From Parapedobacter soli (GTDB lineage: Bacteria; Bacteroidota; Bacteroidia; Sphingobacteriales; Sphingobacteriaceae), in assembly GCF_025460835.1 (NCBI RefSeq), contig NZ_JAMXAY010000007.1, positions 1 through 64,000 of the forward strand: a stretch of DNA of 64,000 nucleotides, in the 5' to 3' direction. Under the pieces are notes generated by a model that searched no databases, had not been told where the DNA came from, and was given only the letters and a program-made list of their open reading frames with translations. Each line of letters begins with the position of its first letter. Positions within the stretch are counted from its first letter, which is position 1. Below, in pieces: positions 1-64,000 of the stretch. Made by a program: the position numbers and the translations under genes.

Positions 1-66
1 TTATTTCTGTTTTTTTTATCCCTAAGTCATAATGCACAACGGGTAGTATCTACCTAATCTACACCC
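1..66. other. Left-edge intergenic fragment
   Basis: This stretch follows the stop of the minus-strand SusC gene. It holds no open frame of note. In Bacteroidota a susD gene normally follows susC in the same direction, so the partner would start just left of the window. That is inference; no part of it is visible. Confidence 0.4.
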
Positions 67-3000
67 TTAAAAACTGGCATTTAAACCGATGACGAACTGA
101 CGGGGGCGCGGATACGTGCCCCAGTCGAAACCCGGCGTCGGATAACGCGAATTATTAATGTTGGGATTACTGTTTATTTCCGGATCTATTCCGGAATAAC
201 CCGTCAAGGTCATCACATTGTAGACGGTCCCGTAAATCCGCAATGCACTCAGCCCCGCTTTACTCAGTAACTGGTTGGGCATGGAGTAGCCCAGTGTCAA
301 GGTGTTGAGCCGAAGGTACGATCCGTCTTCGATGCCGATATCGCTTACATACCCCTGATGCATATAAGTCAGTGGCAACGTTGCGTTTTTATTAAGCGCG
401 TCCAGCGCTGCCGGATCGGTAACGCGTACCAGGTTGCGGTTTTCGTCGATATCATACACCCGATAGCCATCGTTTACGATATCGAGTTTGTTGCCATATA
501 ACCCTCCGCCTTTGTTGCCATTGTATAAGGAGGCCAATTTGTTGGCGTTGTAGATTTCATTGCCGTAGCTCCAGTTGAAATAAGCGCCCAGGTCTACTCG
601 CTTATACTTAACCGTCAGGTTGAAACCACCTGTATGCTTAGGGGTCATGTTGCCGATTTCCACGTAGTCATCGGTATTGATTACCCCATCACCATCGCGA
701 TCGAATAATTTAGGCATACCGGGGTAAGCCTGTTGGCCTGCGGGCACCACGCCTTTATGATGGGCTACAAAGGCCGGCGCAAGGTCGGGAACGCCGTCTT
801 TCAGTGTATACATGCCCGTAGCAGCGTCGTAGTTGAAATCGCTCGTTTCATAATAGCCCTTATCTACCGTCCGGAACCCCATCACAATGCCCACCGGCTT
901 GCCTTCCTTCAAGAGGTAGTCGCTCTCGGGAATGCGCGACTGGAAAAAGGATGTCCCGTAGGCACTCTGTACGCCATCGGCCAACTCATCGATATTTGAC
1001 TTGTTGAAGTTGATATTACCACCGGCGGTAATCTGCCAATCGTCATTTTGGAAAAGGGTGCCCGACAGCGATAGTTCAACACCCCTGTTGCTGGTTTGGC
1101 CAACATTGGCATAACTCGTGGTAAACCCGGTGATGGATGGGATATCGGTGAGCATTAACAAATCCCGTGTATTGTTTTTATACACTTCCACGCTACCCCA
1201 CAACCTGTTCTGCAGCAACGTAAAGTCGAGCCCAAGGTTACGGGTAATGGTCGTTTCCCATTTCAGGTCGCTATTGGCCATCTGGTCTGCTGCCAAATCA
1301 TACGCCGGTTGGATGGCATTGTCCAACACCGCTTGGCGCCGTGTGTCTGTTTCGGCCCTCCAAAGTTGCGACCATTGGTTGGGATCTACCGCATCGTTGC
1401 CCACCTCGCCGTAGGAAGCACGGAGCTTCAGGTCGTCTATCCAAGACACATTTTCCATAAAACGTTCGTTAGAGATACGCCACGCCACGGCCCCTGCTGG
1501 GAAATACCCCCAGCGGTGTTCCGGCGAAAAGTTTGACGAGCCGTCCGCCCGCATGGTAACGGTAAATAAGTATCGATCTAAGAACGAATAGTTTCCACGG
1601 CCAAAATAAGAGATGATGCGTCCGGGCGTCGATACGCCCGTGGCAACGGTCAAGTTGGTCGCTACGCTACTATCGTATTGGTTCATCATGGCAAACGCAT
1701 TCTCTTTGGTGAAGTTCGCCGGGAAACGCAGGGCGTTTATCCGCATGTCGGTTCCGCCCGAATTGGTGAACTCCTGTCCCGCCAGTATGTTAAGTCGATG
1801 TTTGTCTGTCTGGAGAACGTCGTAATTCAACGTATTGGTCCACCTTAAGTTCCACCGGTCATTTTTCCGATAGTCTGCGTTGCCGGCAAACAACACCCGA
1901 TCGATCGTTTCCATGGTGCCGGTAGCGACAAAGAAATTCGCATCGGTGGTCGGTCCCGACCAGTTGCGGTCAATGCTGTACGAGCGCGCCAGGGTCAATT
2001 CGCTAAAATAGGTTAGATTCGGTACGATGTTCCACGTTGCCCCGGTGGTACCGAGAAAATGTTGGTCCAAGGCAAGGTTTTCGACGTCGTTGGTCCGGTT
2101 TACGGGATTGGTCACGTCATACATAACGGTCGCTTCTTCGCCTAGCGTAGCGTGCGTAAGCAGAGATAAATCACCCTTGATATCGCTAATCCGGATCGGC
2201 CGGAAGCGGTAGGCCGACGAGAGGATGGAACCTGCACCGCTGGTGGTACCTTCGTTTCCGAGGCTTCTGCGGTCTGTATAACGCAGGGTGAGATTCAGGT
2301 TGAGATTATCACGGATTTTTTGGTCCATCTTGAACATGGCAGCCGCCCGTTTGGCGTAAGACATCAATTTCATGCCGTCTTCATCCATGTAACTGGCAGA
2401 CACCCATATTTTCGTCAGGTCGGTTCCTCCGGTCATGCTCAGGTTGTGCTGTGCGGAGTGCACCGCACCGCCAAACAGTTCCCGTTGCCAATTGGTGCCT
2501 GCTTGGTATTTATACAGTTCCAAATCGTCATATTCGCCAAAAAACTTCTTGAAATTGGTATACTCGCTTGAGTTCTCTCCGCGCAACACACCATATTCGT
2601 AATGCAACAGTGCAAACTCGTAAGGAGAAAGCACATCAAGCTCCTTTGGCATGAACTTGCTCTGAAAGAAATTATTATAGTTGATATTAGTACGGCCTGC
2701 TTTGGGCGATTTGGTAGTAACGATAACGACCCCGTTCGCCCCACGCGAGCCATATATGGCAGTAGAAGAGGCATCTTTCAACACGTCGATCGATTCGATG
2801 TCTGATACAGCGATATCGTTGATATTGTCTACGATGAAACCATCCACGATATATAACGGTGAGTTGTCTTGGGTGATGGATCCGCCCCCACGCACGCGAA
2901 TAATGATTTCCGCGCCGGGCGAGCCGTCTACACTAGTTACCTGTACGCCGGGAAACCGGCCGGTGAGTGCCTCGGCAACATTGACCACAGGCGCTTGCGC

Positions 3001-3411
3001 CAACTCCGATCCTTTGATCGAGCTTACGGCCCCTGCCAGATCTTTACGCGACACGGTTCCATAGCCAATGGCCACGGCTTCTTCGAGCAGGTTATTGTCG
3101 GGCGTCAAAGCGATGATTACCGGTTCACCAGACACGGCCTCTCGCTCCACCGTTTGGTAACCCACATAGCTAAACACCAATGTAACGGCGTTAGCACCGG
3201 GCGCAAGCGCCAGTTCGAAGGTACCGTTGTCGTCCGTTTGGACATCGCGGCCCCCACCCCGTTCCGACACGGAGACACCCGCTATCGGCTCACCTGTAGA
3301 AGCGTCGTTTACCGTACCGCGAACAACGTTTGACTGTTGGGCAAAAACGTATGGGTCACTACCGTACACCATAACCGCGATGACCAAAAGAAATAAATAA
3401 AATTTTCTCAT
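67..3411 (-). CDS. SusC/RagA-type TonB-dependent outer membrane receptor
   Basis: About 1114 residues, full length for SusC proteins. The start is placed at the ATG ending at 3411 because it gives a clean signal peptide (MRKFYLFLLVIAVMVYGSD... cut near FAQQ); the frame extends 33 codons further upstream without signal-like sequence. Order: signal peptide (1-25), CarboxypepD_reg-like beta domain (about 28-105), TonB box region (EEAVAIGYGT), plug with the SusC signature SPLYIVDGF and DVLKDASSTAIYGSRGANGV, then a long beta-barrel ending RQFVIGLNASF with the terminal aromatic typical of outer membrane barrels. SusC proteins import large ligands (glycans, peptides) with a SusD lid. The ligand cannot be told. 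No FecR/sigma pair lies nearby in the window. Confidence 0.95.
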   Translation of the reverse strand: MRKFYLFLLVIAVMVYGSDPYVFAQQSNVVRGTVNDASTGEPIAGVSVSERGGGRDVQTDDNGTFELALAPGANAVTLVFSYVGYQTVEREAVSGEPVIIALTPDNNLLEEAVAIGYGTVSRKDLAGAVSSIKGSELAQAPVVNVAEALTGRFPGVQVTSVDGSPGAEIIIRVRGGGSITQDNSPLYIVDGFIVDNINDIAVSDIESIDVLKDASSTAIYGSRGANGVVIVTTKSPKAGRTNINYNNFFQSKFMPKELDVLSPYEFALLHYEYGVLRGENSSEYTNFKKFFGEYDDLELYKYQAGTNWQRELFGGAVHSAQHNLSMTGGTDLTKIWVSASYMDEDGMKLMSYAKRAAAMFKMDQKIRDNLNLNLTLRYTDRRSLGNEGTTSGAGSILSSAYRFRPIRISDIKGDLSLLTHATLGEEATVMYDVTNPVNRTNDVENLALDQHFLGTTGATWNIVPNLTYFSELTLARSYSIDRNWSGPTTDANFFVATGTMETIDRVLFAGNADYRKNDRWNLRWTNTLNYDVLQTDKHRLNILAGQEFTNSGGTDMRINALRFPANFTKENAFAMMNQYDSSVATNLTVATGVSTPGRIISYFGRGNYSFLDRYLFTVTMRADGSSNFSPEHRWGYFPAGAVAWRISNERFMENVSWIDDLKLRASYGEVGNDAVDPNQWSQLWRAETDTRRQAVLDNAIQPAYDLAADQMANSDLKWETTITRNLGLDFTLLQNRLWGSVEVYKNNTRDLLMLTDIPSITGFTTSYANVGQTSNRGVELSLSGTLFQNDDWQITAGGNINFNKSNIDELADGVQSAYGTSFFQSRIPESDYLLKEGKPVGIVMGFRTVDKGYYETSDFNYDAATGMYTLKDGVPDLAPAFVAHHKGVVPAGQQAYPGMPKLFDRDGDGVINTDDYVEIGNMTPKHTGGFNLTVKYKRVDLGAYFNWSYGNEIYNANKLASLYNGNKGGGLYGNKLDIVNDGYRVYDIDENRNLVRVTDPAALDALNKNATLPLTYMHQGYVSDIGIEDGSYLRLNTLTLGYSMPNQLLSKAGLSALRIYGTVYNVMTLTGYSGIDPEINSNPNINNSRYPTPGFDWGTYPRPRQFVIGLNASF

Positions 3412-3790
3412 ACTTATCGTCTCCAGTTTTATAATTGACAATTGGCTATTCGTCTGCAACCGCATTTCCAACGTTGGAATTACTTCCACAACGATTGCCC
3501 ATTCCTGCAATTATAATGTATCGTAGTCTTAGTTTACGGCAATAATGGGATAAAAATTTACGCAATCGATACCGGTAACGATTGCAAGACGGTGCAGGAT
3601 GGCTAAGTGCGATGCGTGTTGCGTTTAGCCTATTGTACGTAGGAGTTGAGCGACACCATCCTCGGATCGTTATGATGTAAACCCCATCGGCCGCACAACA
3701 TTGCAGGCCGGTTACGGTGGGTTTCCAACCGCCACCGGAACAGATTCAAACACCTAAACAAATCTTTCCTATATTAGTGCCAAAATTACG
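3412..3790. promoter_or_regulatory. Divergent intergenic region with a palindrome and a hairpin
   Basis: Gap of 379 bp between the minus-strand susC and the plus-strand PH/SHOCT gene. It contains a perfect 14-bp palindrome TTCCAACGTTGGAA at 3466-3479, about 55 bp before the susC start, and an imperfect stem-loop at 3708-3738 with a TTT loop and no T-run. A TATAATTG box on the minus strand (near 3512) resembles the Bacteroidota -7 element with one mismatch, but no matching -33 TTTG is evident. No gene is visible. Confidence 0.4.
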
Positions 3791-4348
3791 ATGCGTATCG
3801 ACCAATACATCAACGACGATCAGGATCCCATAGCGGTGGAAAAGTTACTGCTGAAACTGCAAGATATGTTGGCCTCCGCCGGTGAGGAAATCACCTACAT
3901 CGCCGTGCAGAAAAAGCCGGCGGTCACGTTATTCCCCAATAGCATAGCCCTCACCAACAAGCGGGTATTCATCTGTAAATCGACCAAATGGGGGCTGGCG
4001 ACCGACTTTGACATCGTGCCGTGGCAGGACATTGAAGACCTCTCCTTCAAGGAAGGTATCTTGGGAAGCCAAGTGACGTTCACCAAATACAATGGCGAAA
4101 CCCTCACAATGGCCTACATCCCCAAAGACCAGGCACGGAAGTTGTACCGAGCGGGTACGGAAGCCTTGCAGGCACGGTCCGCCAGGGATGGAGCTAGCGA
4201 CACCGATGCGACTGCCCAACTGGATGCGGCCGACCCAAACGACGAACTCTCCGTAAAACTCAAAAAGTTGAAAACCTTGTTTGAGCGCGAACTGATTACC
4301 GAAGCCGAATACGAAAACAAGAAAAACGAACTGTTATCCCAGCTGTAA
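3791..4348 (+). CDS. PH-like domain protein with C-terminal SHOCT motif
   Basis: 185 residues without a signal peptide or membrane segment, so probably cytosolic. The first 125 residues form a bacterial PH-like fold (segments IALTNKRVFICKS and VPWQDIEDLSFKEGILGSQV are typical of the bPH/YdbT group). After an Ala/Asp-rich linker the last 35 residues (ELSVKLKKLKTLFERELIT EAEYENKK) form a short helical SHOCT motif, an oligomerisation element. Its stop is 2 nt from the GTG of lnt, so the two are probably co-transcribed. Function unknown. Confidence 0.8.
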   Translation: MRIDQYINDDQDPIAVEKLLLKLQDMLASAGEEITYIAVQKKPAVTLFPNSIALTNKRVFICKSTKWGLATDFDIVPWQDIEDLSFKEGILGSQVTFTKYNGETLTMAYIPKDQARKLYRAGTEALQARSARDGASDTDATAQLDAADPNDELSVKLKKLKTLFERELITEAEYENKKNELLSQL

Positions 4349-4350
4349 CC

Positions 4351-5967
4351 GTGAAAAAAAACTATTTATTGGCCCTACTGAGTGCGCTCTTATTATGGTT
4401 GGCATGGCCACCGTTCTCTTATACCTCGCCCCTACTTTGGGTGGCTTTCGTGCCGCTCCTGCTGGCGCTCGAAACCGTGATGCGGGGCGACTACCGCCGC
4501 AAAGGCGGCAAAGTTTTCCTGCTGGGCGGGCTGACGGGTCTCGTATGGAACACAGCCTCCATCTACTGGGTATTCAACGCCATGAATGCCGTGATGCCCG
4601 TGTATGCGGCAGCGTTCGTTTCATTGATTCCATTCGGGCTAGCCGCCCTATTGATGGCCTTGGCCTTCCGGCTGTACTACCAATTGCGTAAGCGCTACGC
4701 CATCGGATGGTCATTGGCGGGATTGGTTTCCTTCTGGATGACCTACGAATACCTGCACCAGAGTTGGGACCTATCCTTCCCCTGGATGACCTTGGGCAAC
4801 GGGTTCGCCGGCACCCACCAGCTGGTGCAGTGGTATGAATTTACGGGGGTATATGGTGGAACCGTGTGGATATGGGCAAGCAACATCCTGCTCTTCCTGA
4901 TTATCTTATCCGCCAAAGATGGCTTCGGGCGGGCACACCGCTATAAGCTGCTGGGCGCACTCGTGCTCCTCATCGGCATACCTTCAGCATGGTCTTTATA
5001 CCGCTATTCCAGCTACGAGGAACACCAAAACCCCTCGGATGTGGTGGTGGTGCAGCCTAACATCAACCCTTATGGCAAGTTCACCTTCATCACGCCCGAA
5101 CAACAGATCGACAACCTCATCCGGCTGTCGGATTCGGTAGCCCAGCCGAACACGGAATTTTTCATCTGGCCGGAAACGGCCATCGCCAGGCAAGGCGGGT
5201 TTGATGAAGACCGCTTTTATGAACACCCCGCCTTCTTCCGTATCGAGCAGTTTTTACGGCAGTATAAGAATGGAAACGTCCTCTCGGGCATCGAGGGTTA
5301 TCGGGTCTATAACGATCAACGGACGCCTACTGCGCGCGAATATGACGGTATCTATTACGATGCCTTCAATTCGGCCGTGCTGATCGAAAATTCCGCCAAA
5401 CTCCAGTTTTACCACAAGTCCAAGCTGGTGGCCGGCGCCGAACAATTTCCCTTTGCAGGAGCGTTGGGGTTCCTGAAACCGCTGTTCGCCGGATTCGGCG
5501 GCACCACAGGCGGGTACGGGAGCCAGGACAAGCCTTCGGTTTTCTACTCGCAAAGTGGCATCGGTGCCGCACCCGTCATCTGTTACGAATCGATATGGGG
5601 TAATTACGTCGCCGAATACGTCCGCGAGGGAGCGCAGTTCATCGCTATCATAACCAATGATGGCTGGTGGGGCGACACGGCGGGGAAAGACCAGCACCTG
5701 GCGTACGCCAAACTACGGGCTATCGAAACGCGGCGCTGGGTGGCCCGGTCGGCCAACACGGGTATTTCCGCATTCATCAATCAACGGGGCGACGTGGTGC
5801 AGCAAACCAACTGGTGGGTGCCCACCGCGCTTAAACAAGACATCAACCTCAACGAGGAGATCACGTTCTACGTATCTACAGGCGACTACCCCGCCTACGC
5901 CGGGCTTGCCGGCAGTGCCGGGTTCGCTTTCCTGATCTTGCTTGCCCTCATCAGGCGTAAAAAGTAA
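4351..5967 (+). CDS. lnt: Apolipoprotein N-acyltransferase
   Basis: 538 residues. Lnt adds the third acyl chain to the N-terminal Cys of lipoproteins in the inner membrane. N-terminal half: six to eight hydrophobic segments, beginning LLALLSALLLWLAWPPFSY. C-terminal half: nitrilase-like domain with a visible Glu-Lys-Cys triad: E275 in FFIWPETA, K356 in FYHKSKLVAG and C411 in PVICYESIWG. A last hydrophobic segment precedes RRKK. It uses a GTG start two bases after the upstream stop. The role fits the very large number of lipoproteins encoded in this window. Confidence 0.93.
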   Translation: MKKNYLLALLSALLLWLAWPPFSYTSPLLWVAFVPLLLALETVMRGDYRRKGGKVFLLGGLTGLVWNTASIYWVFNAMNAVMPVYAAAFVSLIPFGLAALLMALAFRLYYQLRKRYAIGWSLAGLVSFWMTYEYLHQSWDLSFPWMTLGNGFAGTHQLVQWYEFTGVYGGTVWIWASNILLFLIILSAKDGFGRAHRYKLLGALVLLIGIPSAWSLYRYSSYEEHQNPSDVVVVQPNINPYGKFTFITPEQQIDNLIRLSDSVAQPNTEFFIWPETAIARQGGFDEDRFYEHPAFFRIEQFLRQYKNGNVLSGIEGYRVYNDQRTPTAREYDGIYYDAFNSAVLIENSAKLQFYHKSKLVAGAEQFPFAGALGFLKPLFAGFGGTTGGYGSQDKPSVFYSQSGIGAAPVICYESIWGNYVAEYVREGAQFIAIITNDGWWGDTAGKDQHLAYAKLRAIETRRWVARSANTGISAFINQRGDVVQQTNWWVPTALKQDINLNEEITFYVSTGDYPAYAGLAGSAGFAFLILLALIRRKK

Positions 5968-6008
5968 TCACTATCTTTGTGGATTGGTTCACAAACGCAC
6001 AAACACAC

Positions 6009-6599
6009 ATGTTCACCGGCATCATCGAAACCCTAGGCAATGTCACCCACCTTCGTCAGGAAGCGGGAAATCTCCATATTACTGTGGCCTCCACCTTATC
6101 GGATGAGCTCAAAATCGACCAGAGCATCGCGCATAACGGCGTTTGCCTTACCGTGGTTGCCTTATCACCTGGTGAGCACACGGTCACGGCCATCGCCGAA
6201 ACACTACAGAAAAGCAATTTGGACGAACTAAAGGTAGGGAGTCTCATCAACCTGGAGCGATGCACCAAGGTGGGCGATCGGCTGGATGGCCATATCGTAC
6301 AGGGGCATGTAGACCAGACCGCGCAGTGCGTATCCATCGCCGATCAGCAAGGTAGCTGGCTATATACGTTCCAATATGACCAAGGGCAGGGCAACATCAC
6401 GGTGGAGAAAGGGTCTATCACGGTCAATGGCATCAGCTTAACGGTGGTAGATTCGCAAGCCGACCGCTTTTCCGTAGCGATTATCCCCTATACCCTCGAA
6501 CATACCAACCTCAGCGAAGTGAGGGTCGGCGATAGCGTAAATCTCGAATTTGACGTTATCGGCAAGTACGTGGCACGGATCATGGCCCTCAGGGGGTAA
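6009..6599 (+). CDS. ribE: Riboflavin synthase alpha chain
   Basis: 196 residues, normal for this enzyme, which converts two 6,7-dimethyl-8-ribityllumazine molecules to riboflavin and pyrimidinedione. The start is at MFTGIIE, the near-invariant N-terminus; the frame extends 10 codons upstream without support. Two lumazine-binding beta-barrels are seen (about 1-90 and 91-196), with paired motifs NGVCLTV and NGISLTVV and the GHIVQGHVD segment. It lies 41 bp after lnt in the same direction and its end overlaps the convergent mscS gene by 11 bp. Confidence 0.95.
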   Translation: MFTGIIETLGNVTHLRQEAGNLHITVASTLSDELKIDQSIAHNGVCLTVVALSPGEHTVTAIAETLQKSNLDELKVGSLINLERCTKVGDRLDGHIVQGHVDQTAQCVSIADQQGSWLYTFQYDQGQGNITVEKGSITVNGISLTVVDSQADRFSVAIIPYTLEHTNLSEVRVGDSVNLEFDVIGKYVARIMALRG

Positions 6600-7461
6600 C
6601 CGGGGGGTCCCCGCCAAGGCTCCCGCCGCTGTCGCCAGTACCGGGTACGTTGACGATACGCATCTCCTGCTGGGGGTAAGGGATGGTGATGTTATTGGCA
6701 TCGAGCGCCAGCTTAATGCGTTCGAAGTTTTCGTAATAGGCCTCCCAAAACTGCTCTTTCGGTGCCCATGCCCAAATCACCAGGTTGACCGCACTATCGG
6801 CTAACTCCGAAACACGCACTTCCGGCTTAGGCGTGCCCATAATGCGGTAATCGTCGTTCAGCACCTTTAGAATCACTTCGCGTGCTTCTTTGATGTTAGA
6901 CTCGTAGGCAATGCCGATTTTATACTCAAGGCGCCGCTTGGTGATGCTGGAGTAGTTTGTAATCACGGTATTGGCCAGCGGCCCATTCGGCGCAAAGACG
7001 GCAATCCCGTCAGAGGTGCGCATGGTGGTATACAGGATGTCGATCTTTTCGATGGTGCCCGCTGCGCCCGACGCACTGCTCACGTAATCGCCCACGCGGA
7101 ACGGGCGGAACAATAAAATCAATACGCCGCCTGCGAAATTAGATAAGCTGCCCTGCAACGCCAACCCGATGGAGAGACTCGCAGCACCCAGTACCGCCAC
7201 AAATGACGTGGTCTGGATGCCCACCATCGATGCCACACTGAGGATGAGCATGGTATATAAGATAAACTTGACGATGCTCGCCACGAAATCGCGCAGCGAC
7301 AGGTCAACGCTTCGCCGCTCGAACCGCTTCCGGATAATGCGGAGAATCAACCCGATTAACCAGCTACCGGCAATCAATATCAATATGCCCAACACCACAC
7401 TGGGTATGCGCGATAATACTGCTTCGATGATGTGGTCCAAGGCGAGCTCTATCTTTTCCAT
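6589..7461 (-). CDS. MscS-family small-conductance mechanosensitive channel
   Basis: 290 residues from MEKIELALDHIIEA, close to E. coli MscS in length. Three N-terminal hydrophobic helices (about 18-100) are followed by the pore-lining helix with Ala/Gly packing (GAASLSIGLALQGSLSNFAGGVLILLFRPFRVGDYV), the middle beta domain and the alpha-beta cytosolic vestibule. Such channels open on membrane tension to release solutes on osmotic downshock. The frame extends 12 codons upstream, but that overlaps a plausible promoter for the divergent small gene, so the inner start is preferred. Convergent 11-bp overlap with ribE. Confidence 0.92.
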   Translation of the reverse strand: MEKIELALDHIIEAVLSRIPSVVLGILILIAGSWLIGLILRIIRKRFERRSVDLSLRDFVASIVKFILYTMLILSVASMVGIQTTSFVAVLGAASLSIGLALQGSLSNFAGGVLILLFRPFRVGDYVSSASGAAGTIEKIDILYTTMRTSDGIAVFAPNGPLANTVITNYSSITKRRLEYKIGIAYESNIKEAREVILKVLNDDYRIMGTPKPEVRVSELADSAVNLVIWAWAPKEQFWEAYYENFERIKLALDANNITIPYPQQEMRIVNVPGTGDSGGSLGGDPPVTP

Positions 7462-7490
7462 TGGACGTAAAGTTAAGAAATCGGAATGAA

Positions 7491-7522
7491 TTTGCATATA
7501 ACGGCATTTTTGTCGAAATTTG
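7491..7522 (+). promoter_or_regulatory. Candidate Bacteroidota-type promoter of the small coiled-coil gene
   Basis: TTTG at 7491-7494, a 20-bp spacer, then GAAATTTG at 7515-7522, one base off the TAnnTTTG -7 consensus. The ATG follows 16 bp later at 7539. Confidence 0.45.
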
Positions 7523-7538
7523 TGTAAACTGATATAGA

Positions 7539-7787
7539 ATGAGTACTATCACCATTACAAAGCTATATTCTTTGCTTTCCAATAAATTAGGGAGGGAATC
7601 AGCTGAAAACCTAACCACATATATCGAAGAAAAAATTAAGGATGAAGTGGGTGATAAAACAAAAATTTTAGCAACGAAGGCAGATTTAGCAGAAACTAAG
7701 TCAGAAGTGATCAAATGGATGTTCATTTTCTGGATTGGCCCGATAGCGGCAACATTCGGCTTTATCCTGTTGTTCCTAAATAAATAG
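7539..7787 (+). CDS. Small coiled-coil protein with one C-terminal membrane helix
   Basis: 82 residues. Residues 1-60 are charged and helical with coiled-coil character (ENLTTYIEEKIKDEVGDKTK, then LATKADLAETKSEVIKW). Residues 61-80 (MFIFWIGPIAATFGFILLFL) form a membrane helix. The layout resembles short DUF1640/CCDC90-type tail-anchored coiled coils, which are often encoded near mobile or toxin-antitoxin genes, but the family assignment is tentative. Its base composition is clearly more AT-rich than the flanking mscS and xerD, suggesting later acquisition. It ends 29 bp before xerD. Confidence 0.65.
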   Translation: MSTITITKLYSLLSNKLGRESAENLTTYIEEKIKDEVGDKTKILATKADLAETKSEVIKWMFIFWIGPIAATFGFILLFLNK

Positions 7788-7816
7788 TAGACTCGTTGGC
7801 CCTTGGACGCGTGTCA

Positions 7817-8710
7817 ATGAATTGGGATTCCGCGATCGGCGACTTTAAAAACTACCTCCAATTGGAGCGTGCAATGGCGGCAAACACCGTAGACGCATAC
7901 CTCAACGACCTCGTCAAACTCCAGCAGTTTGCCGACCCGCTGAACCTCGAACCCAAGGACGTTACCCCCAAACACATACAGGATTTCTTAACTTGGATAA
8001 ATAGCTTCGGGCTATCTGCTACCAGCCAGGCACGCATCCTTTCGGGCATCAAAACTTTTTACCTGTTCATGAGCCTCGAACACGACCTACTCGAAAACCC
8101 CACGGCGTTGATCGAAACGCCGCGCCTGTCCCGCAAAATACCCGATGTGTTGAACATCCGTGAAATCGAACAGCTTATCGACGCCATTGATCTTTCTGTG
8201 CCTGAGGGCATGCGCAACAAGGCGATGCTGGAGGTACTATACGGCTGTGGACTCCGGGTGAGCGAACTAGTGGGGCTCAAAATATCCAACCTGTTCCTCG
8301 ACGTGGAGTTCATTAAGGTAGAAGGCAAGGGAAGCAAAGAACGGCTCATCCCCATCGGTACCCACGCCATCAAATTCCTCCGCATATACCTCAACGAAGT
8401 GCGCGTACACCAGAAAATCAAACGGGGAAATGAAGACTTCGCCTTCCTCAACCGGCGGGGTGCGCCCCTCACGCGGGTGATGGTCTTCATCATCATCCGC
8501 GACCTTGCTACCAAAATCGGCCTGAAAAAGAAAATCAGCCCCCATACGTTCCGCCACTCATTCGCCAGCCACCTCGTGGAGGGCGGTGCCGACCTACGTG
8601 CCGTGCAAGACATGCTGGGCCACGAAAGCATCACCACCACCGAAATATACACCCACGTGGACCGTCAATACTTGCAATCCGTGATTACCCAATACCACCC
8701 ACGGTCATAA
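7817..8710 (+). CDS. xerD: Site-specific tyrosine recombinase XerD-like
   Basis: 297 residues from the ATG at 7817; an in-frame TTG lies 21 bp upstream but adds no conserved sequence. The N-terminal SAM-like core-binding domain (about 1-105, DFKNYLQLERAMAANTVDAY) precedes the catalytic domain. The tyrosine recombinase set is complete: R147 (GCGLRVSEL), K171 (EGKGSKER), H243 and R246 (HTFRHSF), H269 (LGHESI) and nucleophile Y278 (IYTHVD). Length and motifs fit the housekeeping XerC/XerD pair that resolves chromosome dimers at dif rather than a phage or integron integrase. No dif site was recognised in the window. The stop overlaps the opposite-strand terminator. Confidence 0.9.
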   Translation: MNWDSAIGDFKNYLQLERAMAANTVDAYLNDLVKLQQFADPLNLEPKDVTPKHIQDFLTWINSFGLSATSQARILSGIKTFYLFMSLEHDLLENPTALIETPRLSRKIPDVLNIREIEQLIDAIDLSVPEGMRNKAMLEVLYGCGLRVSELVGLKISNLFLDVEFIKVEGKGSKERLIPIGTHAIKFLRIYLNEVRVHQKIKRGNEDFAFLNRRGAPLTRVMVFIIIRDLATKIGLKKKISPHTFRHSFASHLVEGGADLRAVQDMLGHESITTTEIYTHVDRQYLQSVITQYHPRS

Positions 8711-8735
8711 AAAAAACCGCCTCGCATGTGAGGCG
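8708..8735 (-). terminator. Intrinsic terminator of the metal-uptake-like unit
   Basis: On the minus strand a perfect 6-bp stem CGCCTC-ACATGC-GAGGCG (8735 down to 8718) is followed by G and a run of nine T. It lies 35 bp after the stop of the DUF4625-like gene and overlaps the last codon of xerD on the other strand. Confidence 0.85.
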
Positions 8736-8769
8736 AGACGGTCTTGATTGTCGCTAACCTTGTTCTTCG

Positions 8770-9243
8770 CTAATGGTCGTGATCATGGTCATGATCGCCA
8801 TGGTCGTCCTCACCCGCCACGATATCGAGGTGTGATTCCGTTTCCGCCGTATTGCCGGCCTTATCAACTACGGTAAGATGCAAATGGTATTCCCCTTCCG
8901 CAGCGTCGGCTGGTATATCGATATGTTCATGGAAATCGGCGTTCTTAAGCCCTTCATAACCTTCCGTGTACACGCGTTCGAACGTCCATCCGGTTTCACC
9001 TTCCGGATGGATTGACAACGTGATGCGGGCGATGACACCAGGCGCCAAAATAGCCGCATCGAGGTGAAGGTCACTGCCCGGATGCGCTATACCGTCGTTA
9101 TCGTGCCCTACTTCCAGCGATTCGATCAACGGTTTATCGACCGTCGGTGTTCCGCCTTTGTCGCACGCCGCCCAGGAAAAAAAGGTAAAACCAAGTAGGA
9201 TATATACAAGGAATTTATTTCGCTTATTCGTGATGTTATTCAT
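8770..9243 (-). CDS. DUF4625-like lipoprotein with His/Asp-rich tail
   Basis: 157 residues. A lipoprotein signal (FLVYILLGFTFFSWAAC) places Cys27 as the lipidated residue. The middle is an Ig-like beta domain as in DUF4625 proteins (ADAAEGEYHLHLTVVDKAGN). The last residues, EDDHGDHDHDHDH, form a metal-binding tail of the kind found in zinc-, nickel- or copper-handling proteins. It is the last gene of a four-gene unit with the TonB receptor and a paralogous lipoprotein. Inference: it captures or delivers metal ions at the cell surface. DUF4625 is assigned from the fold pattern and context only. Confidence 0.75.
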   Translation of the reverse strand: MNNITNKRNKFLVYILLGFTFFSWAACDKGGTPTVDKPLIESLEVGHDNDGIAHPGSDLHLDAAILAPGVIARITLSIHPEGETGWTFERVYTEGYEGLKNADFHEHIDIPADAAEGEYHLHLTVVDKAGNTAETESHLDIVAGEDDHGDHDHDHDH

Positions 9244-9268
9244 TACTGATAATATTGTTCGTTAAAAA

Positions 9269-9766
9269 TTATTCGATTTTGATGCTCAGTCCGCGCCGGG
9301 ACTGCCAGCCTTCCCGATCGGTTACGCTAATCAGGAAGTGATAATCGCCGGGGTCGACGTCCATCGGAACGTCAATCTCAACCTGGGCTTCGTACGTTTC
9401 CGGCGCGCCGGGGATGTCGAAGGATTTGATGTAAGTAAACGGCTTTATCGGTGTGTTAGTGCTATCTTCCTGCTCCAACGTACATTCCTCGACTTCCGTA
9501 CTGTGGTTGTGGTGGTCGAAATTGTCATGCACATTCAAACCGAAAGAGCCAAGCGCCACGTTGTCGCTGAATCTCGCCCGGAAGACAAACGTCTCCCCCC
9601 GCCGTACGGTACCACACTGCTGTGGGAACGCTGCTTCAAAATTCTTCTCGATGACCGGGTATTCCGTATCGACCGTCTCCGCGTCCTTGCTGCATGATAG
9701 CGCCAGTGAAAGAATTCCAAAGGCAATGATTGCTTTCTTTATCCGTAGTTTCTCCATGATTCTCAT
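9269..9766 (-). CDS. DUF4625-like lipoprotein
   Basis: 165 residues (162 if the inner ATG ending at 9757 is used). The lipobox LSLALSC places the lipid Cys near residue 25. An Ig-like domain follows with GETFVFRARFSDNVALGSFGLNVHDNF and an ending typical of this family (DVDPGDYHFLISVTDREGWQ). A central cluster NVHDNFDHHNHSTE is rich in His and could bind metal. It is paralogous to the next gene downstream and starts 6 bp after the TonB receptor stop, so it is translated from the same message. Likely an accessory surface protein of the receptor. Confidence 0.8.
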   Translation of the reverse strand: MRIMEKLRIKKAIIAFGILSLALSCSKDAETVDTEYPVIEKNFEAAFPQQCGTVRRGETFVFRARFSDNVALGSFGLNVHDNFDHHNHSTEVEECTLEQEDSTNTPIKPFTYIKSFDIPGAPETYEAQVEIDVPMDVDPGDYHFLISVTDREGWQSRRGLSIKIE

Positions 9767-9772
9767 GTTTTT

Positions 9773-12184
9773 TCAATCGTTTTTTTTATTGATGACCGGA
9801 ATCCGCAGGGAAAGGACAATGTTCCTACCCATTTCCGGCAGTTCGATTAAGCGGTAAAAGCTGGCATGATCCATATACCTGGTATTCAACAGGTTTTGCA
9901 CCTGTACGTTCAGCTGTACAGGCACGCCCGCCAACGTGGCCGTACCACCTGCTCGCAGGGCCATTACGCCGTAACCGGGAGTTTTCTTTTCCGGCGGCAC
10001 AATCCGGTCCTGCGCAGCCACCAACCGATGGTCGACCCCAACAAACGGGCTGCCGGGGAAGTGGGGCGACCATGACAGGCCGATCAACAGCGATGGCGGC
10101 GGGGCAAACGGCAGTGAAAAGCCGGACTTCGCACCCGAAAGCTGTTTGGAAAACAGGTACTCACCCAACACTTCTGCCTTGAACGACCGCCCCAGCTTAC
10201 GCGATACCTGCACCTCCCCGCCATACCGCATCACCCGACTCTCGGCATATTCGAACACTTGGTTGCCGGCACCATAAAAATGGTCGAACGACGCCGTGGG
10301 GTTCAGGTAAATGTAGTTGGGGAAATAGTTGTAAAACGGGCTTACCTGAATGTACCAACCCGCTGCTGTCCACGTCGCAGACACATCGGCCTGGTACGAC
10401 CGCTCCGCCGAAAGCGATGGATTACCGCGCTCATAGCCGAAATAATGGTAATTCACGCCGTTGGCCGACAGCTCTTTGGCAATGGGCATGCGGAAGCTTT
10501 TCCCGACATTCGCCTTTAAGGAAAGGTTTTCGAACGGCTCGTAATTTATGCCTACCGACCACACGATGCTATTGAAACGCCGGTGCAAATCGGCCGCGCG
10601 GACGAGATACGCCTGCCCACCCTCGGGCACATCAGACGGAAACCAATCACGGTATTCCTGCATGCGTAGGCTACCGTGGTCGAAACGCACAGCGCCATGC
10701 AGCAGCACCCGGTCGGTTAACCGGAACCGGTCGTACGCGAAGACACCCAACGTCGACTGTTCAAACGAGGGCACCAGGAAGGTCCACCCACCGATATTAT
10801 TCCGCTGATGTTCCGTATTGAGACCAACGGTCAGCTGGTGCCTGCCCCGCTCTAAGTAATCTTTCACATTCAGCGAATACACCTGTTTATCGAATTGGCG
10901 CTCCAGCGTGGCCGGAATGCGCAATGTATCCGGCAATACAGATGGCATATACCCATGGTTCACATACGGACTGTGCTCCTGCCTGAAATTGCGCTGGAAC
11001 CCCAGCTCTGCCTCGATGTGATGCTCGCCTACATGCAGGGCGTTCCTACTTATCAACTTGAAGTGGTTGACCTGCTGGCCGGGCAGCTGGATATCCCGTG
11101 CCGATCGGTCGTGCAGGTCCGTATCCACCCTGCGCGGCTCCAGGCCGTGCGCATTGGCAAAAAAACCGGCCTTATGAAAGGTGTTGCTCACATACAGGAT
11201 GGAATTGAAACGCCCGCCCAGGTAACCGGTGGTGAAGTGCACGTCTGTTTCGCGCCCGGCGGTATTGCGGAGGTGCTGGCCGTTGAGCGGCACCGCATAA
11301 TCATAGACGTATACCGTGTCTGCGGGGACGCGGTAGTCGCCGTAACGCAGGTAGGTAAAGCGAGCTTCGGCAAACCATTTGTCGCCCCGCCCGCCCACAC
11401 GCACCGAGGTACCATAGCTGAGGTTGTTACTCCGTCCTACCAGATCAACCGACACCGCCCGCGTGTGTGGAGCCGGCAGCGCTTCGGGCTTCACGTCGAT
11501 GGCCCCGCCAATGGCATCCGACCCGTAAACGAACGATGCCGCACCCTTGATGAGCTCTACTTCCCCTGCGGCAAACTGATCCAGCTCGAGGCCATGGTCG
11601 CTCCCCCACTGCTGTCCTTCGTGCTTGATACCCCGGTCGACCACCACCACCCGGTTGAAGCCCAGTCCCCTGATGAGCGGCTTCGATTGCCCCGATCCGA
11701 TGCCGATGGTCTGCACGCCGGGCAACCTTTCGAGCGTTTTCATGAGGCTGCCGCCCAGGTTGCGGTAAACAAAATCCTTGCCTACCACTTCCAGGTTGAG
11801 CGATTCCTCCTGCTTTCTGCGGACAACGTGGTTGTCTACCACGAGCACTTCATCCAGTAACCGCACCTCACCATACAAAACTATGGCCACGTCACGCAGG
11901 TCGCCCGTTAAAGGCACCGCTACTTGCTGCTCCCTATACCCTTTCTTTTCAACCACTACCCGATAATTTCCACGCGGCAGTCCGGAAAAAGAAAACTCAC
12001 CGCCCATATCGGCATTCACGGTCGCCACAATTCGAGCCGGCACGCCAGGCCCATGCAATACAACATTTGCCTCGGCGATTGGATGATCTAAGCTATCGGT
12101 CACCCGGCCTGCCAAGCTGAAGCTCTGCCCCTGGACGGCGCCGGTGCAAAGCAGGCCGATAAGAATATTAATTACGAATTTCAT
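9773..12184 (-). CDS. TonB-dependent outer membrane receptor, probably for metal uptake
   Basis: 803 residues, within the size of siderophore, vitamin and metal receptors and smaller than SusC. Signal peptide 1-19 (MKFVINILIGLLCTGAVQG), CarboxypepD_reg-like domain (about 22-105), plug (about 120-235, with SLMKTLERLPGVQTIGIGSG and GAASFVYGSDAIGGAIDV), then a 22-strand barrel. The plug segment DRGIKHEGQQWGSDHGLELD carries two His, reminiscent of zinc receptors such as ZnuD. There is no susD beside it. Flanking Cys/His and His-rich proteins point to a metal, most likely zinc, but heme or another metal complex cannot be excluded. Confidence 0.85.
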   Translation of the reverse strand: MKFVINILIGLLCTGAVQGQSFSLAGRVTDSLDHPIAEANVVLHGPGVPARIVATVNADMGGEFSFSGLPRGNYRVVVEKKGYREQQVAVPLTGDLRDVAIVLYGEVRLLDEVLVVDNHVVRRKQEESLNLEVVGKDFVYRNLGGSLMKTLERLPGVQTIGIGSGQSKPLIRGLGFNRVVVVDRGIKHEGQQWGSDHGLELDQFAAGEVELIKGAASFVYGSDAIGGAIDVKPEALPAPHTRAVSVDLVGRSNNLSYGTSVRVGGRGDKWFAEARFTYLRYGDYRVPADTVYVYDYAVPLNGQHLRNTAGRETDVHFTTGYLGGRFNSILYVSNTFHKAGFFANAHGLEPRRVDTDLHDRSARDIQLPGQQVNHFKLISRNALHVGEHHIEAELGFQRNFRQEHSPYVNHGYMPSVLPDTLRIPATLERQFDKQVYSLNVKDYLERGRHQLTVGLNTEHQRNNIGGWTFLVPSFEQSTLGVFAYDRFRLTDRVLLHGAVRFDHGSLRMQEYRDWFPSDVPEGGQAYLVRAADLHRRFNSIVWSVGINYEPFENLSLKANVGKSFRMPIAKELSANGVNYHYFGYERGNPSLSAERSYQADVSATWTAAGWYIQVSPFYNYFPNYIYLNPTASFDHFYGAGNQVFEYAESRVMRYGGEVQVSRKLGRSFKAEVLGEYLFSKQLSGAKSGFSLPFAPPPSLLIGLSWSPHFPGSPFVGVDHRLVAAQDRIVPPEKKTPGYGVMALRAGGTATLAGVPVQLNVQVQNLLNTRYMDHASFYRLIELPEMGRNIVLSLRIPVINKKND

Positions 12185-12274
12185 CGAATGCTATAATCGC
12201 ATTGATTAAAAAATATGAAAACAGGAAAAACATGCAGACACCAGACCAACTTCCCGTTGATCCGGAGTTTTTGA

Positions 12275-12628
12275 TCAGGCATAAAGGGACGGCGGCCCCC
12301 GGGTAGTATGTTTGTTTGCTATACCTTTACAAAGCACTTTAGGCCTCGGTTGGGCAAATATGGTAAGCAGTGGCGTTATCGGTGCCCGAAAGGAAAACGA
12401 GGGTACAGGCAGTGCGTCCTTCGGCGTGAATTGTGTATATAACGCACAGAAATTACAGTCTTGTGCGCCGTCGGTACCCGTAGCGTCACCATGCACGCCA
12501 TCACACCCATCCACGTGGGCAACGTGGGTATGCAGGACGGAAATCAGCGGGATACTGACCACCGTAACCACCACGCTTAGCGTAATCGCACACAGCAACC
12601 ACCGGGATATATGAAAATGACGCCTCAT
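12275..12628 (-). CDS. Small Cys/His-rich membrane-anchored protein
   Basis: 117 residues, first gene of the four-gene unit. One N-terminal membrane helix or uncleaved signal (WLLCAITLSVVVTVVSIPLISVL) is followed by a His/Cys segment, HTHVAHVDGCDGVHGD and DCNFCALY, with a CxxC pair. The rest is low complexity without recognised domain. Similar short Cys/His proteins sit beside metal receptors in Bacteroidota, so a role in metal binding or sensing in the periplasm is plausible but unproven. The start is the only upstream Met in frame and lies 6 bp from the operator-like palindrome. Confidence 0.6.
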   Translation of the reverse strand: MRRHFHISRWLLCAITLSVVVTVVSIPLISVLHTHVAHVDGCDGVHGDATGTDGAQDCNFCALYTQFTPKDALPVPSFSFRAPITPLLTIFAQPRPKVLCKGIANKHTTRGPPSLYA

Positions 12629-12634
12629 ATAATT

Positions 12635-12671
12635 TGCAGCAAAGTTGCATTAATAAATTAACACCACCAAA
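12635..12671 (-). promoter_or_regulatory. Promoter with overlapping operator-like palindrome
   Basis: Read on the minus strand: TTTG (12671-12668), 20-bp spacer, CAACTTTG (12647-12640), one base off TAnnTTTG. A 15-bp inverted repeat TGCAACTTTGCTGCA (12649-12635; arms of 6 with one mismatch, 3-bp centre) covers the -7 box. A repressor bound there would block transcription of the whole metal-uptake-like unit. A Fur-family regulator such as Zur is the natural candidate, but the motif was not matched to a known regulon. Confidence 0.5.
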
Positions 12672-12711
12672 AAACCAGGTGTTTTTTTCAGCAGCCAAGC
12701 TGGCGCACAGT

Positions 12712-13236
12712 CTAGTTATTTTGCCTACGGGCCTTATCTAACCGGATCATAGCTCCAAAATCGAGTTTGAGGATCATCGCTTCTACCGTCATCGCAATAC
12801 GTTTGGCACGTGTCGGTTCAGTTTTCGCGTCAGTAATGTATTTGATGAAATAATTGCGATGCGACTTGGCCAATGCCATAAATCGCTCCATTAAATCATC
12901 GTCTTCATCCCGCATGCAGATTTCGAGGTCTTCGGGTACGTCTATACGGAATTCCTTGTCTTCTTCCAAACAGAGGGTCAAGAGATCCCCGATATCTTTT
13001 TTCAGTGTCCGGCGCATGGCAGCATTGATTGCCAGGTAATAATCCCCCTCACCCATCGGCATCAATGCCATGCCTGCAAATGTGTAGCTGTCGATTTGAC
13101 CACGCACGCGGTAAACCTGTTTGTAGTCCGGTTTGATCTGGCAAGCAATGATACGGGGCACTTCCACGTAAGCCCATCCGGCCATGGCAGCTCCTTGGTT
13201 TTCGGCTCGCAGTATTTTGGCTTGGAAGGTGACCAT
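12712..13236 (-). CDS. DUF1905 / YdeI-OmdA-like protein
   Basis: 174 residues, no signal or membrane segment. The N-terminal half matches the DUF1905 beta fold (GWAYVEVPRIIACQIKP... YRVRGQIDSYTFAGMALMP... YYLAINAAMRRTLKKDIGD). The C-terminal half is a helical OmdA/YdeI-like region (LAKSHRNYFIKYITDAKTEPTRAKRI). It starts 5 bp after the ispE stop and shares its promoter. The biochemical role of the family is not established. Confidence 0.8.
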   Translation of the reverse strand: MVTFQAKILRAENQGAAMAGWAYVEVPRIIACQIKPDYKQVYRVRGQIDSYTFAGMALMPMGEGDYYLAINAAMRRTLKKDIGDLLTLCLEEDKEFRIDVPEDLEICMRDEDDDLMERFMALAKSHRNYFIKYITDAKTEPTRAKRIAMTVEAMILKLDFGAMIRLDKARRQNN

Positions 13237-13241
13237 AACGA

Positions 13242-14057
13242 TTACAGATTAGACGGATCGATAACAAAGACCGTATGTGCGGGGTTCACCCCCCGCAGCT
13301 CCACCCGCTTTTGAAACAGGCCATACACGCTCGATCCGCTGCCACTCATAGCAGCGAATACTGCTCCGCTGTCATATAGAAGCGCTTTCACCGCAGCAAT
13401 TTCTGGATATTTGGCAAAAATCCCCGCCTCAAAATCATTCACAATCGTATCGCGCCATGTTTCCACCGGCGCTTTTATGGCCATGGCCAGCTGCCGGCCT
13501 GCGGGATCGGGCTTCACCATCCCGTACGCTTCGGCTGTGGGGACATGGACGTCGGGTTTCACTACCACGATATGGTACGACGACAGGTCCAGTTCAACCT
13601 CCTGGAAAATATCGCCCACACCGGTGGCATACACCGGCGCATTCCGGATAAAGAAGGCACAGTCGGCACCCAGCCGGCGGGCGTATTCCGTCAGCCGGGT
13701 TTCATCGAGCCCGAGAGCGAACTTCGCATTGGCAAGCTTCAGTAAGAAGGCGGCATCGGCCGATCCGCCACCCAAACCCGCACCGATTGGGATGACTTTA
13801 TGGAGGTAGATGTGGACAGGCGGTAGGTCATATTCTTGTTGGAGCAGCCGACAGGCCCTTAAGCACAGGTTATCTCTCCCATCATCAGGAATGGCGAGCC
13901 CCGACGGGAAAAAACGCGTCTCATCGGCTTCCACCATTTCCAACACATCGTTCAGTCTGATGGGATAAAACACGGTTTCCAGGTTATGGTAACCATCCTC
14001 CCGGCGGTTGAGCACCTGGAGCCCGATATTAATCTTGGCGTTGGGGAATGTGACCAT
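13242..14057 (-). CDS. ispE: 4-diphosphocytidyl-2-C-methyl-D-erythritol kinase
   Basis: 271 residues. This GHMP kinase phosphorylates CDP-methylerythritol in the non-mevalonate isoprenoid pathway. Visible motifs: N-terminal FPNAKINIGLQVL, DGYHNLETVF, the ATP-binding glycine loop IPIGAGLGGGSADAAF and the C-terminal MSGSGSSVYGLF. The start at 14057 is preferred to the upstream TTG at 14069, because a good -7 promoter box (TAAGTTTG) covers 14067-14074. It is followed by the DUF1905 gene 5 bp later. Confidence 0.95.
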   Translation of the reverse strand: MVTFPNAKINIGLQVLNRREDGYHNLETVFYPIRLNDVLEMVEADETRFFPSGLAIPDDGRDNLCLRACRLLQQEYDLPPVHIYLHKVIPIGAGLGGGSADAAFLLKLANAKFALGLDETRLTEYARRLGADCAFFIRNAPVYATGVGDIFQEVELDLSSYHIVVVKPDVHVPTAEAYGMVKPDPAGRQLAMAIKAPVETWRDTIVNDFEAGIFAKYPEIAAVKALLYDSGAVFAAMSGSGSSVYGLFQKRVELRGVNPAHTVFVIDPSNL

Positions 14058-14066
14058 ATAACAACG

Positions 14067-14074
14067 CAAACTTA
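14067..14074 (-). promoter_or_regulatory. -7 promoter element of ispE
   Basis: TAAGTTTG on the minus strand, a perfect TAnnTTTG match, 9 bp before the ATG. A TTGC lies 19 bp further upstream as a weak -33. The position decides the ispE start and implies a very short leader. Confidence 0.55.
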
Positions 14075-14135
14075 GCCAAGTTGCGCTGTATATGCAAGAA
14101 TTTCGTCAGTAGGGCGCCGCTATATCGTTTGGCCA

Positions 14136-15164
14136 CTATACACGTAGCAGGCTATGCTGGCTTGCGGTGAAGATATCGCGCCACACACGGTTTATTTCAG
14201 ACGATGCATCCGCTCCGGCCATTCCCACATGCGGATATAAGGCAACGACCTCTTTACGGGCTACGTCGACCAACGTGCGGCTCAGCTCACTTACGTTTTC
14301 CAATGTCGCGGGAGACAGTCCACCCGCACGCAACAAGTCGTTCCAAGACGCACCGAGCGCATCATAAAATAATTTCCTCACTTCGGAGAGCCTCCATTCG
14401 GCATCCTGCACCTTCTTTCGCAGCTCGGATGCACCTAACCCGCCGGCACACTCCAGGAAATGCCGGGCCATGCCGAGCGTGTTGGCTGCCAACGTAGCTT
14501 CTGCGAATTGCAAAAAAGGATACCGGTAAATAGGATGGTCCCACGTAGCGGCCTCCGGTGCTATCAAAAAAGCCTGTGATCCGTCGGCCGATACGGTGTC
14601 GACTTCAAACGACCGGCTGGCTGTGGCTTTAAGTCCGAATGCGTTCCAGTCGTTCACGATGCGGACATCCGACTTCGGAAAGAAAAAAGAACGTACCCCC
14701 TGCTCGGTCATGCAGTTTGCCGTGAAATGCGTCAGGTGCGGCGCACCGGTAGCATAGCGCCATTTACCCGAAACCTGATACCTGTTTCCCACGGTAACAG
14801 CCTTACCTGTAACCTGTCCGCTGCCGCCCAGGCACACTTCGGCATCTGCAAAGATCGTTTCGCCGACCGCACGGTCCATATACCCCACAAACAGGTTGGC
14901 CCCGGCACATAGCGTAACCGTCCACCCCAAGCTTCCGTCAATCCGGGCAAGCTCCTCTTCCAGTAGCACACCTTCGGGCAATGACAACTCCAATCCACCG
15001 AGACTAGCCGGCACAAACAGTTTAAACCAACGATGATTGTAGATAATGGCTAGCTGCTCGGCGGTAAGCACACCCTGAACCTCCGCCTGGTAAGCAAACC
15101 TACGAAGTTGCGCTATCAGTTCATCCGGGATTGGTGGCTCGGGGTGCTTGTCGTGTTCATTCAT
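14136..15164 (-). CDS. Acyl-CoA dehydrogenase-like flavoprotein
   Basis: 342 residues, a little shorter than classical acyl-CoA dehydrogenases (about 380-400). N-terminal helical domain (YNHRWFKLFVPASLGGLELSL... EELARIDGSLGWTVTLC), middle beta domain (GSGQVTGKAVTVGNRYQVSGKWRYATGA, DWNAFGLKATASRSFEVDTV), then a C-terminal four-helix domain ending DIFTASQH. The GLKATASRSF segment and C-terminus resemble the HpaH/DszC-like flavin-dependent monooxygenase branch, so it may not act on acyl-CoA. Its start overlaps the pnuC stop by 4 bp, and with mqo it forms an apparent operon. Substrate unknown. Confidence 0.8.
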   Translation of the reverse strand: MNEHDKHPEPPIPDELIAQLRRFAYQAEVQGVLTAEQLAIIYNHRWFKLFVPASLGGLELSLPEGVLLEEELARIDGSLGWTVTLCAGANLFVGYMDRAVGETIFADAEVCLGGSGQVTGKAVTVGNRYQVSGKWRYATGAPHLTHFTANCMTEQGVRSFFFPKSDVRIVNDWNAFGLKATASRSFEVDTVSADGSQAFLIAPEAATWDHPIYRYPFLQFAEATLAANTLGMARHFLECAGGLGASELRKKVQDAEWRLSEVRKLFYDALGASWNDLLRAGGLSPATLENVSELSRTLVDVARKEVVALYPHVGMAGADASSEINRVWRDIFTASQHSLLRV

Positions 15165-15796
15165 GCTCTAACGGCGTTTTCTTCGTTATGTTGCTTATCG
15201 ATGATGCGCTTCCACTCAAAATAGCCAAAAATTGCCACAACGAAAAGAAATAATGTGAGCAATGCATAGAGATGGAGGCCCTTATAGGCGAGCAGTGGGA
15301 TGGCGAAGGCATTGCTGATATTCAGCCACACCCAGTTTTCGATCTTTCGCTCGGCCAGAAGCCACATCCCCGCCCACGCCGTGGCGCTCACCCACGCATC
15401 CCATACCGGCACAGTGGAATCTGTGAAATGAATCAGTGCAAAATAGAGCAGTGGAAAACCAAGGGCGGCGATCAGCAGGGTGATGTACCAATCCTTCCGC
15501 TTTGAATAAGCGGCCACCACCTGTTGATGCTCCTGCCGCGCCAGCCAATGCATCCATCCGTAAATGCTCATTACAAGGTAGTAGAGGTTCAGCAGAATCT
15601 CCGCATAGAGCCCTGCTTCGTACAGTACATAAATGATAATCAATATACTGGCGATACCAAATGGGTAGAGCAGTACTTTGTTGGACTTGGCAAGAAGCAC
15701 CTGGATTACACCACAGGCTACACCGACCCAATGGAGTAGCGGCGTCTGTTTGAGCTGCACTGCCAATTCATGGAACCAGTCTGCGACGTCCGCCAC
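15161..15796 (-). CDS. PnuC-family vitamin (nicotinamide riboside-type) transporter
   Basis: 211 residues with about seven hydrophobic helices. The PnuC core is seen in LLHWVGVACGVIQVLLAKSN near the N-terminus and in the substrate-region motif NLYYLVMSIYGWMHW. A conserved VWLNISNAFAIPLLAYKGL and a basic C-terminal end follow. PnuC proteins carry nicotinamide riboside by facilitated diffusion; relatives carry thiamine or riboflavin. The vitamin cannot be decided here because no kinase or riboswitch is adjacent. Packed 2 bp after mqo and overlapping the next gene. Confidence 0.85.
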   Translation of the reverse strand: MADVADWFHELAVQLKQTPLLHWVGVACGVIQVLLAKSNKVLLYPFGIASILIIIYVLYEAGLYAEILLNLYYLVMSIYGWMHWLARQEHQQVVAAYSKRKDWYITLLIAALGFPLLYFALIHFTDSTVPVWDAWVSATAWAGMWLLAERKIENWVWLNISNAFAIPLLAYKGLHLYALLTLFLFVVAIFGYFEWKRIIDKQHNEENAVRA

Positions 15797-15798
15797 AC

Positions 15799-17316
15799 TT
15801 AAACGGATTCAAACGTATGTTCCAACTTCAATATCGAGGCCGACCGGTCGCGGGTCTCGCGGCATAGTTGTTCATCATCGGCGATAGAATGGCTGAACGA
15901 AGGGATCATCTCACGCAATTTGCTCAAGTATTGCGCTGTTTTTGCACGCTCGGGGAAGCATTTTGCCAAAAGGCCGACCATGATCGATACCGACGTGGAC
16001 GCACCCGGCGATGCTCCGAGCAGTGCCGACAGCGAACCATCCGCACTGCTGACCACCTCGGTGCCAAATTCGAGTATGCCGCCATGCTCTTTATCTTTCT
16101 TGATCACCTGCACCCGCTGGCCCGCAATTTCGAGCTCCCAATCTTCCTTCCGCGCGGTAGGCACATATTCCCTCAATGCCGACAGCCGGTCATCGGGGCT
16201 TTGCCGCACTTGGTTGATCAGGTATTTGGTAAGCGGAATATTATCCATCCCCGCGGCTAACATCGGGCGGATATTGTTGAGCTTAATGGAAGCGGGTAAG
16301 TCAAGCCACGAGCCATTTTTAAGGAACTTGGTCGAAAACCCTGCATACGGCCCGAAAAGCAGCGCCGTTTTCCCGTCGATAACGCGGGTATCGAGATGGG
16401 GCACCGACATCGGGGGCGAGCCTACCGCAGCTTTGCCATACACCTTAGCGCGATGCTTCGCGATGACATCGGGATTCGTACATTTCAACCATTGTCCGCT
16501 CACGGGGAACCCACCAAAGCCATCGGCTTCGGGTATACCCGATTTTTCAAGTAATAACAGTGAACCACCACCCGCACCGATAAAGACAAATTTAGCAACC
16601 ACGGTTTTCTTCTTGTCGGTAGTCAAGTTCTTCACGGTTATTTTCCATCTGCCGTCGTCGGCCCGCTCAATATCCCGCACCTCATTGGCCAGCCGCAGCT
16701 TAACTCCTTTTTGCTGTATCAAATGGATGAACAGTGCACGCGTCAGCTCGCCGAAATTGACATCCGTACCGATATCGATCCGTGTGGCTGCCAGGTGCTC
16801 ATCGGGCTCGCGCCCTTCCATAATCAATGGAATCCAGTCGCGTAGCACCTCATGGTCTTCGGTATAGCTCATTCCGTGGAATAAATGATGCTGGCTCATC
16901 GTTTCGTACCGGGTGCGGAGGAAAGATACATTCTCGTCACCGAAAACGAAACTCATGTGGGGTACACTACGGATAAAACGCTCAGGGCGGTCAATGATGC
17001 CCTGTGCAACAAGGTACGACCAAAATTCTTTGGAAAGTTCGAACGCCTCTGCGATCCTGATTGCTTTACTAATATCCACGGAACCATCTGGCCGTTGGGG
17101 GGTGTAGTTCAATTCGCATAACGCCGAATGGCCGGTGCCGGCATTGTTCCATGCATCGGAACTTTCGGCTGCCACCTCGTCAAGGCGCTCGAATATCGCA
17201 ATACTCGCCTTGGGGTGCAACTCATTGATCAGCGTACCCAATGTAGCGCTCATAATGCCTGCGCCGATAAGAACAACATCCACCTCTTCGGCGGTTTTTT
17301 TCTTTTTATTTGCCAT
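15799..17316 (-). CDS. mqo: Malate:quinone oxidoreductase
   Basis: 505 residues, normal for FAD-dependent Mqo, a membrane-associated enzyme that oxidises malate to oxaloacetate and feeds electrons to quinone. The N-terminal dinucleotide fold is DVVLIGAGIMSATLGTLI. Family motifs include NAGTGHSALCELNYTP, FGGFPVSGQWLKC and the C-terminal LLGASPGASTSVSIMVGLL. No export signal. It is the first gene of the mqo-pnuC-flavoprotein run, with a -7 box TAATTTTG 16 bp before the ATG. Confidence 0.95.
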   Translation of the reverse strand: MANKKKKTAEEVDVVLIGAGIMSATLGTLINELHPKASIAIFERLDEVAAESSDAWNNAGTGHSALCELNYTPQRPDGSVDISKAIRIAEAFELSKEFWSYLVAQGIIDRPERFIRSVPHMSFVFGDENVSFLRTRYETMSQHHLFHGMSYTEDHEVLRDWIPLIMEGREPDEHLAATRIDIGTDVNFGELTRALFIHLIQQKGVKLRLANEVRDIERADDGRWKITVKNLTTDKKKTVVAKFVFIGAGGGSLLLLEKSGIPEADGFGGFPVSGQWLKCTNPDVIAKHRAKVYGKAAVGSPPMSVPHLDTRVIDGKTALLFGPYAGFSTKFLKNGSWLDLPASIKLNNIRPMLAAGMDNIPLTKYLINQVRQSPDDRLSALREYVPTARKEDWELEIAGQRVQVIKKDKEHGGILEFGTEVVSSADGSLSALLGASPGASTSVSIMVGLLAKCFPERAKTAQYLSKLREMIPSFSHSIADDEQLCRETRDRSASILKLEHTFESV

Positions 17317-17332
17317 TATATTATCGTTGTTA

Positions 17333-17340
17333 CAAAATTA
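17333..17340 (-). promoter_or_regulatory. -7 promoter element of mqo
   Basis: TAATTTTG on the minus strand, a perfect TAnnTTTG match. No clear TTTG -33 is seen 19-20 bp upstream. Confidence 0.4.
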
Positions 17341-17828
17341 CGGACAGAAATTAAGATATTCCTCATTTCGTAAAGATTAATTACAAAACCCAAACAATCA
17401 ATCAACTCGCAAGTTTTCCCAAACCAAACCACAAAACACTCATTAACAACCGCTTTTATACCTTCCTATAAGAAAAAATAAAAAAAACTTGCTAAAACGA
17501 TTTTTGTTTGTAACTTAGCCGTCACAAACCAAGTGTAATAATAATTAACCACTGGCTAACGGACCATAACGTTAAAATTGACTTGTTAAATTAAAAAAAA
17601 CCAAAAAGATTATGAAAATCGTTTTTACGCTAATCACCTAGTTTTCGCATCATAACTTAGGAGCCATTACTTTGGCCGTGTTTTTCCAACTGACTATCCT
17701 GTCGGTTAGCGACGCAATATGTTTGTCGCCCTAGTGACTTGTGTGAGTTTCTCACAACGTGTGCACCGTTTGTGCTTACTATGATCGGGATTAATCCTAA
17801 AAGATACATATCTGAAAAACCAATATAT
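17341..17828. promoter_or_regulatory. AT-rich leader region of the large surface-lipoprotein operon
   Basis: Nearly 490 bp between divergent mqo and the first susC of the big operon. It contains A/T runs and a weak promoter candidate (TTGC, 18 bp, TAACTTAG, around 17490-17520). A ten-codon open frame starts at 17612 (MKIVFTLIT, stop at 17641). Reading on past the stop in the same frame gives a hydrophobic signal-peptide-like stretch (LAVFFQLTILSVSDA) before more stops near 17732. This could be a decayed receptor N-terminus or chance. No intact gene. Confidence 0.35.
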
Positions 17829-20816
17829 ATGCATAATATGAGAATCTTAATTGGCTGTATACTGATGTTGTCCATACACGCAGTGGCTGCAGGTTCTACC
17901 TTTCGGGGCGGTGGGCTACACCTAGCATCGCAAGATACCCTGCTGGAAGCGCCCACGCAGCGAGATAGCCTCGCAGTTGATTCAGTAGCAACAGACTTGC
18001 TCCCACCTAAAAGGGGTTCCATTTTTAGCGATCAGCACGTGATTACGGTTGCGCTTGATGCAGATGACATTGCACGCTTTCCGGCAACTTCGCTCCAACA
18101 GTATCTCAAAAATCAAGCTCCGGGGCTTTATATACAGGAAAGTACGGGCGAGCCCGGCACAGTGCAACCCATGCACATCAGGGGTATACCGATGCCTATC
18201 CTCACACAGAAGGAGGTATATCAGTCACAGCCCTTGGTCGTGCTCGATGGGATCCCGTTGATTGGGGAACATCCGTTTGCTTTTGATATCCAACAGTATC
18301 AGTTCGATCGTATAGGCCCCGCTACCAACCTGTTGGGCAATATCGACATGAACAACATCGAATCGATCCAAGTACTTAAAGACATCGGAAGCACCGCCAT
18401 CTACGGTCCAATGGCAGCCAATGGGGTAATCGCTATTACGACTAAACAGCCCGGTACCACACGTAAAATCAGCTTCAATTCCTACGTCGGTGTTGCGCAG
18501 CGGCCGACGGTCACGGCCATCAATGGCGAATACGAAAACGCTTTCCGCCAACAGTTCTACGACCGCTACACAGCTATCGGACGGTATTCGGCAGACGATG
18601 CGTATCCGCTGTACCTCAGCGATTCGCTAAATGCTTCCTATTACGGGCCGTCGAACTGGACAGACAGCTACTACCGCAACGGTTTGGTCTATTCGGCCGA
18701 TGCCGATATTTCCGGCGGTGGCGACCGGGCAAACTTCCGCTTCGCCGTGGGCCACATGCAAAACCAAGGAGTTGCCGACCAAACCGGCATGAAACGCTAC
18801 AGCGCGTTGTTCAATATCAATATGAAACCAGTCAAATGGCTGCTCTTTTCCGCGATGATAAACGGTAACCGCGTGCTTCGCGACCGTAACCGTACGCTAC
18901 GCGACCGATTCGCCACCATGTCATACATCCCCGACCTGTCGTCGCCACTATCCCCCAACAACACCGTTTATGGCCAATACTTGAACGAATTCGATAACAG
19001 CTTCGACAATAACGCTACGAATATCGTCGAAGGGCATGCGAAACTACTTTTCGATTTCAATCGGCTGACGGTCACCTCACGGCTGGCCGTTGATTACAAT
19101 GAAGGTAACCGCGACCTATTTTACCCCCGGCCACTGATGGAAGAAAACAGTTTCGCAGCGAATTACTACGGGTACAATCAACGGCTTATTTTCGACAACC
19201 ACTTATCGTATAATGTGCCGGTGGGCAACCAGCATCACCTGTTCATCGAAGCCGGAAATGTGCTCCAATGGGATGCCTTCAAATACAATTACGCCTATGC
19301 GTACAAAGGCATCAATGACTTTATTAAAATCAATCTGCTGGAATCAGACCCTGACAATGGCAATTACCTCAATCCGCTTGCTTTTCCGAGGGAAATGGTC
19401 TTTAAATTCTTAGACTATACCAAACAAAACCTGATTTCGGTGTACGGACGGGGCACCTATAACTTCGACGACCGATACACGGTGTCGCTCCTATTACGAA
19501 CGGACGGCTCTTCCAATGCCCAGCCGACCAGCCGCTGGCTGTTTACGCCGACACTGGCTTTTGACTGGAATATCAAAAACGACCTGCTGGCGGATGCCCC
19601 CACCATTTCCACACTGAAGCTACGTACCAGCGTAGGGCGTCTGGGCCGTCTCAATGTATTCGATAATTTTTCGCAGGGACCAACCTATTCAACCTTTGTA
19701 GGATATACAGGCAACGTGATCACACCCGGTTACAACGGCTTTGGTGTACTCACCCGGCCGTATGAATTCGGATGGTCAGGCTATGGCATCCCATGGGCCT
19801 ATAGCGATCAATTGAACATTGGATTGGACATCGGGCTCGCCGATGAACGCTTCCGCATCAACCTTGATTGGTATACCAAGTACGACCGAAACCAGCTTTT
19901 GGGCGTTCCTTCGTACGCCGAATTCGGTTACCGCCAGTCGTATAATGCGGGTATGGACGTCAACAATACCGGCGTTGAGCTCCTATTGAGTGCCGACGCG
20001 GTAAAAAAGGACAACTTCACCTGGACACCGTCGCTGAACATCAGCTACAACACCAACCAGCTGGTTAGTCTACCCGGCGGGCTCGATGAGATCGTCATCA
20101 ACAACCGGCTATTCCGCGTCGGAGAACGCATCGATCGCTTTTGGATTCTTCAAAACGAAGGCATCTACCTGAGCGATGAGGAAGTCCCGACGCGTGATGG
20201 CAATGCCATGAACTACAATGGCATCCCCCTGCGTGCGGGCGACCCCCGTTGGGCGGACGTAAACGGCGACAACACCATCAATGACGCCGACCGCCAATTG
20301 AAAGGCACGATTCTTCCGAAAGTCATCGGCGGATTCATGAACCAATTCACCTTCGGCGACTGGAGCCTGGATGCTCATTTTTACTTCAACATCGGGCGCA
20401 ACGTGCTGAACGCCGATATGGCCAACCGATTCGATTTCATTAACCGTGAAGGGGTAACAGAAATGAATTCCGTGAAGGAAATCACCTTTTGGGAGAAACG
20501 AGGCGACTACAGCCGTTATCCGTTATATAATCCGTGGAGCAACGTCATCCCCTACCGCAAAGAACAGGACCTCTTCCTCGAAGACGCTTCTTTCCTCAAG
20601 TTACGTACGCTTTCGCTGGGTTATGACCTGACCAAGCTACTCAACAAAAGTTCGAACATCAGTCGCATATTCGTGTATTGCACCGGCCACAACCTATTCA
20701 CCCTTACGCCCTATACAGGCAGGGACCCTGAGTTGGTCGACTTCATGGGCTACGATACCGGTTACGGACTGCCTATACCACGCACCTACACATTGGGTGT
20801 GCGAATGAATTTATAA
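17829..20816 (+). CDS. SusC/RagA-type TonB-dependent receptor, first of the operon
   Basis: 995 residues from the ATG at 17829 (a second ATG at 17838 is equally possible); both give a good signal peptide ending near IHAVAAG. It lacks the usual CarboxypepD_reg domain: after about 60 low-complexity residues it goes straight to the plug (ARFPATSLQQYLKNQAPGLY, MHIRGIPMP, PLVVLDGIPLIG, ESIQVLKDIGSTAIYGPMAA). The barrel ends in RTYTLGVRMNL. The plug keeps the SusC signature with an enlarged loop (about 150-200). It is paired with the susD 26 bp downstream. Ligand unknown. Confidence 0.92.
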   Translation: MHNMRILIGCILMLSIHAVAAGSTFRGGGLHLASQDTLLEAPTQRDSLAVDSVATDLLPPKRGSIFSDQHVITVALDADDIARFPATSLQQYLKNQAPGLYIQESTGEPGTVQPMHIRGIPMPILTQKEVYQSQPLVVLDGIPLIGEHPFAFDIQQYQFDRIGPATNLLGNIDMNNIESIQVLKDIGSTAIYGPMAANGVIAITTKQPGTTRKISFNSYVGVAQRPTVTAINGEYENAFRQQFYDRYTAIGRYSADDAYPLYLSDSLNASYYGPSNWTDSYYRNGLVYSADADISGGGDRANFRFAVGHMQNQGVADQTGMKRYSALFNINMKPVKWLLFSAMINGNRVLRDRNRTLRDRFATMSYIPDLSSPLSPNNTVYGQYLNEFDNSFDNNATNIVEGHAKLLFDFNRLTVTSRLAVDYNEGNRDLFYPRPLMEENSFAANYYGYNQRLIFDNHLSYNVPVGNQHHLFIEAGNVLQWDAFKYNYAYAYKGINDFIKINLLESDPDNGNYLNPLAFPREMVFKFLDYTKQNLISVYGRGTYNFDDRYTVSLLLRTDGSSNAQPTSRWLFTPTLAFDWNIKNDLLADAPTISTLKLRTSVGRLGRLNVFDNFSQGPTYSTFVGYTGNVITPGYNGFGVLTRPYEFGWSGYGIPWAYSDQLNIGLDIGLADERFRINLDWYTKYDRNQLLGVPSYAEFGYRQSYNAGMDVNNTGVELLLSADAVKKDNFTWTPSLNISYNTNQLVSLPGGLDEIVINNRLFRVGERIDRFWILQNEGIYLSDEEVPTRDGNAMNYNGIPLRAGDPRWADVNGDNTINDADRQLKGTILPKVIGGFMNQFTFGDWSLDAHFYFNIGRNVLNADMANRFDFINREGVTEMNSVKEITFWEKRGDYSRYPLYNPWSNVIPYRKEQDLFLEDASFLKLRTLSLGYDLTKLLNKSSNISRIFVYCTGHNLFTLTPYTGRDPELVDFMGYDTGYGLPIPRTYTLGVRMNL

Positions 20817-20842
20817 TTGCCATTGGTTAAGAGAAAAAACAA

Positions 20843-22387
20843 ATGATGAATAAATCGATAAATAACCGATTCAAAACAAGTGCCCTGAAGCTCCTGTTGC
20901 CGTGCATGGTTTTGTTGGCCGGATTGGGCGGATGTGAAAAGATGCTAGACGTCGATTCGTCACGGGTGGTTGGCGAAAAAAACATGTGGAATACGCTGGA
21001 AGACAGCCGGGCAGCCATCATGGGTACCTACGGACTGGTCCGGGCGGCCTTGGTAGACCATAATGCGCATTGGTTGTATGGCGACGTCCGCGCCGGCGAA
21101 TTTACCGCTCCGACGCGGCAGGATCTGCGTGCCATCATTTCGCACGACCTTACCGCGTCGTATCCCAGCATCGAGGCCATATCCAACTGGCGCCGCTGGT
21201 ATGCGGTCATCAACTCGGCCAATGTATTCCTCGAACGTATCCACGAGGTGCGCGAGAACGACCTGCGCTACACCGAGAACAACATGACGGTCGATATCGC
21301 GCAAATCCGCTTCCTACGTGCATTTGCCTATTTCTATATGGTGCGTATCTGGGGTGATGTACCGCTTATCATCTCTTCTTACGACGGCCGTTTCGAAGAC
21401 AAGCCGCGCGAAAACCAAGCCAAGGTACTGGCCTGGGCCGAAGAAGAAATGCTCGCTGCGGCCGCCGATTTACCATATAAGTATAGTGATGGCGACGAGC
21501 AGCAGCAGGGCGACTACTACAATGAAGCGGAAAGCAGGTGGAACGGGGCCCTCGCCCGCAAGCTCTCCGCGTACGCCGTGTTGGCCCACCTCGCGGCCTG
21601 GCAGGGCAACTACCCCGATGCCGCCATCTACAGTAAATTTGTGATCGACAATTACCCACGCGGAGAAAACGACTACATCTCCACGGGCCACCTCACCGAT
21701 GCTAACGGCTTCTTCTACGACAAACGGTACAACCAGCTCTTCGGGTTCGCGTTCGTATGGGCACACGTGGATGGATCGTTCACAGGTCACATCGAAGAGC
21801 TCACCCTGGCCGAACCTGTGGTGAATAAGCGAATCCCTGATATTTACCTCCCTAAAGATTCCATCATTGCCATCTTCAACGAGGCCGGCGACGAGCGCTT
21901 TAGTTTAGACACCTTGGGCTCGCCCGTATCCGAAAGGTATTTTACCAACTACAATGGCCGATACCCCATCTTCAGCAAGATCAAATGCATCATGGGTGGC
22001 GTGAATGACCCTACCTTCCGGTTCTTCTCGAGCGCACTCGTATTCACACGGCTCGAAGATGTCACACTGCTCCGCGCAGAAGCCTTAGCCGTGCTGGGCG
22101 AACGCCAGGGTGCCATCGAAATGCTCAACGCCATCCGCACCCGGCGGGGATTGGATCCCTACAATGAGGATGTCAACGGCGACCTGCTCCACGCCATCTT
22201 CCGCGAACGGCAGCGGGAACTGATGGGCGAAGGCCACCGATGGTACGATTTGGTGCGCTACAACCGTATCCGCCCAAGCCATCCCGTCATTGCACCCTTG
22301 ATTGCCGAGAATGGCCACATTTGGCCCATCGCACAAACGCTGCTCTCGCAAAACAAGGAACTGACTCAAAACGAATATTGGAAATAA
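20843..22387 (+). CDS. SusD/RagB-type surface lipoprotein
   Basis: 514 residues. Lipobox VLLAGLGGC puts the lipid Cys near residue 31. The SusD helical core (TPR-like) is seen in the NSANVFLERIHEV region, RFLRAFAYFYMVRIWGDVPLI and the C-terminal FRERQRELMGEGHRWYDLVR, a hallmark of the family. The tail PIAQTLLSQNKELTQNEYW is typical. It acts as the lid of the upstream SusC receptor, capturing ligand at the cell surface. An in-frame ATG three bases later is an alternative start. Confidence 0.94.
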   Translation: MMNKSINNRFKTSALKLLLPCMVLLAGLGGCEKMLDVDSSRVVGEKNMWNTLEDSRAAIMGTYGLVRAALVDHNAHWLYGDVRAGEFTAPTRQDLRAIISHDLTASYPSIEAISNWRRWYAVINSANVFLERIHEVRENDLRYTENNMTVDIAQIRFLRAFAYFYMVRIWGDVPLIISSYDGRFEDKPRENQAKVLAWAEEEMLAAAADLPYKYSDGDEQQQGDYYNEAESRWNGALARKLSAYAVLAHLAAWQGNYPDAAIYSKFVIDNYPRGENDYISTGHLTDANGFFYDKRYNQLFGFAFVWAHVDGSFTGHIEELTLAEPVVNKRIPDIYLPKDSIIAIFNEAGDERFSLDTLGSPVSERYFTNYNGRYPIFSKIKCIMGGVNDPTFRFFSSALVFTRLEDVTLLRAEALAVLGERQGAIEMLNAIRTRRGLDPYNEDVNGDLLHAIFRERQRELMGEGHRWYDLVRYNRIRPSHPVIAPLIAENGHIWPIAQTLLSQNKELTQNEYWK

Positions 22388-22403
22388 CGAAACGGACAAC
22401 AAC

Positions 22404-23534
22404 ATGAAGCACGTTTTTAAAACATACGGATTCCCTTTGCTGCTTATCCTGCTTGTGCTCGCCTGTGCCAAAGACCGCGGGTACTACCAACCCGATGCGA
22501 TCGATAAGCATTTCAATGGCGACACTTATGCCTACCTGCAGAGTAAACACGGCGTATACGACTCCTTGCTGCAGGTGATAGACCGCTTGGGGCTGGAACC
22601 CACCCTACGCGATAGCAGCATCACCATCTTTGCACTCACCAACGAGAGTTTCCAATTGGCCATCACCAACCTCAATAACATCCGTTACCTGGCCGATCGC
22701 CCATCGGAATATTTGGCCACCATCGATCAGGAGCATTTGGATACCATGCTCACGCAGTACATCATCCGCGGCAAATACCCCACTGATTCTATGCAACTTC
22801 AGGATGGTGTCGACCTGAACGGCATCCGCTACGGCTACCCCATGCACGCTAAACTCGCACGGACCACCTCTTCCGGATTCCGGGACGGTGGACCGGAAAC
22901 CATCGATTTCAGCGACACGAAGCGAAGCCAATTCCGGCGGAACTGGATTACCACCAATACCGGATCGATTAACATTGAAACAGACAATGCCTTCGTGCAT
23001 GTCATCAATAGCGACCACGTTTTCGGATTTGGTGATTTCGTCAGCCGGCTTACGTTCATCCCACCTCCACCCAACCTTTTCCATCTGGTGGGTGGCGAGT
23101 GGTCCACATCACGTGAAAACTCGGGCGGGCCAAACCATATCGAAGCAGCACAGTTTGCCTTCGACGGAAACCGAGAAACCAAGTTCCTCTTGGGCGGCTT
23201 CAACGGGGCGTGGTTACAGTTCAAGCTGAACGAACCCACCGTCGCCGGTGCATATACCCTCACCTCGGCCAACGACTTCCCCGAACGCGATCCGATCGAC
23301 TGGAACCTCGAAGGTTCACACGATGGCGAAGAATGGGTACAATTGGATTCGAGAGCCGGTGAGATATTCGAAGAACGGTTCCAAATGAAAGTATACCGCA
23401 TCAATAACCGTGTAGCGTACCAATATTACCGTCTCAATATCCTCCGCAACAGAAGCGGAAGCACCATGCAAATGGCCGATTGGTCGGTCAACGCGCCCGA
23501 CAAAGCGGAGAGTGATGAAGACCCGCAAGATTAA
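22404..23534 (+). CDS. Fasciclin-like lipoprotein with C-terminal F5/8 type C module
   Basis: 376 residues. Lipobox LILLVLAC with Cys21. Residues about 40-215 resemble a fasciclin (FAS1) domain (DSLLQVIDRLGLEPTLRDSSITIFALTNESF and later the FVHVINSDHVFG strand). Residues about 235-365 form a discoidin module with ETKFLLGGFNGAWLQF, GAYTLTSANDFPERDPIDWN and SHDGEEWVQLDSR. FAS1 domains mediate adhesion and discoidin modules bind glycans or membranes. It follows susD by 16 bp. A related fasciclin protein holds the same place after the second SusC-SusD pair. Confidence 0.8.
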   Translation: MKHVFKTYGFPLLLILLVLACAKDRGYYQPDAIDKHFNGDTYAYLQSKHGVYDSLLQVIDRLGLEPTLRDSSITIFALTNESFQLAITNLNNIRYLADRPSEYLATIDQEHLDTMLTQYIIRGKYPTDSMQLQDGVDLNGIRYGYPMHAKLARTTSSGFRDGGPETIDFSDTKRSQFRRNWITTNTGSINIETDNAFVHVINSDHVFGFGDFVSRLTFIPPPPNLFHLVGGEWSTSRENSGGPNHIEAAQFAFDGNRETKFLLGGFNGAWLQFKLNEPTVAGAYTLTSANDFPERDPIDWNLEGSHDGEEWVQLDSRAGEIFEERFQMKVYRINNRVAYQYYRLNILRNRSGSTMQMADWSVNAPDKAESDEDPQD

Positions 23535-23563
23535 AAAGTTTAATGCCACAACTGCGAGATTAT

Positions 23564-24673
23564 ATGACAAGCAATAGATTACTACGGAAAATAAAGGCTG
23601 CTCTCGGCGTACTGGCCGCGGGCCTCTTTCTCCTGGGTTGCGAAAAGCTGTATGACCTGCCCGAAGAAAAGGAATACATCAGCGAAAACATCAACTACGG
23701 CAGTAAAATCCTGGAACCCATCCTCGGGCGGACCAACCTTATGGGGCAGTTCAATCCCGATGCCTCGACGATGCCGCTGAAGTTTGAAATCGTGAATGCC
23801 CGCTATGGCGACGGAAGGCCGGTAACCGACCTCTTCCAGGTACGACCCACTTACGTGTGGATCAGCGCGTACGATGGCCTTGAAACGTCGCTGGAAGAGA
23901 TCGAGGCCAAGCGTAAACTGGAAGACCGGCCGCTTTTTGAAGTACGCGAATCGGGGCAATTCATCCTCTGGGCGTCGTCTGACAATGACCTCATTGAACC
24001 ACGCCCGGAAGATACCACCCTACTGGTGCAAGACACACGGTTCTTTGACCTCAAAGTGACCAATACCGGTGGAACGGTATATATCCCCGATTTCCAATTC
24101 GTCCCTTGGCGCGAGCGCCCCTATTCCCCGTCCAACGACATCGACCCGTATACCGGCGGTGTTGCCCGGGATCCCAGCGACCCCGAAAACCCCAACAAGC
24201 GGGACTATATCCGCCCGTGGCTGGACAATGTCATCGGCGACAAATCCAACCGGCCTCTCCAAAGCAATAATAACATCAAAGACGTCGTGGTGTATATCCG
24301 GCCTTTCGAAGGCGGGAACGGCCATAACCTCCGGTTTAAGTTCATGGGGCCCGGTCCCGATAGTAGTTGGATTAACCCAGAGGTATTCAATGAAACGAAG
24401 TGGGGTACGCTTGTGCATGGTTTCAATATCCAGAAAACAGCGGAATATGTGCAGTACGATGTGGCCTACCCCATCCCGTTGGTCAATCTCCAGACGCCCT
24501 ACACCTCCAGTGGCGGCGGGAGCGCCAGCATCGAATTCCAGTATTCACGCAAAGGGTTCGGCGGCGCGCTGACGTACGCGAGTTTTGGGCTGGACTTCAA
24601 TATTTTCCGAGCCGGCGACTGGGAGATTGTGTTCCATTTTAGAAACGAATTACCAAAGTTTGAAGATGAATAA
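23564..24673 (+). CDS. Surface lipoprotein, DUF5007-like
   Basis: 369 residues from MTSNRLLRK, which gives a direct lipoprotein signal (VLAAGLFLLGC); an ATG 21 bp upstream is possible. The body is beta-rich, with the pattern EKEYISENINYGSKILEPILGRTNLMG after the lipid anchor and no recognised catalytic residue. Position and sequence resemble the DUF5007 lipoproteins of SusC/SusD loci, but this was not checked. The ORF overlaps the next susC start by 8 bp, indicating coupled translation. Confidence 0.65.
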   Translation: MTSNRLLRKIKAALGVLAAGLFLLGCEKLYDLPEEKEYISENINYGSKILEPILGRTNLMGQFNPDASTMPLKFEIVNARYGDGRPVTDLFQVRPTYVWISAYDGLETSLEEIEAKRKLEDRPLFEVRESGQFILWASSDNDLIEPRPEDTTLLVQDTRFFDLKVTNTGGTVYIPDFQFVPWRERPYSPSNDIDPYTGGVARDPSDPENPNKRDYIRPWLDNVIGDKSNRPLQSNNNIKDVVVYIRPFEGGNGHNLRFKFMGPGPDSSWINPEVFNETKWGTLVHGFNIQKTAEYVQYDVAYPIPLVNLQTPYTSSGGGSASIEFQYSRKGFGGALTYASFGLDFNIFRAGDWEIVFHFRNELPKFEDE

Positions 24674-27600
24674 GATGAAGGCATTGTTTACCGTAATTGC
24701 AGCGGTGGCCTTGTTAATCCACGGCTCTGCCCTTGCTCAAACCAACGTTACGGTCACCGGTAACGTGATCGACGAAAACAGGCAACCCTTCCCAGGCGTG
24801 ACCATTTTCGTGGGCAGGCCCCTCCGTGCGCTGACTTCCACCGATGACAATGGGAATTTCCGGGTGTCGGTACCCGCAAACACTGTATTGGTGTTCCGGA
24901 TCGTAGGTTACCAGGAGCGGTCGCAAAATGTCGGTTCCGGGCGCACAGTGCTGCGCGTGCAGCTTGCCCCGATCGACAATCAGTTGGACGAAGTGGTCAT
25001 CCGCGGGTATCAGCCGCGATCCAAAGAACTCAGCACAGGCTCATCATTTGGAATAGACGGCGACGACGTGCAGGACATCCCTACCGCGAACATCGAACAG
25101 CTCCTCCAGGGGCGCGTACCAGGTATGAACACCCAGGTGAGTACCGGTGCTCCGGGCTTCCGCGGTTCCACCCAGATCCGTGGCCTCTCAACCGTATCGA
25201 TGACCGGCTCGGGCAACCAGTCTTTCCTCCAGCCCACCTCGCCACTCTACGTCATCGACGGCATACCGATGGATGCCGACAGGGCCACCGAGTACGGCTT
25301 CCAGCAACAAGGACCCGGCATCAGCCCGCTGTCGCTCATTCCGCAAGAAGACATTGCCAGCATCGAAATCCTGAAAGATGCCCAAGCCACCTCCCTCTAC
25401 GGGTCGATGGCCGCTTATGGGGTGATCATTATCACCACCAAACGGGGCAATTCACCGATACCGCGGGTGCGTTATACGCATAACTCATTCATACGCACCC
25501 CACCGAAACTGCGCGAAACACTGGGCGGCAACCTGGAGCGGCAGCTCAAACTGCAGCAAATCTACGGGAATGCGCTGACTGTAAACGACATCTGGCAGAT
25601 TTCGGAGACACCGTTCCTTTCCGATAGCTTAAACGCCTATTGGAACAACTCCACCAACTGGCAGGATTATTATTACCGCACCCGGTACAACCAAAGCCAC
25701 AACCTGCACATCGACGGGGGCGACCAATTGTTCAATTACAAAGCGAACCTTGGCTACTTCAGCGACCAGGGCATCATCCGCAATACTGGGTTCACGCGTT
25801 ATAACGCCAACCTGCGCATGGAATACCAACCCGAAGACCGGCGGTTCCAGATCATCGGAGCAGTGACCGGCCAATTGGGCCAGCAAAGCGTAGGCGATGG
25901 TATCGGTATGCTGCAAACCGGCGTGGCAAACAACGGCCTGTCTTCTACCCTGCTGCCACCACCTTCATTTTACCAAGCGGGAGGCAGCCACAGCGCTGTA
26001 CTGGCCACAGACAACGACAACGCCACACGCCTCATCCGCGCGAACCTCGAAGGCAGCTACCAATTCATTGAAGGGCTACGGGCGAGTACCAGCCTGAGCT
26101 ACGAGTATGAGTCTAAAACGGAAGACACCTTTACACCGGCGGCGGCCAATGACCAGTTCGCGGAAGTGTATTCGTACAACGGACGTACCACGCAGCTGTA
26201 CAACCGCAACAGCCTGAGCTATGCCAAGGAGTTCACCGGTGGCCACAACATCTTCATCAACTTCTTCAACGAGTTCCGTATCGCGGGCCGCCAAAGCGCC
26301 GTAACGCGCAACGAGCGGAGCCCCAACGACCAGCTACAGGGGCCCATCGGGTTCGATGGTTACTTCTCACGGGGCGGCGGTTTGTTGGATGATTATACCG
26401 ATGAGCGGGCAGCTTCATTCGCCCTGGCCGCCTCTTACGATTTCAACAAACGCTACGTGTTGGACCTCTCCTACCGGCTCGACGGTTCCTCGGCCAACGG
26501 ATTTGAAAACCTATACGCCCGGAACCCAGCCATCGGGCTCCGCTGGAATTTCGACAAAGAACCGTTCCTTGAAGGGCTGGATTGGCTCGACTATGGCGCT
26601 GTGCGGCTGAGCTGGGGAGTTAACATCATCCCTACGGGCACCCTGGAACGTATTTATGGTAAGTTCAACATCACTGGAAACTACAACGGCCAACAGGGCA
26701 TCGGCCTGGATTTCGACCAGATCCCCAACCCCGACTTACAGCCGAAAACCAATACCCAATATAACGTAGGGCTTGATTTCTCGCTGTTTAACAGTCGTGT
26801 GGAAGTAATTTACGACACCTATTTAAAGAAGGTAGAAAACGAATTGTTTGAACAATTTCTCCCTAACACCACTGGCTTTAACAAGATATTCAGTAACGGG
26901 GCCGGTATCGCCAATTACGGGCACGAGTTGTTCGTCATGTTCCGCCCGCTGAGGCTCGACAGCGATTTCAAGCTCACCGTATCGGTAAACGGCGCATATA
27001 ATAAGGACGTGTTATTATCACTCCCCGCTCACTATTCTGGCCAGTTCATCCGCTATGATTACGACCCTAACCAATACAACCAGCACGTCATCCTCCGCGT
27101 GGGTGGAGCAACGTTGGCCAACTACCTTTACGTCAATGAAGGGGTATATGCTACCGACGCCGATGTGCCCGTAGACCCGGTTACCGGACTGCGCTACCAA
27201 ACCAATGGCCAGTTCTTTCAAGCGGGCGACCCGATGATACAGGACGCTAATAGTGACTACTACCTCAATGACCAAGACTACCAACGCACCGGCAACTCAC
27301 AGCCGCTGTTCACCGGCGGGGCATCCATCATGCTCAACTACAAGAACTTCGGCTTCAACCTCAACGGTTCATTCACCGGAAAACGGACCATCCTCAACAA
27401 CGCCTTGGCGCAGCGCCTCGGCCTGATGGGAAACCCGTTTGGCAATAGGGTTGTGGTGCCGTTGAACGATATCGACCTGTGGCGGCAGCCCGGTGACCAG
27501 GCTACCTACCCGTATGTATACGACTACAAGCGGTTCAACTCCATACGGCCCGTGCGGTTCGACCAAACACTCTGGGCCGAAGATGGCACCTATTTCAAAA

Positions 27601-27815
27601 TCAACAGTATTGTCCTTTCCTATATGTTCGAGCGCGATCTCGTCCGCCAGTGGGGACTGGACAACCTACGGGTATATATCTCGGGGGAAAACCTGCACAC
27701 CTTCTCCCGGTATACCGGCCCCAACCCCGAAAACGTCACCACCATGGGGCGCGACGTTTCAGAAGGCTATCCGGTACCCCGTACGTACAACATCGGTCTA
27801 AACATTGGATTCTAA
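24666..27815 (+). CDS. SusC/RagA-type TonB-dependent receptor, second of the operon
   Basis: 1049 residues from MNKMKALFTVIAAVALLIHG. Signal peptide cut near ALAQ, CarboxypepD_reg-like domain (about 27-105, VTGNVIDENRQPFPGVTIFVG), TonB-box region DEVVIRGYQ, plug with STQIRGLST, PLYVIDGIPMD and ASIEILKDAQATSLYGSMAAYGV, barrel ending RTYNIGLNIGF. Unlike the first receptor of the operon it keeps the N-terminal beta domain. The reading frame extends upstream inside the previous gene but the overlap of 8 bp with a proper signal sequence is preferred. Paired with the next susD. Confidence 0.94.
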   Translation: MNKMKALFTVIAAVALLIHGSALAQTNVTVTGNVIDENRQPFPGVTIFVGRPLRALTSTDDNGNFRVSVPANTVLVFRIVGYQERSQNVGSGRTVLRVQLAPIDNQLDEVVIRGYQPRSKELSTGSSFGIDGDDVQDIPTANIEQLLQGRVPGMNTQVSTGAPGFRGSTQIRGLSTVSMTGSGNQSFLQPTSPLYVIDGIPMDADRATEYGFQQQGPGISPLSLIPQEDIASIEILKDAQATSLYGSMAAYGVIIITTKRGNSPIPRVRYTHNSFIRTPPKLRETLGGNLERQLKLQQIYGNALTVNDIWQISETPFLSDSLNAYWNNSTNWQDYYYRTRYNQSHNLHIDGGDQLFNYKANLGYFSDQGIIRNTGFTRYNANLRMEYQPEDRRFQIIGAVTGQLGQQSVGDGIGMLQTGVANNGLSSTLLPPPSFYQAGGSHSAVLATDNDNATRLIRANLEGSYQFIEGLRASTSLSYEYESKTEDTFTPAAANDQFAEVYSYNGRTTQLYNRNSLSYAKEFTGGHNIFINFFNEFRIAGRQSAVTRNERSPNDQLQGPIGFDGYFSRGGGLLDDYTDERAASFALAASYDFNKRYVLDLSYRLDGSSANGFENLYARNPAIGLRWNFDKEPFLEGLDWLDYGAVRLSWGVNIIPTGTLERIYGKFNITGNYNGQQGIGLDFDQIPNPDLQPKTNTQYNVGLDFSLFNSRVEVIYDTYLKKVENELFEQFLPNTTGFNKIFSNGAGIANYGHELFVMFRPLRLDSDFKLTVSVNGAYNKDVLLSLPAHYSGQFIRYDYDPNQYNQHVILRVGGATLANYLYVNEGVYATDADVPVDPVTGLRYQTNGQFFQAGDPMIQDANSDYYLNDQDYQRTGNSQPLFTGGASIMLNYKNFGFNLNGSFTGKRTILNNALAQRLGLMGNPFGNRVVVPLNDIDLWRQPGDQATYPYVYDYKRFNSIRPVRFDQTLWAEDGTYFKINSIVLSYMFERDLVRQWGLDNLRVYISGENLHTFSRYTGPNPENVTTMGRDVSEGYPVPRTYNIGLNIGF

Positions 27816-27822
27816 GCGCGAT

Positions 27823-29352
27823 ATGATTATGAGAACTGTTAAGTGGATAACGATATTTACGCTGGCGATAACTGCCACCTCCTGTAAGGAGTTTCTTACG
27901 GTACAGCCGGTAGACCGGCTCACGGGCAACAACTTTTACCTCTCGAAAGACGATGTGGAAGCCAATGTTGCCAACATGTACAGCATGTTTTTCGACAAGA
28001 TCAACGAAAGCTGGGTAATTGGTGCCATCGGCGAAACCCGTGCCGGCGAAGTGTTTGCCTCACCAGGGGCAAACAGCTACAGTGCCCGGCGCGTGGTCGA
28101 GTTCCTTGGTAACAACGACATGCTCACCGTCATCTCATCGGGGAACCCATGGGATTGGTACAACTACATCCTGGTAACGGATTGGAAGCGGTATTACCAG
28201 GTGATCCAGACTGCCAATATCCTCATCAGCAAGCTGGAGGAAGGGATACCCGGCCTCAGTGAAACAGACAAGGCCCGGTACATCGCCGAAGCAACTTTCA
28301 TGCGTTGCTTCACCTATTTCTGGATGGTGCGCCTTTACGGCGACGTGGTGTACTACACCGACCCCTACCATGCCGACGAACTGGCCCGCGAGCCGATGGT
28401 ATCGGTGATGAACAGTTGCCTGGAAGATCTGCGCCCCCACAAGGATGACCTCCCCTGGCAGTTTCCCGACCCGGCATTGAAAGGCGCCCGGGCATCCCGC
28501 GGTGCCATCATCGCCCTGCTCATGCACATGAACATGTGGAATGCTGGCTTCGACCGCAACAAGCGCGACCAGTATTACCAGGAGGTGGCTGCGTTGGGCA
28601 CCGAACTGATTCAACAGGGCCCCTACCGGCTATACCCGCTTACCGAAGACGGCTGGTCAACGGTAATGAAAGGCCGTTCGGACGAAAGTCTGTTCGAGTT
28701 TTACCGGAGTATCAACTACCAAGATGCCAATGCCGCATTATCTCCATTCGGCGACCACTTCCTGCGCTGGCCCTACAAATTCCCGCGCTTCAATAACCAG
28801 ATCAGCCATTGCTATTTCATCGATACGTACATGGCCAAGCTTTACCCTGCGGGGTTAGCTGACAAACGGGCTGATTTCTGGTTCGACGACATGCTGTCGA
28901 ACAGTGGGCAGTTTACCGCCGTCAAGTTCGGCTTCAACGTCTATGCATCCGGCAACGAGGACCGCAACCCCGACAACACGTTCATGATTTTCCGGTACGC
29001 CGATGCCATCCTGCTGCATGCCGAGGCACTGGCAGAGCTCTCGCGCGATAGCGAGGCTATTGCTTCGCTCAACATGATCCGCAACCGGGCGGAAGCAACG
29101 CCCTACACCGGTGCTGGCGGGCAGGAGCTGCGCGATTTCATCTTCTGGGAGCGCTGCCGCGAATTGTTCGGCGAAGGCCACCGGTATTTCGATCTGGTAC
29201 GTACACAGCGTATCATGAACCCTTCCTTCGCACGGAACCCCTTGAACTCAGACCAGTACAACCGGCGTGCTTGGACATGGCCCCTGAATCCGTCCGCGCG
29301 GGTAAACAACCCGAAAGTTGTACTGAATGAATATTGGCTCAACTTCAGATAA
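27823..29352 (+). CDS. SusD/RagB-type surface lipoprotein
   Basis: 509 residues. Lipobox-like TLAITATSC with the lipid Cys near residue 21. The SusD core includes LISKLEEGIPGLSETDKARY, AEATFMRCFTYFWMVRLYGDVVYY and the C-terminal FWERCRELFGEGHRYFDLVR. The end NPKVVLNEYWLNFR is typical. It starts 7 bp after its susC. Another ATG at 27829 and an in-frame TTG at 27805 are possible starts; the chosen one gives a simple signal peptide. Confidence 0.94.
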   Translation: MIMRTVKWITIFTLAITATSCKEFLTVQPVDRLTGNNFYLSKDDVEANVANMYSMFFDKINESWVIGAIGETRAGEVFASPGANSYSARRVVEFLGNNDMLTVISSGNPWDWYNYILVTDWKRYYQVIQTANILISKLEEGIPGLSETDKARYIAEATFMRCFTYFWMVRLYGDVVYYTDPYHADELAREPMVSVMNSCLEDLRPHKDDLPWQFPDPALKGARASRGAIIALLMHMNMWNAGFDRNKRDQYYQEVAALGTELIQQGPYRLYPLTEDGWSTVMKGRSDESLFEFYRSINYQDANAALSPFGDHFLRWPYKFPRFNNQISHCYFIDTYMAKLYPAGLADKRADFWFDDMLSNSGQFTAVKFGFNVYASGNEDRNPDNTFMIFRYADAILLHAEALAELSRDSEAIASLNMIRNRAEATPYTGAGGQELRDFIFWERCRELFGEGHRYFDLVRTQRIMNPSFARNPLNSDQYNRRAWTWPLNPSARVNNPKVVLNEYWLNFR

Positions 29353-29387
29353 TATACCGACACATCGTGAAAAAGATATTCGAAACT

Positions 29388-30188
29388 ATGGAGTACACAA
29401 CAAAACGATACACCCGTTGGCCGCTAACCGCCCTGCTGCTGGTAGTGCTGGCCTCCTTGCTTTGGTCGTGCGAGCGCGATGACTATTACGTGGATGGCGG
29501 ACGGGCCAATCCGGTATTCGATGGCACGGTACTGGACTACCTCGATGCAACCCCCCAGCTCGATACCATCGGACAACTGGTGCGGCTGGCCGGACTGGAA
29601 GAGAACTTCATCGCCGATGAATTTACCTTCTTTTCGCCCAGCGACGTCAACATCAAAAAGTTGATCGGCCGCGTCAATTACGAGGGCTCGGATCCGGGAT
29701 GGCAGGGCAACGGTGCAAACCAGCAATTATATGACCTCGGCCTGGACACCATCCAGACACTGGCCGATGTCGACTCGGCCATCTGGCGCAAATACCTCGA
29801 ACGCTACATGTTCCGTGGCAAGCACAAGCTCAGTGACTATCCGCAGATCGACTTCAGTGTACTCAATACGTTCGGCGGGCAGAATTACTACGCCTATAAC
29901 AACACGGTAAGCAACATCGGGGTGGTATTCCACGATGCCGTCAACGACGAAGGCAAACCCACCGAATCTCGGTTGAAATACATGGGTTACCGGCAGCTGC
30001 ATATCTCGTATATACCCAACGTTTCCATTCCCGAATCTTGGAACACGGCACCGGTAGCCTCGTCCGACATCCAACCCCACAACGGCGTGGTCCACGTATT
30101 GGACTTCACTGGAAGCAACTTTGGCTTTACCGGTTTTGGCTTTAATCAACAGGAAGTCATCGACGACATCATTCAAAGCAAGCGATAA
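29388..30188 (+). CDS. Fasciclin-like surface lipoprotein
   Basis: 266 residues from MEYTTKRYTRW. Lipobox LASLLWSC. One FAS1-like domain (about 50-250): GTVLDYLDATPQLDTIGQLVRLAGLEENF, FTFFSPSDVNIKKLI and the closing strand NGVVHVLDF. It is the counterpart of the fasciclin protein of the first module but lacks the discoidin module, supporting module duplication followed by domain loss or gain. It lies 35 bp after susD. Confidence 0.8.
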   Translation: MEYTTKRYTRWPLTALLLVVLASLLWSCERDDYYVDGGRANPVFDGTVLDYLDATPQLDTIGQLVRLAGLEENFIADEFTFFSPSDVNIKKLIGRVNYEGSDPGWQGNGANQQLYDLGLDTIQTLADVDSAIWRKYLERYMFRGKHKLSDYPQIDFSVLNTFGGQNYYAYNNTVSNIGVVFHDAVNDEGKPTESRLKYMGYRQLHISYIPNVSIPESWNTAPVASSDIQPHNGVVHVLDFTGSNFGFTGFGFNQQEVIDDIIQSKR

Positions 30189-30195
30189 GACGTAA

Positions 30196-31827
30196 ATGAA
30201 GATAACTATGCAATCAATAATAAAAACAATCGTTGCGTTTGGTACCATCGCATGGCTTTGCTGGTCGTGCAACAAAGAAACCCTATTACAGGAACCCTAT
30301 GGGCCGGCCAAAGAGCCCTTGGGCATCACCATGAACCGCAATCAGGCACCCACTCCCGCCTCCGGCCTGCCCGGCACGGAAGTGACCATCAAGGCCTCCG
30401 GTTTACTGCCGTTCAGGGACGAACTTATTTTCCGGTTCAACGGTGAAGTTGCCCAGGTCACGGACGTGACCGAAACGGAAATCAAGCTCATCGTGCCCGA
30501 CTTCGCCAGTACCGGCGTAACCACCGTTTCGATCGGTGATGTCGTGGTGTTCGGGCCCAGGTTTTCCGTCACCGGAAAAATCAACCTCGATCCCACCTTC
30601 AATGCACCCCGCGGCACCAACGGCGAGGTAAACCAGGTTATCAGGACCGAAGACGGGCGCCTGTTGCTGGTGGGCAGTTTCACCGACTATGACAACAAAG
30701 GCGTCATCCGCCCCATTAACCGCATCGCCCGCACATTCTCCGATGGCTCGTACGACGCCAGTTTGCGTTCGGGGAACGGGGGGAATGGTTCACTCATGGA
30801 TATCGTTCCGTTCGGCAACGGCTACTTGCTCGGCGGGGCATTCAGCGGCTATTCGCAACGCACCACCGATATCAGTAACCTCACCAAGCTCAATGCTAAC
30901 GGTACCATAGACACCATGGGCATCCATCCCTTCCGGCGTCCCGACCAATCGGACACCATCAAATACTACCCCACCTTCAATGGAGGCTTCGATGGCTATG
31001 TGGGCCGCATATACCCTCAGGGCAACAACAAGATAGTCGTTGGGGGCGGCTTCCGCTATTACATCAATAGGCGATATGACCAACCGAATAAACTCGAAAC
31101 ACGCGACTCGGTCATCATGGATAGCGTGGAAGTGCGGCACCTGGCCCGGCTGAATGCCGACGGCACGCTCGATTCGACCTTCCGGTTTGACGCCGCCTCC
31201 GAGCACTTCCGGCCCGGGGGTAACGGCGACGTATATACCATCATGCACGATAGCGGCCCCCACGAGGGCAAGTTCATGGTCTACGGCACATTCAACCAAT
31301 TTGATGGTGTTCCTGCCGGTCGGATATTGCGATTAAATGCTGATGGTACGGTAGATGAGACCTTCAACACCGGTGGAACCGGTGCAGACCAAGCCATCGA
31401 CAAACTCTTTTATAATGCGACGACAGGGAAATACATCCTCGCAGGCAAATTCCGGCAGTACAACGGGAAACCCGCCAACCGGCTGGCCGTATTGAATGAA
31501 GACGGCACACTCGACGAGTCGTTCGTAGCCAAAACGTTCGACGGCAGCGGACCGAACTTCGCCAAGCAACTCAGTGACGGCAAAATCATTGTAAGTGGCG
31601 ACTTCCGCACGTACAACGGTGTGGCGCGAAACGGGTTTATGGTCCTCGACGAATCGGGCAACCTCATACCCGGCTATAACGCCACGGGCATTTTCAGCGG
31701 TACCATCGAAGATATCATGGAAACGACGGCACAAGACGGGCGACGGGCGCTTCTCATTTACGGAGACTTTAGCCAGTTCAACAGTGAGCCGGCGAATAAT
31801 TATATCCGGGTAATCATCGAAGAATAA
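30196..31827 (+). CDS. Lipoprotein with TIG/IPT domain and delta-60 repeat propeller (DUF5008-like)
   Basis: 543 residues. Lipobox TIAWLCWSC. A TIG/IPT Ig-like domain follows at about 40-125 (PASGLPGTEVTIKASGL, DELIFRFNGEVAQVTDVTET). From about 130 onward come several delta-60 type repeats: RLNADGTLDSTF, RLNADGTVDETF, VLNEDGTLDESF, each near GKFMVYGTF or GKYILAGKF strands, forming a beta-propeller-like body. Such proteins are non-enzymatic surface scaffolds or binders. It starts 7 bp after the fasciclin gene. The DUF5008 name is from memory of the architecture. Confidence 0.75.
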   Translation: MKITMQSIIKTIVAFGTIAWLCWSCNKETLLQEPYGPAKEPLGITMNRNQAPTPASGLPGTEVTIKASGLLPFRDELIFRFNGEVAQVTDVTETEIKLIVPDFASTGVTTVSIGDVVVFGPRFSVTGKINLDPTFNAPRGTNGEVNQVIRTEDGRLLLVGSFTDYDNKGVIRPINRIARTFSDGSYDASLRSGNGGNGSLMDIVPFGNGYLLGGAFSGYSQRTTDISNLTKLNANGTIDTMGIHPFRRPDQSDTIKYYPTFNGGFDGYVGRIYPQGNNKIVVGGGFRYYINRRYDQPNKLETRDSVIMDSVEVRHLARLNADGTLDSTFRFDAASEHFRPGGNGDVYTIMHDSGPHEGKFMVYGTFNQFDGVPAGRILRLNADGTVDETFNTGGTGADQAIDKLFYNATTGKYILAGKFRQYNGKPANRLAVLNEDGTLDESFVAKTFDGSGPNFAKQLSDGKIIVSGDFRTYNGVARNGFMVLDESGNLIPGYNATGIFSGTIEDIMETTAQDGRRALLIYGDFSQFNSEPANNYIRVIIEE

Positions 31828-31838
31828 CCAATAAAGCT

Positions 31839-33551
31839 ATGCATTATACCATCCATAAAAAAACGACTTATTTGTCAGCCCTACTTGTCGTAGCGGCAGG
31901 CACCCTTATCTTGTCGTGCAACCAAGAATTTTCGAAAGTCATACCGGAGACCGAACCGGTAGACTCCGTGGAAGTCGCCTTCGGTTCGCCCCGTGTGCTT
32001 TACATCATCGCTGATGGCGCTCGTGGAAAATCAGTACGCGAGGGGGAATTCACCCACATCCACTCCTTGCTCCCCAATTCGATATACAGTTGGGAGTCGT
32101 TGTCTGACGAGGAAACATCACCACAGAACGGAACCAACTGGGCCGACCTTCTTACGGGCGTGCAAAAAAACAAACACGGTGTAGTGGGCGATGACTATTC
32201 CAACGCCCAATTGGACGATTTTCCCCTGGTTTTCGAACGAATCAAAGAAAACCTGCCCCAGAGCAACCTCCAGGTGTACACCTCCTCGCAGGCGTTTCAC
32301 GACCACCTTACTACAGGCGCCGATATACGTGAGTTGGTGGAAGGCGACGGCGCTGTGCAAGCTGCCGCTGCCACCGCGCTGGCCGAAGACGACATCACGA
32401 TGGTAACGGCCCACTATACCGATGTGGATGCCGCCGGACGCGCGCATGGGTACGACCTTTCGGTGCCCGAATACCGCACCGCGCTCACCGAATTCGACAA
32501 CCGCGTGGGTGAGCTGCTGGACGTGCTGCGCAGCAGACCAAACTACGGTGCCGAAAACTGGTTGATTGTCATTAAATCGAGCAAAGGCGGCGATTATGAA
32601 ATCCCGGAATGGGAAAATGACAACACCATATTCAGCAACCCCGAGGTCAATACGTTTACCATCTTTTACTCTAACCGGTACACCACACGGATCATCAACA
32701 AACCGTTTCTAGGCATCCGGTTCCAAGGCGATTTCGTCCACTTCCGGGATCAGGTGCGCGGTGAAGTGACTGCCGGCAACAACGACTTCTATAACTTGGA
32801 CAATTCCGCTTTTACCATCGAATTGAAGATAAAGAAAAACCCGGGGCCCGACAATAATTTCGAATACCGGTATCCGGCATTGCTCTCCAAGCGGAACCGC
32901 TGGAGCTGGGACGACGTGGGCTGGACCATTTTCCTCGAAGGCCGCGGCTGGCAGTTCAATGCCCGTGGTTTGGGGGGCAACGTGGGCCAGACCAACGGTG
33001 GCAACCTCGCCAACGCGACGTGGAACAGCATCGCCGTGGTCGGCGTCATCCGCGATGGCCAACGGTATGTACGCACCTACACCAATGGCCAATTCAATAA
33101 CGAGGTAAACATCACCAACTACGGCAGCATCACCAACGACCTGCCGCTGATCCTTGGGGCGCGTGATGACAATGGGCAGGCAGACTGTTACATCGCCGAT
33201 GTACGGTTCTGGAAGGTAGCGCTGCCCGAAGACGTACTGCAACAGTATTCGTGTGAAACCGGAGTACCCGAAGACCACCCCTACTACGATTTCCTTGCCG
33301 GTCTGTGGCCCGTGGTCGGATCGGAAGGCAACGAAATCAAGGACGAAGGCCCCTTCGGCAGCCACATGACGCTTTCGGGTGACAACATAGCGCGTGATGC
33401 CCTAGCCGACTACGTTTGTGCACCCAGCTCGGAAGACCTGGGCGAAACCGTGCCCAGCAACGTCGACGTACCCGTCCAAATCATGACCTGGCTCAAGATT
33501 CCACGCCAGGAAAACTGGCAATTGGATGGCCGTGTATGGTTAGACCAATAA
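31839..33551 (+). CDS. Alkaline phosphatase-fold lipoprotein with LamG domain, catalytic site degraded (DUF4983-like)
   Basis: 570 residues. Lipobox GTLILSC. Residues about 50-300 follow the nucleotide pyrophosphatase/alkaline phosphatase fold: first metal Asp D59 in IIADGARG, possible nucleophile T99 in NGTNWADLLTGV. The DxxGHxxG motif reads D197-AAG-R201-AHG, with Arg in place of His, and the usual SDHGG reads SSKGG at 247-251, so three metal ligands appear lost. Residues about 320-500 form a LamG-like concanavalin fold (FTIELKIKKN, ADVRFWKVALPEDVLQQY). Probably a binding pseudo-enzyme. Confidence 0.75.
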   Translation: MHYTIHKKTTYLSALLVVAAGTLILSCNQEFSKVIPETEPVDSVEVAFGSPRVLYIIADGARGKSVREGEFTHIHSLLPNSIYSWESLSDEETSPQNGTNWADLLTGVQKNKHGVVGDDYSNAQLDDFPLVFERIKENLPQSNLQVYTSSQAFHDHLTTGADIRELVEGDGAVQAAAATALAEDDITMVTAHYTDVDAAGRAHGYDLSVPEYRTALTEFDNRVGELLDVLRSRPNYGAENWLIVIKSSKGGDYEIPEWENDNTIFSNPEVNTFTIFYSNRYTTRIINKPFLGIRFQGDFVHFRDQVRGEVTAGNNDFYNLDNSAFTIELKIKKNPGPDNNFEYRYPALLSKRNRWSWDDVGWTIFLEGRGWQFNARGLGGNVGQTNGGNLANATWNSIAVVGVIRDGQRYVRTYTNGQFNNEVNITNYGSITNDLPLILGARDDNGQADCYIADVRFWKVALPEDVLQQYSCETGVPEDHPYYDFLAGLWPVVGSEGNEIKDEGPFGSHMTLSGDNIARDALADYVCAPSSEDLGETVPSNVDVPVQIMTWLKIPRQENWQLDGRVWLDQ

Positions 33552-33582
33552 TGAAGGTGTTTATTCAAAAAATTAACCGCAT

Positions 33583-34971
33583 ATGATTAGTTCAAAAATA
33601 TATTCGCCGGTATACCTGTCCTTGCTCGCAGGAGCGCTGCTGGCGTTATCGTGTGAACAACAGGAACTAGAGACATTCGATTTAGATCAAAACAACCCCA
33701 CGACAGTGGTTCCGGACGATCAGGTGGGCGACGTACGGAAAGATGGCGAGCTCGTCGTCGTCCCACTGTCGGTCAGCTTGCCCCAGCCGGCCTCAAAGGC
33801 CTTTCAGGTAGAGTTGCAGCTCAATCCCGATACGGTCAACCAGTTAATTGGCAGTGGCCAGTTAGCTGATGTTGTGGCCGTGCCCACGAGCCAGGTATCC
33901 ATACCGACCGCGGCCACTTTCGCCTTCGGATCCAAAATCAGCACCTTCGATATCGCCGTGAACTTAGGTTTTCTCGAACGCAATTACGGCAAACGTGTTG
34001 CCCTTGCCTACCGATTGGTCAATCCCGGAAAGGGGAACACCATCGCTGCCGAATCTGCGTCGGCCGTGGTGGTATTGAACACGGTAGACATCCTGCAACC
34101 CGACGAAATACGCTACCTCTCCATTACCAACGGTGGTGGTGGCATCCTCGAAGCCCGTAACCGGCAGAACTACCAATCGCAATCCGGCGGGATGAATATT
34201 CCGTTGGGTATCTCGCTGGCCGGTGTTCCCGGCAAGCCCTTCACCGTGCGCGCCGTGGTGAATCCCGATACCATCGCGACACTCATCGATGCCGGCGTAT
34301 TGCCGGAGAACACCGTACCTCTGACCATCGACCAGGTAACCATGGACACGGTGAACCGCATCGGTTCCAACACCAGTGCAGCACCATTGGATCTCTTCAT
34401 CCAATGGTCTGTGGTGGAACAATACCCCGATGAGCTATTGGCCGTGGCCGTCACGCTTGACAATCCATCCATCCACGTGCTGGATGAGGAAAAGAAATCT
34501 GTCATCGTGCTCATCCACCCGCAGCATGTATTGGAGGTCGATGTAACCAACCAGGGTACTACGTATAGCGTAAACCGCGACAATGGCGGCGGGCCAGAGG
34601 CCGGAGAAGGGTCGTTGAAACTCATTGACAATAACATCAACTCCAAGTTCTTGGTGGGCGATTTCCGCGGTGACCTTTGGGCACAGTTGGAATTCGATGA
34701 AGCAACGAAGATCGGCGCGTATACCCTCACCTCTGCCAACGATGCGCAGGGACGCGACCCCAAAAGCTGGCGTATACTGGCCTCAAACAACGGTACGGAT
34801 TGGGTAGAGGTAGACATCCGTACGGACGAAGAGTTCCCGCAGCGCTTCCAGACACGGCGGTTTGAATTTAACAACGAGGAAAGCTACAGCTTCTACCGCA
34901 TCCACTTTGACGAGAACCGTGGCGACGGGCTCTGGCAGTTGGCCGAGTGGCGGGTTATCCGCATTCCCTAG
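33583..34971 (+). CDS. Lipoprotein with two DUF1735-like domains and F5/8 type C module
   Basis: 462 residues. Lipobox LLALSC. Two repeats of a DUF1735/Calx-beta-like fold are visible (about 40-165 and 180-310); both carry the pairs FQVELQLNPDTVNQLI / FTVRAVVNPDTIATLI. Residues about 325-460 are a discoidin module with SLKLIDNNINSKFLVGDF, GAYTLTSANDAQGRDPKSW and LASNNGTDWVEVD. DUF1735 proteins are surface glycan-binding lipoproteins of SusC/SusD loci. No catalytic residues seen. Confidence 0.82.
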   Translation: MISSKIYSPVYLSLLAGALLALSCEQQELETFDLDQNNPTTVVPDDQVGDVRKDGELVVVPLSVSLPQPASKAFQVELQLNPDTVNQLIGSGQLADVVAVPTSQVSIPTAATFAFGSKISTFDIAVNLGFLERNYGKRVALAYRLVNPGKGNTIAAESASAVVVLNTVDILQPDEIRYLSITNGGGGILEARNRQNYQSQSGGMNIPLGISLAGVPGKPFTVRAVVNPDTIATLIDAGVLPENTVPLTIDQVTMDTVNRIGSNTSAAPLDLFIQWSVVEQYPDELLAVAVTLDNPSIHVLDEEKKSVIVLIHPQHVLEVDVTNQGTTYSVNRDNGGGPEAGEGSLKLIDNNINSKFLVGDFRGDLWAQLEFDEATKIGAYTLTSANDAQGRDPKSWRILASNNGTDWVEVDIRTDEEFPQRFQTRRFEFNNEESYSFYRIHFDENRGDGLWQLAEWRVIRIP

Positions 34972-35026
34972 CCCCATTACATTATTTGACGATAAATAAG
35001 ATTAGGCAATAAAAACAGTTAATATC

Positions 35027-36082
35027 ATGATCATACGGACGATTAACATCGTGAAACGGATAATGACCCAAGGCCAGTGGGCGCTCTTGGTGGTTTTCTT
35101 CCTCGCCTGCAAGGAAGAACCGACCCCCGTTCCTGAGCCGGAGGAGCCAAAACCCCAGGCCATGTTCGATTTTGAGCAGATAGACCCCGCAGACCCCTTT
35201 TCCTACTCGTTTACGAACAAGGGCACCAACTTCTCGCTGGTACGCTGGGAATTTGGCGACGATAGCGTATCATTGGACGATTCGCCGGCACACACCTTCC
35301 TGCGTACCGGCAACTTCCGGGTGACGCTGCGTACCGAAAACAGTCAGGGGTTCTGGGCGGAGAGTGAAACATTCATCAACCTCAACCCCGACAGCCTGGT
35401 TGAAGTTGCCACCACCCCACAGCCCGATGGCAGCCTCGACCTCACCGTTGCCTCGGAGATGGCCATAGACAGCGTATTCTGGTATAAAGGCGTGGGTACC
35501 GGCGGTGACTTCATTACCAACGACGACAACCTCAATATTTCTGTACAACAAGGGCAATTTGAAGATTACACGCTGCGCGTGAAAACCCCGAATGGATCGT
35601 ATGCGGAAATCAACCGTCGACTGACCGACCTTGGCGTGGTACGCGACTTGACCAAAGTACGGAACATCTTCAGGGTATCGCGCGACAATGACGGCGGCCA
35701 GTTTGCCGGCGAAGGGTCGCTGAAACTGATTGACAATGATACGCGGACGAAGTTCCTGCAGTTCAACTTCTCAGGTGATCTGTGGTTTGAACTCGAGTAT
35801 TTCGAGCCGGTCATCCTGGGTGCCTATACCTTCACCTCCGGCAACGATGCGCCTGAGCGCGACCCGAAGAACTGGCGGCTGGAGGCATCGGTGGACGGCG
35901 AAAACTGGACGGTATTGGATGAGCGGACCGATGAGGTATTTGACCAACGTTTCCAAACGCGTACGTTCATTTTCGACAATAGCGAGGCATATACCATTTA
36001 TCGCATATACGTCACGTCGGTGGTAAACTCCGGCCTGTTCCAATTGGGCGAATGGCGAATGCTGGCGCTACCGCAGGGATAG
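35027..36082 (+). CDS. Lipoprotein with PKD domain and F5/8 type C module
   Basis: 351 residues. Hydrophobic signal with a lipobox-like VVFFLAC. A PKD domain (about 45-115) shows the core VRWEFGDDSVSLDDSPAHTF. After a linker, residues about 215-350 form a discoidin module (SLKLIDNDTRTKFLQF, GAYTFTSGNDAPERDPKNW, ASVDGENWTVLDE). It is the last gene of the operon, 55 bp after the DUF1735-like gene. A short hairpin at 36088-36104 follows the stop without a T-run. Likely a surface binder. Confidence 0.82.
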   Translation: MIIRTINIVKRIMTQGQWALLVVFFLACKEEPTPVPEPEEPKPQAMFDFEQIDPADPFSYSFTNKGTNFSLVRWEFGDDSVSLDDSPAHTFLRTGNFRVTLRTENSQGFWAESETFINLNPDSLVEVATTPQPDGSLDLTVASEMAIDSVFWYKGVGTGGDFITNDDNLNISVQQGQFEDYTLRVKTPNGSYAEINRRLTDLGVVRDLTKVRNIFRVSRDNDGGQFAGEGSLKLIDNDTRTKFLQFNFSGDLWFELEYFEPVILGAYTFTSGNDAPERDPKNWRLEASVDGENWTVLDERTDEVFDQRFQTRTFIFDNSEAYTIYRIYVTSVVNSGLFQLGEWRMLALPQG

Positions 36083-36087
36083 CATGA

Positions 36088-36104
36088 CCGGGGAAAATCT
36101 CCGG
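36088..36104 (+). terminator. Weak hairpin after the large operon
   Basis: CCGGGGA-AAA-TCTCCGG forms a 7-bp stem with one G-T wobble, six bases after the stop of the PKD gene, but no U-tract follows. It lies between convergent genes. Confidence 0.3.
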
Positions 36105-36165
36105 CTGATATTCGAGCATACTGTCTTGGGAGGATACGTTACCGAGATAAGTGCTACTAAACAAA

Positions 36166-37575
36166 CTAAGATGCCGAAGCCGATGGTGCCGACGATGAGT
36201 TAGTTTCCACTCCCTCTGCGGCATTCGGCTTCCGGTTTTTATTCCGTCTTTTGAACGGGCGCTTCTTCTTTTTAGGGGCTTCGTCAGGCGTCGCTGCCGA
36301 AGCAGCGTTTCCTTCGGTATTTTTGGGTTGCTGAGAACCTTGACGATTACCCGGTTTCCCACCTTTTCGCTTATTCCGCGACTGGTTTCGGTCGCCACTC
36401 CGTCGATCTCCGCGCCGCCGGTCGCGATCGGGGGTCTCGACCGCAGCCTCGATGCCGTCGGGAAGCGGTGCTTCATCCACTTTCCGTTCCATCAACTGCT
36501 CAATTGCGGCAAAGCGCCTGCTATCGCGGCCATTTACAAACGTAATGGCCGTGCCGGTGGTCTCGGCCCGGGCAGTCCGGCCGATGCGGTGGATGTAATC
36601 TTCCGGGTCGGGTGGCACGTCGTAGTTGACCACCAAGTCGATACCGACCACATCGATACCACGCGAAAGCACATCGGTACCGACCAAGATGGGCAGCTGC
36701 TTGTTCTTGAAACGCAGCAGGATCTTTTCCCGTTCTTCCTGGGAAAGGTCGGAATGGAAAGGCTGCACAGCCAAACCCATCTTGCCCAGTTCCCGGCCTA
36801 AACTCTTGACCTTTTCCTTGGTCGATGAAAAGACGATGATGCTCTTGAAATCACCGCTTTTCAGGATCTGCTTCAATAATGGTGTTTTCTGATTGTCGGC
36901 TACGCGATACTGTTGTTGAACAATACCCTCGGCAGGTTTAGAAAGCGCGATATTGACCTGCTTTGGCTGTTTCAACAGCGTTTTGGCGAACGCACGTATT
37001 TTTGGCGGCATGGTCGCTGAAAAGAGCATGGTCTGCCGCTCGGTGGCCAGTTCACGGACAATGCGATTGATATCGTCTTTGAAGCCCATATCAAGCATGC
37101 GGTCAGCCTCGTCGAGCACCAGGAACTTAATCTCGTCGAGCCTCACTTTGCCCGAACTGATGTGTGCGATCAACCTACCCGGCGTAGCCACCACGATATC
37201 GACGCCCTCGCGCAGCGCGCGGCGTTGTTGTTCATAACCGATACCATCGCCGCCGCCATAGATGGCTATGGACGTGATTCCTGTGAAATACGCCAGCCCT
37301 TCCACCTGCTGGTCGATCTGCATGGCCAACTCGCGGGTTGGTGCAAGGATCAGGGCGCTAACCGGCGGGCGTTGATCCAGCCGGCAAATCGCATCCATTA
37401 CCGGCAAGAGGTATGAAGCTGTTTTGCCCGTACCCGTCTGGGCGCATGCAATCAAATCGTGTTTATCTTGTATAATCGGAATGGTTTCGGCCTGTATCGG
37501 TGTGGGCGTTTTGAAGCCCATGCTATTCAAGCCTTCAAAAAGGTCGCTATCGAAGTTAAAATCGCTAAATGTCAA
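36166..37575 (-). CDS. rhlE: DEAD-box RNA helicase, RhlE type
   Basis: 469 residues. All helicase motifs are present in order: Q motif PTPIQAETIP, motif I AQTGTGKT, Ia PTRELA, Ib TPGRL, II DEAD, III SAT, then in domain two FSSTKEK, TDVLSRGIDV and motif VI HRIGRTAR. The C-terminal 90 residues are basic and low complexity (RDRRRGDRRSGDRNQ..., KKKKRPFKRRNKNRK), a typical RNA-binding tail. Probable roles are ribosome assembly and RNA turnover, often at low temperature. Convergent with the large operon, 83 bp away. Confidence 0.93.
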   Translation of the reverse strand: MTFSDFNFDSDLFEGLNSMGFKTPTPIQAETIPIIQDKHDLIACAQTGTGKTASYLLPVMDAICRLDQRPPVSALILAPTRELAMQIDQQVEGLAYFTGITSIAIYGGGDGIGYEQQRRALREGVDIVVATPGRLIAHISSGKVRLDEIKFLVLDEADRMLDMGFKDDINRIVRELATERQTMLFSATMPPKIRAFAKTLLKQPKQVNIALSKPAEGIVQQQYRVADNQKTPLLKQILKSGDFKSIIVFSSTKEKVKSLGRELGKMGLAVQPFHSDLSQEEREKILLRFKNKQLPILVGTDVLSRGIDVVGIDLVVNYDVPPDPEDYIHRIGRTARAETTGTAITFVNGRDSRRFAAIEQLMERKVDEAPLPDGIEAAVETPDRDRRRGDRRSGDRNQSRNKRKGGKPGNRQGSQQPKNTEGNAASAATPDEAPKKKKRPFKRRNKNRKPNAAEGVETNSSSAPSASAS

Positions 37576-37606
37576 AGTATACCTATTAATCTATCTTATT
37601 GAGATG

Positions 37607-37614
37607 CAAAAGTA
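37607..37614 (-). promoter_or_regulatory. -7 promoter element of the rhlE-type helicase
   Basis: TACTTTTG on the minus strand, a perfect TAnnTTTG match 31 bp before the ATG. No clear -33 TTTG at 19-20 bp. Confidence 0.45.
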
Positions 37615-37691
37615 CACATTTATTGCGTATTACCCATAGCCAATTCGCAGCATTGCAGGAACATAGGCATTTAAACAGCGGTTTATTCAGA

Positions 37692-38173
37692 TTTGTGCAC
37701 ATGTAGTTCCAATTTACATGTGGGTCACTTGCTTTTCATGAGCGGAATCCCTGTCAGGCCCCATGCTATTCACTTTTGCAAACGTACACATCCATTTTGC
37801 ACGATCGCAATTCGGCTTTACATGTGGGTCATTTGCTATTGTACGAATGAAATTCCAGGTAGACTCCGTGCTATTCACTTTTGCAAGCATGCACATCCCT
37901 TTTACACGATGGCAGGTTACTTCTGCAAGAGTGAAATCCCGGTTAGACCCCATGCTATTCACTTTTGCAAGCATGCACATCACTTCTATACGACGGCCAT
38001 TTGCCTTTACATGGATGCCATTCCAATGCGCACCCGTGCTATTTACTTTTGCAAGCGTGCAGATCACTTCTACACGACGGCCATTTGCCTTTGCACGGAT
38101 GAAATTCCGATTAGCACGCGTGCAAATTGCTTTTTCCCTATTGCAATTTACTTTTGCACGCGTGCAGACGTTT
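37692..38173. repeat. Tandem array of 23 degenerate 21-bp units
   Basis: From 37754 to 38173 twenty 21-bp units run with no gap or slip. Three more lie upstream (37692, 37713, and a 20-bp unit at 37734). Units begin TTTGCA or TTTACA and carry TG near position 11 and ATT near 16-18. The units at 38111 and 38153 contain the dyad GCACGCGTGC, and GCAAGCGTGC/GCAAGCATGC variants recur. A higher order of four units (84 bp) is seen: 37880 and 37964 differ at one base, as do 37985 and 38069. Twenty-one bp is seven codons and two helical turns. Long frames stay open on both strands, including a minus-strand frame (37714-38313) with heptads such as AKVNSMG, but no family match is apparent. Described here as a repeat of unknown function. 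Confidence 0.9.
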
Positions 38174-38221
38174 TTAAAAAACGTGAAAATCAATGTTTGT
38201 GATACGATGAAGCCATATTCC

Positions 38222-38282
38222 CAAATAAAAGTGAGCCAAAAAGATTTTCGGGATACCCCGAAATATGGCACACTTTTATTTG
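38222..38282. repeat. Long imperfect hairpin beside the 21-bp array
   Basis: Outer arms pair 38222-38233 with 38271-38282 (12 bp, CAAATAAAAGTG and its complement). After one A-A mismatch GCCA (38235-38238) pairs TGGC (38266-38269), and the tip TTTCGGG-ATAC-CCCGAAA (38246-38263) is perfect. A short T-run follows at 38284-38289. It could be a mobile-element relic, an RNA structure or a terminator of plus-strand transcription from the array. Confidence 0.6.
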
Positions 38283-38358
38283 CTTTTTTGATTTCCTGCA
38301 TTTCGCCAAACATTATCCATTAATGATTGTTCCATCTCCAATAAATCACCATAGGTAG

Positions 38359-38386
38359 TGTGATCACAATTATTTCATTATCTTTG
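38359..38386 (+). promoter_or_regulatory. Promoter region of the AI-2E permease
   Basis: TATCTTTG at 38379-38386 matches the -7 consensus TAnnTTTG, 35 bp before the ATG. The perfect 10-bp palindrome TGTGATCACA lies at 38359-38368, roughly where the -33 would be, and might bind a CRP-type activator. No TTTG -33 is present. Confidence 0.4.
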
Positions 38387-38421
38387 AATGAGTACACAAT
38401 GCAGGATTTTAGCTAAATTAT

Positions 38422-39597
38422 ATGCAAGAAAACCCTACCAAGAGGCCTTATTCGGTGGAATTAGCAGCCAGTTTGATTTCGTTGGCACTCATCATCGCCT
38501 TGATGTATGTACTGCAAAGTGTGTTGCTACCGCTCATGTTTTCCATCCTCATTGCCATGTCGCTATACCCGGTGGCCATCGCCCTTGAGCGGCTACGGCT
38601 CGGCAAAGCATTCTCCGCATTGCTGGCGGTTATATTGGCTATTGCGGTACTTTCGGGATTAGTCTGGTTTATCGTCCATCAGGTAATTGTCATTGGCCGG
38701 GATGGAACCGACATCCAACACAAGTTCCTAACGATATTCGACACCATACAGCGGTGGCTACAGGAGCGTTTCGGGATAGAACCTACGGAAGTCGTTGAGC
38801 GGCTGAGAGGGCAGGCTAATCAAATCCTTTCCAACGCGGCTTCATACATTACTGCTGCTTTTGGCTCTATCGGCAATGTTTTGGCGGGTGTTATATTGGT
38901 ACCGTTGTTTTCGTTTTTCCTATTGTACTACCGGGTCTTCTTTCGGGAGTTTTTCTTCCGTGCTTTTAAATCCGTTCCCCAAGAGATTGTTCATAATACG
39001 CTCAATAAAATATACCACGTAGTGCAGAGTTACCTCCTCGGACTCGTAACGGTAATGGGCATCGTAGCGGTCCTCAACACCGTGGGACTGTGGATAATGG
39101 GTATCCAGTATGCGTGGTTTTTTGGCACACTCGCTTCACTACTGATGTTACTGCCGTATATCGGGATTGCCATAGGCTCCATACTTCCCGCGATTTTTGC
39201 GCTGGCTACTAAAGATAGTGCTTGGTATGCTGTGGGGGTTATTGCTTGGTTCCAAGTGGTGCAATTTCTGGAGGGCAACCTCATCACGCCCAACATCGTT
39301 GGTGGCAAGGTAAGCATCAATCCGCTGATGTCCATCATTTCCATCCTCCTTGGAGGTATGCTTTTCGGCCTCGCCGGCTTGATCTTGGCCCTGCCGCTTA
39401 CCGCCACCGTAAAGGTCATCTTCGATGCGGTACCATCAATGAACGCGTTCGGTTTCCTTATTGGCGAGCCCGAAAAATATCACCTCAAACGATATTCCAC
39501 CAAAATCCTGCTTAAACGGTGGAAACTTCGGGATCTGCTGGAAACGCGGGATAAGAAAAAGGGTGAAGCAAAAAAAGAACCGCCAGAAGACGACTGA
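38422..39597 (+). CDS. AI-2E family (PerM-type) membrane transporter
   Basis: 391 residues. Seven to eight hydrophobic segments in the PerM pattern: two N-terminal helices (LAASLISLALIIALMYVL, LLPLMFSILIAMSLYPVAI), a long amphipathic loop (about 90-150), then a C-terminal bundle with LLPYIGIAIGSILPAIF, EGNLITPNIVGGKVSINP and the closing LAGLILALPLTATVKVIFD. The tail is charged and cytosolic (RDKKKGEAKKEPPEDD). Members are proposed AI-2 exporters or Na+/H+ antiporters, so the substrate is open. Confidence 0.9.
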   Translation: MQENPTKRPYSVELAASLISLALIIALMYVLQSVLLPLMFSILIAMSLYPVAIALERLRLGKAFSALLAVILAIAVLSGLVWFIVHQVIVIGRDGTDIQHKFLTIFDTIQRWLQERFGIEPTEVVERLRGQANQILSNAASYITAAFGSIGNVLAGVILVPLFSFFLLYYRVFFREFFFRAFKSVPQEIVHNTLNKIYHVVQSYLLGLVTVMGIVAVLNTVGLWIMGIQYAWFFGTLASLLMLLPYIGIAIGSILPAIFALATKDSAWYAVGVIAWFQVVQFLEGNLITPNIVGGKVSINPLMSIISILLGGMLFGLAGLILALPLTATVKVIFDAVPSMNAFGFLIGEPEKYHLKRYSTKILLKRWKLRDLLETRDKKKGEAKKEPPEDD

Positions 39598-39676
39598 TAT
39601 CGCCATTCGGGCATTAGTGATTTGAAATACGACATAATTTACGCATTTCTGTATAAAATCAAAATAAGGATTAACC

Positions 39677-39886
39677 ATGGCAACGATTGATTCTGCATTA
39701 AGCGAATTTATGAAGTTGGATTTCAATACCCGAGAGATGCTGCTTGATATCATACAGAAACGGCAAGCAGAGGCTAGGCGTAAGGCGATCGCCCGCAACG
39801 CGAAGGCTGGCCAACGTGATTATCTCGCAGGCAACCTGAAAAGCGAATCGGCCTCAACATTGATTCAGCGCCTAGAACAATCGTAA
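39677..39886 (+). CDS. Small antitoxin-like protein
   Basis: 69 residues, helical and charged (MATIDSALSEFMKLDFNTREMLLDIIQKRQAEARRKAI). It resembles short antitoxins that precede RelE/YafQ-type toxins. A broken toxin frame begins 5 bp downstream, which supports the reading. The middle RRKAIARNAKAGQRDYLAG may be the DNA-binding part. It seems to have outlived its partner. Confidence 0.6.
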   Translation: MATIDSALSEFMKLDFNTREMLLDIIQKRQAEARRKAIARNAKAGQRDYLAGNLKSESASTLIQRLEQS

Positions 39887-39891
39887 TTCCA

Positions 39892-40088
39892 ATGGCAACC
39901 GAAAGGAAGCTGGTGGCTACCAAAGCCTTTGAAAAAGCATACAAGAAAGTGGAAGTCTTGCGGCCTATCTAGCATGCTCCTGTGGTTATGACTGTCGCAT
40001 CGTATTTTCAACTGAGGAAGACATTGATGACCCCAAGGCAACGGTCGTACTACTTCAAGACATCGGAACACACGACGACGTATATTGA
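39892..40088 (+). pseudogene. Broken RelE/YafQ-like toxin gene
   Basis: The frame from the ATG at 39892 encodes MATERKLVATKAFEKAYKK and stops after 26 codons. In a shifted frame the sequence continues as SGSLAAYLACSCGYDCRIVF ... TVVLLQDIGTHDDVY with a stop at 40086-40088. The tail matches the C-terminus of RelE-type mRNA interferases (CxCxYDxRIVF and IGTHDxVY pattern). The joined length of about 65 codons is some 25 short of a normal toxin, so an out-of-frame internal deletion is likely. Confidence 0.7.
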
Positions 40089-40154
40089 CCAACAATCTCC
40101 AGAACAATGACCCACCTCCATTGTTAGGATGTTAACATTAACATAGGAGGCATC

Positions 40155-40337
40155 ATGAAGAAAAAAAAGATCAGTGAACTACCCGACCAGCGCCACAATA
40201 ACGAAATGGGCACCCCAACTTCTGATAAAGCATTCAAAGACACGCGTACCATGAAACGTCACCAAGGGCTTCCCAATGCCGGCGGTGTACGCACCGGGAA
40301 GACCAAAATAGATAACGGACAAAGCAACGACAGTTAA
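40155..40337 (+). CDS. Small basic hydrophilic protein, unknown
   Basis: 60 residues, rich in Lys, Asn and Asp with no signal, membrane segment or known motif (MKKKKISELPDQRHNNEMG ... GGVRTGKTKIDNGQSNDS). It has an unusually strong Shine-Dalgarno, AGGAGG at 40145-40150, four bases before the ATG, which argues that it is translated. Its stop overlaps the stop of the convergent RND permease gene. Probably disordered. Function unknown. Confidence 0.5.
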   Translation: MKKKKISELPDQRHNNEMGTPTSDKAFKDTRTMKRHQGLPNAGGVRTGKTKIDNGQSNDS

Positions 40338-43300
40338 TCCCTGGTAATAGCCGGTGGCATCAGTTTATACACCACCGGGGTAACCACGCGCGATAGCAAC
40401 GTGGAGCTGATGAGTCCGCCGATCATCACGATGGCCAAGGGCGAAATCAACGGGTTGCTCGACCAGGCAATGGGCAGCAGTCCGCCGATAGCCGTGAGCG
40501 ATGTAAGGATGATGGGCAGGAACCGCATTTCGCCAGCTTTTTCGATGGCATCGTTGAGCGGCATCCCTTCCTTACGCAGCTGATTCGTGAAATCGACCAA
40601 CAAGATCGTGTTTTTCACCTCGATGCCCGCTAATGCCACCAAGCCAACCGTAGCCACGAAAGACAGGGTGTTGCCGGTAACCAAAAGTGCCAATACGGCC
40701 CCCACGATACCCAATGGGATTACGGACAGGACAATCAATGTGCTTTTGAGTGTCTTGAATTCCAGCACGAGCACAGCAACAAACATGAACGCCGTGATAA
40801 GGATTACCGTACCGAACCCGCCGAACGATTGCTCGCGGCTTTCCACCTCTCCACCCATTTCATAGCGGTACCCTACCGGCAGCACCTCCCGGTCCATCTG
40901 GCTGATCACATCCCGAATCACCCTGTCATTGGCGTAGCCCGCAGCTACGAAGCTATTTACCGAAACCGTACGTTGCCGATTGATATGGTATATCGCCGGC
41001 GGCGAAGGCACCAGCTCCAACGTAGCCAGCTGGCTGAATGGGATCCCTTTCCCCTGTACATTGTCTACATAGATATGGTCAAATACCGATAGGTCGGGAT
41101 AAGCATTCCGGGGCACACTAAGGCGCACGAGGTAATCGTCGTCGTCCGACTGAGGGTCGGTATAGCTCGTCACGTCCAACCCTGCCAAGACCATGCGCAC
41201 TGTCCGGTCGATATTTGAACTTGGCACCCCCAATGCCAGTGCCTTGTCCCGGTGCACGTTCACCTGGATATCTGTTTTGTCGTTACTTACCGGATTGTTT
41301 ACGTACAGCGCACCCGGGGTTTGCTCCAGCAGGGTTTCCACACGGCCGGCCAGTTGCTTCAGGGTATCGAGGTTGTCACCGAAGAGCCGCACCTCCACCG
41401 GTGAAATCACCGGAACCCCCTGTTCAAAATTTTTCACCTGTACCTTGGCACCCAGATAGGGTGTCCAGCGCTGGCGGAGCCTTTCAATGAGTGCTTCCTT
41501 CTCTTTCGACGACGTTTCGGGCTGCAACTGTACGAATATTTCAGCGAAATCAGCCCGTTCGTTGGCCTGCTCCACATTATAGTAAACCCGCGGGTTACCC
41601 TTCCCTACATTGGAGGCAAAATACTGCACTTCAGGCAGTTCGGCCAGTTCGGCTTCGATATGCCGGGTAATGTTATCCGTGGCGAAAATATTCGACTGCA
41701 AGGGTGCTTCAATGCGGATAAGAAACTGTGGCTTTTCAGAAGCGGGGAACAGGCTGAACCCGACGACCGGAATCAACGCCAACGCACCTCCAAAAATCAC
41801 CACGGCAATCACTACCGTTTGCCAGGGCCGCTTCAATGCCCTGTCTAGCAGCACCGCATACGTGCTATGGATGGCCCGCTGGAGCCATCGCAATACCGCG
41901 TTACCTTCGGGATGCTCGTGCGGTTTCAGCAACCGGCTAGCCAGCAGCGGCACTACCAACAGTGCCACCAGCATGGAAGCGATAACCGAGCCGATGACAG
42001 CCATGGGCAAGCTACGGATGAAGTCACCTGCCATCTCGGGCATAAACATAAGCGGCATAAATGCGATGACTAACGTTGCGGTACAGCCCACAACGGCAAG
42101 CGCAATCTGATTGGTCCCCTTGATGGCGGCCTCGATAGACGACACCCCTTCCCGCATCCACCGCTCAACGTTCTCCACCACCACGATACTGTCGTCTACC
42201 ACCAACCCCAGCGCTACCACGAAGCCGACGATGCTCAGCTGGTTCAATGAGTAGCCGAACATATTGAGCACAATAATACCCATCGCCAGCGATAGCGGTA
42301 CGGCAATCATCACCACCAGCGATGCCCGCGTACCCAAAGGCAATAGCGTAATCAGCACCAGCGTAACCGCGATAAGGAAATCAACCCCCAGGCCACCAAG
42401 CCGCTTGTTGACATTCTCGCCTTGGTCGAAGTGCAGCACCATGTCGACATTTTCCGGCAGCCGTTGCTCGAACTGATCGAGCACCCTGAGGTAGTCTTCT
42501 TGTGTTTTACTGATGTTTTCACCGGCCTTCTGCGCTGCGTTGACAAATACGGCACGGTAGCCATTGAGGCGGGTGATATGTGTCTCGGGTGCGAAATCAG
42601 CGTAGACGTCGGCAATGTTTTCCAGCAGGATGTTCTTACCTTCCGCGCTGGAAACAATGGTGCGCTTAATATGGTCAATGCTTTGATAGTTGCCGCTGGT
42701 CTTGATGCTGAATACTTTCCCTCCGGCCAATACGCTACCTCCCGGGATATTGGCGCCTTCGCTTTGGATAGCCTGCATCACCTGGTTCAGCGGTATGCCC
42801 AATTGGGCCAACTTAGCGGGTTCGACATCCACACGGATTAACTGGTCGCTGAGCCCGCTGACGGTCACATCCTTGAGCGCCCTCACATTTTCCAGCTCCT
42901 CTTTCAGGTCGTCTGAAATTCCTTTCATTTGCTTACGTGAAGCATTTTCAGATATCAGCGCCACCTGCAGCACATTTACACCCGTGGGGTCTATCTTCTG
43001 AACATCGATACTGTATAGCTGTTCCGGCAGTTGCGACCTGAGGGCACTCACCTCCCGAATCAGCTCCTGGTACTTATTGTCATAGTCGACGCCATGTTCG
43101 TACTCAACAAACAGCACGGCCAAACCATTGACCACAGTGGTTCTGATGCGTTTAATGTTGTCGAGGTCATAAAGGCGGCTCTCGAGAGGCTTGACCACCA
43201 ATTGTTCCATATCCTTGGGGTTGGTGCCGGGATAAATGACCACCACCGGGAAGTTGGGCGGCTGCATCTCGGGATCTTCCGCCCTGGGCATTGTAAAAAT

Positions 43301-43384
43301 GCTACTGATACCGATGGCGATAACCATCAGGACGACGATGAATGTGAACTGGTAGTTTTTTATCGGATATTTGATGAGATTCAT
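40334..43384 (-). CDS. RND-type efflux pump inner membrane permease
   Basis: 1016 residues, full length for AcrB/MexB/CusA-class proteins. N-terminal helix then porter domain, second helix set with LLPLGTRASLVVMIAVPLSLAMG, and the proton-relay Asp pair in VVDDSIVVVENVERW. The second half repeats the design (ITAFMFVAVLVLEFKTLK, VGLVALAGIEVKNTILLVDF). The charged pattern is that of drug/hydrophobe exporters (HAE1/HAE2-like) rather than the heavy-metal branch, but substrate is unproven. It follows the adaptor gene by 6 bp. The C-terminus overlaps the small basic gene on the other strand. Confidence 0.95.
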   Translation of the reverse strand: MNLIKYPIKNYQFTFIVVLMVIAIGISSIFTMPRAEDPEMQPPNFPVVVIYPGTNPKDMEQLVVKPLESRLYDLDNIKRIRTTVVNGLAVLFVEYEHGVDYDNKYQELIREVSALRSQLPEQLYSIDVQKIDPTGVNVLQVALISENASRKQMKGISDDLKEELENVRALKDVTVSGLSDQLIRVDVEPAKLAQLGIPLNQVMQAIQSEGANIPGGSVLAGGKVFSIKTSGNYQSIDHIKRTIVSSAEGKNILLENIADVYADFAPETHITRLNGYRAVFVNAAQKAGENISKTQEDYLRVLDQFEQRLPENVDMVLHFDQGENVNKRLGGLGVDFLIAVTLVLITLLPLGTRASLVVMIAVPLSLAMGIIVLNMFGYSLNQLSIVGFVVALGLVVDDSIVVVENVERWMREGVSSIEAAIKGTNQIALAVVGCTATLVIAFMPLMFMPEMAGDFIRSLPMAVIGSVIASMLVALLVVPLLASRLLKPHEHPEGNAVLRWLQRAIHSTYAVLLDRALKRPWQTVVIAVVIFGGALALIPVVGFSLFPASEKPQFLIRIEAPLQSNIFATDNITRHIEAELAELPEVQYFASNVGKGNPRVYYNVEQANERADFAEIFVQLQPETSSKEKEALIERLRQRWTPYLGAKVQVKNFEQGVPVISPVEVRLFGDNLDTLKQLAGRVETLLEQTPGALYVNNPVSNDKTDIQVNVHRDKALALGVPSSNIDRTVRMVLAGLDVTSYTDPQSDDDDYLVRLSVPRNAYPDLSVFDHIYVDNVQGKGIPFSQLATLELVPSPPAIYHINRQRTVSVNSFVAAGYANDRVIRDVISQMDREVLPVGYRYEMGGEVESREQSFGGFGTVILITAFMFVAVLVLEFKTLKSTLIVLSVIPLGIVGAVLALLVTGNTLSFVATVGLVALAGIEVKNTILLVDFTNQLRKEGMPLNDAIEKAGEMRFLPIILTSLTAIGGLLPIAWSSNPLISPLAIVMIGGLISSTLLSRVVTPVVYKLMPPAITRD

Positions 43385-43390
43385 GGCGCT

Positions 43391-44440
43391 TTATTTTATG
43401 CTGATTGCAGAACCGTCGCGCAGGTATGGGCCACCGGATACGATGAGCGATCCGCCGCCTTCAAGTCCGGCAGTTACCACGGCATGATCTTGCCGGAGGT
43501 CCGAAACTTCCACCGCTACGCGATGTACAGTCTTACCATCGGCCGTTACGAACACATAGGCCTTGCCGCCGTCGCCATCCATCAGGGCTCCGTAAGGAAT
43601 AAGCCAAACATCAGACGTTTGGTCCAGCTGGATGGCCGCCCGGCCAAAGAGGCCGGAAGCCAATGCTACCGGAGGTGTCCTCTTCAACTTAAGGTACACG
43701 TTAAACACACCCGATTGGGGATCTATCCCTTCCGACTTTCTAGCCACTTCGGCTTGGAGCGACCGCCCCGGCAGCGCATCGGTGGTAACCGTTGCTGCAT
43801 TGCCGATTTGGATGGCCGACCACTGCTGGTCGCTCACGCCGACCTTAAGCAGCCATCCTCCTTTGGCATGGCTCGCCACCGCCAGCACGGGCGTACCCGG
43901 CCCTACCACCTGCCCCGGGTTGGCCGGCCGCTGCAGCACATATCCATCGAATGGAGCACAGATTGCGGTATGTCCAAGATTGTAATCTGCGCGTTCAACA
44001 TCCCGCTTCGCCGCATCGAATGCGGTTTTCGCATTCTCCATCTGTTCGAGCGTCGCCACACTATCGGCATACAACTGCCGTGCACGGCGGTAATCGCGCT
44101 CGGCTTTCTCTAACCCCAGCCGGGCCTGCTCCACGGCGGTATTGATTTCGGTCGACTCCACAGCGGCCAGCAATTGGCCTTTACGGAAAGACTCCCCTTC
44201 CTTAACCCGTATCTGTTGGACGATACCGCCCCCCCGGAATGCCAATATGGTTTCATCGTCGGTAGTGAATGTGCCCGTTGCCATCACTGTGCCGGCGGTA
44301 TCTTTGGTAGCCAATGGCAGCACCTTAACGGGGATAACCGCATCACCGCTAGGTAATTCCGTGTCTTTGCTTTCCGTATTGCATGCCCCCGCCGCTACCA
44401 CTAAGGCGAAGCCGATCGAAAAAAAGCTGTATGTTTTCAT
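43391..44440 (-). CDS. RND efflux periplasmic adaptor (membrane fusion) lipoprotein
   Basis: 349 residues. Lipoprotein signal ALVVAAGAC puts the lipid Cys near residue 20. Barrel-sandwich/lipoyl half (GGGIVQQIRVKEGESFRKGQLLA), coiled-coil hairpin (about 95-165, QARLGLEKAERDYRRARQLY), second lipoyl half (ICAPFDGYVLQRPANPGQVV), then beta-barrel and membrane-proximal domains. It bridges the permease with the TolC channel. It sits between tolC (5 bp) and the permease (6 bp). Confidence 0.93.
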   Translation of the reverse strand: MKTYSFFSIGFALVVAAGACNTESKDTELPSGDAVIPVKVLPLATKDTAGTVMATGTFTTDDETILAFRGGGIVQQIRVKEGESFRKGQLLAAVESTEINTAVEQARLGLEKAERDYRRARQLYADSVATLEQMENAKTAFDAAKRDVERADYNLGHTAICAPFDGYVLQRPANPGQVVGPGTPVLAVASHAKGGWLLKVGVSDQQWSAIQIGNAATVTTDALPGRSLQAEVARKSEGIDPQSGVFNVYLKLKRTPPVALASGLFGRAAIQLDQTSDVWLIPYGALMDGDGGKAYVFVTADGKTVHRVAVEVSDLRQDHAVVTAGLEGGGSLIVSGGPYLRDGSAISIK

Positions 44441-44445
44441 AAACG

Positions 44446-45810
44446 TTAGTTAATGTTTGCAGTGAGTGGATAGCTAGCTTGTTCGCGCTCAACCTTTGCC
44501 GCAGCCGAAAGTACCTGGTACGTGCTGACAGATAGTGCTAAGCGCGCAGACGTATATTGGTTGCGCGCGTCTACCGTTTCGATATAACTATTCACGCCAG
44601 CCTGGTAGCCTTTCGTGATGAGTCGTTGGTAAGCTGCGGCGGCCACCAGCTGTCTTTTTGCTGCCCCGTAATGCTGCCAAGCCGACCGCAATCCACTATG
44701 GGCTATGGCCGAAGACAGCTGCAACTGCCGGCTGGCATCCGCCAGCTGCAACTGGGCATCGCGGAGGTCCAGCTGTGATTGCCGGACCTGGTACTTATTG
44801 CGGTTGCCGTTGAATATAGGAAACGTCAGTTGCAACCCCGCCATGTAATACCGGGTCTGGCCATTAAATCGGAACCCTTCAGACTGCGAACCCAGGTCGA
44901 GGAATGCGTTCAGGGTTGGCACTGCATACTGCTTGTCCATTTTCAAGGCCGTTTTCCTGATGTTTACAGCAGTGGTCAGCGCTTCAAGTTCTTCACGCTT
45001 TCCCACCGCAGGATTGCCACCGTTTAGCAGTCCGACTACTTCCAGCAGTGAGTTTTCGGGATTAAATGCCGTATCGATAGCTGCTTCCGCTTCCCGGTTC
45101 AGCAGGCTGTTGAAATAAAACTTTGCATTATCCGCCTGCTGCTCTGCGGCGGTGAGGGTGGCCTGCGCCGCGGCAACCTCGCCATCGGAGCGCAGCACGT
45201 AGGCCGGCAGGCCTTTGCCACTCTCTACCAGCCGTTCGTTCGTACGCTTGCCCTCCTCCGCCAGTTCCAGTGCCGACCGGTAAACCACCACCGACTGTAC
45301 CGCACTCAAATAACCGAAGTAGGCCACCTTGATTTCCTTCACCAGCTCGCGTTTATACGCCTCCACGTCCAATTCACTTAACTGCACCTGATACTCGCGG
45401 ATGCGCTTATTGTGGCCGATATCCGTATTGATCAGCGGCAGGGTCGTGCGGATGTGGGCATCGTAATAATTGCGGGGCAGGAAGTTGATGGTTTCATTTT
45501 CGATGGCGGGGAACTGACTCGACTCGGTCAGCTGGTTCAACGTAGCATAAACCGGATTGAGCAGGTCGCCTATCGGCAGCGGGATATTCCGCCCACCGTC
45601 GGCCGTCTGGTAGCCCGCTTCCAGGTTTACCGATGGTAAATATAGGCTCTTTGCCGACTTTAATGCCATAACGGCCTTTTCGAACGATACATGGCGTTGC
45701 TGTAGCAGCAAATTACTCTGCAATCCGCTATCGATGTAAGCCTGCAAGGATTCCTGGGCCAATGCGTTCAATGAAGCCGCTAGCAAGACTAAAATTGATA
45801 CTGTTCTCAT
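44446..45810 (-). CDS. TolC-type outer membrane efflux protein
   Basis: 454 residues from MRTVSILVLLAASLNALAQ, which gives a clean signal peptide. The frame extends nine codons further, across an operator-like palindrome, and is rejected as start. Two OEP repeats with long helices are seen (AYIDSGLQSNLLLQQRHVSFEKAVM and, in the second half, LDLRDAQLQLADASRQLQLS). It forms the outer membrane exit duct of the pump. First structural gene after tetR, 31 bp away. Confidence 0.92.
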   Translation of the reverse strand: MRTVSILVLLAASLNALAQESLQAYIDSGLQSNLLLQQRHVSFEKAVMALKSAKSLYLPSVNLEAGYQTADGGRNIPLPIGDLLNPVYATLNQLTESSQFPAIENETINFLPRNYYDAHIRTTLPLINTDIGHNKRIREYQVQLSELDVEAYKRELVKEIKVAYFGYLSAVQSVVVYRSALELAEEGKRTNERLVESGKGLPAYVLRSDGEVAAAQATLTAAEQQADNAKFYFNSLLNREAEAAIDTAFNPENSLLEVVGLLNGGNPAVGKREELEALTTAVNIRKTALKMDKQYAVPTLNAFLDLGSQSEGFRFNGQTRYYMAGLQLTFPIFNGNRNKYQVRQSQLDLRDAQLQLADASRQLQLSSAIAHSGLRSAWQHYGAAKRQLVAAAAYQRLITKGYQAGVNSYIETVDARNQYTSARLALSVSTYQVLSAAAKVEREQASYPLTANIN

Positions 45811-45812
45811 TA

Positions 45813-45825
45813 TTAACAGTGTTAA
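45813..45825. promoter_or_regulatory. Operator-like palindrome before tolC
   Basis: TTAACAGTGTTAA, six-base arms around a single central base, lies between the tetR stop and the tolC ATG, two bases from the latter. The same 13-bp site (complement orientation) occurs in the tetR promoter, so the TetR product probably binds both. Confidence 0.65.
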
Positions 45826-45841
45826 TCTAATACGCAAAAAA

Positions 45842-46486
45842 TCATTTCATCCGTTCCAGTAATTGCAAATATGTTTGGAAAACATTCTCCAGCAGGGTGT
45901 CTTGTTTAGCAATCGCCACTTGGCTGCACTTTTCTGCGATATGCTTAAAGTGACTGGTAATATGCAGCGAACACAGGCCGTGGACCACACTCCAGGAAAG
46001 CATCGCCATTTCCTCGGCATTCATATCTCCAAAATAACCCCTGGCTTTACACCCCTCTACCGTCTGTATCAACCCATCGAATACCCGCTCGCCTTCCGGC
46101 CATTCCTCTTCCGGATGGTGGGCTTGCAAATACTGCATAGGCTCTTTCATGATGAACATCAACTCATAGAAGTCAGGGTGATCCACAGCAAATTGAATGT
46201 ACCCGCGCCCCATAGCTTTGAGCCGTTCAAACGGATCATCCACATATTCCAACGTCGAGAAACGCTCGCGCAACAACCCAAATCCTTCTTGATGCAATGC
46301 GTAGGCTATATCGGTCTTATCTTTGTAATATAAGTAAATGGTAGTCGGACTGAATTCGATCTCCGCAGCGATTTTGCGGATCGAGGTGGCCTCATACCCC
46401 TTGGTTATAAACAACTTCTTTGCGGCTTCCAGGATCCTTGCTTTGAGGTCCTCCTTATGCCGCCCTTTCCTTTCTTTGATTCCCAT
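45842..46486 (-). CDS. TetR-family transcriptional repressor of the efflux operon
   Basis: 214 residues. N-terminal helix-turn-helix of the TetR type (ARILEAAKKLFITKGYEATSIRKIAAEIEFSPTTIYLYYKDK). The all-helical ligand domain with PMQYLQAHHPEEEWPEGERV has many aromatic residues and resembles regulators of multidrug pumps. It is transcribed together with or just before tolC, adaptor and permease. Matching palindromes in its own promoter and before tolC suggest autoregulation and pump control, released by an unknown ligand. Confidence 0.92.
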   Translation of the reverse strand: MGIKERKGRHKEDLKARILEAAKKLFITKGYEATSIRKIAAEIEFSPTTIYLYYKDKTDIAYALHQEGFGLLRERFSTLEYVDDPFERLKAMGRGYIQFAVDHPDFYELMFIMKEPMQYLQAHHPEEEWPEGERVFDGLIQTVEGCKARGYFGDMNAEEMAMLSWSVVHGLCSLHITSHFKHIAEKCSQVAIAKQDTLLENVFQTYLQLLERMK

Positions 46487-46503
46487 TGTCTTTGATTACC
46501 ACG

Positions 46504-46534
46504 CAAAGGTACTTAACACTGTTAATCAATCAAA
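46504..46534 (-). promoter_or_regulatory. tetR promoter with embedded operator
   Basis: Minus strand: TTTG (46534-46531), exactly 19 bp, TACCTTTG (46511-46504), a perfect Bacteroidota promoter. The palindrome TTAACACTGTTAA (46513-46525) fills most of the spacer, an ideal place for a repressor. Confidence 0.8.
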
Positions 46535-46660
46535 GATATATTTATATTTTTTCACTAATGGAGCACAGCGTCCACCTATTGGAGACCACCCGAACGTATG
46601 AAACGAAGTGCTTTTTCCGTCTATTGAACGGAACTGAACAACAAAAAAAGAATATCATTC

Positions 46661-46709
46661 TACATACTGGTATGTAATTTGAACATCATTCTAATATTTA
46701 TTATATTTG
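46661..46709 (+). promoter_or_regulatory. Promoter and candidate operator of the Lrp/AsnC gene
   Basis: TTTG at 46678-46681, 20 bp, TATATTTG at 46702-46709, a full consensus promoter; the ATG is at 46717. Directly upstream is TACATAC-TG-GTATGTA (46661-46676), seven-base perfect arms. ATCATTCTA occurs twice, 31 bp apart (46654 and 46685). Lrp-type regulators commonly bind such arrays at their own promoters. Confidence 0.6.
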
Positions 46710-46716
46710 CAGAATA

Positions 46717-47193
46717 ATGAACACAATCGAATACAATCTGGATCAGACCGACTACGCTATCCTGCGATTGCTGCAGGAAAATGCCCGCATCAGCAATGCG
46801 GATATCGCCCGGGAGGTCGGGATGGCTCCATCTGCAATCCTCGAGCGCATCAAGAAGCTCGAACAAAAGGGGGTGATTTTACAGTACCGCGCCAAAATCA
46901 ATCCGGCAGCGCTGGACCAGACGTTGCTTTCTTTCATTTTCATCCGTGCGGCTGATGGAATTGGGTGTGCTGCAACCGGAAAGGCATTGGCAGCGATCCC
47001 CGAAGTGCAGGAGGTACATGACATCGCCGGCGACGACGGCTACCTCGTAAAGGTCCGCACTGCCGATTCGGCTGGCTTGGTAGCACTCATGCGCGATTCG
47101 TTTGCTAAAATACCGAGCATCATTTCAACCCGCACAACCATTGTATTGGAAACGGTTAAAGAAGAACAGCAGTTGGTAATCCCTGAAGGGTAA
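46717..47193 (+). CDS. Lrp/AsnC-family transcriptional regulator
   Basis: 158 residues. N-terminal winged helix-turn-helix (LDQTDYAILRLLQENARISNADIAREVGMAPSAILERIKKLEQKGVI) followed by the RAM ligand-binding domain (about 70-150, VQEVHDIAGDDGYLVKVRTAD and the closing STRTTIVLETVKEEQQL). These octameric regulators respond to amino acids. An EamA exporter follows 47 bp downstream in the same direction and is a plausible target. Palindrome and promoter upstream suggest autoregulation. Confidence 0.93.
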   Translation: MNTIEYNLDQTDYAILRLLQENARISNADIAREVGMAPSAILERIKKLEQKGVILQYRAKINPAALDQTLLSFIFIRAADGIGCAATGKALAAIPEVQEVHDIAGDDGYLVKVRTADSAGLVALMRDSFAKIPSIISTRTTIVLETVKEEQQLVIPEG

Positions 47194-47240
47194 TTGATGG
47201 TGGGTCGCTTATAGTGGATAATTAATAGTTGAGAAAGGAC

Positions 47241-48317
47241 ATGGCAATAGGAGTTAAAAAGGACAGGCAATTCCAGGCGAAAGTTATCGTGGCATTCGCC
47301 ATGATTTACGTCGTATGGGGATCTACGTTCTTTTTTATCCATAAAGCATTGGCTGGTTTCCAACCGTTCCTTCTTGGAGCCATCCGGTTCAGCACAGCGG
47401 GACTATTGCTGTTGGGCTGGTGCTATTTTAGAGGATACCGGATACTCCATAAACCGACGATCTTACGTGCGGCACTGATGGGGCTGCTGCTACTCTATAT
47501 AGACAATGGCATCATCATCTGGGTCGAACAATTCATGCCAAGCGGACTCGTCGCCATCATGTCGGCTTCCGCAGCCATCTGGTTCATTGTACTCGACAAA
47601 CCCAACTGGAAAACTAATTTCCATAACCTCCCCACGGTAATCGGCCTGTTCATGGGTTTTTTCGGTGTGGTCATGCTGTTCGGCGACCGCATTGCACAGG
47701 CTTTTGATGCCTCCGAGCGGCAGGCCAACATACTGGGCATGTTATTGCTATTGCTTGGAGCATTATCGTGGACCATAGGCTCACTGTATTCCAAATACTA
47801 CGGAAATTCAAAAGGGAGAGAGAAGCACAACAGCATGGTCAGCACAGCCTGGCAAATGCTCATTGCTGGGATAGCATTCACCCTTACTGCCGCCGTCCGT
47901 GGCGAAATAGCCGGCTTCCAAGCGGAAAACGTCCCCGCCTCCGCTTGGTGGGCCATCATCTACTTAATCTTCATGGGTTCCATCGTTTCCTATAGTTCCT
48001 ATATCTGGCTGCTTCAGGTCCGCCCGGCTACGGAAGTAAGCACCCATACCTATGTAAATCCCATTGTCGCCGTATTGCTGGGCGCCTGGTTTGCACATGA
48101 AACGGTGACCGACTCTCAGATTGTGGCCCTGACTGTTATCCTTGGAAGCGTGCTGCTGATCAACTGGAATGCGTATAACCTCTCTTCCCTGTTCAACAGG
48201 CGCAAGAAGCGGTTTGCCCGGCTCCGTGAAAAAGCACGTACCCGCTCGAAAATCCGTGCTTCCATCCCCACCCCGTCTGACGGCAGAGCAATGGACAAGG
48301 CAAAAGGTAAGCTTTAA
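47241..48317 (+). CDS. EamA-family (DMT) transporter, probable metabolite exporter
   Basis: 358 residues from ATG 47241; a TTG 12 bp upstream is possible. Two EamA repeats of five helices (about 15-150 and 165-310): first helix AFAMIYVVWGSTFFFIHKAL with the conserved WGS, GPFLLGAIRF-like segment FQPFLLGAIRFSTAGLLL, second repeat PASAWWAIIYLIFMGSIVSY. A basic tail follows. Adjacent to an Lrp/AsnC regulator, as are many amino acid exporters of this family; substrate unproven. Confidence 0.9.
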   Translation: MAIGVKKDRQFQAKVIVAFAMIYVVWGSTFFFIHKALAGFQPFLLGAIRFSTAGLLLLGWCYFRGYRILHKPTILRAALMGLLLLYIDNGIIIWVEQFMPSGLVAIMSASAAIWFIVLDKPNWKTNFHNLPTVIGLFMGFFGVVMLFGDRIAQAFDASERQANILGMLLLLLGALSWTIGSLYSKYYGNSKGREKHNSMVSTAWQMLIAGIAFTLTAAVRGEIAGFQAENVPASAWWAIIYLIFMGSIVSYSSYIWLLQVRPATEVSTHTYVNPIVAVLLGAWFAHETVTDSQIVALTVILGSVLLINWNAYNLSSLFNRRKKRFARLREKARTRSKIRASIPTPSDGRAMDKAKGKL

Positions 48318-48390
48318 TGATTAATTTTAACACCAGAATGCCTACCTTTACCTCGTCCGTTGCTGCAATGCCAATGGTCCATTAACACGC

Positions 48391-49158
48391 ATGAAGTATT
48401 ACAAGATCCGGAGTTACCTCACCCTGTTAGCTGCAACCATCTGCCTTATTGGCGCCTCCTGCAGCAAGTATTTCGTACCACGCGGGCAAGCTGCTTACAC
48501 CAGATTACAGATAGACAGCACCATCATTGCCGATTCGTCGTATGTAGCGTTCTACATGCCTTATAAGCAACAATTGGAAGCAGAGATGGACCGGGTGGTG
48601 GGCCGTGCAGCCATCGACCTCACCAAACCCAATGATACGCCCGAAACATTGCTAGGGAATTTCTTCGCCGACGCACTGTTGGCCGAGGCCCGGAAGCAGG
48701 ATCCCGAAGCGGCTTTCTCGTTCGGCACGAAAGGGGGCCTCCGTATCGAACTGCAGCAGGGCCCCATTACCATCGGCAACCTGTTTGAACTCATGCCGTT
48801 TGAAAACGAAATCGTCATATTGGAGCTTACCGGCGAAAGCGTACAAGACCTAGCGCGGTTCATTGCCACCACAGGTGGGCAACCGGTGTCGAGCATCAGC
48901 ATGGAAATAAGCGGCAGCAAGGCCACCAACATCCGAATCGGCGGGGAGCCGTTGGATCCAAACCGCACCTATAAATTGGTCACCTATGACTACCTAGCGA
49001 ACGGGGGCGACAATTCACGTGGACTAGACAACCCGGTAAGCCGCATGAACCTCGGTATAAAAGTGCGCGAAGCATTGATTGATTATGTTCGCGAGCACGC
49101 ACAAGCAGGCAAAGACATCAATACGCAACTCGATGGAAGAATCACTCATAATAAATAG
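48391..49158 (+). CDS. 5'-nucleotidase C-terminal domain lipoprotein
   Basis: 255 residues. Lipobox LIGASC. The body corresponds to the C-terminal substrate-binding domain of UshA-type 5'-nucleotidases: NFFADALLAEARKQDPEAAFSFGTKGGLR, GPITIGNLFELMPFENEIV, and YKLVTYDYLANGGDNS. It lacks the metal-binding N-terminal domain, which is encoded by the next gene overlapping its end by 26 bp. The two products probably act together in hydrolysing nucleotides in the periplasm. Confidence 0.9.
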   Translation: MKYYKIRSYLTLLAATICLIGASCSKYFVPRGQAAYTRLQIDSTIIADSSYVAFYMPYKQQLEAEMDRVVGRAAIDLTKPNDTPETLLGNFFADALLAEARKQDPEAAFSFGTKGGLRIELQQGPITIGNLFELMPFENEIVILELTGESVQDLARFIATTGGQPVSSISMEISGSKATNIRIGGEPLDPNRTYKLVTYDYLANGGDNSRGLDNPVSRMNLGIKVREALIDYVREHAQAGKDINTQLDGRITHNK

Positions 49159-50098
49159 GCGTAATTTCCTGAAGCAGGCCGGCGTATTTGCAGCTGTTTC
49201 TGCTATGGGGGGAATCCCTTCAATGGCGCTGGCCAATGACGAACACGTTTCCCTCACCATCTTGCACACCAACGATGTGCACAGCCGTATCGAGCCTTTC
49301 CCGATGGATGGCTCACACAATCAGGGTCTGGGTGGCGTAGCCCGCCGCGCAACGTTGGTAGAGCGGATACGCAGTGAACAACGCAACGTGCTGCTGCTCG
49401 ATGCAGGCGACATGGTACAGGGCACACCTTATTTCAACCTCTTTGGCGGCAAGGTCGAACTGGAGCTGATGAGCAAAATGGGATACGATGCCGGAACGTT
49501 CGGCAACCATGAGTTTGACAATGGGCTGGAGGGCCTCGCTGCCATGCTTCCTTATGCCAACTTCCCTTTCCTGACCGCCAATTATGATTTCAGCGACACC
49601 ATAATCAACGGACAGACACGCGACTACATCATTTTCAAAAAACAGGGCCTTCGTATCGGTGTTTTCGGGCTTGGCATCCGGTTGGCAGGACTGGTCGATC
49701 CCACGCGCTGCCGCGGCGTACGCTACCTCGACCCAATCATCGTGGCCAACGAAATTGCCGGCCGCCTCAAGAATGATCATAAATGCAGCTTGGTCATTTG
49801 CCTTTCACATCTGGGTTACCAATATAGAGACAACAAGGTGTCCGACCGTGTGCTGGCGGCCAACACCCGCTTCATCGACCTCATCATCGGCGGGCATACC
49901 CATACGTTTATGCCCGAGCCCGAACTGATCCGCAACCTCAATGGCCGCACAACCGTCATCAACCAGGTTGGGTTTGCAGGTATCAACCTCGGCCGGTTGG
50001 ATTATGAGTTCGAGCGGAAATCAGGGAAGGCTTCGTTGGTGACCGCCGGCAGGTATGAAATCTCCGTTCGGGAACGTTCCTTAATCAAACATGGATAG
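49133..50098 (+). CDS. Metallophosphatase (5'-nucleotidase N-terminal domain), Tat-exported
   Basis: 321 residues from MEESLIINRRNFLKQAG, a twin-arginine signal (RRNFLK). The calcineurin-like metal site is complete: LHTNDVHS, DAGDMVQG, GTFGNHEFDNG, ICLSHLGY and GGHTHTF. The frame runs 18 codons further upstream inside the previous gene, but the Tat signal marks the start. It overlaps the C-terminal-domain gene and is translationally coupled. Exported folded with its metals, it would need the partner for substrate binding. Confidence 0.92.
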   Translation: MEESLIINRRNFLKQAGVFAAVSAMGGIPSMALANDEHVSLTILHTNDVHSRIEPFPMDGSHNQGLGGVARRATLVERIRSEQRNVLLLDAGDMVQGTPYFNLFGGKVELELMSKMGYDAGTFGNHEFDNGLEGLAAMLPYANFPFLTANYDFSDTIINGQTRDYIIFKKQGLRIGVFGLGIRLAGLVDPTRCRGVRYLDPIIVANEIAGRLKNDHKCSLVICLSHLGYQYRDNKVSDRVLAANTRFIDLIIGGHTHTFMPEPELIRNLNGRTTVINQVGFAGINLGRLDYEFERKSGKASLVTAGRYEISVRERSLIKHG

Positions 50099-50121
50099 CG
50101 CAGACCCGTGGTATCCGCGGT

Positions 50122-50943
50122 CTATTTCAGCAACGAGTTCTTTTCTTTGGCAAACAATTGGTATACTTTCTTATCTACCCATGCCGGCAATAGTTTATTC
50201 ATCAGCACAGCCAGTTTGCCCTGACGGGTCATCACCAGTGTGCGTTTGCGCCCGATTACGCCCTGCACAATCCGGTCGGCGACTTCCTCCGCTGTCATCA
50301 TCTTCCCTTCATCCATACTGGTTTCGCCGTGCGCCTCGCCCGCCGCGTCCAATGCAGTTGCCCGGATACCGGATGCTGTAAACCCCGGGCAAGCAAGCAT
50401 CACATGCAGGCCGGTTTTCAGGTTCTCTACCCGCAATGACTCCATAAATCCGTGGATGGCGAATTTGGAGGCCGAATAACCCGTACGGCCCGGCAGTCCG
50501 CGATAGCCGGCAATCGACGACACGGCCACGACGGAGCCGTTACTGCGCAGCAACTCCCCTATTGCATATCTGGTGCAGTAAACCGTACCCCAGAAATTGA
50601 CATCCATCAGCCGGTGCAATACCGCCAGGTCCAAATCGGCAAACAACGCCCGCATACTGATACCGGCATTGTTGACCAACACATCGATACCGCCAAAAGT
50701 AGCCACTGCCTGTTGTATGAGGCTTCTGCAATCTGCCTCATTGGCCACATCGCACTGTACCGCCACCGCACGGATTCCGTATTCTTTCTCAAGTGAGTGC
50801 GCCAGCGTACATAAATCAACATAGCGCCGTGCTGCCAGTACCAAATTAGCCCCGTGACGCGCAAATGCAGCAGCGCATGCCCAGCCTATACCGGACGACG
50901 CACCGGTGATGATGACCGTTTTGTTACGCAATGCTCCGTTCAT
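50122..50943 (-). CDS. Short-chain dehydrogenase/reductase
   Basis: 273 residues. Classical SDR: cofactor motif TGASSGIG near residue 13, NNAG at about 90, catalytic Ser in [12 protein letters not shown] and YxxxK in YSASKFA. After the core a C-terminal part ([28 protein letters not shown]) is typical of the DltE/YqjQ-like group. It starts within the last 20 bp of recR. Substrate unknown; NADP preference is possible given the basic ARR at the end of the second strand. Confidence 0.9.
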
Positions 50944-51538
50944 AAGGTACCCGCGTAGCGATTGAGCGACCCAAAGTCACCTCATCGACGTATTCCAATT
51001 CACCGCCGAAGGAAATCCCCCTGGCAATGGTACTGATCTGCACACCGAAGTCTTTGAGTTTCTTGTACAGGTAAAAAATAGTGGTATCACCCTCCATCGT
51101 GGCACTCAGGGCTACGATAACCTCCCGCACCCCTCCTGCTTCCACCCGTTTCACCAGGCTGTCTATTTGTAAATCAGATGGCCCAACACCATCCATAGGC
51201 GAAATAAGTCCACCCAGCACATGGTACACGCCATGATACTGGTCGGTATTCTCAATAGCCATCACATCCCGGGTATCTTCCACCACGCATATCAGTGCGC
51301 CGTCTCTTTTATGCGAAGCACAGATTTCACAGACAGCTGTATCCGAAACATTGTGGCACGTTGTACAGTACCGGATTTCCCGCTTCAACCGATCGAGTGC
51401 CTCGGTGAACCGTGACACCTCGGCCTCGGGCTGGCTCAGGAGATGCAGCACCAGCCGCAAGGCTGTTTTCTGACCTACCCCCGGCAGACGGCCAAATTCT
51501 GCAACAGCTTGTTCCAGTAGTTTGGAAGAAAAATTCAT
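50924..51538 (-). CDS. recR: Recombination mediator protein RecR
   Basis: 204 residues from [10 protein letters not shown], the usual length and N-terminus; the frame extends nine codons further. Helix-hairpin-helix ([20 protein letters not shown]), four-Cys zinc motif ([19 protein letters not shown]), Toprim domain ([38 protein letters not shown]) and the C-terminal [21 protein letters not shown]. RecR acts with RecO and RecF in loading RecA at gaps. The downstream SDR overlaps by 20 bp. Confidence 0.96.
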
Positions 51539-51542
51539 AACG

Positions 51543-51550
51543 CAAAGGTA
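51543..51550 (-). promoter_or_regulatory. -7 promoter element of recR
   Basis: TACCTTTG on the minus strand, a perfect TAnnTTTG match four bases before the ATG, so the message would be nearly leaderless. It supports the start at 51538. No strong -33. Confidence 0.45.
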
Positions 51551-51616
51551 CTTTTTTTCCCACACAACGGCCTTTACCTGAAAAATATTACATTAGCAGA
51601 AATCAAAAAAGCAGTT

Positions 51617-52327
51617 ATGGCAAGAACACGGGAAGATAAAATAATGCGGGCTTTCGAGAACAAAACCTGGCAGGAAATCAAAGTGAAGGATTCGTGGCAG
51701 ATTTTCAAGATCATGGCCGAGTTTGTGGACGGATTCGAGAAACTGGCCAAGATCGGCCCCTGTGTATCCATGTTTGGGTCGGCCCGGACGGCGCAGGACC
51801 ATAAAAACTACAAGCTTGCCGAGGACATCGCCCGACTGCTTACCGAACGGGGTTATGGTGTCGTATCAGGCGGCGGACCGGGCATCATGGAGGCTGCCAA
51901 TAAAGGTGCATACGAAGCTGGAGGAAAATCGGTCGGCATTAATATCGAACTGCCTTTCGAGCAATTCCACAATCCTTACATCGACCGCGACAAACTGCTC
52001 CAATTCAACTACTTTTTCGTGCGCAAAGTCATGTTCATGAAGTATTCCCAGGGGTTTATCGTTTTACCCGGCGGATTCGGCACCATGGACGAGCTTTTTG
52101 AAGCGATTACGTTGATTCAAACTGGAAAAATTGCCCGGTTTCCGATTGTACTCGTTGGCCAGGAATACTGGGGTGGACTTTTTGATTGGGTCAAAAAAAG
52201 AATGCTTGAAGAAGGCAACATCAGTCCGGAAGACCTCAATCTCTACCGGTTGGTGGACACCGCCGAAGAGGCTGCCGGCCATATCTTTCGGTTTTATGAT
52301 AAGTATTTGCTTAAGCCGAATTTTTAA
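51617..52327 (+). CDS. LOG-family nucleotide phosphoribohydrolase
   Basis: 236 residues. Rossmann-like LOG fold with the two signature motifs SGGGPGIMEAANKGA and PGGFGTMDELFE. These cytosolic enzymes remove the base from nucleoside 5'-monophosphates (cytokinin-type or AMP). The N-terminal 45 residues are a charged extension (KIMRAFENKTWQEIKVKD). It stands alone between recR and the toxin-antitoxin pair. Confidence 0.9.
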   Translation: MARTREDKIMRAFENKTWQEIKVKDSWQIFKIMAEFVDGFEKLAKIGPCVSMFGSARTAQDHKNYKLAEDIARLLTERGYGVVSGGGPGIMEAANKGAYEAGGKSVGINIELPFEQFHNPYIDRDKLLQFNYFFVRKVMFMKYSQGFIVLPGGFGTMDELFEAITLIQTGKIARFPIVLVGQEYWGGLFDWVKKRMLEEGNISPEDLNLYRLVDTAEEAAGHIFRFYDKYLLKPNF

Positions 52328-52364
52328 GTGAGGATTGCAATGATTTGATCGGAAGAATAACTAC

Positions 52365-52625
52365 TCAGATATAATGCCCTTTTAACGAAAAGACATATAC
52401 AATATTGCCCCGCACCTCATAAACATAACGATGTTCTCGGTTAATTCGTCTTGACCATTTGCCGGCATATTGGTACTTAAGGGGTTCTGGTTTACCAATG
52501 CCTGAGAACGGATCCTGTAAAATGGCCTGGGTTAAGTCGGCAATACGCTTTGTGATTTTTTCATTGCCGCTTTTCTTCCATTCCTCCCATTCCTTAAATG
52601 CACGTCGGGTGAATTCTATTTCCAT
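52365..52625 (-). CDS. YoeB-type toxin (mRNA interferase)
   Basis: 86 residues with the Txe/YoeB pattern: FTRRAFKEWEEWKKSGNEKITKRIADL, DPFSGIGKPEPLKY, GKWSRRINREHRYVYEV and the C-terminal catalytic end KGHYI. YoeB enzymes cleave mRNA at the ribosome A site. The key Glu, Arg, His and Tyr positions appear present. The gene overlaps its upstream antitoxin by 10 bp. Confidence 0.92.
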   Translation of the reverse strand: MEIEFTRRAFKEWEEWKKSGNEKITKRIADLTQAILQDPFSGIGKPEPLKYQYAGKWSRRINREHRYVYEVRGNIVYVFSLKGHYI

Positions 52626-52813
52626 AGCTCGTCCAGTGTCATTTTCACTGTACGGCCCGCCTTAATATCCTCTTCGCCCTCCTTCATTTTCGCAACAAAA
52701 TCAGCGTTATAGGCTGTTTTGCTCTCCTCAAAATCAACCTTCAAAGCTTTCAGTATCGCCTTGATCGCCGTTAACTTTTCGCTAGTATCCGGATGTACGA
52801 TTAAATATCCCAT
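52616..52813 (-). CDS. Antitoxin of the YoeB-type pair (DUF2683-like)
   Basis: 65 residues, acidic (LKVDFEESKTAYNADFVAKMKEGEEDIKAGRTV). It precedes and overlaps the toxin gene, the standard order. The sequence is not a YefM/Phd fold; it looks like the short DUF2683 antitoxins of Bacteroidota, in which a C-terminal peptide neutralises the toxin. A -7 box TAAATTTG lies just before the ATG. Confidence 0.75.
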   Translation of the reverse strand: MGYLIVHPDTSEKLTAIKAILKALKVDFEESKTAYNADFVAKMKEGEEDIKAGRTVKMTLDELWK

Positions 52814-53135
52814 ACCGCAAATTTACAAAATTCTGCAATGATTTTCTGCTCTGCCACGCCCACCTTAACATTTAATATCGTTAATACCATCGTTAACTAT
52901 ATTATTTACGGTAGCTTTATAGCCAGTGCTTTAAGGCACCCAGCTGCGGTTGGAATGTTTTATTGTTATCTGAAGTGCACCAATTGCGCACTGACCTGCT
53001 ATTTTTTCAGTATAACCCACTATACACCAGACAATTATTCAGCATCACACAAAAGAGGTGAGACAAAATTTCCGATTATCCAATCAAATCCCCCGTGGTA
53101 TTTGTTTTGCGTATATGTCTGAAACAAATAAGAAG
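52814..53135. promoter_or_regulatory. Region between the toxin-antitoxin pair and clpB
   Basis: About 320 bp, AT-rich at the left. TAAATTTG at 52818-52825 (minus strand) is the -7 box of the antitoxin. ATCGTTAA occurs twice 12 bp apart (52877 and 52889), a possible regulator site for clpB. The open frame that runs into clpB from 53058 is not taken as coding. No gene seen. Confidence 0.35.
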
Positions 53136-55730
53136 ATGAATTTCAACAACTATACAATCAAAGCACAGGAAGCCATCCAAAAGGCTTCCGAGATTGCAGT
53201 GGGCAACCAGCAGCAATCCATCGAAACAGCACACCTGCTGAAAGCACTGCTCGTGGTGGATGAAAACGTGGTAAGCCATCTGCTCAAAAAGCTGAACGTA
53301 AACGTTAAGCATGTGGATGAAGAGCTCGACAAGCAAATCGCCACGTTTCCGAAAGTGAGCGGCAGTAACATCTACCTGTCGTCCGGAGCGAACGCAGCGT
53401 TACAGAAAGCCCAATCGTACCTGAAGGAATTCAAGGATGAGTTCGTATCCATTGAGCACATCCTGCTGGGTATCCTCAATGTGGGTGATAAAACTGCGTC
53501 GCTGCTGAAAGATCAAGGTGTGACCGAAAAAGACTTGAAAAAAGCCATCAGCGAGCTCCGCGGAAACTCGCGGGTAACCGACCAGAACGCCGAGGCGACC
53601 TATAACGCGCTCAACAAATATGCGCGCAACCTCAACGAGTTCGCCGAATCTGGTAAGCTGGACCCCGTCATCGGCCGCGACGACGAAATCCGGCGGGTCA
53701 TCCAGATCCTCTCGCGCCGCACGAAAAACAATCCGATACTCGTAGGGGAACCCGGCGTTGGTAAAACAGCCATTGCCGAGGGTATTGCCCACCGTATCAT
53801 CAAAGGGGATGTCCCCGAGAACCTGAAGACAAAAACAGTCTTCTCGCTCGACATGGGTGCGCTGATTGCAGGAGCCAAATACAAAGGCGAATTTGAGGAA
53901 CGGCTGAAGGCAGTCGTGAAGGAAGTGACACAAAGCGATGGCGAAATCATCCTATTTATCGACGAGATACACACGCTTGTAGGTGCGGGCGGTGGCGAAG
54001 GGGCCATGGACGCGGCCAATATCCTCAAGCCGGCACTGTCGCGCGGCGAACTGCGCGCAATTGGTGCCACGACACTCAACGAATACCAGAAATACTTCGA
54101 GAAAGACAAAGCATTGGAACGCCGCTTCCAGAAAGTAATGGTCGAAGAGCCGGATACACAGGATGCTATTTCCATCCTCCGCGGGCTGAAGGAACGCTAT
54201 GAAACCCACCATAAGGTGCGCATACTCGATGAAGCCATCATTGCAGCGGTGGAACTATCGCAGCGATACATCGCCGATCGGTTTCTGCCAGACAAGGCCA
54301 TCGACCTTATGGATGAGGCCGCTTCGAAACTCCGGCTGGAAATGGACTCCGTCCCTGAAGCGGTGGACGAAATAGAACGTCGCATCATGCAGCTGGAAAT
54401 CGAGCGGGAGGCAATCAAACGGGAGAAAGACACCAAAGAAGTGGAGGAGCTTAGCGAGGAAATCGCGAACCTCAGTGCGGAGCGCGATTCCCTACGTGCG
54501 GCATGGCAAAGCGAAAAAACACTGGTTGATAGTGTCAACCAAGAGATCGAAAAAATCGAAAATTACAAGCTCGAAGCAGATCAGGCCGAACGCGCCGGCG
54601 ATTACGGCCGGGTTGCTGAAATACGTTACGGCCGCATCAAAGAGTCACAGGACAAAGTGGAAGCACTGAAAAAAGAGCTTGCCGAAAAACAGAGCGACAC
54701 GCGGATGCTTAAAGAGGAAGTAACCGCCGAGGATATTGCCGGCGTGGTATCGCGCTGGACCGGAATACCGGTAGCCAAGATGGTACAAAGCGAACGTGAC
54801 AAATTGCTACACCTTGAAGAAGAATTGCACAAGCGCATAGCCGGACAAAACGAGGCCATCGAAGCAGTTTCTGACGCCATCCGGCGGTCACGTGCCGGGC
54901 TGGGTGACAAACATCGCCCCATAGGGTCATTCATTTTCCTGGGTACCACAGGCGTCGGGAAAACCGAACTGGCGAAGGCGTTAGCCGAATTCCTTTTCAG
55001 CGATGAACACTCCATGGTGCGCATAGACATGAGTGAATACCAAGAGCGGCATGCGGTGTCACGCCTCATCGGCGCGCCCCCGGGTTATGTGGGTTACGAC
55101 GAAGGAGGCCAGCTTACCGAGGCCATCCGGCGCAGGCCCTACGCCGTGATACTGCTAGACGAGATAGAGAAAGCGCACCCCGATGTGTTCAATATCCTGT
55201 TACAGGTATTGGACGACGGGCACCTTACAGACAACAAGGGGCGCGTGGTGAACTTCAAGAATACCATCATCATCATGACGTCCAATATCGGGTCGCACCT
55301 CATCCAAGAGAATTTCAGCAACCTGTCGGAAGAAAACCATGATGAGGTAATGGCCAGGACACAAAACGAGGTACTTGAGCTGCTTCAGAAATCCATGCGG
55401 CCGGAATTCCTGAACCGCATTGACGAAATCATCATGTTTACGCCGCTGAGCCGCGACGAGATCGGCGAAATCGTACACATGCAGTTCTCGAACCTGCAAA
55501 AGCAGTTGGCAGAGATGGGCATCCAGCTTTCGGCCAGCGAAGAAGCGCTCGATTGGCTGGCACAGCTGGGCTACGACCCCCAATATGGTGCCCGCCCGCT
55601 CAAGCGGGTGATACAAAAACATATCCTCAACGAGCTGTCCAAAGAGATTTTGGCAGGTAAAATCGATAAGGAAGCCAAAGTAAGGCTGGATATGTTTGAC
55701 AATAAGTTCGTGTTCCTGAACGAGCAGTAG
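53136..55730 (+). CDS. clpB: ATP-dependent chaperone ClpB (Hsp100 disaggregase)
   Basis: 864 residues from [17 protein letters not shown], the common start in Bacteroidota; the frame is open 26 codons upstream. N-terminal Clp repeat domain (1-145), AAA+ module one with Walker A GEPGVGKT and Walker B LFIDEIH, coiled-coil middle domain (about 400-525, [20 protein letters not shown]), AAA+ module two with GTTGVGKT and [14 protein letters not shown]-terminal D2 small domain ending [16 protein letters not shown]. It rescues aggregated proteins with DnaK. A terminator follows. Confidence 0.97.
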
Positions 55731-55754
55731 ACCAACAATAATAAGTTAAAAACC

Positions 55755-55808
55755 GATAGGCTGTATGGAGTGGTTAGGTACCGCGACGTACAGCCTGTCT
55801 CGTTTTTG
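55755..55808 (+). terminator. Intrinsic terminator of clpB
   Basis: GATAGGCTGTA (55755-55765) pairs with TACAGCCTGTC (55789-55799), 11 bp with one T-G wobble, and is followed by TCGTTTTTG. It lies 24 bp after the clpB stop. Confidence 0.75.
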
Positions 55809-55849
55809 TACAATTTTTGATAACTTTACTGCAAAGTAAGGGAGTATCC

Positions 55850-58372
55850 ATGCCTACCCGAGACATACAACCAACGAGGAGCGTAAGGCACAAAGTCATC
55901 TTTGTCTTTCTATCGTGCGCCGTTTCGTTGGTTTTGGCGTGGGTAATCAGCCGGGTCGCGTTTACCGAAATCATGGATACGGTGGAAAGCATCACCACAC
56001 CCGACCCTAAATTGGAAATCGTGAGTGGAATCTCGCGCGATATCATGCGTCTCGACCAACTGCAACGGGCACAGGCCTTCGGTGGCCGTACTGCCTATAA
56101 TAGCTTCTCAAAAGAATCGGCAGCGATCGTCAATTCACTCGACTCATTGAAAGGGTTGTATGAAGGCAGCGACGTTCAGCAATCGCGTATCGACTCGATA
56201 AAGACCCTACTCCGCCAGCGCGACAAACTTTTCACAGCCTATGTGAAAGTGCGCGAAAAAGTGGTAGACAGTAAGGAGTTTTCCGAGCAATTGCAATCGC
56301 TTAGCGACATCATCTATGAGCCCAATACGGAAAGCAAAGTCGTTACCACTGAACGCAAACGCCGAACCACGACAATAGCTGGCGACACGAGTGCGGTGAC
56401 TATGCCCACCCCACCAGACGACCGCAGCTTTTTTTCACGCGTTTTCGGCAGAAAACGTGCCGAACAGCCACAGCAGGTAGTGGAAGAGCGGCGCATGGTG
56501 GAGGAGGAAATGGAAACCATCATAGACACCATCAGGGCTAGCCAGCCTGACAGCATATTGGCCCGGATAGACAGCGCTGTGCAGCGTTTCCAAACCCTCC
56601 AACAACAGCAACGGGAGCAATTCGTGGATCGCGAAATGGAACTGACGGTTGCCAGTAACGTACTTATCAGCAACATGCTCAGCATCCTGCATTCGGTAGA
56701 GAACGAGGCAATGCAACAGATGGAGGTTGATAACCTTCAGGCCAAAGCGGTGGTAAGTGAAAGCGTATGGCGCATCGGTGGCATCATCCTCGCATTTTTT
56801 TTCATCACGGCCATAATGGTATACTTGATATTAGCCGATATCAGGCGGAGCAACACCTACCGGATTGCGCTGGAAGCTGCCAAAGAAGAAGCAGAATACC
56901 ACGCGGCCGCTAAGCAACGTTTCCTAGCCAATATGAGCCATGAGCTGCGTACGCCCCTGCAATCCATCATCGGTTATTCAGAACAGCTTAAACAAACAGA
57001 TAGCGACAGCAATGCCAAAGTGGACGCCATCTATCAGTCGTCCGAACACCTCCTCCAAATTGTCAATGAAATATTGGATTACAGTCGCATCACGTCAGGT
57101 AAGATCACACTGAACGACAAACCGTTTGCGGTGGAAGGACTCGTAAGCAGCATCGTGGCCGCAATGAAAGCACAGGCACATGCCAAGGGGCTTGACCTCG
57201 TGTTAAATACGCGCATCCTCGGCTCAGGGCACCTCATCGGCGATGCATTCCGCATCAAGCAAATCCTTTTCAACTTACTGAGCAATGCCGTCAAGTTTAC
57301 TGACCAAGGAAAAGTATCGCTCGATGTCAGCACGGTGGTCTACGACAAAAAAACCGAGCTGAATATCGTCGTAAAAGATACAGGGAAAGGCATACCGAAG
57401 GCTGACATCAGCCGCATTTTTGACGATTTCGAGCAATCTGAAAGTGCCAATTCAGGCACGCACTTCGGCAGTGGGTTGGGATTAAGCATCGTCAAAACCA
57501 TCTGTGAGAGCATGGGTGGGCAGATCCATGTCGACAGCACCAAGGGGGTTGGCTCGGTATTCAAGGTAAATCTACCACTTAAGACCTACGAGAAGCCGCT
57601 GCCCGTTGCTGACGGCCAACAGCCGGACATCTCACATGCTCCCCTGGAGGGCAGTGTATGGATTATAGACGACGACCGTCTTATCCTGGCATTGTACCAA
57701 AGTATACTCGATAGATATGCCGTATCCTACCGGTGCTTCCACTCGCCAACAGCGGTACTGGATGCACCGTGGGACCCCGCGGTGAAGGCCATACTGATGG
57801 ACATCCGGATGCCGGAGATGGACGGCACACAGCTGAGCCGTGCGCTGCGCCAGAAAATCGATTCGACGGAAGTGAATATTTACGCCTGTACCGCACAGGT
57901 GCTCCCCGAAGAGCAGGAGCATATCCTTGCCCAAGGGTTTGACGGGTTACTGCTCAAACCTTTCAAAGAGGCCGATTTGCTTCGGCTACTGGGCATTTCA
58001 GTGCCCGCCCGCGTGACGGCCAACAACCAGACAGAATTATCGGCAATCCGACACATGGCGCTGGATGACGAAGAACAGATACGCAATATCATAGACCATT
58101 ACCTCAGGGATACAGCGTCAGACATAAAGGCATTGAAAAAACACTACAATAAGGCCGACTTAGCCGATGTGGAGCTGCTGCTGCATCGCCTCGCCGGCCG
58201 CACGGCCCAAGTGGGGGGCGAAAAAATCGCTTTCCACCTGCGGAAAATGGAAATCGACGTACGGAGTGGAGAGCTGCCGGAGAGGGCAGAATTGGAAAAA
58301 GGTATCAACATGCTGGAGAACTTCTCTCAGCAATTGCAGATACATACCCCTACGGCCGCAACTGCCACATAA
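55850..58372 (+). CDS. Hybrid sensor histidine kinase with receiver and HPt domains
   Basis: 840 residues. Start at 55850, preceded by AGGGAG; the frame extends 11 codons further. Membrane helix one (about 18-38), a large periplasmic sensor region (40-300) with a long Arg/Glu-rich coiled stretch, membrane helix two (about 305-327), HisKA with H364 (MSHELRTP), HATPase with NLLSNAVKFTD, DTGKGIP and GSGLGLSI. Receiver domain: IIDDD, phospho-acceptor D651 in ILMDIRMPEMDG, and LKPF. HPt helix bundle: H779 in LLHRLAGRTAQVG. No output regulator is adjacent, so the phosphorelay partner is elsewhere. Signal unknown. Confidence 0.9.
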   Translation: MPTRDIQPTRSVRHKVIFVFLSCAVSLVLAWVISRVAFTEIMDTVESITTPDPKLEIVSGISRDIMRLDQLQRAQAFGGRTAYNSFSKESAAIVNSLDSLKGLYEGSDVQQSRIDSIKTLLRQRDKLFTAYVKVREKVVDSKEFSEQLQSLSDIIYEPNTESKVVTTERKRRTTTIAGDTSAVTMPTPPDDRSFFSRVFGRKRAEQPQQVVEERRMVEEEMETIIDTIRASQPDSILARIDSAVQRFQTLQQQQREQFVDREMELTVASNVLISNMLSILHSVENEAMQQMEVDNLQAKAVVSESVWRIGGIILAFFFITAIMVYLILADIRRSNTYRIALEAAKEEAEYHAAAKQRFLANMSHELRTPLQSIIGYSEQLKQTDSDSNAKVDAIYQSSEHLLQIVNEILDYSRITSGKITLNDKPFAVEGLVSSIVAAMKAQAHAKGLDLVLNTRILGSGHLIGDAFRIKQILFNLLSNAVKFTDQGKVSLDVSTVVYDKKTELNIVVKDTGKGIPKADISRIFDDFEQSESANSGTHFGSGLGLSIVKTICESMGGQIHVDSTKGVGSVFKVNLPLKTYEKPLPVADGQQPDISHAPLEGSVWIIDDDRLILALYQSILDRYAVSYRCFHSPTAVLDAPWDPAVKAILMDIRMPEMDGTQLSRALRQKIDSTEVNIYACTAQVLPEEQEHILAQGFDGLLLKPFKEADLLRLLGISVPARVTANNQTELSAIRHMALDDEEQIRNIIDHYLRDTASDIKALKKHYNKADLADVELLLHRLAGRTAQVGGEKIAFHLRKMEIDVRSGELPERAELEKGINMLENFSQQLQIHTPTAATAT

Positions 58373-58425
58373 ACCCGATTGGCATTGCACAGCAGCCTTT
58401 TTTTATCTATTTTTACCGAAAAACT

Positions 58426-59229
58426 ATGCCCCATACCCCACCCCCGCCCCAAGACACCCCTCCAAAAGCGTTCGATAGATTACTGACTGTGCTGCATACA
58501 CTGCGTTCCGAATGCCCATGGGACAAGAAGCAAACCATGGAAACACTCCGCCACCTGAGCATCGAAGAAATGTATGAGCTTGGCGATGCCATATTGGACA
58601 ACGACCTCGGAGAAGTAAAGAAAGAACTTGGCGACCTGATGATGCACTTGGTGTTCTACGCGCGGATCGCCGAAGAACAAGGTGCGTTTGACGTGGTAGA
58701 CGTACTCAACGGTGTATGCGAAAAGCTGATTTCGCGCCATCCGCATATCTATGGCGATGTAGCCGTGGATAATGAAGATGACGTGAAGCGGAATTGGGAG
58801 CAGCTCAAGCTCAAAGAAGGCAACAAATCGGTACTGGCAGGTGTGCCCCGGTCGCTACCTGCGCTGGTAAAAGCCTACCGGATACAGGATAAGGTGCGCG
58901 GCGTTGGGTTTGACTGGGAGGAAAAACAACAGGTATGGCAGAAAGTAGAGGAAGAGCTGGAGGAGTTCAAACAAGAGTTTGATGTAACGTCCAATAAGAC
59001 CCTCGATACGGAAAAAGCGGAAGCTGAATTCGGCGACCTACTGTTCTCCCTGGTCAACTATGCCCGCTTTGTAGGCATCAACCCCGAGAATGCGCTCGAA
59101 CGGACCAACAAGAAGTTTATCAAGCGGTTCAACTACCTGGAGGCGCGCGCAAAGGAAACCGGCAAGAGCCTGAAAGAAATGACCCTCGCCGAGATGGACG
59201 TCTTTTGGGAAGAAGCCAAAGGCCTGTAG
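58426..59229 (+). CDS. mazG: Nucleoside triphosphate pyrophosphohydrolase MazG
   Basis: 267 residues with two MazG helical domains (about 15-130 and 150-260). First domain: ECPWDKKQTMETLRHLSIEEMYEL and EVKKELGDLMMHLVFYARI; second: WQKVEEELEEFKQEF and EAEFGDLLFSLVNYAR. The paired EExxE and ExxD metal sites are intact. It clears non-canonical NTPs and can lower ppGpp. It lies 53 bp after the kinase. Confidence 0.93.
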   Translation: MPHTPPPPQDTPPKAFDRLLTVLHTLRSECPWDKKQTMETLRHLSIEEMYELGDAILDNDLGEVKKELGDLMMHLVFYARIAEEQGAFDVVDVLNGVCEKLISRHPHIYGDVAVDNEDDVKRNWEQLKLKEGNKSVLAGVPRSLPALVKAYRIQDKVRGVGFDWEEKQQVWQKVEEELEEFKQEFDVTSNKTLDTEKAEAEFGDLLFSLVNYARFVGINPENALERTNKKFIKRFNYLEARAKETGKSLKEMTLAEMDVFWEEAKGL

Positions 59230-59230
59230 G

Positions 59231-60331
59231 CTACAACTCGCCGTGCTGGAATATGTTCTCGCCGGCACCCTGTTTTTTCAGCAACACAAAATGTGACCGA
59301 ACTGCCTTGATTGCTGGGTAGCAGGTATAAGGTAAATTATACTCTTGGGCATACCGCCTTATGATGGGCGTAATATAAGGGTAATAGGTATGGGCCACAT
59401 GGGGAAACAGGTGATGCGCCACATGGTGGGTAAATCCGCCGAAGAGGAAATTGGCAATCGCGCTGTCTGCACTGAAATCCTTGGTAACCATCATTTGGTG
59501 CTCCGCCCACGTGACATCCATCTTGCCATCAGGGGGTGGCAGTGGAAAAACAGCAGTTTCATCCACATGGGTGGATATCAACGCAATGACACCCAGCAAG
59601 CTCCCGAAGATGTGCATGCACAACCACCCCAAAACTACGATATACCACGGTTGATTGAGCACCATGATCGGAACAGCTATCAGGTAAAATAGATTGAATA
59701 GCTTAGCTGCGAACAACTTGTAATATTCCCGCTTGGGAATCTTCATGATACGCTTTATATAGTTATCCTTGGTACCGAAGAAATCCTTAAAATCACGTAT
59801 AAACAGCCAGTTGAGTGTATACAGCGGATACAACATAAACATATAAATATGTTGGTAACGGTGCTGGTTCAGGTATTCGCTATCAGGGAATATGCGCACC
59901 AGGTCACTCTGCTTGATATCCGTATCCCAATGCTGGATATTCGGGTAAGGGTGGTGCAACGCATTGTGGCGCTTGGCCCACAACCAGCTGTTGCTTCCAA
60001 AAAGCTCCAATACATACATAAACCGCTGGTTGTGCTTGCGCTTTTTGAATACCGACCCGTGCGCTGCATCGTGGAACGCATTGATGAACAGCATGATCAT
60101 CGAAAACCCCAACAAAATATAACATAGGAACAGTAAAGGGGTCGAGTTGCCGAACACTAAAATACTGGCATACAGTCCAAGATATAGAAAAAGCAAGAAG
60201 TACGTTTTCACCACGTTCCGGCGCTGTATGCGTTTATCGCCAAGTACTTTTTCCTGTACCTCTTTTTGCAGTTTCTTGAAGAAATCATCGGGCCCGGGTT
60301 TTTTATATGTTGGTTTCACCAATGTCTCCAT
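59231..60331 (-). CDS. Membrane fatty acid desaturase
   Basis: 366 residues. Diiron desaturase with three His clusters: HDAAHGS (about 88), HNALHHPYPN (about 122), and HHVAHHLFPH (about 300). Four to six hydrophobic segments surround them (LLFLYLGLYASILVFG, LLFLCYILLGFSMIMLFI). It introduces double bonds into acyl chains of membrane lipids. No electron donor is fused or adjacent. A -7 box TACCTTTG is upstream. Convergent with mazG, separated by 1 bp. Confidence 0.92.
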   Translation of the reverse strand: METLVKPTYKKPGPDDFFKKLQKEVQEKVLGDKRIQRRNVVKTYFLLFLYLGLYASILVFGNSTPLLFLCYILLGFSMIMLFINAFHDAAHGSVFKKRKHNQRFMYVLELFGSNSWLWAKRHNALHHPYPNIQHWDTDIKQSDLVRIFPDSEYLNQHRYQHIYMFMLYPLYTLNWLFIRDFKDFFGTKDNYIKRIMKIPKREYYKLFAAKLFNLFYLIAVPIMVLNQPWYIVVLGWLCMHIFGSLLGVIALISTHVDETAVFPLPPPDGKMDVTWAEHQMMVTKDFSADSAIANFLFGGFTHHVAHHLFPHVAHTYYPYITPIIRRYAQEYNLPYTCYPAIKAVRSHFVLLKKQGAGENIFQHGEL

Positions 60332-60361
60332 ACTTCACTTATAATTAAGATTCTGACACCC

Positions 60362-60369
60362 CAAAGGTA
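60362..60369 (-). promoter_or_regulatory. -7 promoter element of the desaturase
   Basis: TACCTTTG on the minus strand, 30 bp before the ATG, a perfect TAnnTTTG match. No -33 match is evident. Confidence 0.4.
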
Positions 60370-60493
60370 GTAATATTCGCCTAAAACCGCCACCATGAAC
60401 GTCGGAATGATTTCCCACATTGACAAAACGATGACCGACCGGCGAAGTCCACGCATCTGATTTCACCAATAAATCCGTATTTTCGCACGCAAT

Positions 60494-61489
60494 ATGGAAA
60501 CAGTAGTGAGCGGCATCCGCAGTACCGGGAAATTACATCTGGGAAATTATTATGGGGCAGTTACCAACTTCGTGCAGATGCAGCACGAACACAACTGCTA
60601 TTTTTTTATTGCAGACCTGCACTCATTGACTACCCATCCCACACCGGCCGACCTCCATACCAACGTGCGGCAGGTAGCCGTGGAATACCTCGCGGCAGGT
60701 ATTGACCCCGATGTCGCCACCATCTACGTCCAATCGGACGTACCGGAAGTAACGGAGCTGTACCTTTACCTCAACATGAACAGTTACCTGGGCGAGCTTG
60801 AGCGGGCCACCTCATTCAAGGACAAGGTACGGGCCAATCCCGACAACGTGAATGCGGGCCTCCTCACCTATCCCGTGCTGATGGCTGCCGATATCCTGCT
60901 GCACCACGCCACGAAAGTACCGGTAGGGAAAGACCAAGAGCAACACCTCGAAATGACGCGCACCTTTGCCAACCGTTTTAACCGGATGTATGAAACCGAA
61001 TATTTCACCGAGCCTCATGCGTTTTCGTTCAATAAGCAACTCGTCAAGATACCGGGATTAGACGGCAAGGGCAAAATGGGCAAATCTGAAGGGGAAGCGA
61101 ATGCCATTTTCCTGTCGGACACACCGGAAGCCATCCGTAAAAAGGTAATGCGGGCGGTAACCGATAGCGGGCCCACCGAACCCAACCAGCAGAAGCCTGA
61201 GGTAATCCAGAACCTGTTTACCCTGCTCGAAGCAGTCTCCACACCCGATACAGTAAAGCATTTCGATGATCTGTACAATTCTTGTCAGATCCGCTACGGC
61301 GACCTTAAAAAGCAACTGGCAGAAGATATGATTGCCGCCACGGCATCCGTCCGCACACGTATTGCTGAAATTTCAAATGATAACGACTATATTAGCAAAA
61401 CAATTCGCCAAGGGAACGAAAAGGCCCGCGAAAGCGCACGGAAAACCTTGGCGGAAGTACGCGAAATTATCGGTTTCAAGAAATTCTAG
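60494..61489 (+). CDS. trpS: Tryptophanyl-tRNA synthetase
   Basis: 331 residues, normal for bacterial TrpRS. Class I signatures: a HIGH-like GKLHLGNYYGA at 12-22 and a KMSKS-like GKMGKSEG. Other conserved parts are FIADLHSLTT, LTYPVLMAADILLHHA and VGKDQEQHLEMTR. Charges tRNA-Trp. A TATTTTCG box lies just before the ATG (60478-60485). Followed by a deoxynucleoside kinase gene after a short repeat tract. Confidence 0.96.
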   Translation: METVVSGIRSTGKLHLGNYYGAVTNFVQMQHEHNCYFFIADLHSLTTHPTPADLHTNVRQVAVEYLAAGIDPDVATIYVQSDVPEVTELYLYLNMNSYLGELERATSFKDKVRANPDNVNAGLLTYPVLMAADILLHHATKVPVGKDQEQHLEMTRTFANRFNRMYETEYFTEPHAFSFNKQLVKIPGLDGKGKMGKSEGEANAIFLSDTPEAIRKKVMRAVTDSGPTEPNQQKPEVIQNLFTLLEAVSTPDTVKHFDDLYNSCQIRYGDLKKQLAEDMIAATASVRTRIAEISNDNDYISKTIRQGNEKARESARKTLAEVREIIGFKKF

Positions 61490-61490
61490 T

Positions 61491-61532
61491 ATTAGACAGT
61501 AGACAACAGACATTAGACTATTGACTTACGAC
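61491..61532. repeat. Tandem 7-bp repeat between trpS and the deoxynucleoside kinase gene
   Basis: Six contiguous heptamers of the form NNNNGAC: ATTAGAC, AGTAGAC, AACAGAC, ATTAGAC, TATTGAC, TTACGAC. They fill nearly all of the 50-bp gap, and the next gene begins 7 bp after the last one. Confidence 0.75.
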
Positions 61533-61539
61533 TGAAAGC

Positions 61540-62154
61540 ATGCACATAGCCATCGTAGGAAATATCGGCGCGGGCAAGACCACGCTCACCCAATTACTCG
61601 CCGCCCACCTCAACTGGACACCCCAGTTCGAGGCGGTAGATGACAATCCATACCTGGAGGATTTTTATAGCGACATGAAACGCTGGGCGTTTAACTTACA
61701 GATTTTTTTCCTCAACAGCCGCTTCCGGCACATCGTAAAGCTACAGCAGCAAGAAACGAACATTATCCAGGATCGCACCATTTACGAAGACGCTTATATC
61801 TTTGCCGAAAACCTGTACGACATGGGATTGATGAGTGCCCGTGATTTCGAAAACTATAGTAATATTTTCGAAAGTATCGTATCATACATCAAACCACCCG
61901 ACCTATTGATTTACCTCAGGGCGTCCGTATCCACATTGGTAGAAAACATCCAGACCAGAGGCCGGGAGTATGAAGCCAACATCCGCCTGGATTACCTGTC
62001 TAAACTCAATGCGAAATACGAAAAGTGGATCAAGAATTATAAGGAAGGAAAGCTGCTTATCCTCGACAAGGATAAGCTAGACTTTGCCAATAATCCCGAA
62101 GACCTGGGCTTCGTAGTTCAAAAAATCGAGGCGGAGTTGTTCGGGCTATTCTAG
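61540..62154 (+). CDS. Deoxynucleoside kinase
   Basis: 204 residues. P-loop at the N-terminus (IVGNIGAGKTTL), substrate residues in the segment FEAVDDNPYLEDFYSD, the DRS-like motif IIQDRTIYEDAYIFA, and a lid region (SVSTLVENIQTRGREYE). It phosphorylates deoxynucleosides (dGuo/dAdo/dCyd type) for dNTP salvage. Located 50 bp after trpS. Confidence 0.92.
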   Translation: MHIAIVGNIGAGKTTLTQLLAAHLNWTPQFEAVDDNPYLEDFYSDMKRWAFNLQIFFLNSRFRHIVKLQQQETNIIQDRTIYEDAYIFAENLYDMGLMSARDFENYSNIFESIVSYIKPPDLLIYLRASVSTLVENIQTRGREYEANIRLDYLSKLNAKYEKWIKNYKEGKLLILDKDKLDFANNPEDLGFVVQKIEAELFGLF

Positions 62155-62172
62155 CGCCCGGTCACTGCCCGA

Positions 62173-63021
62173 TTATTGCCCGCTCAAAATATTCCGGAAA
62201 TTGATGACGCTTTGCTTCACATCTCCGGCATTGTCATCCCAATTATGTTCATATTCGGCGGAGATATTACCTTTGAATCCCTGCCGTTTCAGCTCTGCAA
62301 TGAGGCCCTCCACATTGCACACGCCGGTACCCCAGTGCACATCGTGTGTTTTCGGCGATTCGGCCTCCAGATCTTTGAAATGCAAACTCACCAAGTGTCC
62401 GTCGTATTGCTTCAGGCTTTCCACCGGGTCTAACCCCGAACGCACCCAATGGCCAACGTCAGCACAGGCTCCCACGTATTTGCTGTTGGCCGTGGCAATC
62501 GCATCCAGTACCACCTGGGGGCTCCAATAATGCGACGGCTGCGGGTGGTTGTGGATGCCCACCTTGATTTTATATTTGTTGGCCAGCTGGCCGATCAACG
62601 GCAAGAATTCCTCCTTGGGCTCAGAATTGATTACTTTAATACCCATCGCCTTCGCAAAATCAAACAGTTGCCGCCATTCCTCTTCATTGTTTCCGTTCAC
62701 CACACCAAATGCGCAGAGTTTCACGCCCTTCTTTTTCAACGCCTTTAAAATAGCTTTACGCTTTGCAGGTTCCATCTTGTAGTCCATCACCCCCTCGAAG
62801 CCGCCGCCTAGCGTCTGGCCATTGTAGGCCTCTACAGAATTAAGCCCAGCACTGAGTGTTTTATCTACTGCCTCAAAAAAAGTGAACCGGTTGAACGTAT
62901 ATGTCTGTGCGGACAGATACCAGCCCAATTTCCGCTCCGGCTGTTGGGCATTAGCCAGCGTCGGGTACAAGCCCAGAGTTACCAAAGCCAGGAGAACGAG
63001 TTGTTTTAATTGCTTTCTCAT
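62173..63021 (-). CDS. Exported sugar phosphate isomerase/epimerase-like TIM-barrel protein
   Basis: 282 residues. N-terminal signal peptide (LVLLALVTLGLYPTLANAQ), then a xylose isomerase-like TIM barrel: LGWYLSAQTYTFNRFTFFEAVDK, VKLCAFGVVNGNN, VGIHNHPQPSHYWSP, GACADVGHWVRSGLDPVESL and ISAEYEHNWDDN. His, Asp and Glu residues in those segments fit the metal site. Export to the periplasm is common for these proteins in Bacteroidota sugar loci. The aldo/keto reductase gene precedes it, 25 bp upstream. Confidence 0.88.
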   Translation of the reverse strand: MRKQLKQLVLLALVTLGLYPTLANAQQPERKLGWYLSAQTYTFNRFTFFEAVDKTLSAGLNSVEAYNGQTLGGGFEGVMDYKMEPAKRKAILKALKKKGVKLCAFGVVNGNNEEEWRQLFDFAKAMGIKVINSEPKEEFLPLIGQLANKYKIKVGIHNHPQPSHYWSPQVVLDAIATANSKYVGACADVGHWVRSGLDPVESLKQYDGHLVSLHFKDLEAESPKTHDVHWGTGVCNVEGLIAELKRQGFKGNISAEYEHNWDDNAGDVKQSVINFRNILSGQ

Positions 63022-63046
63022 ATTGTTTAAATTTTTCTAAAAAATG

Positions 63047-63943
63047 CTACCGATGGGCCTCATAGTGGAAGGTACGGACAGATTGGCGAAGCTGATGGCG
63101 TACGCCATCAGGTAGCGGCTCTGCACGCTGCAATACGTCAATCGCTTCATCCAATTGAGCCGTTGTACGTATCCCCAGCGCAACGGTTGCCACTGCGGGG
63201 TGCCCCAATACATAGGCCAATGCCACATCAAGCGGTGTTAACCCCAATCTCTCGGCCACCTTAGCTACGGTTTTTGCAGCCCGTGCTACCTCCCCGTCGG
63301 TATACTGGAGATAGTTGGTTGCGGGTTTACCGATCAGCATTCCCTGGGCTACGGTACCCCGGCATATCACGCTGACGCCGTTTTCATGAAGCAGGTCCAG
63401 CGTTGCTTCTTCCGGCCGGTGGTCGAGCAAACTGTATTGCGTCATCACGCTGACAATATGGGCGCGTTTGATATATTCGCGGATTACGTTCGGCCGGATG
63501 GACGAAATCCCGTACCATCGGATTTTCCCCTGTTCTTTGATCCGCTCAAATGCTTCGATGATTTCATCGATCGGATCGTCTATCGTTCCGCCATGCAGTT
63601 GGTACAAGTCGATATAATCGGTTTTCAGCCGTTTAAGACTTTGGTCGATGTGCTTTAAAATATAAGCCTTGCTCGGATTCCAATCCCATCCACTCCCATC
63701 GGGACGCCACTGGTTACCCACTTTCGTGGCAATGATGACGTCTTTCCTCACAGGCTTGAGGGCTTCGCCTACATATAGCTCATTGAGCCCCTTATTATAA
63801 AGGTCTGCCGTATCAAAAAAATTGATGCCGGCATCAACTGCCCGGCGTAGCAAATCCGTATAAACGGCTGCGTTCTCCCCTAGCGACATGCAGCCGACGC
63901 TCACAGGAGTCACCCACAGATCCGATTTACCGAGCTGTTTCAT
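63047..63943 (-). CDS. Aldo/keto reductase
   Basis: 298 residues, TIM-barrel NADPH oxidoreductase. The catalytic tetrad is visible: Asp and Tyr in FFDTADLYNKG, Lys in IIATKVGNQ, His in LYQLHGG. The family's cofactor loop appears as GTVAQGMLIGKP. Its ATG overlaps the stop of the next upstream gene (ATGA) and it is followed by the exported TIM-barrel gene, suggesting a small sugar operon. Substrate unknown. Confidence 0.92.
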   Translation of the reverse strand: MKQLGKSDLWVTPVSVGCMSLGENAAVYTDLLRRAVDAGINFFDTADLYNKGLNELYVGEALKPVRKDVIIATKVGNQWRPDGSGWDWNPSKAYILKHIDQSLKRLKTDYIDLYQLHGGTIDDPIDEIIEAFERIKEQGKIRWYGISSIRPNVIREYIKRAHIVSVMTQYSLLDHRPEEATLDLLHENGVSVICRGTVAQGMLIGKPATNYLQYTDGEVARAAKTVAKVAERLGLTPLDVALAYVLGHPAVATVALGIRTTAQLDEAIDVLQRAEPLPDGVRHQLRQSVRTFHYEAHR

Positions 63944-64000
63944 TTGGCTTGGTCTGCCTCCAATACTGCAGGTGCATCGACGGCATGCTGCACCGACACC
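63940..64000 (-). CDS. C-terminal tail of a gene cut by the right window edge
   Basis: In the minus strand 20 codons end with TGA at 63942-63940, reading VSVQHAVDAPAVLEADQAK before the stop. The stop overlaps the aldo/keto reductase ATG as ATGA, so the genes are coupled. Too short to identify. Confidence 0.5.
   Translation of the reverse strand, partial: VSVQHAVDAPAVLEADQAK

Follow-up and report, generated by a model that had tools for sequence, protein, structure and literature searches.

A hairpin-headed array of 21-bp units in Parapedobacter soli is a copy of an apparently undescribed Bacteroidota element that suggests a multi-site protein-binding control region

A phased array of 21-bp units and the nested hairpin that precedes it were identified in a 64,000-nucleotide stretch of the Parapedobacter soli genome (contig NZ_JAMXAY010000007.1, hereafter the window), and the two were found to form a copy of what is apparently an undescribed type of element in the Bacteroidota. 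The copy in the window is an orphan form of this hairpin-array element, located between helicase-like and transporter-like genes and ordered on the minus strand as hairpin, 55-bp spacer, and array (Table 1). Many other copies are linked to a gene of one unassigned protein family of about 205 amino acids, and this linkage suggests that the element is a control region of a new kind, with multiple protein-binding sites. A description of such an element was not found in the open-access literature, a scope that leaves subscription journals mostly outside and an earlier description possible.

Table 1. Positions of the element and of its neighboring genes in the window.
Feature	Position	Strand	Basis
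DEAD-box-helicase-like gene (presumed), beyond array tail	36166..37575	-	start at 37575
Degenerate array tail, about 3 units, past a 1-bp slip (from about 37725)	37684..37746	-	read by eye
Array, 20 in-phase 21-bp units with 84-bp higher order	37747..38166	-	TRF and lag identity
Spacer, 55 bp, hairpin to array	38167..38221	-	sequence common to C164 and C99
Nested hairpin (header), 61 nt	38222..38282	-	covariation over 24 copies; R3 match
AI-2E-family-like transporter gene (presumed), divergent from hairpin side	38422..39597	+	start at 38422

The original prediction had placed 20 slip-free units at 37754-38173, and these proved to be the same array in another register, with 20 successive units on the minus strand, read downward from the spacer, and zero slips. 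Identity of the array with itself was 0.481 at lag 21 and 0.673 at lag 84, compared with maxima of 0.331 and 0.336, respectively, in 1,000 dinucleotide shuffles. TRF called a period of 84 at 37847-38123 and a period of 21 at 38030-38166. The 84-bp higher order that had been described was likewise recovered, with unit-to-unit identity of 0.673 at lag 4 versus 0.48 to 0.55 at lags 1 to 3 and 5. The dyad reported within the units is present, but its occurrence in several of them was overstated, as the exact GCACGCGTGC was found twice and the relatives of this sequence in other units are imperfect. The stretch had been called gene-free, which is consistent with an array lying between the starts of two flanking genes and crossed by open frames that lack a codon signal in the header. 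The flanking products are DEAD-box-helicase-like, judged by motifs, and AI-2E-family-like, judged by the transporter sequence; TATCTTTG at 38379-38386 on the transporter side is promoter-like, judged by the consensus. Elsewhere in the window, two tandem copies of a different 21-bp unit (GTAACCGCACGCTACGCGACC, 81% match), unrelated by eye, were observed at 18865-18907, and a 24-bp unit was observed twice in tandem at 59379-59426.

BLAST of the window array against its own genome revealed two further places, C164 and C99. At both, a conserved block holding the 61-nt nested hairpin was located directly before the first unit, and this block together with the first unit formed 143 ungapped columns of 75 to 81% identity among the three copies; the first unit of the window differed from that of C99 at 1 of 21 positions. 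The unit sequences common to these first three copies indicate that hairpin and array travel together. When the 42 units of the three copies were connected by a minimal spanning tree, with a fixed register from the first unit and counting ended where phase was lost, 169 substitutions and 0 indels were counted. The surroundings of the window copy were also compared with those of eight sister species. The transporter gene was kept in all eight; a hairpin was not found beside it in any, and the helicase was not within 1.5 kb of it. Weak same-strand similarity upstream of the transporter was detected in four of the eight (E-value 2e-5 to 0.1), with its furthest end at 38308, just outside the hairpin, and in six of these species the upstream gene has an end that we take to resemble the C-terminus of RNase R. 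This conserved transporter side without hairpin or helicase in the sister species implies that an insertion or a rearrangement brought the element to this place.

Relatives of the hairpin were identified beyond this genome. A covariance model built from the three headers detected the same hairpin in sister species G008 (E-value 0.026), where the array is of different sequence and of the same 21-bp pitch, and a second G008 copy was recovered by DNA search. A looser header pattern occurred at 26 sites in 14 of the 399 family genomes searched, compared with 1 site for the reversed control; after two sites in two genomes (L049 and L060) were left out as chance matches, 24 hairpins remained. Across these 24 copies, pairing was 86.0% versus 70.5% in shuffles, cells in which both sides had changed numbered 98 versus 33.5 in shuffles (with slid controls at 35 or fewer), and 15 of 21 outer-helix pairs covaried. 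In the window, the hairpin (a feature absent from the original prediction) has an outer stem of about 17 bp and an inner stem around 38246-38263 (TTTCGGGGTATCCCGAAA), and R3, a refined model of the hairpin, matched it at 38204-38299 with an E-value of 6.8e-14. The R3 model also matched 19 of 40 sampled genomes of another genus (g16) at an E-value ≤ 0.01, including two (G349 and G361) whose single matches resemble an unrelated palindrome and look spurious. The 81 hairpin loci analyzed below are those that were fetched, with about a dozen weaker R3 matches left out and with L103 and L105, which resemble unrelated palindromes, still counted. Strict header searches returned only the own genome or chance matches; this is not evidence of absence because the looser models found relatives. 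Sites L024 to L029 (E-value 0.03 to 0.9) were judged by eye to be chance matches, with L024 and L025 skipping most of the hairpin. No match of the family member L069 was detected in 72,556 plasmid records or in phages, and viral contigs matched neither the alignment nor the header patterns.

Among the 81 hairpin loci, a signal at multiples of 21 bp was found on the 3′ side at 63 and on the 5′ side at 3, while the same criterion scored 3 of 810 dinucleotide shuffles and 0 of 81 loci at each of the periods 17 to 20 and 22 to 25. As the hairpin model has no array content, the 3′ array is an independent property of these loci. The unit cores varied among copies (GCTAGC, ATGCAT, CCCTTAAGGG, CCTAGG, and others), the unit profile was dyad-symmetric at P < 0.05 against column permutation in 47 of the 63 arrays, and higher-order repeats of 84, 105, 63, and 42 bp were observed. 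The 18 sites without signal include (i) five hairpins of HU-HIG-type genes; (ii) seven of the 35 gene-linked sites; (iii) C99, which has only about four units; and (iv) L066, where the array is visible at one multiple only. The search for other copies thus had the outcome opposite to the one originally named as refuting, as more copies exist, with many array sequences turning over between species.

The gene linked to the hairpin at 35 of the 81 loci encodes a protein of 202 to 207 amino acids; in most cases it points away from the hairpin and begins 48 to 87 bp from it (L102 and L153 have the reversed orientation); accordingly, the 63 arrays comprise 28 that are gene-linked and 35 that are orphans. 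Of the family members scanned, only L156 scored above the Pfam cutoff (CRLF2-like D2, an FN3-type domain), and NCBIfam, PHROGs, and PADLOC provided no above-cutoff match. AlphaFold2 predicted an N-terminal helical domain and a C-terminal FN3 fold at a pLDDT of 87, with the FN3 fold compared by Foldseek; the N-terminal domain alone (pLDDT 93.5) had no PDB match at an E-value ≤ 0.001 and is not notably basic. Loci picked by protein homology alone were also scanned for arrays, taking the best position of the scan and covering 31 of 56 protein matches. Upstream arrays were found at 30 of 37 such loci and downstream arrays at 6 of 37 by script, or 5 without L198, a short-flank artifact. The 25 of these loci that lie outside the 81 hairpin loci had 19 upstream and 3 downstream arrays, and three of the six upstream misses (L173, L178, and L186) are broken or fragmentary genes. 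In other bacterial families, upstream arrays were present at all six loci, from five genomes.

The distribution of the protein followed that of the hairpin. At an E-value ≤ 1e-8, the 205-aa protein was detected in 6 of 395 sampled genomes of the phylum, the own genome included. Within this genus, 2 of 9 genomes contained hairpins, and the protein was detected in exactly these two (P = 0.028). In a set of 18 chosen genomes, consisting of the 9 genomes from this genus and 9 g16 genomes picked by hairpin state, strong protein matches were found in 6 of 6 hairpin-bearing and 0 of 12 hairpin-less genomes (P = 5e-5); the strongest match among the latter was 7e-8 (a single match in G167), yet it has a 21-bp array upstream. 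Additional features were observed around the family genes. A gene-linked array of about 1.2 kb and about 55 units lies between AraC-type and 205-aa-family genes at positions 5251-6480 of locus L191 (G000:C171), where the genes after the family gene are sigma-factor-like and FecR-like. A protein of about 230 amino acids, similar by eye among loci, follows the 205-aa gene at L190:4270-4956, L193:2648-3340, and L032:3032-3874, and its L190 copy had no match in Pfam, PHROGs, or PADLOC.

Many gene-linked arrays were bounded at their far end by a regulator gene. Of 17 far-end frames examined with Pfam, 14 had an AraC-type HTH_18 domain, encoded in the direction of the 205-aa gene; the 17 frames were hand-picked from 29 loci, mostly for an AraC-like look. 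C131 and C171, both complete loci of the own genome, also have an AraC-type regulator at the far end. With a local HMM, the regulator was detected at 27 of the 58 family genes (14 of these regulators had served as seeds of the HMM), and an AraC gene was found at none of 11 AraC-less gene-linked loci for which longer flanks were taken. These results suggest that AraC is common but optional. Six loci of other bacterial families had no AraC within 1.5 kb by local HMM, and an AraC match anywhere in the locus was found at 4 of 46 orphan loci, with the window locus not among them. Seen in its place were one LacI-type gene (L181, without an array by the criterion), one LuxR-type gene, and one Y1 transposase gene. 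Identities of AraC and of the 205-aa protein correlated at 0.916, and array similarity correlated with the two proteins at Mantel values of 0.63 and 0.64 (partial 0.15 and 0.195; 23 loci); these near-equal values do not tell apart which protein reads the array. At two gene-linked loci of G008 (L174 and L177), a hairpin match was observed where the array meets the AraC side, at its far end, and not on the promoter side. Five hairpins (L052, L056, L058, L059, and L065) precede HU-HIG-type genes and lack the array signal; L056, the sole gene of this type scanned, matched PF18291 at an E-value of 6.4e-33. Besides the hairpin, a promoter-like sequence (reverse strand TATGTTTGTATCGTTGCAAC) was observed at both the HU-HIG-type genes and many 205-aa genes.

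Orphans and gene-linked arrays were compared within and between genomes. A fourth hairpin of the own genome, C143 (E-value 8.6e-4), has another core and an array on the matching side with a z-score of 8.0 to 9.9, and the 3.1 kb examined there contained no gene of the protein family and no AraC gene. This orphan and the gene-linked array of C131 in the same genome have a common TACATGTA core; a gene-linked array with the core of the window copy was not found in this genome by BLAST. In other genomes, orphans that match a gene-linked array of their own genome were L148 (with L116) and L146 (with L138), and other orphans were closest to an array of another genome or to none. Mean array similarity was 0.110 within and 0.056 between genomes.

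Comparison of orthologous loci provided a measure of constraint. In one orphan array, which precedes a parC-like gene and was compared between two species, 7 of 441 positions differed, with no indels, compared with 29 of 288 third codon positions at this locus (P = 5e-7); the array is thus about six-fold more conserved than the third codon positions. Two gene-linked pairs aligned without gaps, with 20 of 399 array positions changed versus 41 of 202 third positions for L134/L136, and 24 of 399 versus 30 of 205 for L100/L149. A further ungapped pair, L054/L057, had 54 of 400 versus 30 of 202 and has no array signal by the criterion. In L120/L128, whose 205-aa proteins are identical (rounded), 77 of 393 array positions had changed (20%), with gaps of 1 and 5 bp, and L141/L147 had 41 changes in 391 positions and nine gaps of 1 to 5 bp; these gaps indicate that phase is not strict everywhere. 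For most others of the 32 syntenic pairs, the arrays were too different for a good alignment, which implies that arrays are also replaced wholesale. In L066 compared with L067/L074 at the parC-like locus, an array swapped for another unit type between species was observed, with the hairpin kept. Overall, the selection on spacing that the original prediction had suggested finds support in (i) the return of the 21-bp period in dozens of arrays of differing base sequence; (ii) the zero scores at neighboring periods; and (iii) the orthologous arrays that, in some cases, have acquired substitutions without indels.

On balance, we lean slightly toward the reading in which the array is the DNA-site part of this locus type, its units being putative same-face binding sites of an oligomerizing DNA-binding protein of the system. 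The candidate reader would be the neighboring AraC-type regulator where present, the 205-aa protein, or a partner. The hairpin may mark the end nearest the promoter. Where the element is gene-linked, the 205-aa gene would be under the control of this platform, and orphan copies, that of the window included, may be targets in trans, serving as extra control regions, decoys, or anchoring sites. We also put forward, tentatively and with a little under even confidence, that this is a new class of element, consisting of a platform that begins with a hairpin and carries about 20 dyad sites, their pitch fixed at 21 bp and their sequence re-invented per copy, paired with the helical-FN3 proteins as its dedicated family and with orphans forming a trans-read network. 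Selection for site geometry, here a distance of exactly two helical turns, in DNA of changing sequence would be unusual and is testable. The element provides a handle on the 205-aa protein family, may reveal a new way of building long protein-DNA assemblies, and accounts for 21-bp repeats otherwise open to annotation as spurious open reading frames or minisatellites.

Of the three alternatives originally offered, the one supported is that of protein sites on a single DNA face whose spacing is under selection, while a heptapeptide-repeat coding tract and a structured RNA are both highly improbable accounts. Long frames are open on both strands, and folding of the window sequence had z-scores of about −3 for either strand of the array and of −4 for the header. 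A protein-coding heptad repeat was rejected, however, as the 143-column header has no codon-position bias (differences between copies per codon phase of 12/8/15, 10/8/9, and 10/7/10) and the frame is not open in all copies, with two stops in the minus frame of C99 when header and array were examined. The structured RNA is disfavored, weakly for the hairpin, by near-equal outer-stem mispairs (19 G.T and 16 A.C over the 24 hairpins, which are small numbers), a pattern that gives no sign of one transcribed strand and is expected of a DNA-level inverted repeat; in addition, the header z-score was only about −1 in C164 and C99, and the element had no Rfam match at gathering score, where the sole matches were two tRNA genes in L073. 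It is also improbable that the array is a neutral minisatellite spread by a mobile hairpin element, with phase kept only through duplication of whole units. Higher-order repeats do indicate repeated duplication, the element is missing at this locus in the sister species, array sequences turn over between species, and small gaps occur in two ortholog alignments that are nearly complete. Against such an origin stand the recurrence of exactly 21 bp in unrelated array sequences of several bacterial families, the lack of indels in the fixed-register tree of 42 units, the conservation of the parC-locus array, and the linkage to one protein family.

Two further explanations accept the units as protein sites. 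The array may be an extended operator in which many successive AraC-type half-sites are recognized by the regulator whose gene lies at the far end, an account that we consider possible though rather doubtful. AraC-family half-sites are usually spaced 21 bp, and this reading is in agreement with the frequent HTH_18 domain at the far end and the correlated divergence of the two proteins; a paper on the 21-bp spacing of AraC half-sites was not found in the open-access literature. It is less readily reconciled with the AraC-less loci, including those of other bacterial families, or with the tendency of the units to dyad symmetry, which is not typical of AraC half-sites. Alternatively, and in our estimate unlikely, the copies are structural chromosome sites, serving as anchoring or partition platforms for the 205-aa or HU-HIG proteins rather than in transcription control. 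Dispersed copies in many genomes, orphans without the gene, and the five hairpins at HU-HIG-type genes are consistent with such a role, yet these five hairpins lack the array signal and gene-linked arrays are mostly at one place relative to the promoter.

The element was compared with known systems. The same hairpin upstream of five HU-HIG genes (PF18291) is accompanied by very similar promoter-proximal sequence, without a 21-bp array signal. A CRISPR array, in which unique spacers separate identical repeats, was rejected, as the units are contiguous and degenerate, are 21 bp in length, and have no spacers between them. REP/BIME sequences with their RAYT transposases are likewise dispersed extragenic palindromes of intergenic regions; the element differs in its 61-nt nested hairpin, its one-sided phased array, and its different linked protein family, and Y1_Tnp was found once (L199) among 24 far-end frames run through Pfam. 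A REP palindrome is 20 to 40 bp in length (PMC3733652), and the 61-nt hairpin plus array falls outside this definition. Plasmid iterons and ParR/parC-type centromere arrays similarly have tandem sites about two helical turns apart and an oligomerizing binder, whereas the present element is chromosomal and multi-copy, with no Rep or Par gene noticed next to its copies and no plasmid match for L069. Operators of the AraC/XylS family (e.g., araI1-araI2) are alike in same-face spacing, the arrays having the 21-bp distance between sites that is the rule for such operators, and in the AraC-type regulator near many gene-linked arrays. In contrast to these operators, the arrays described here have about twenty units instead of two, with units that are copy-specific and mostly dyad-symmetric, often lack the regulator, and are headed at one end by a hairpin.
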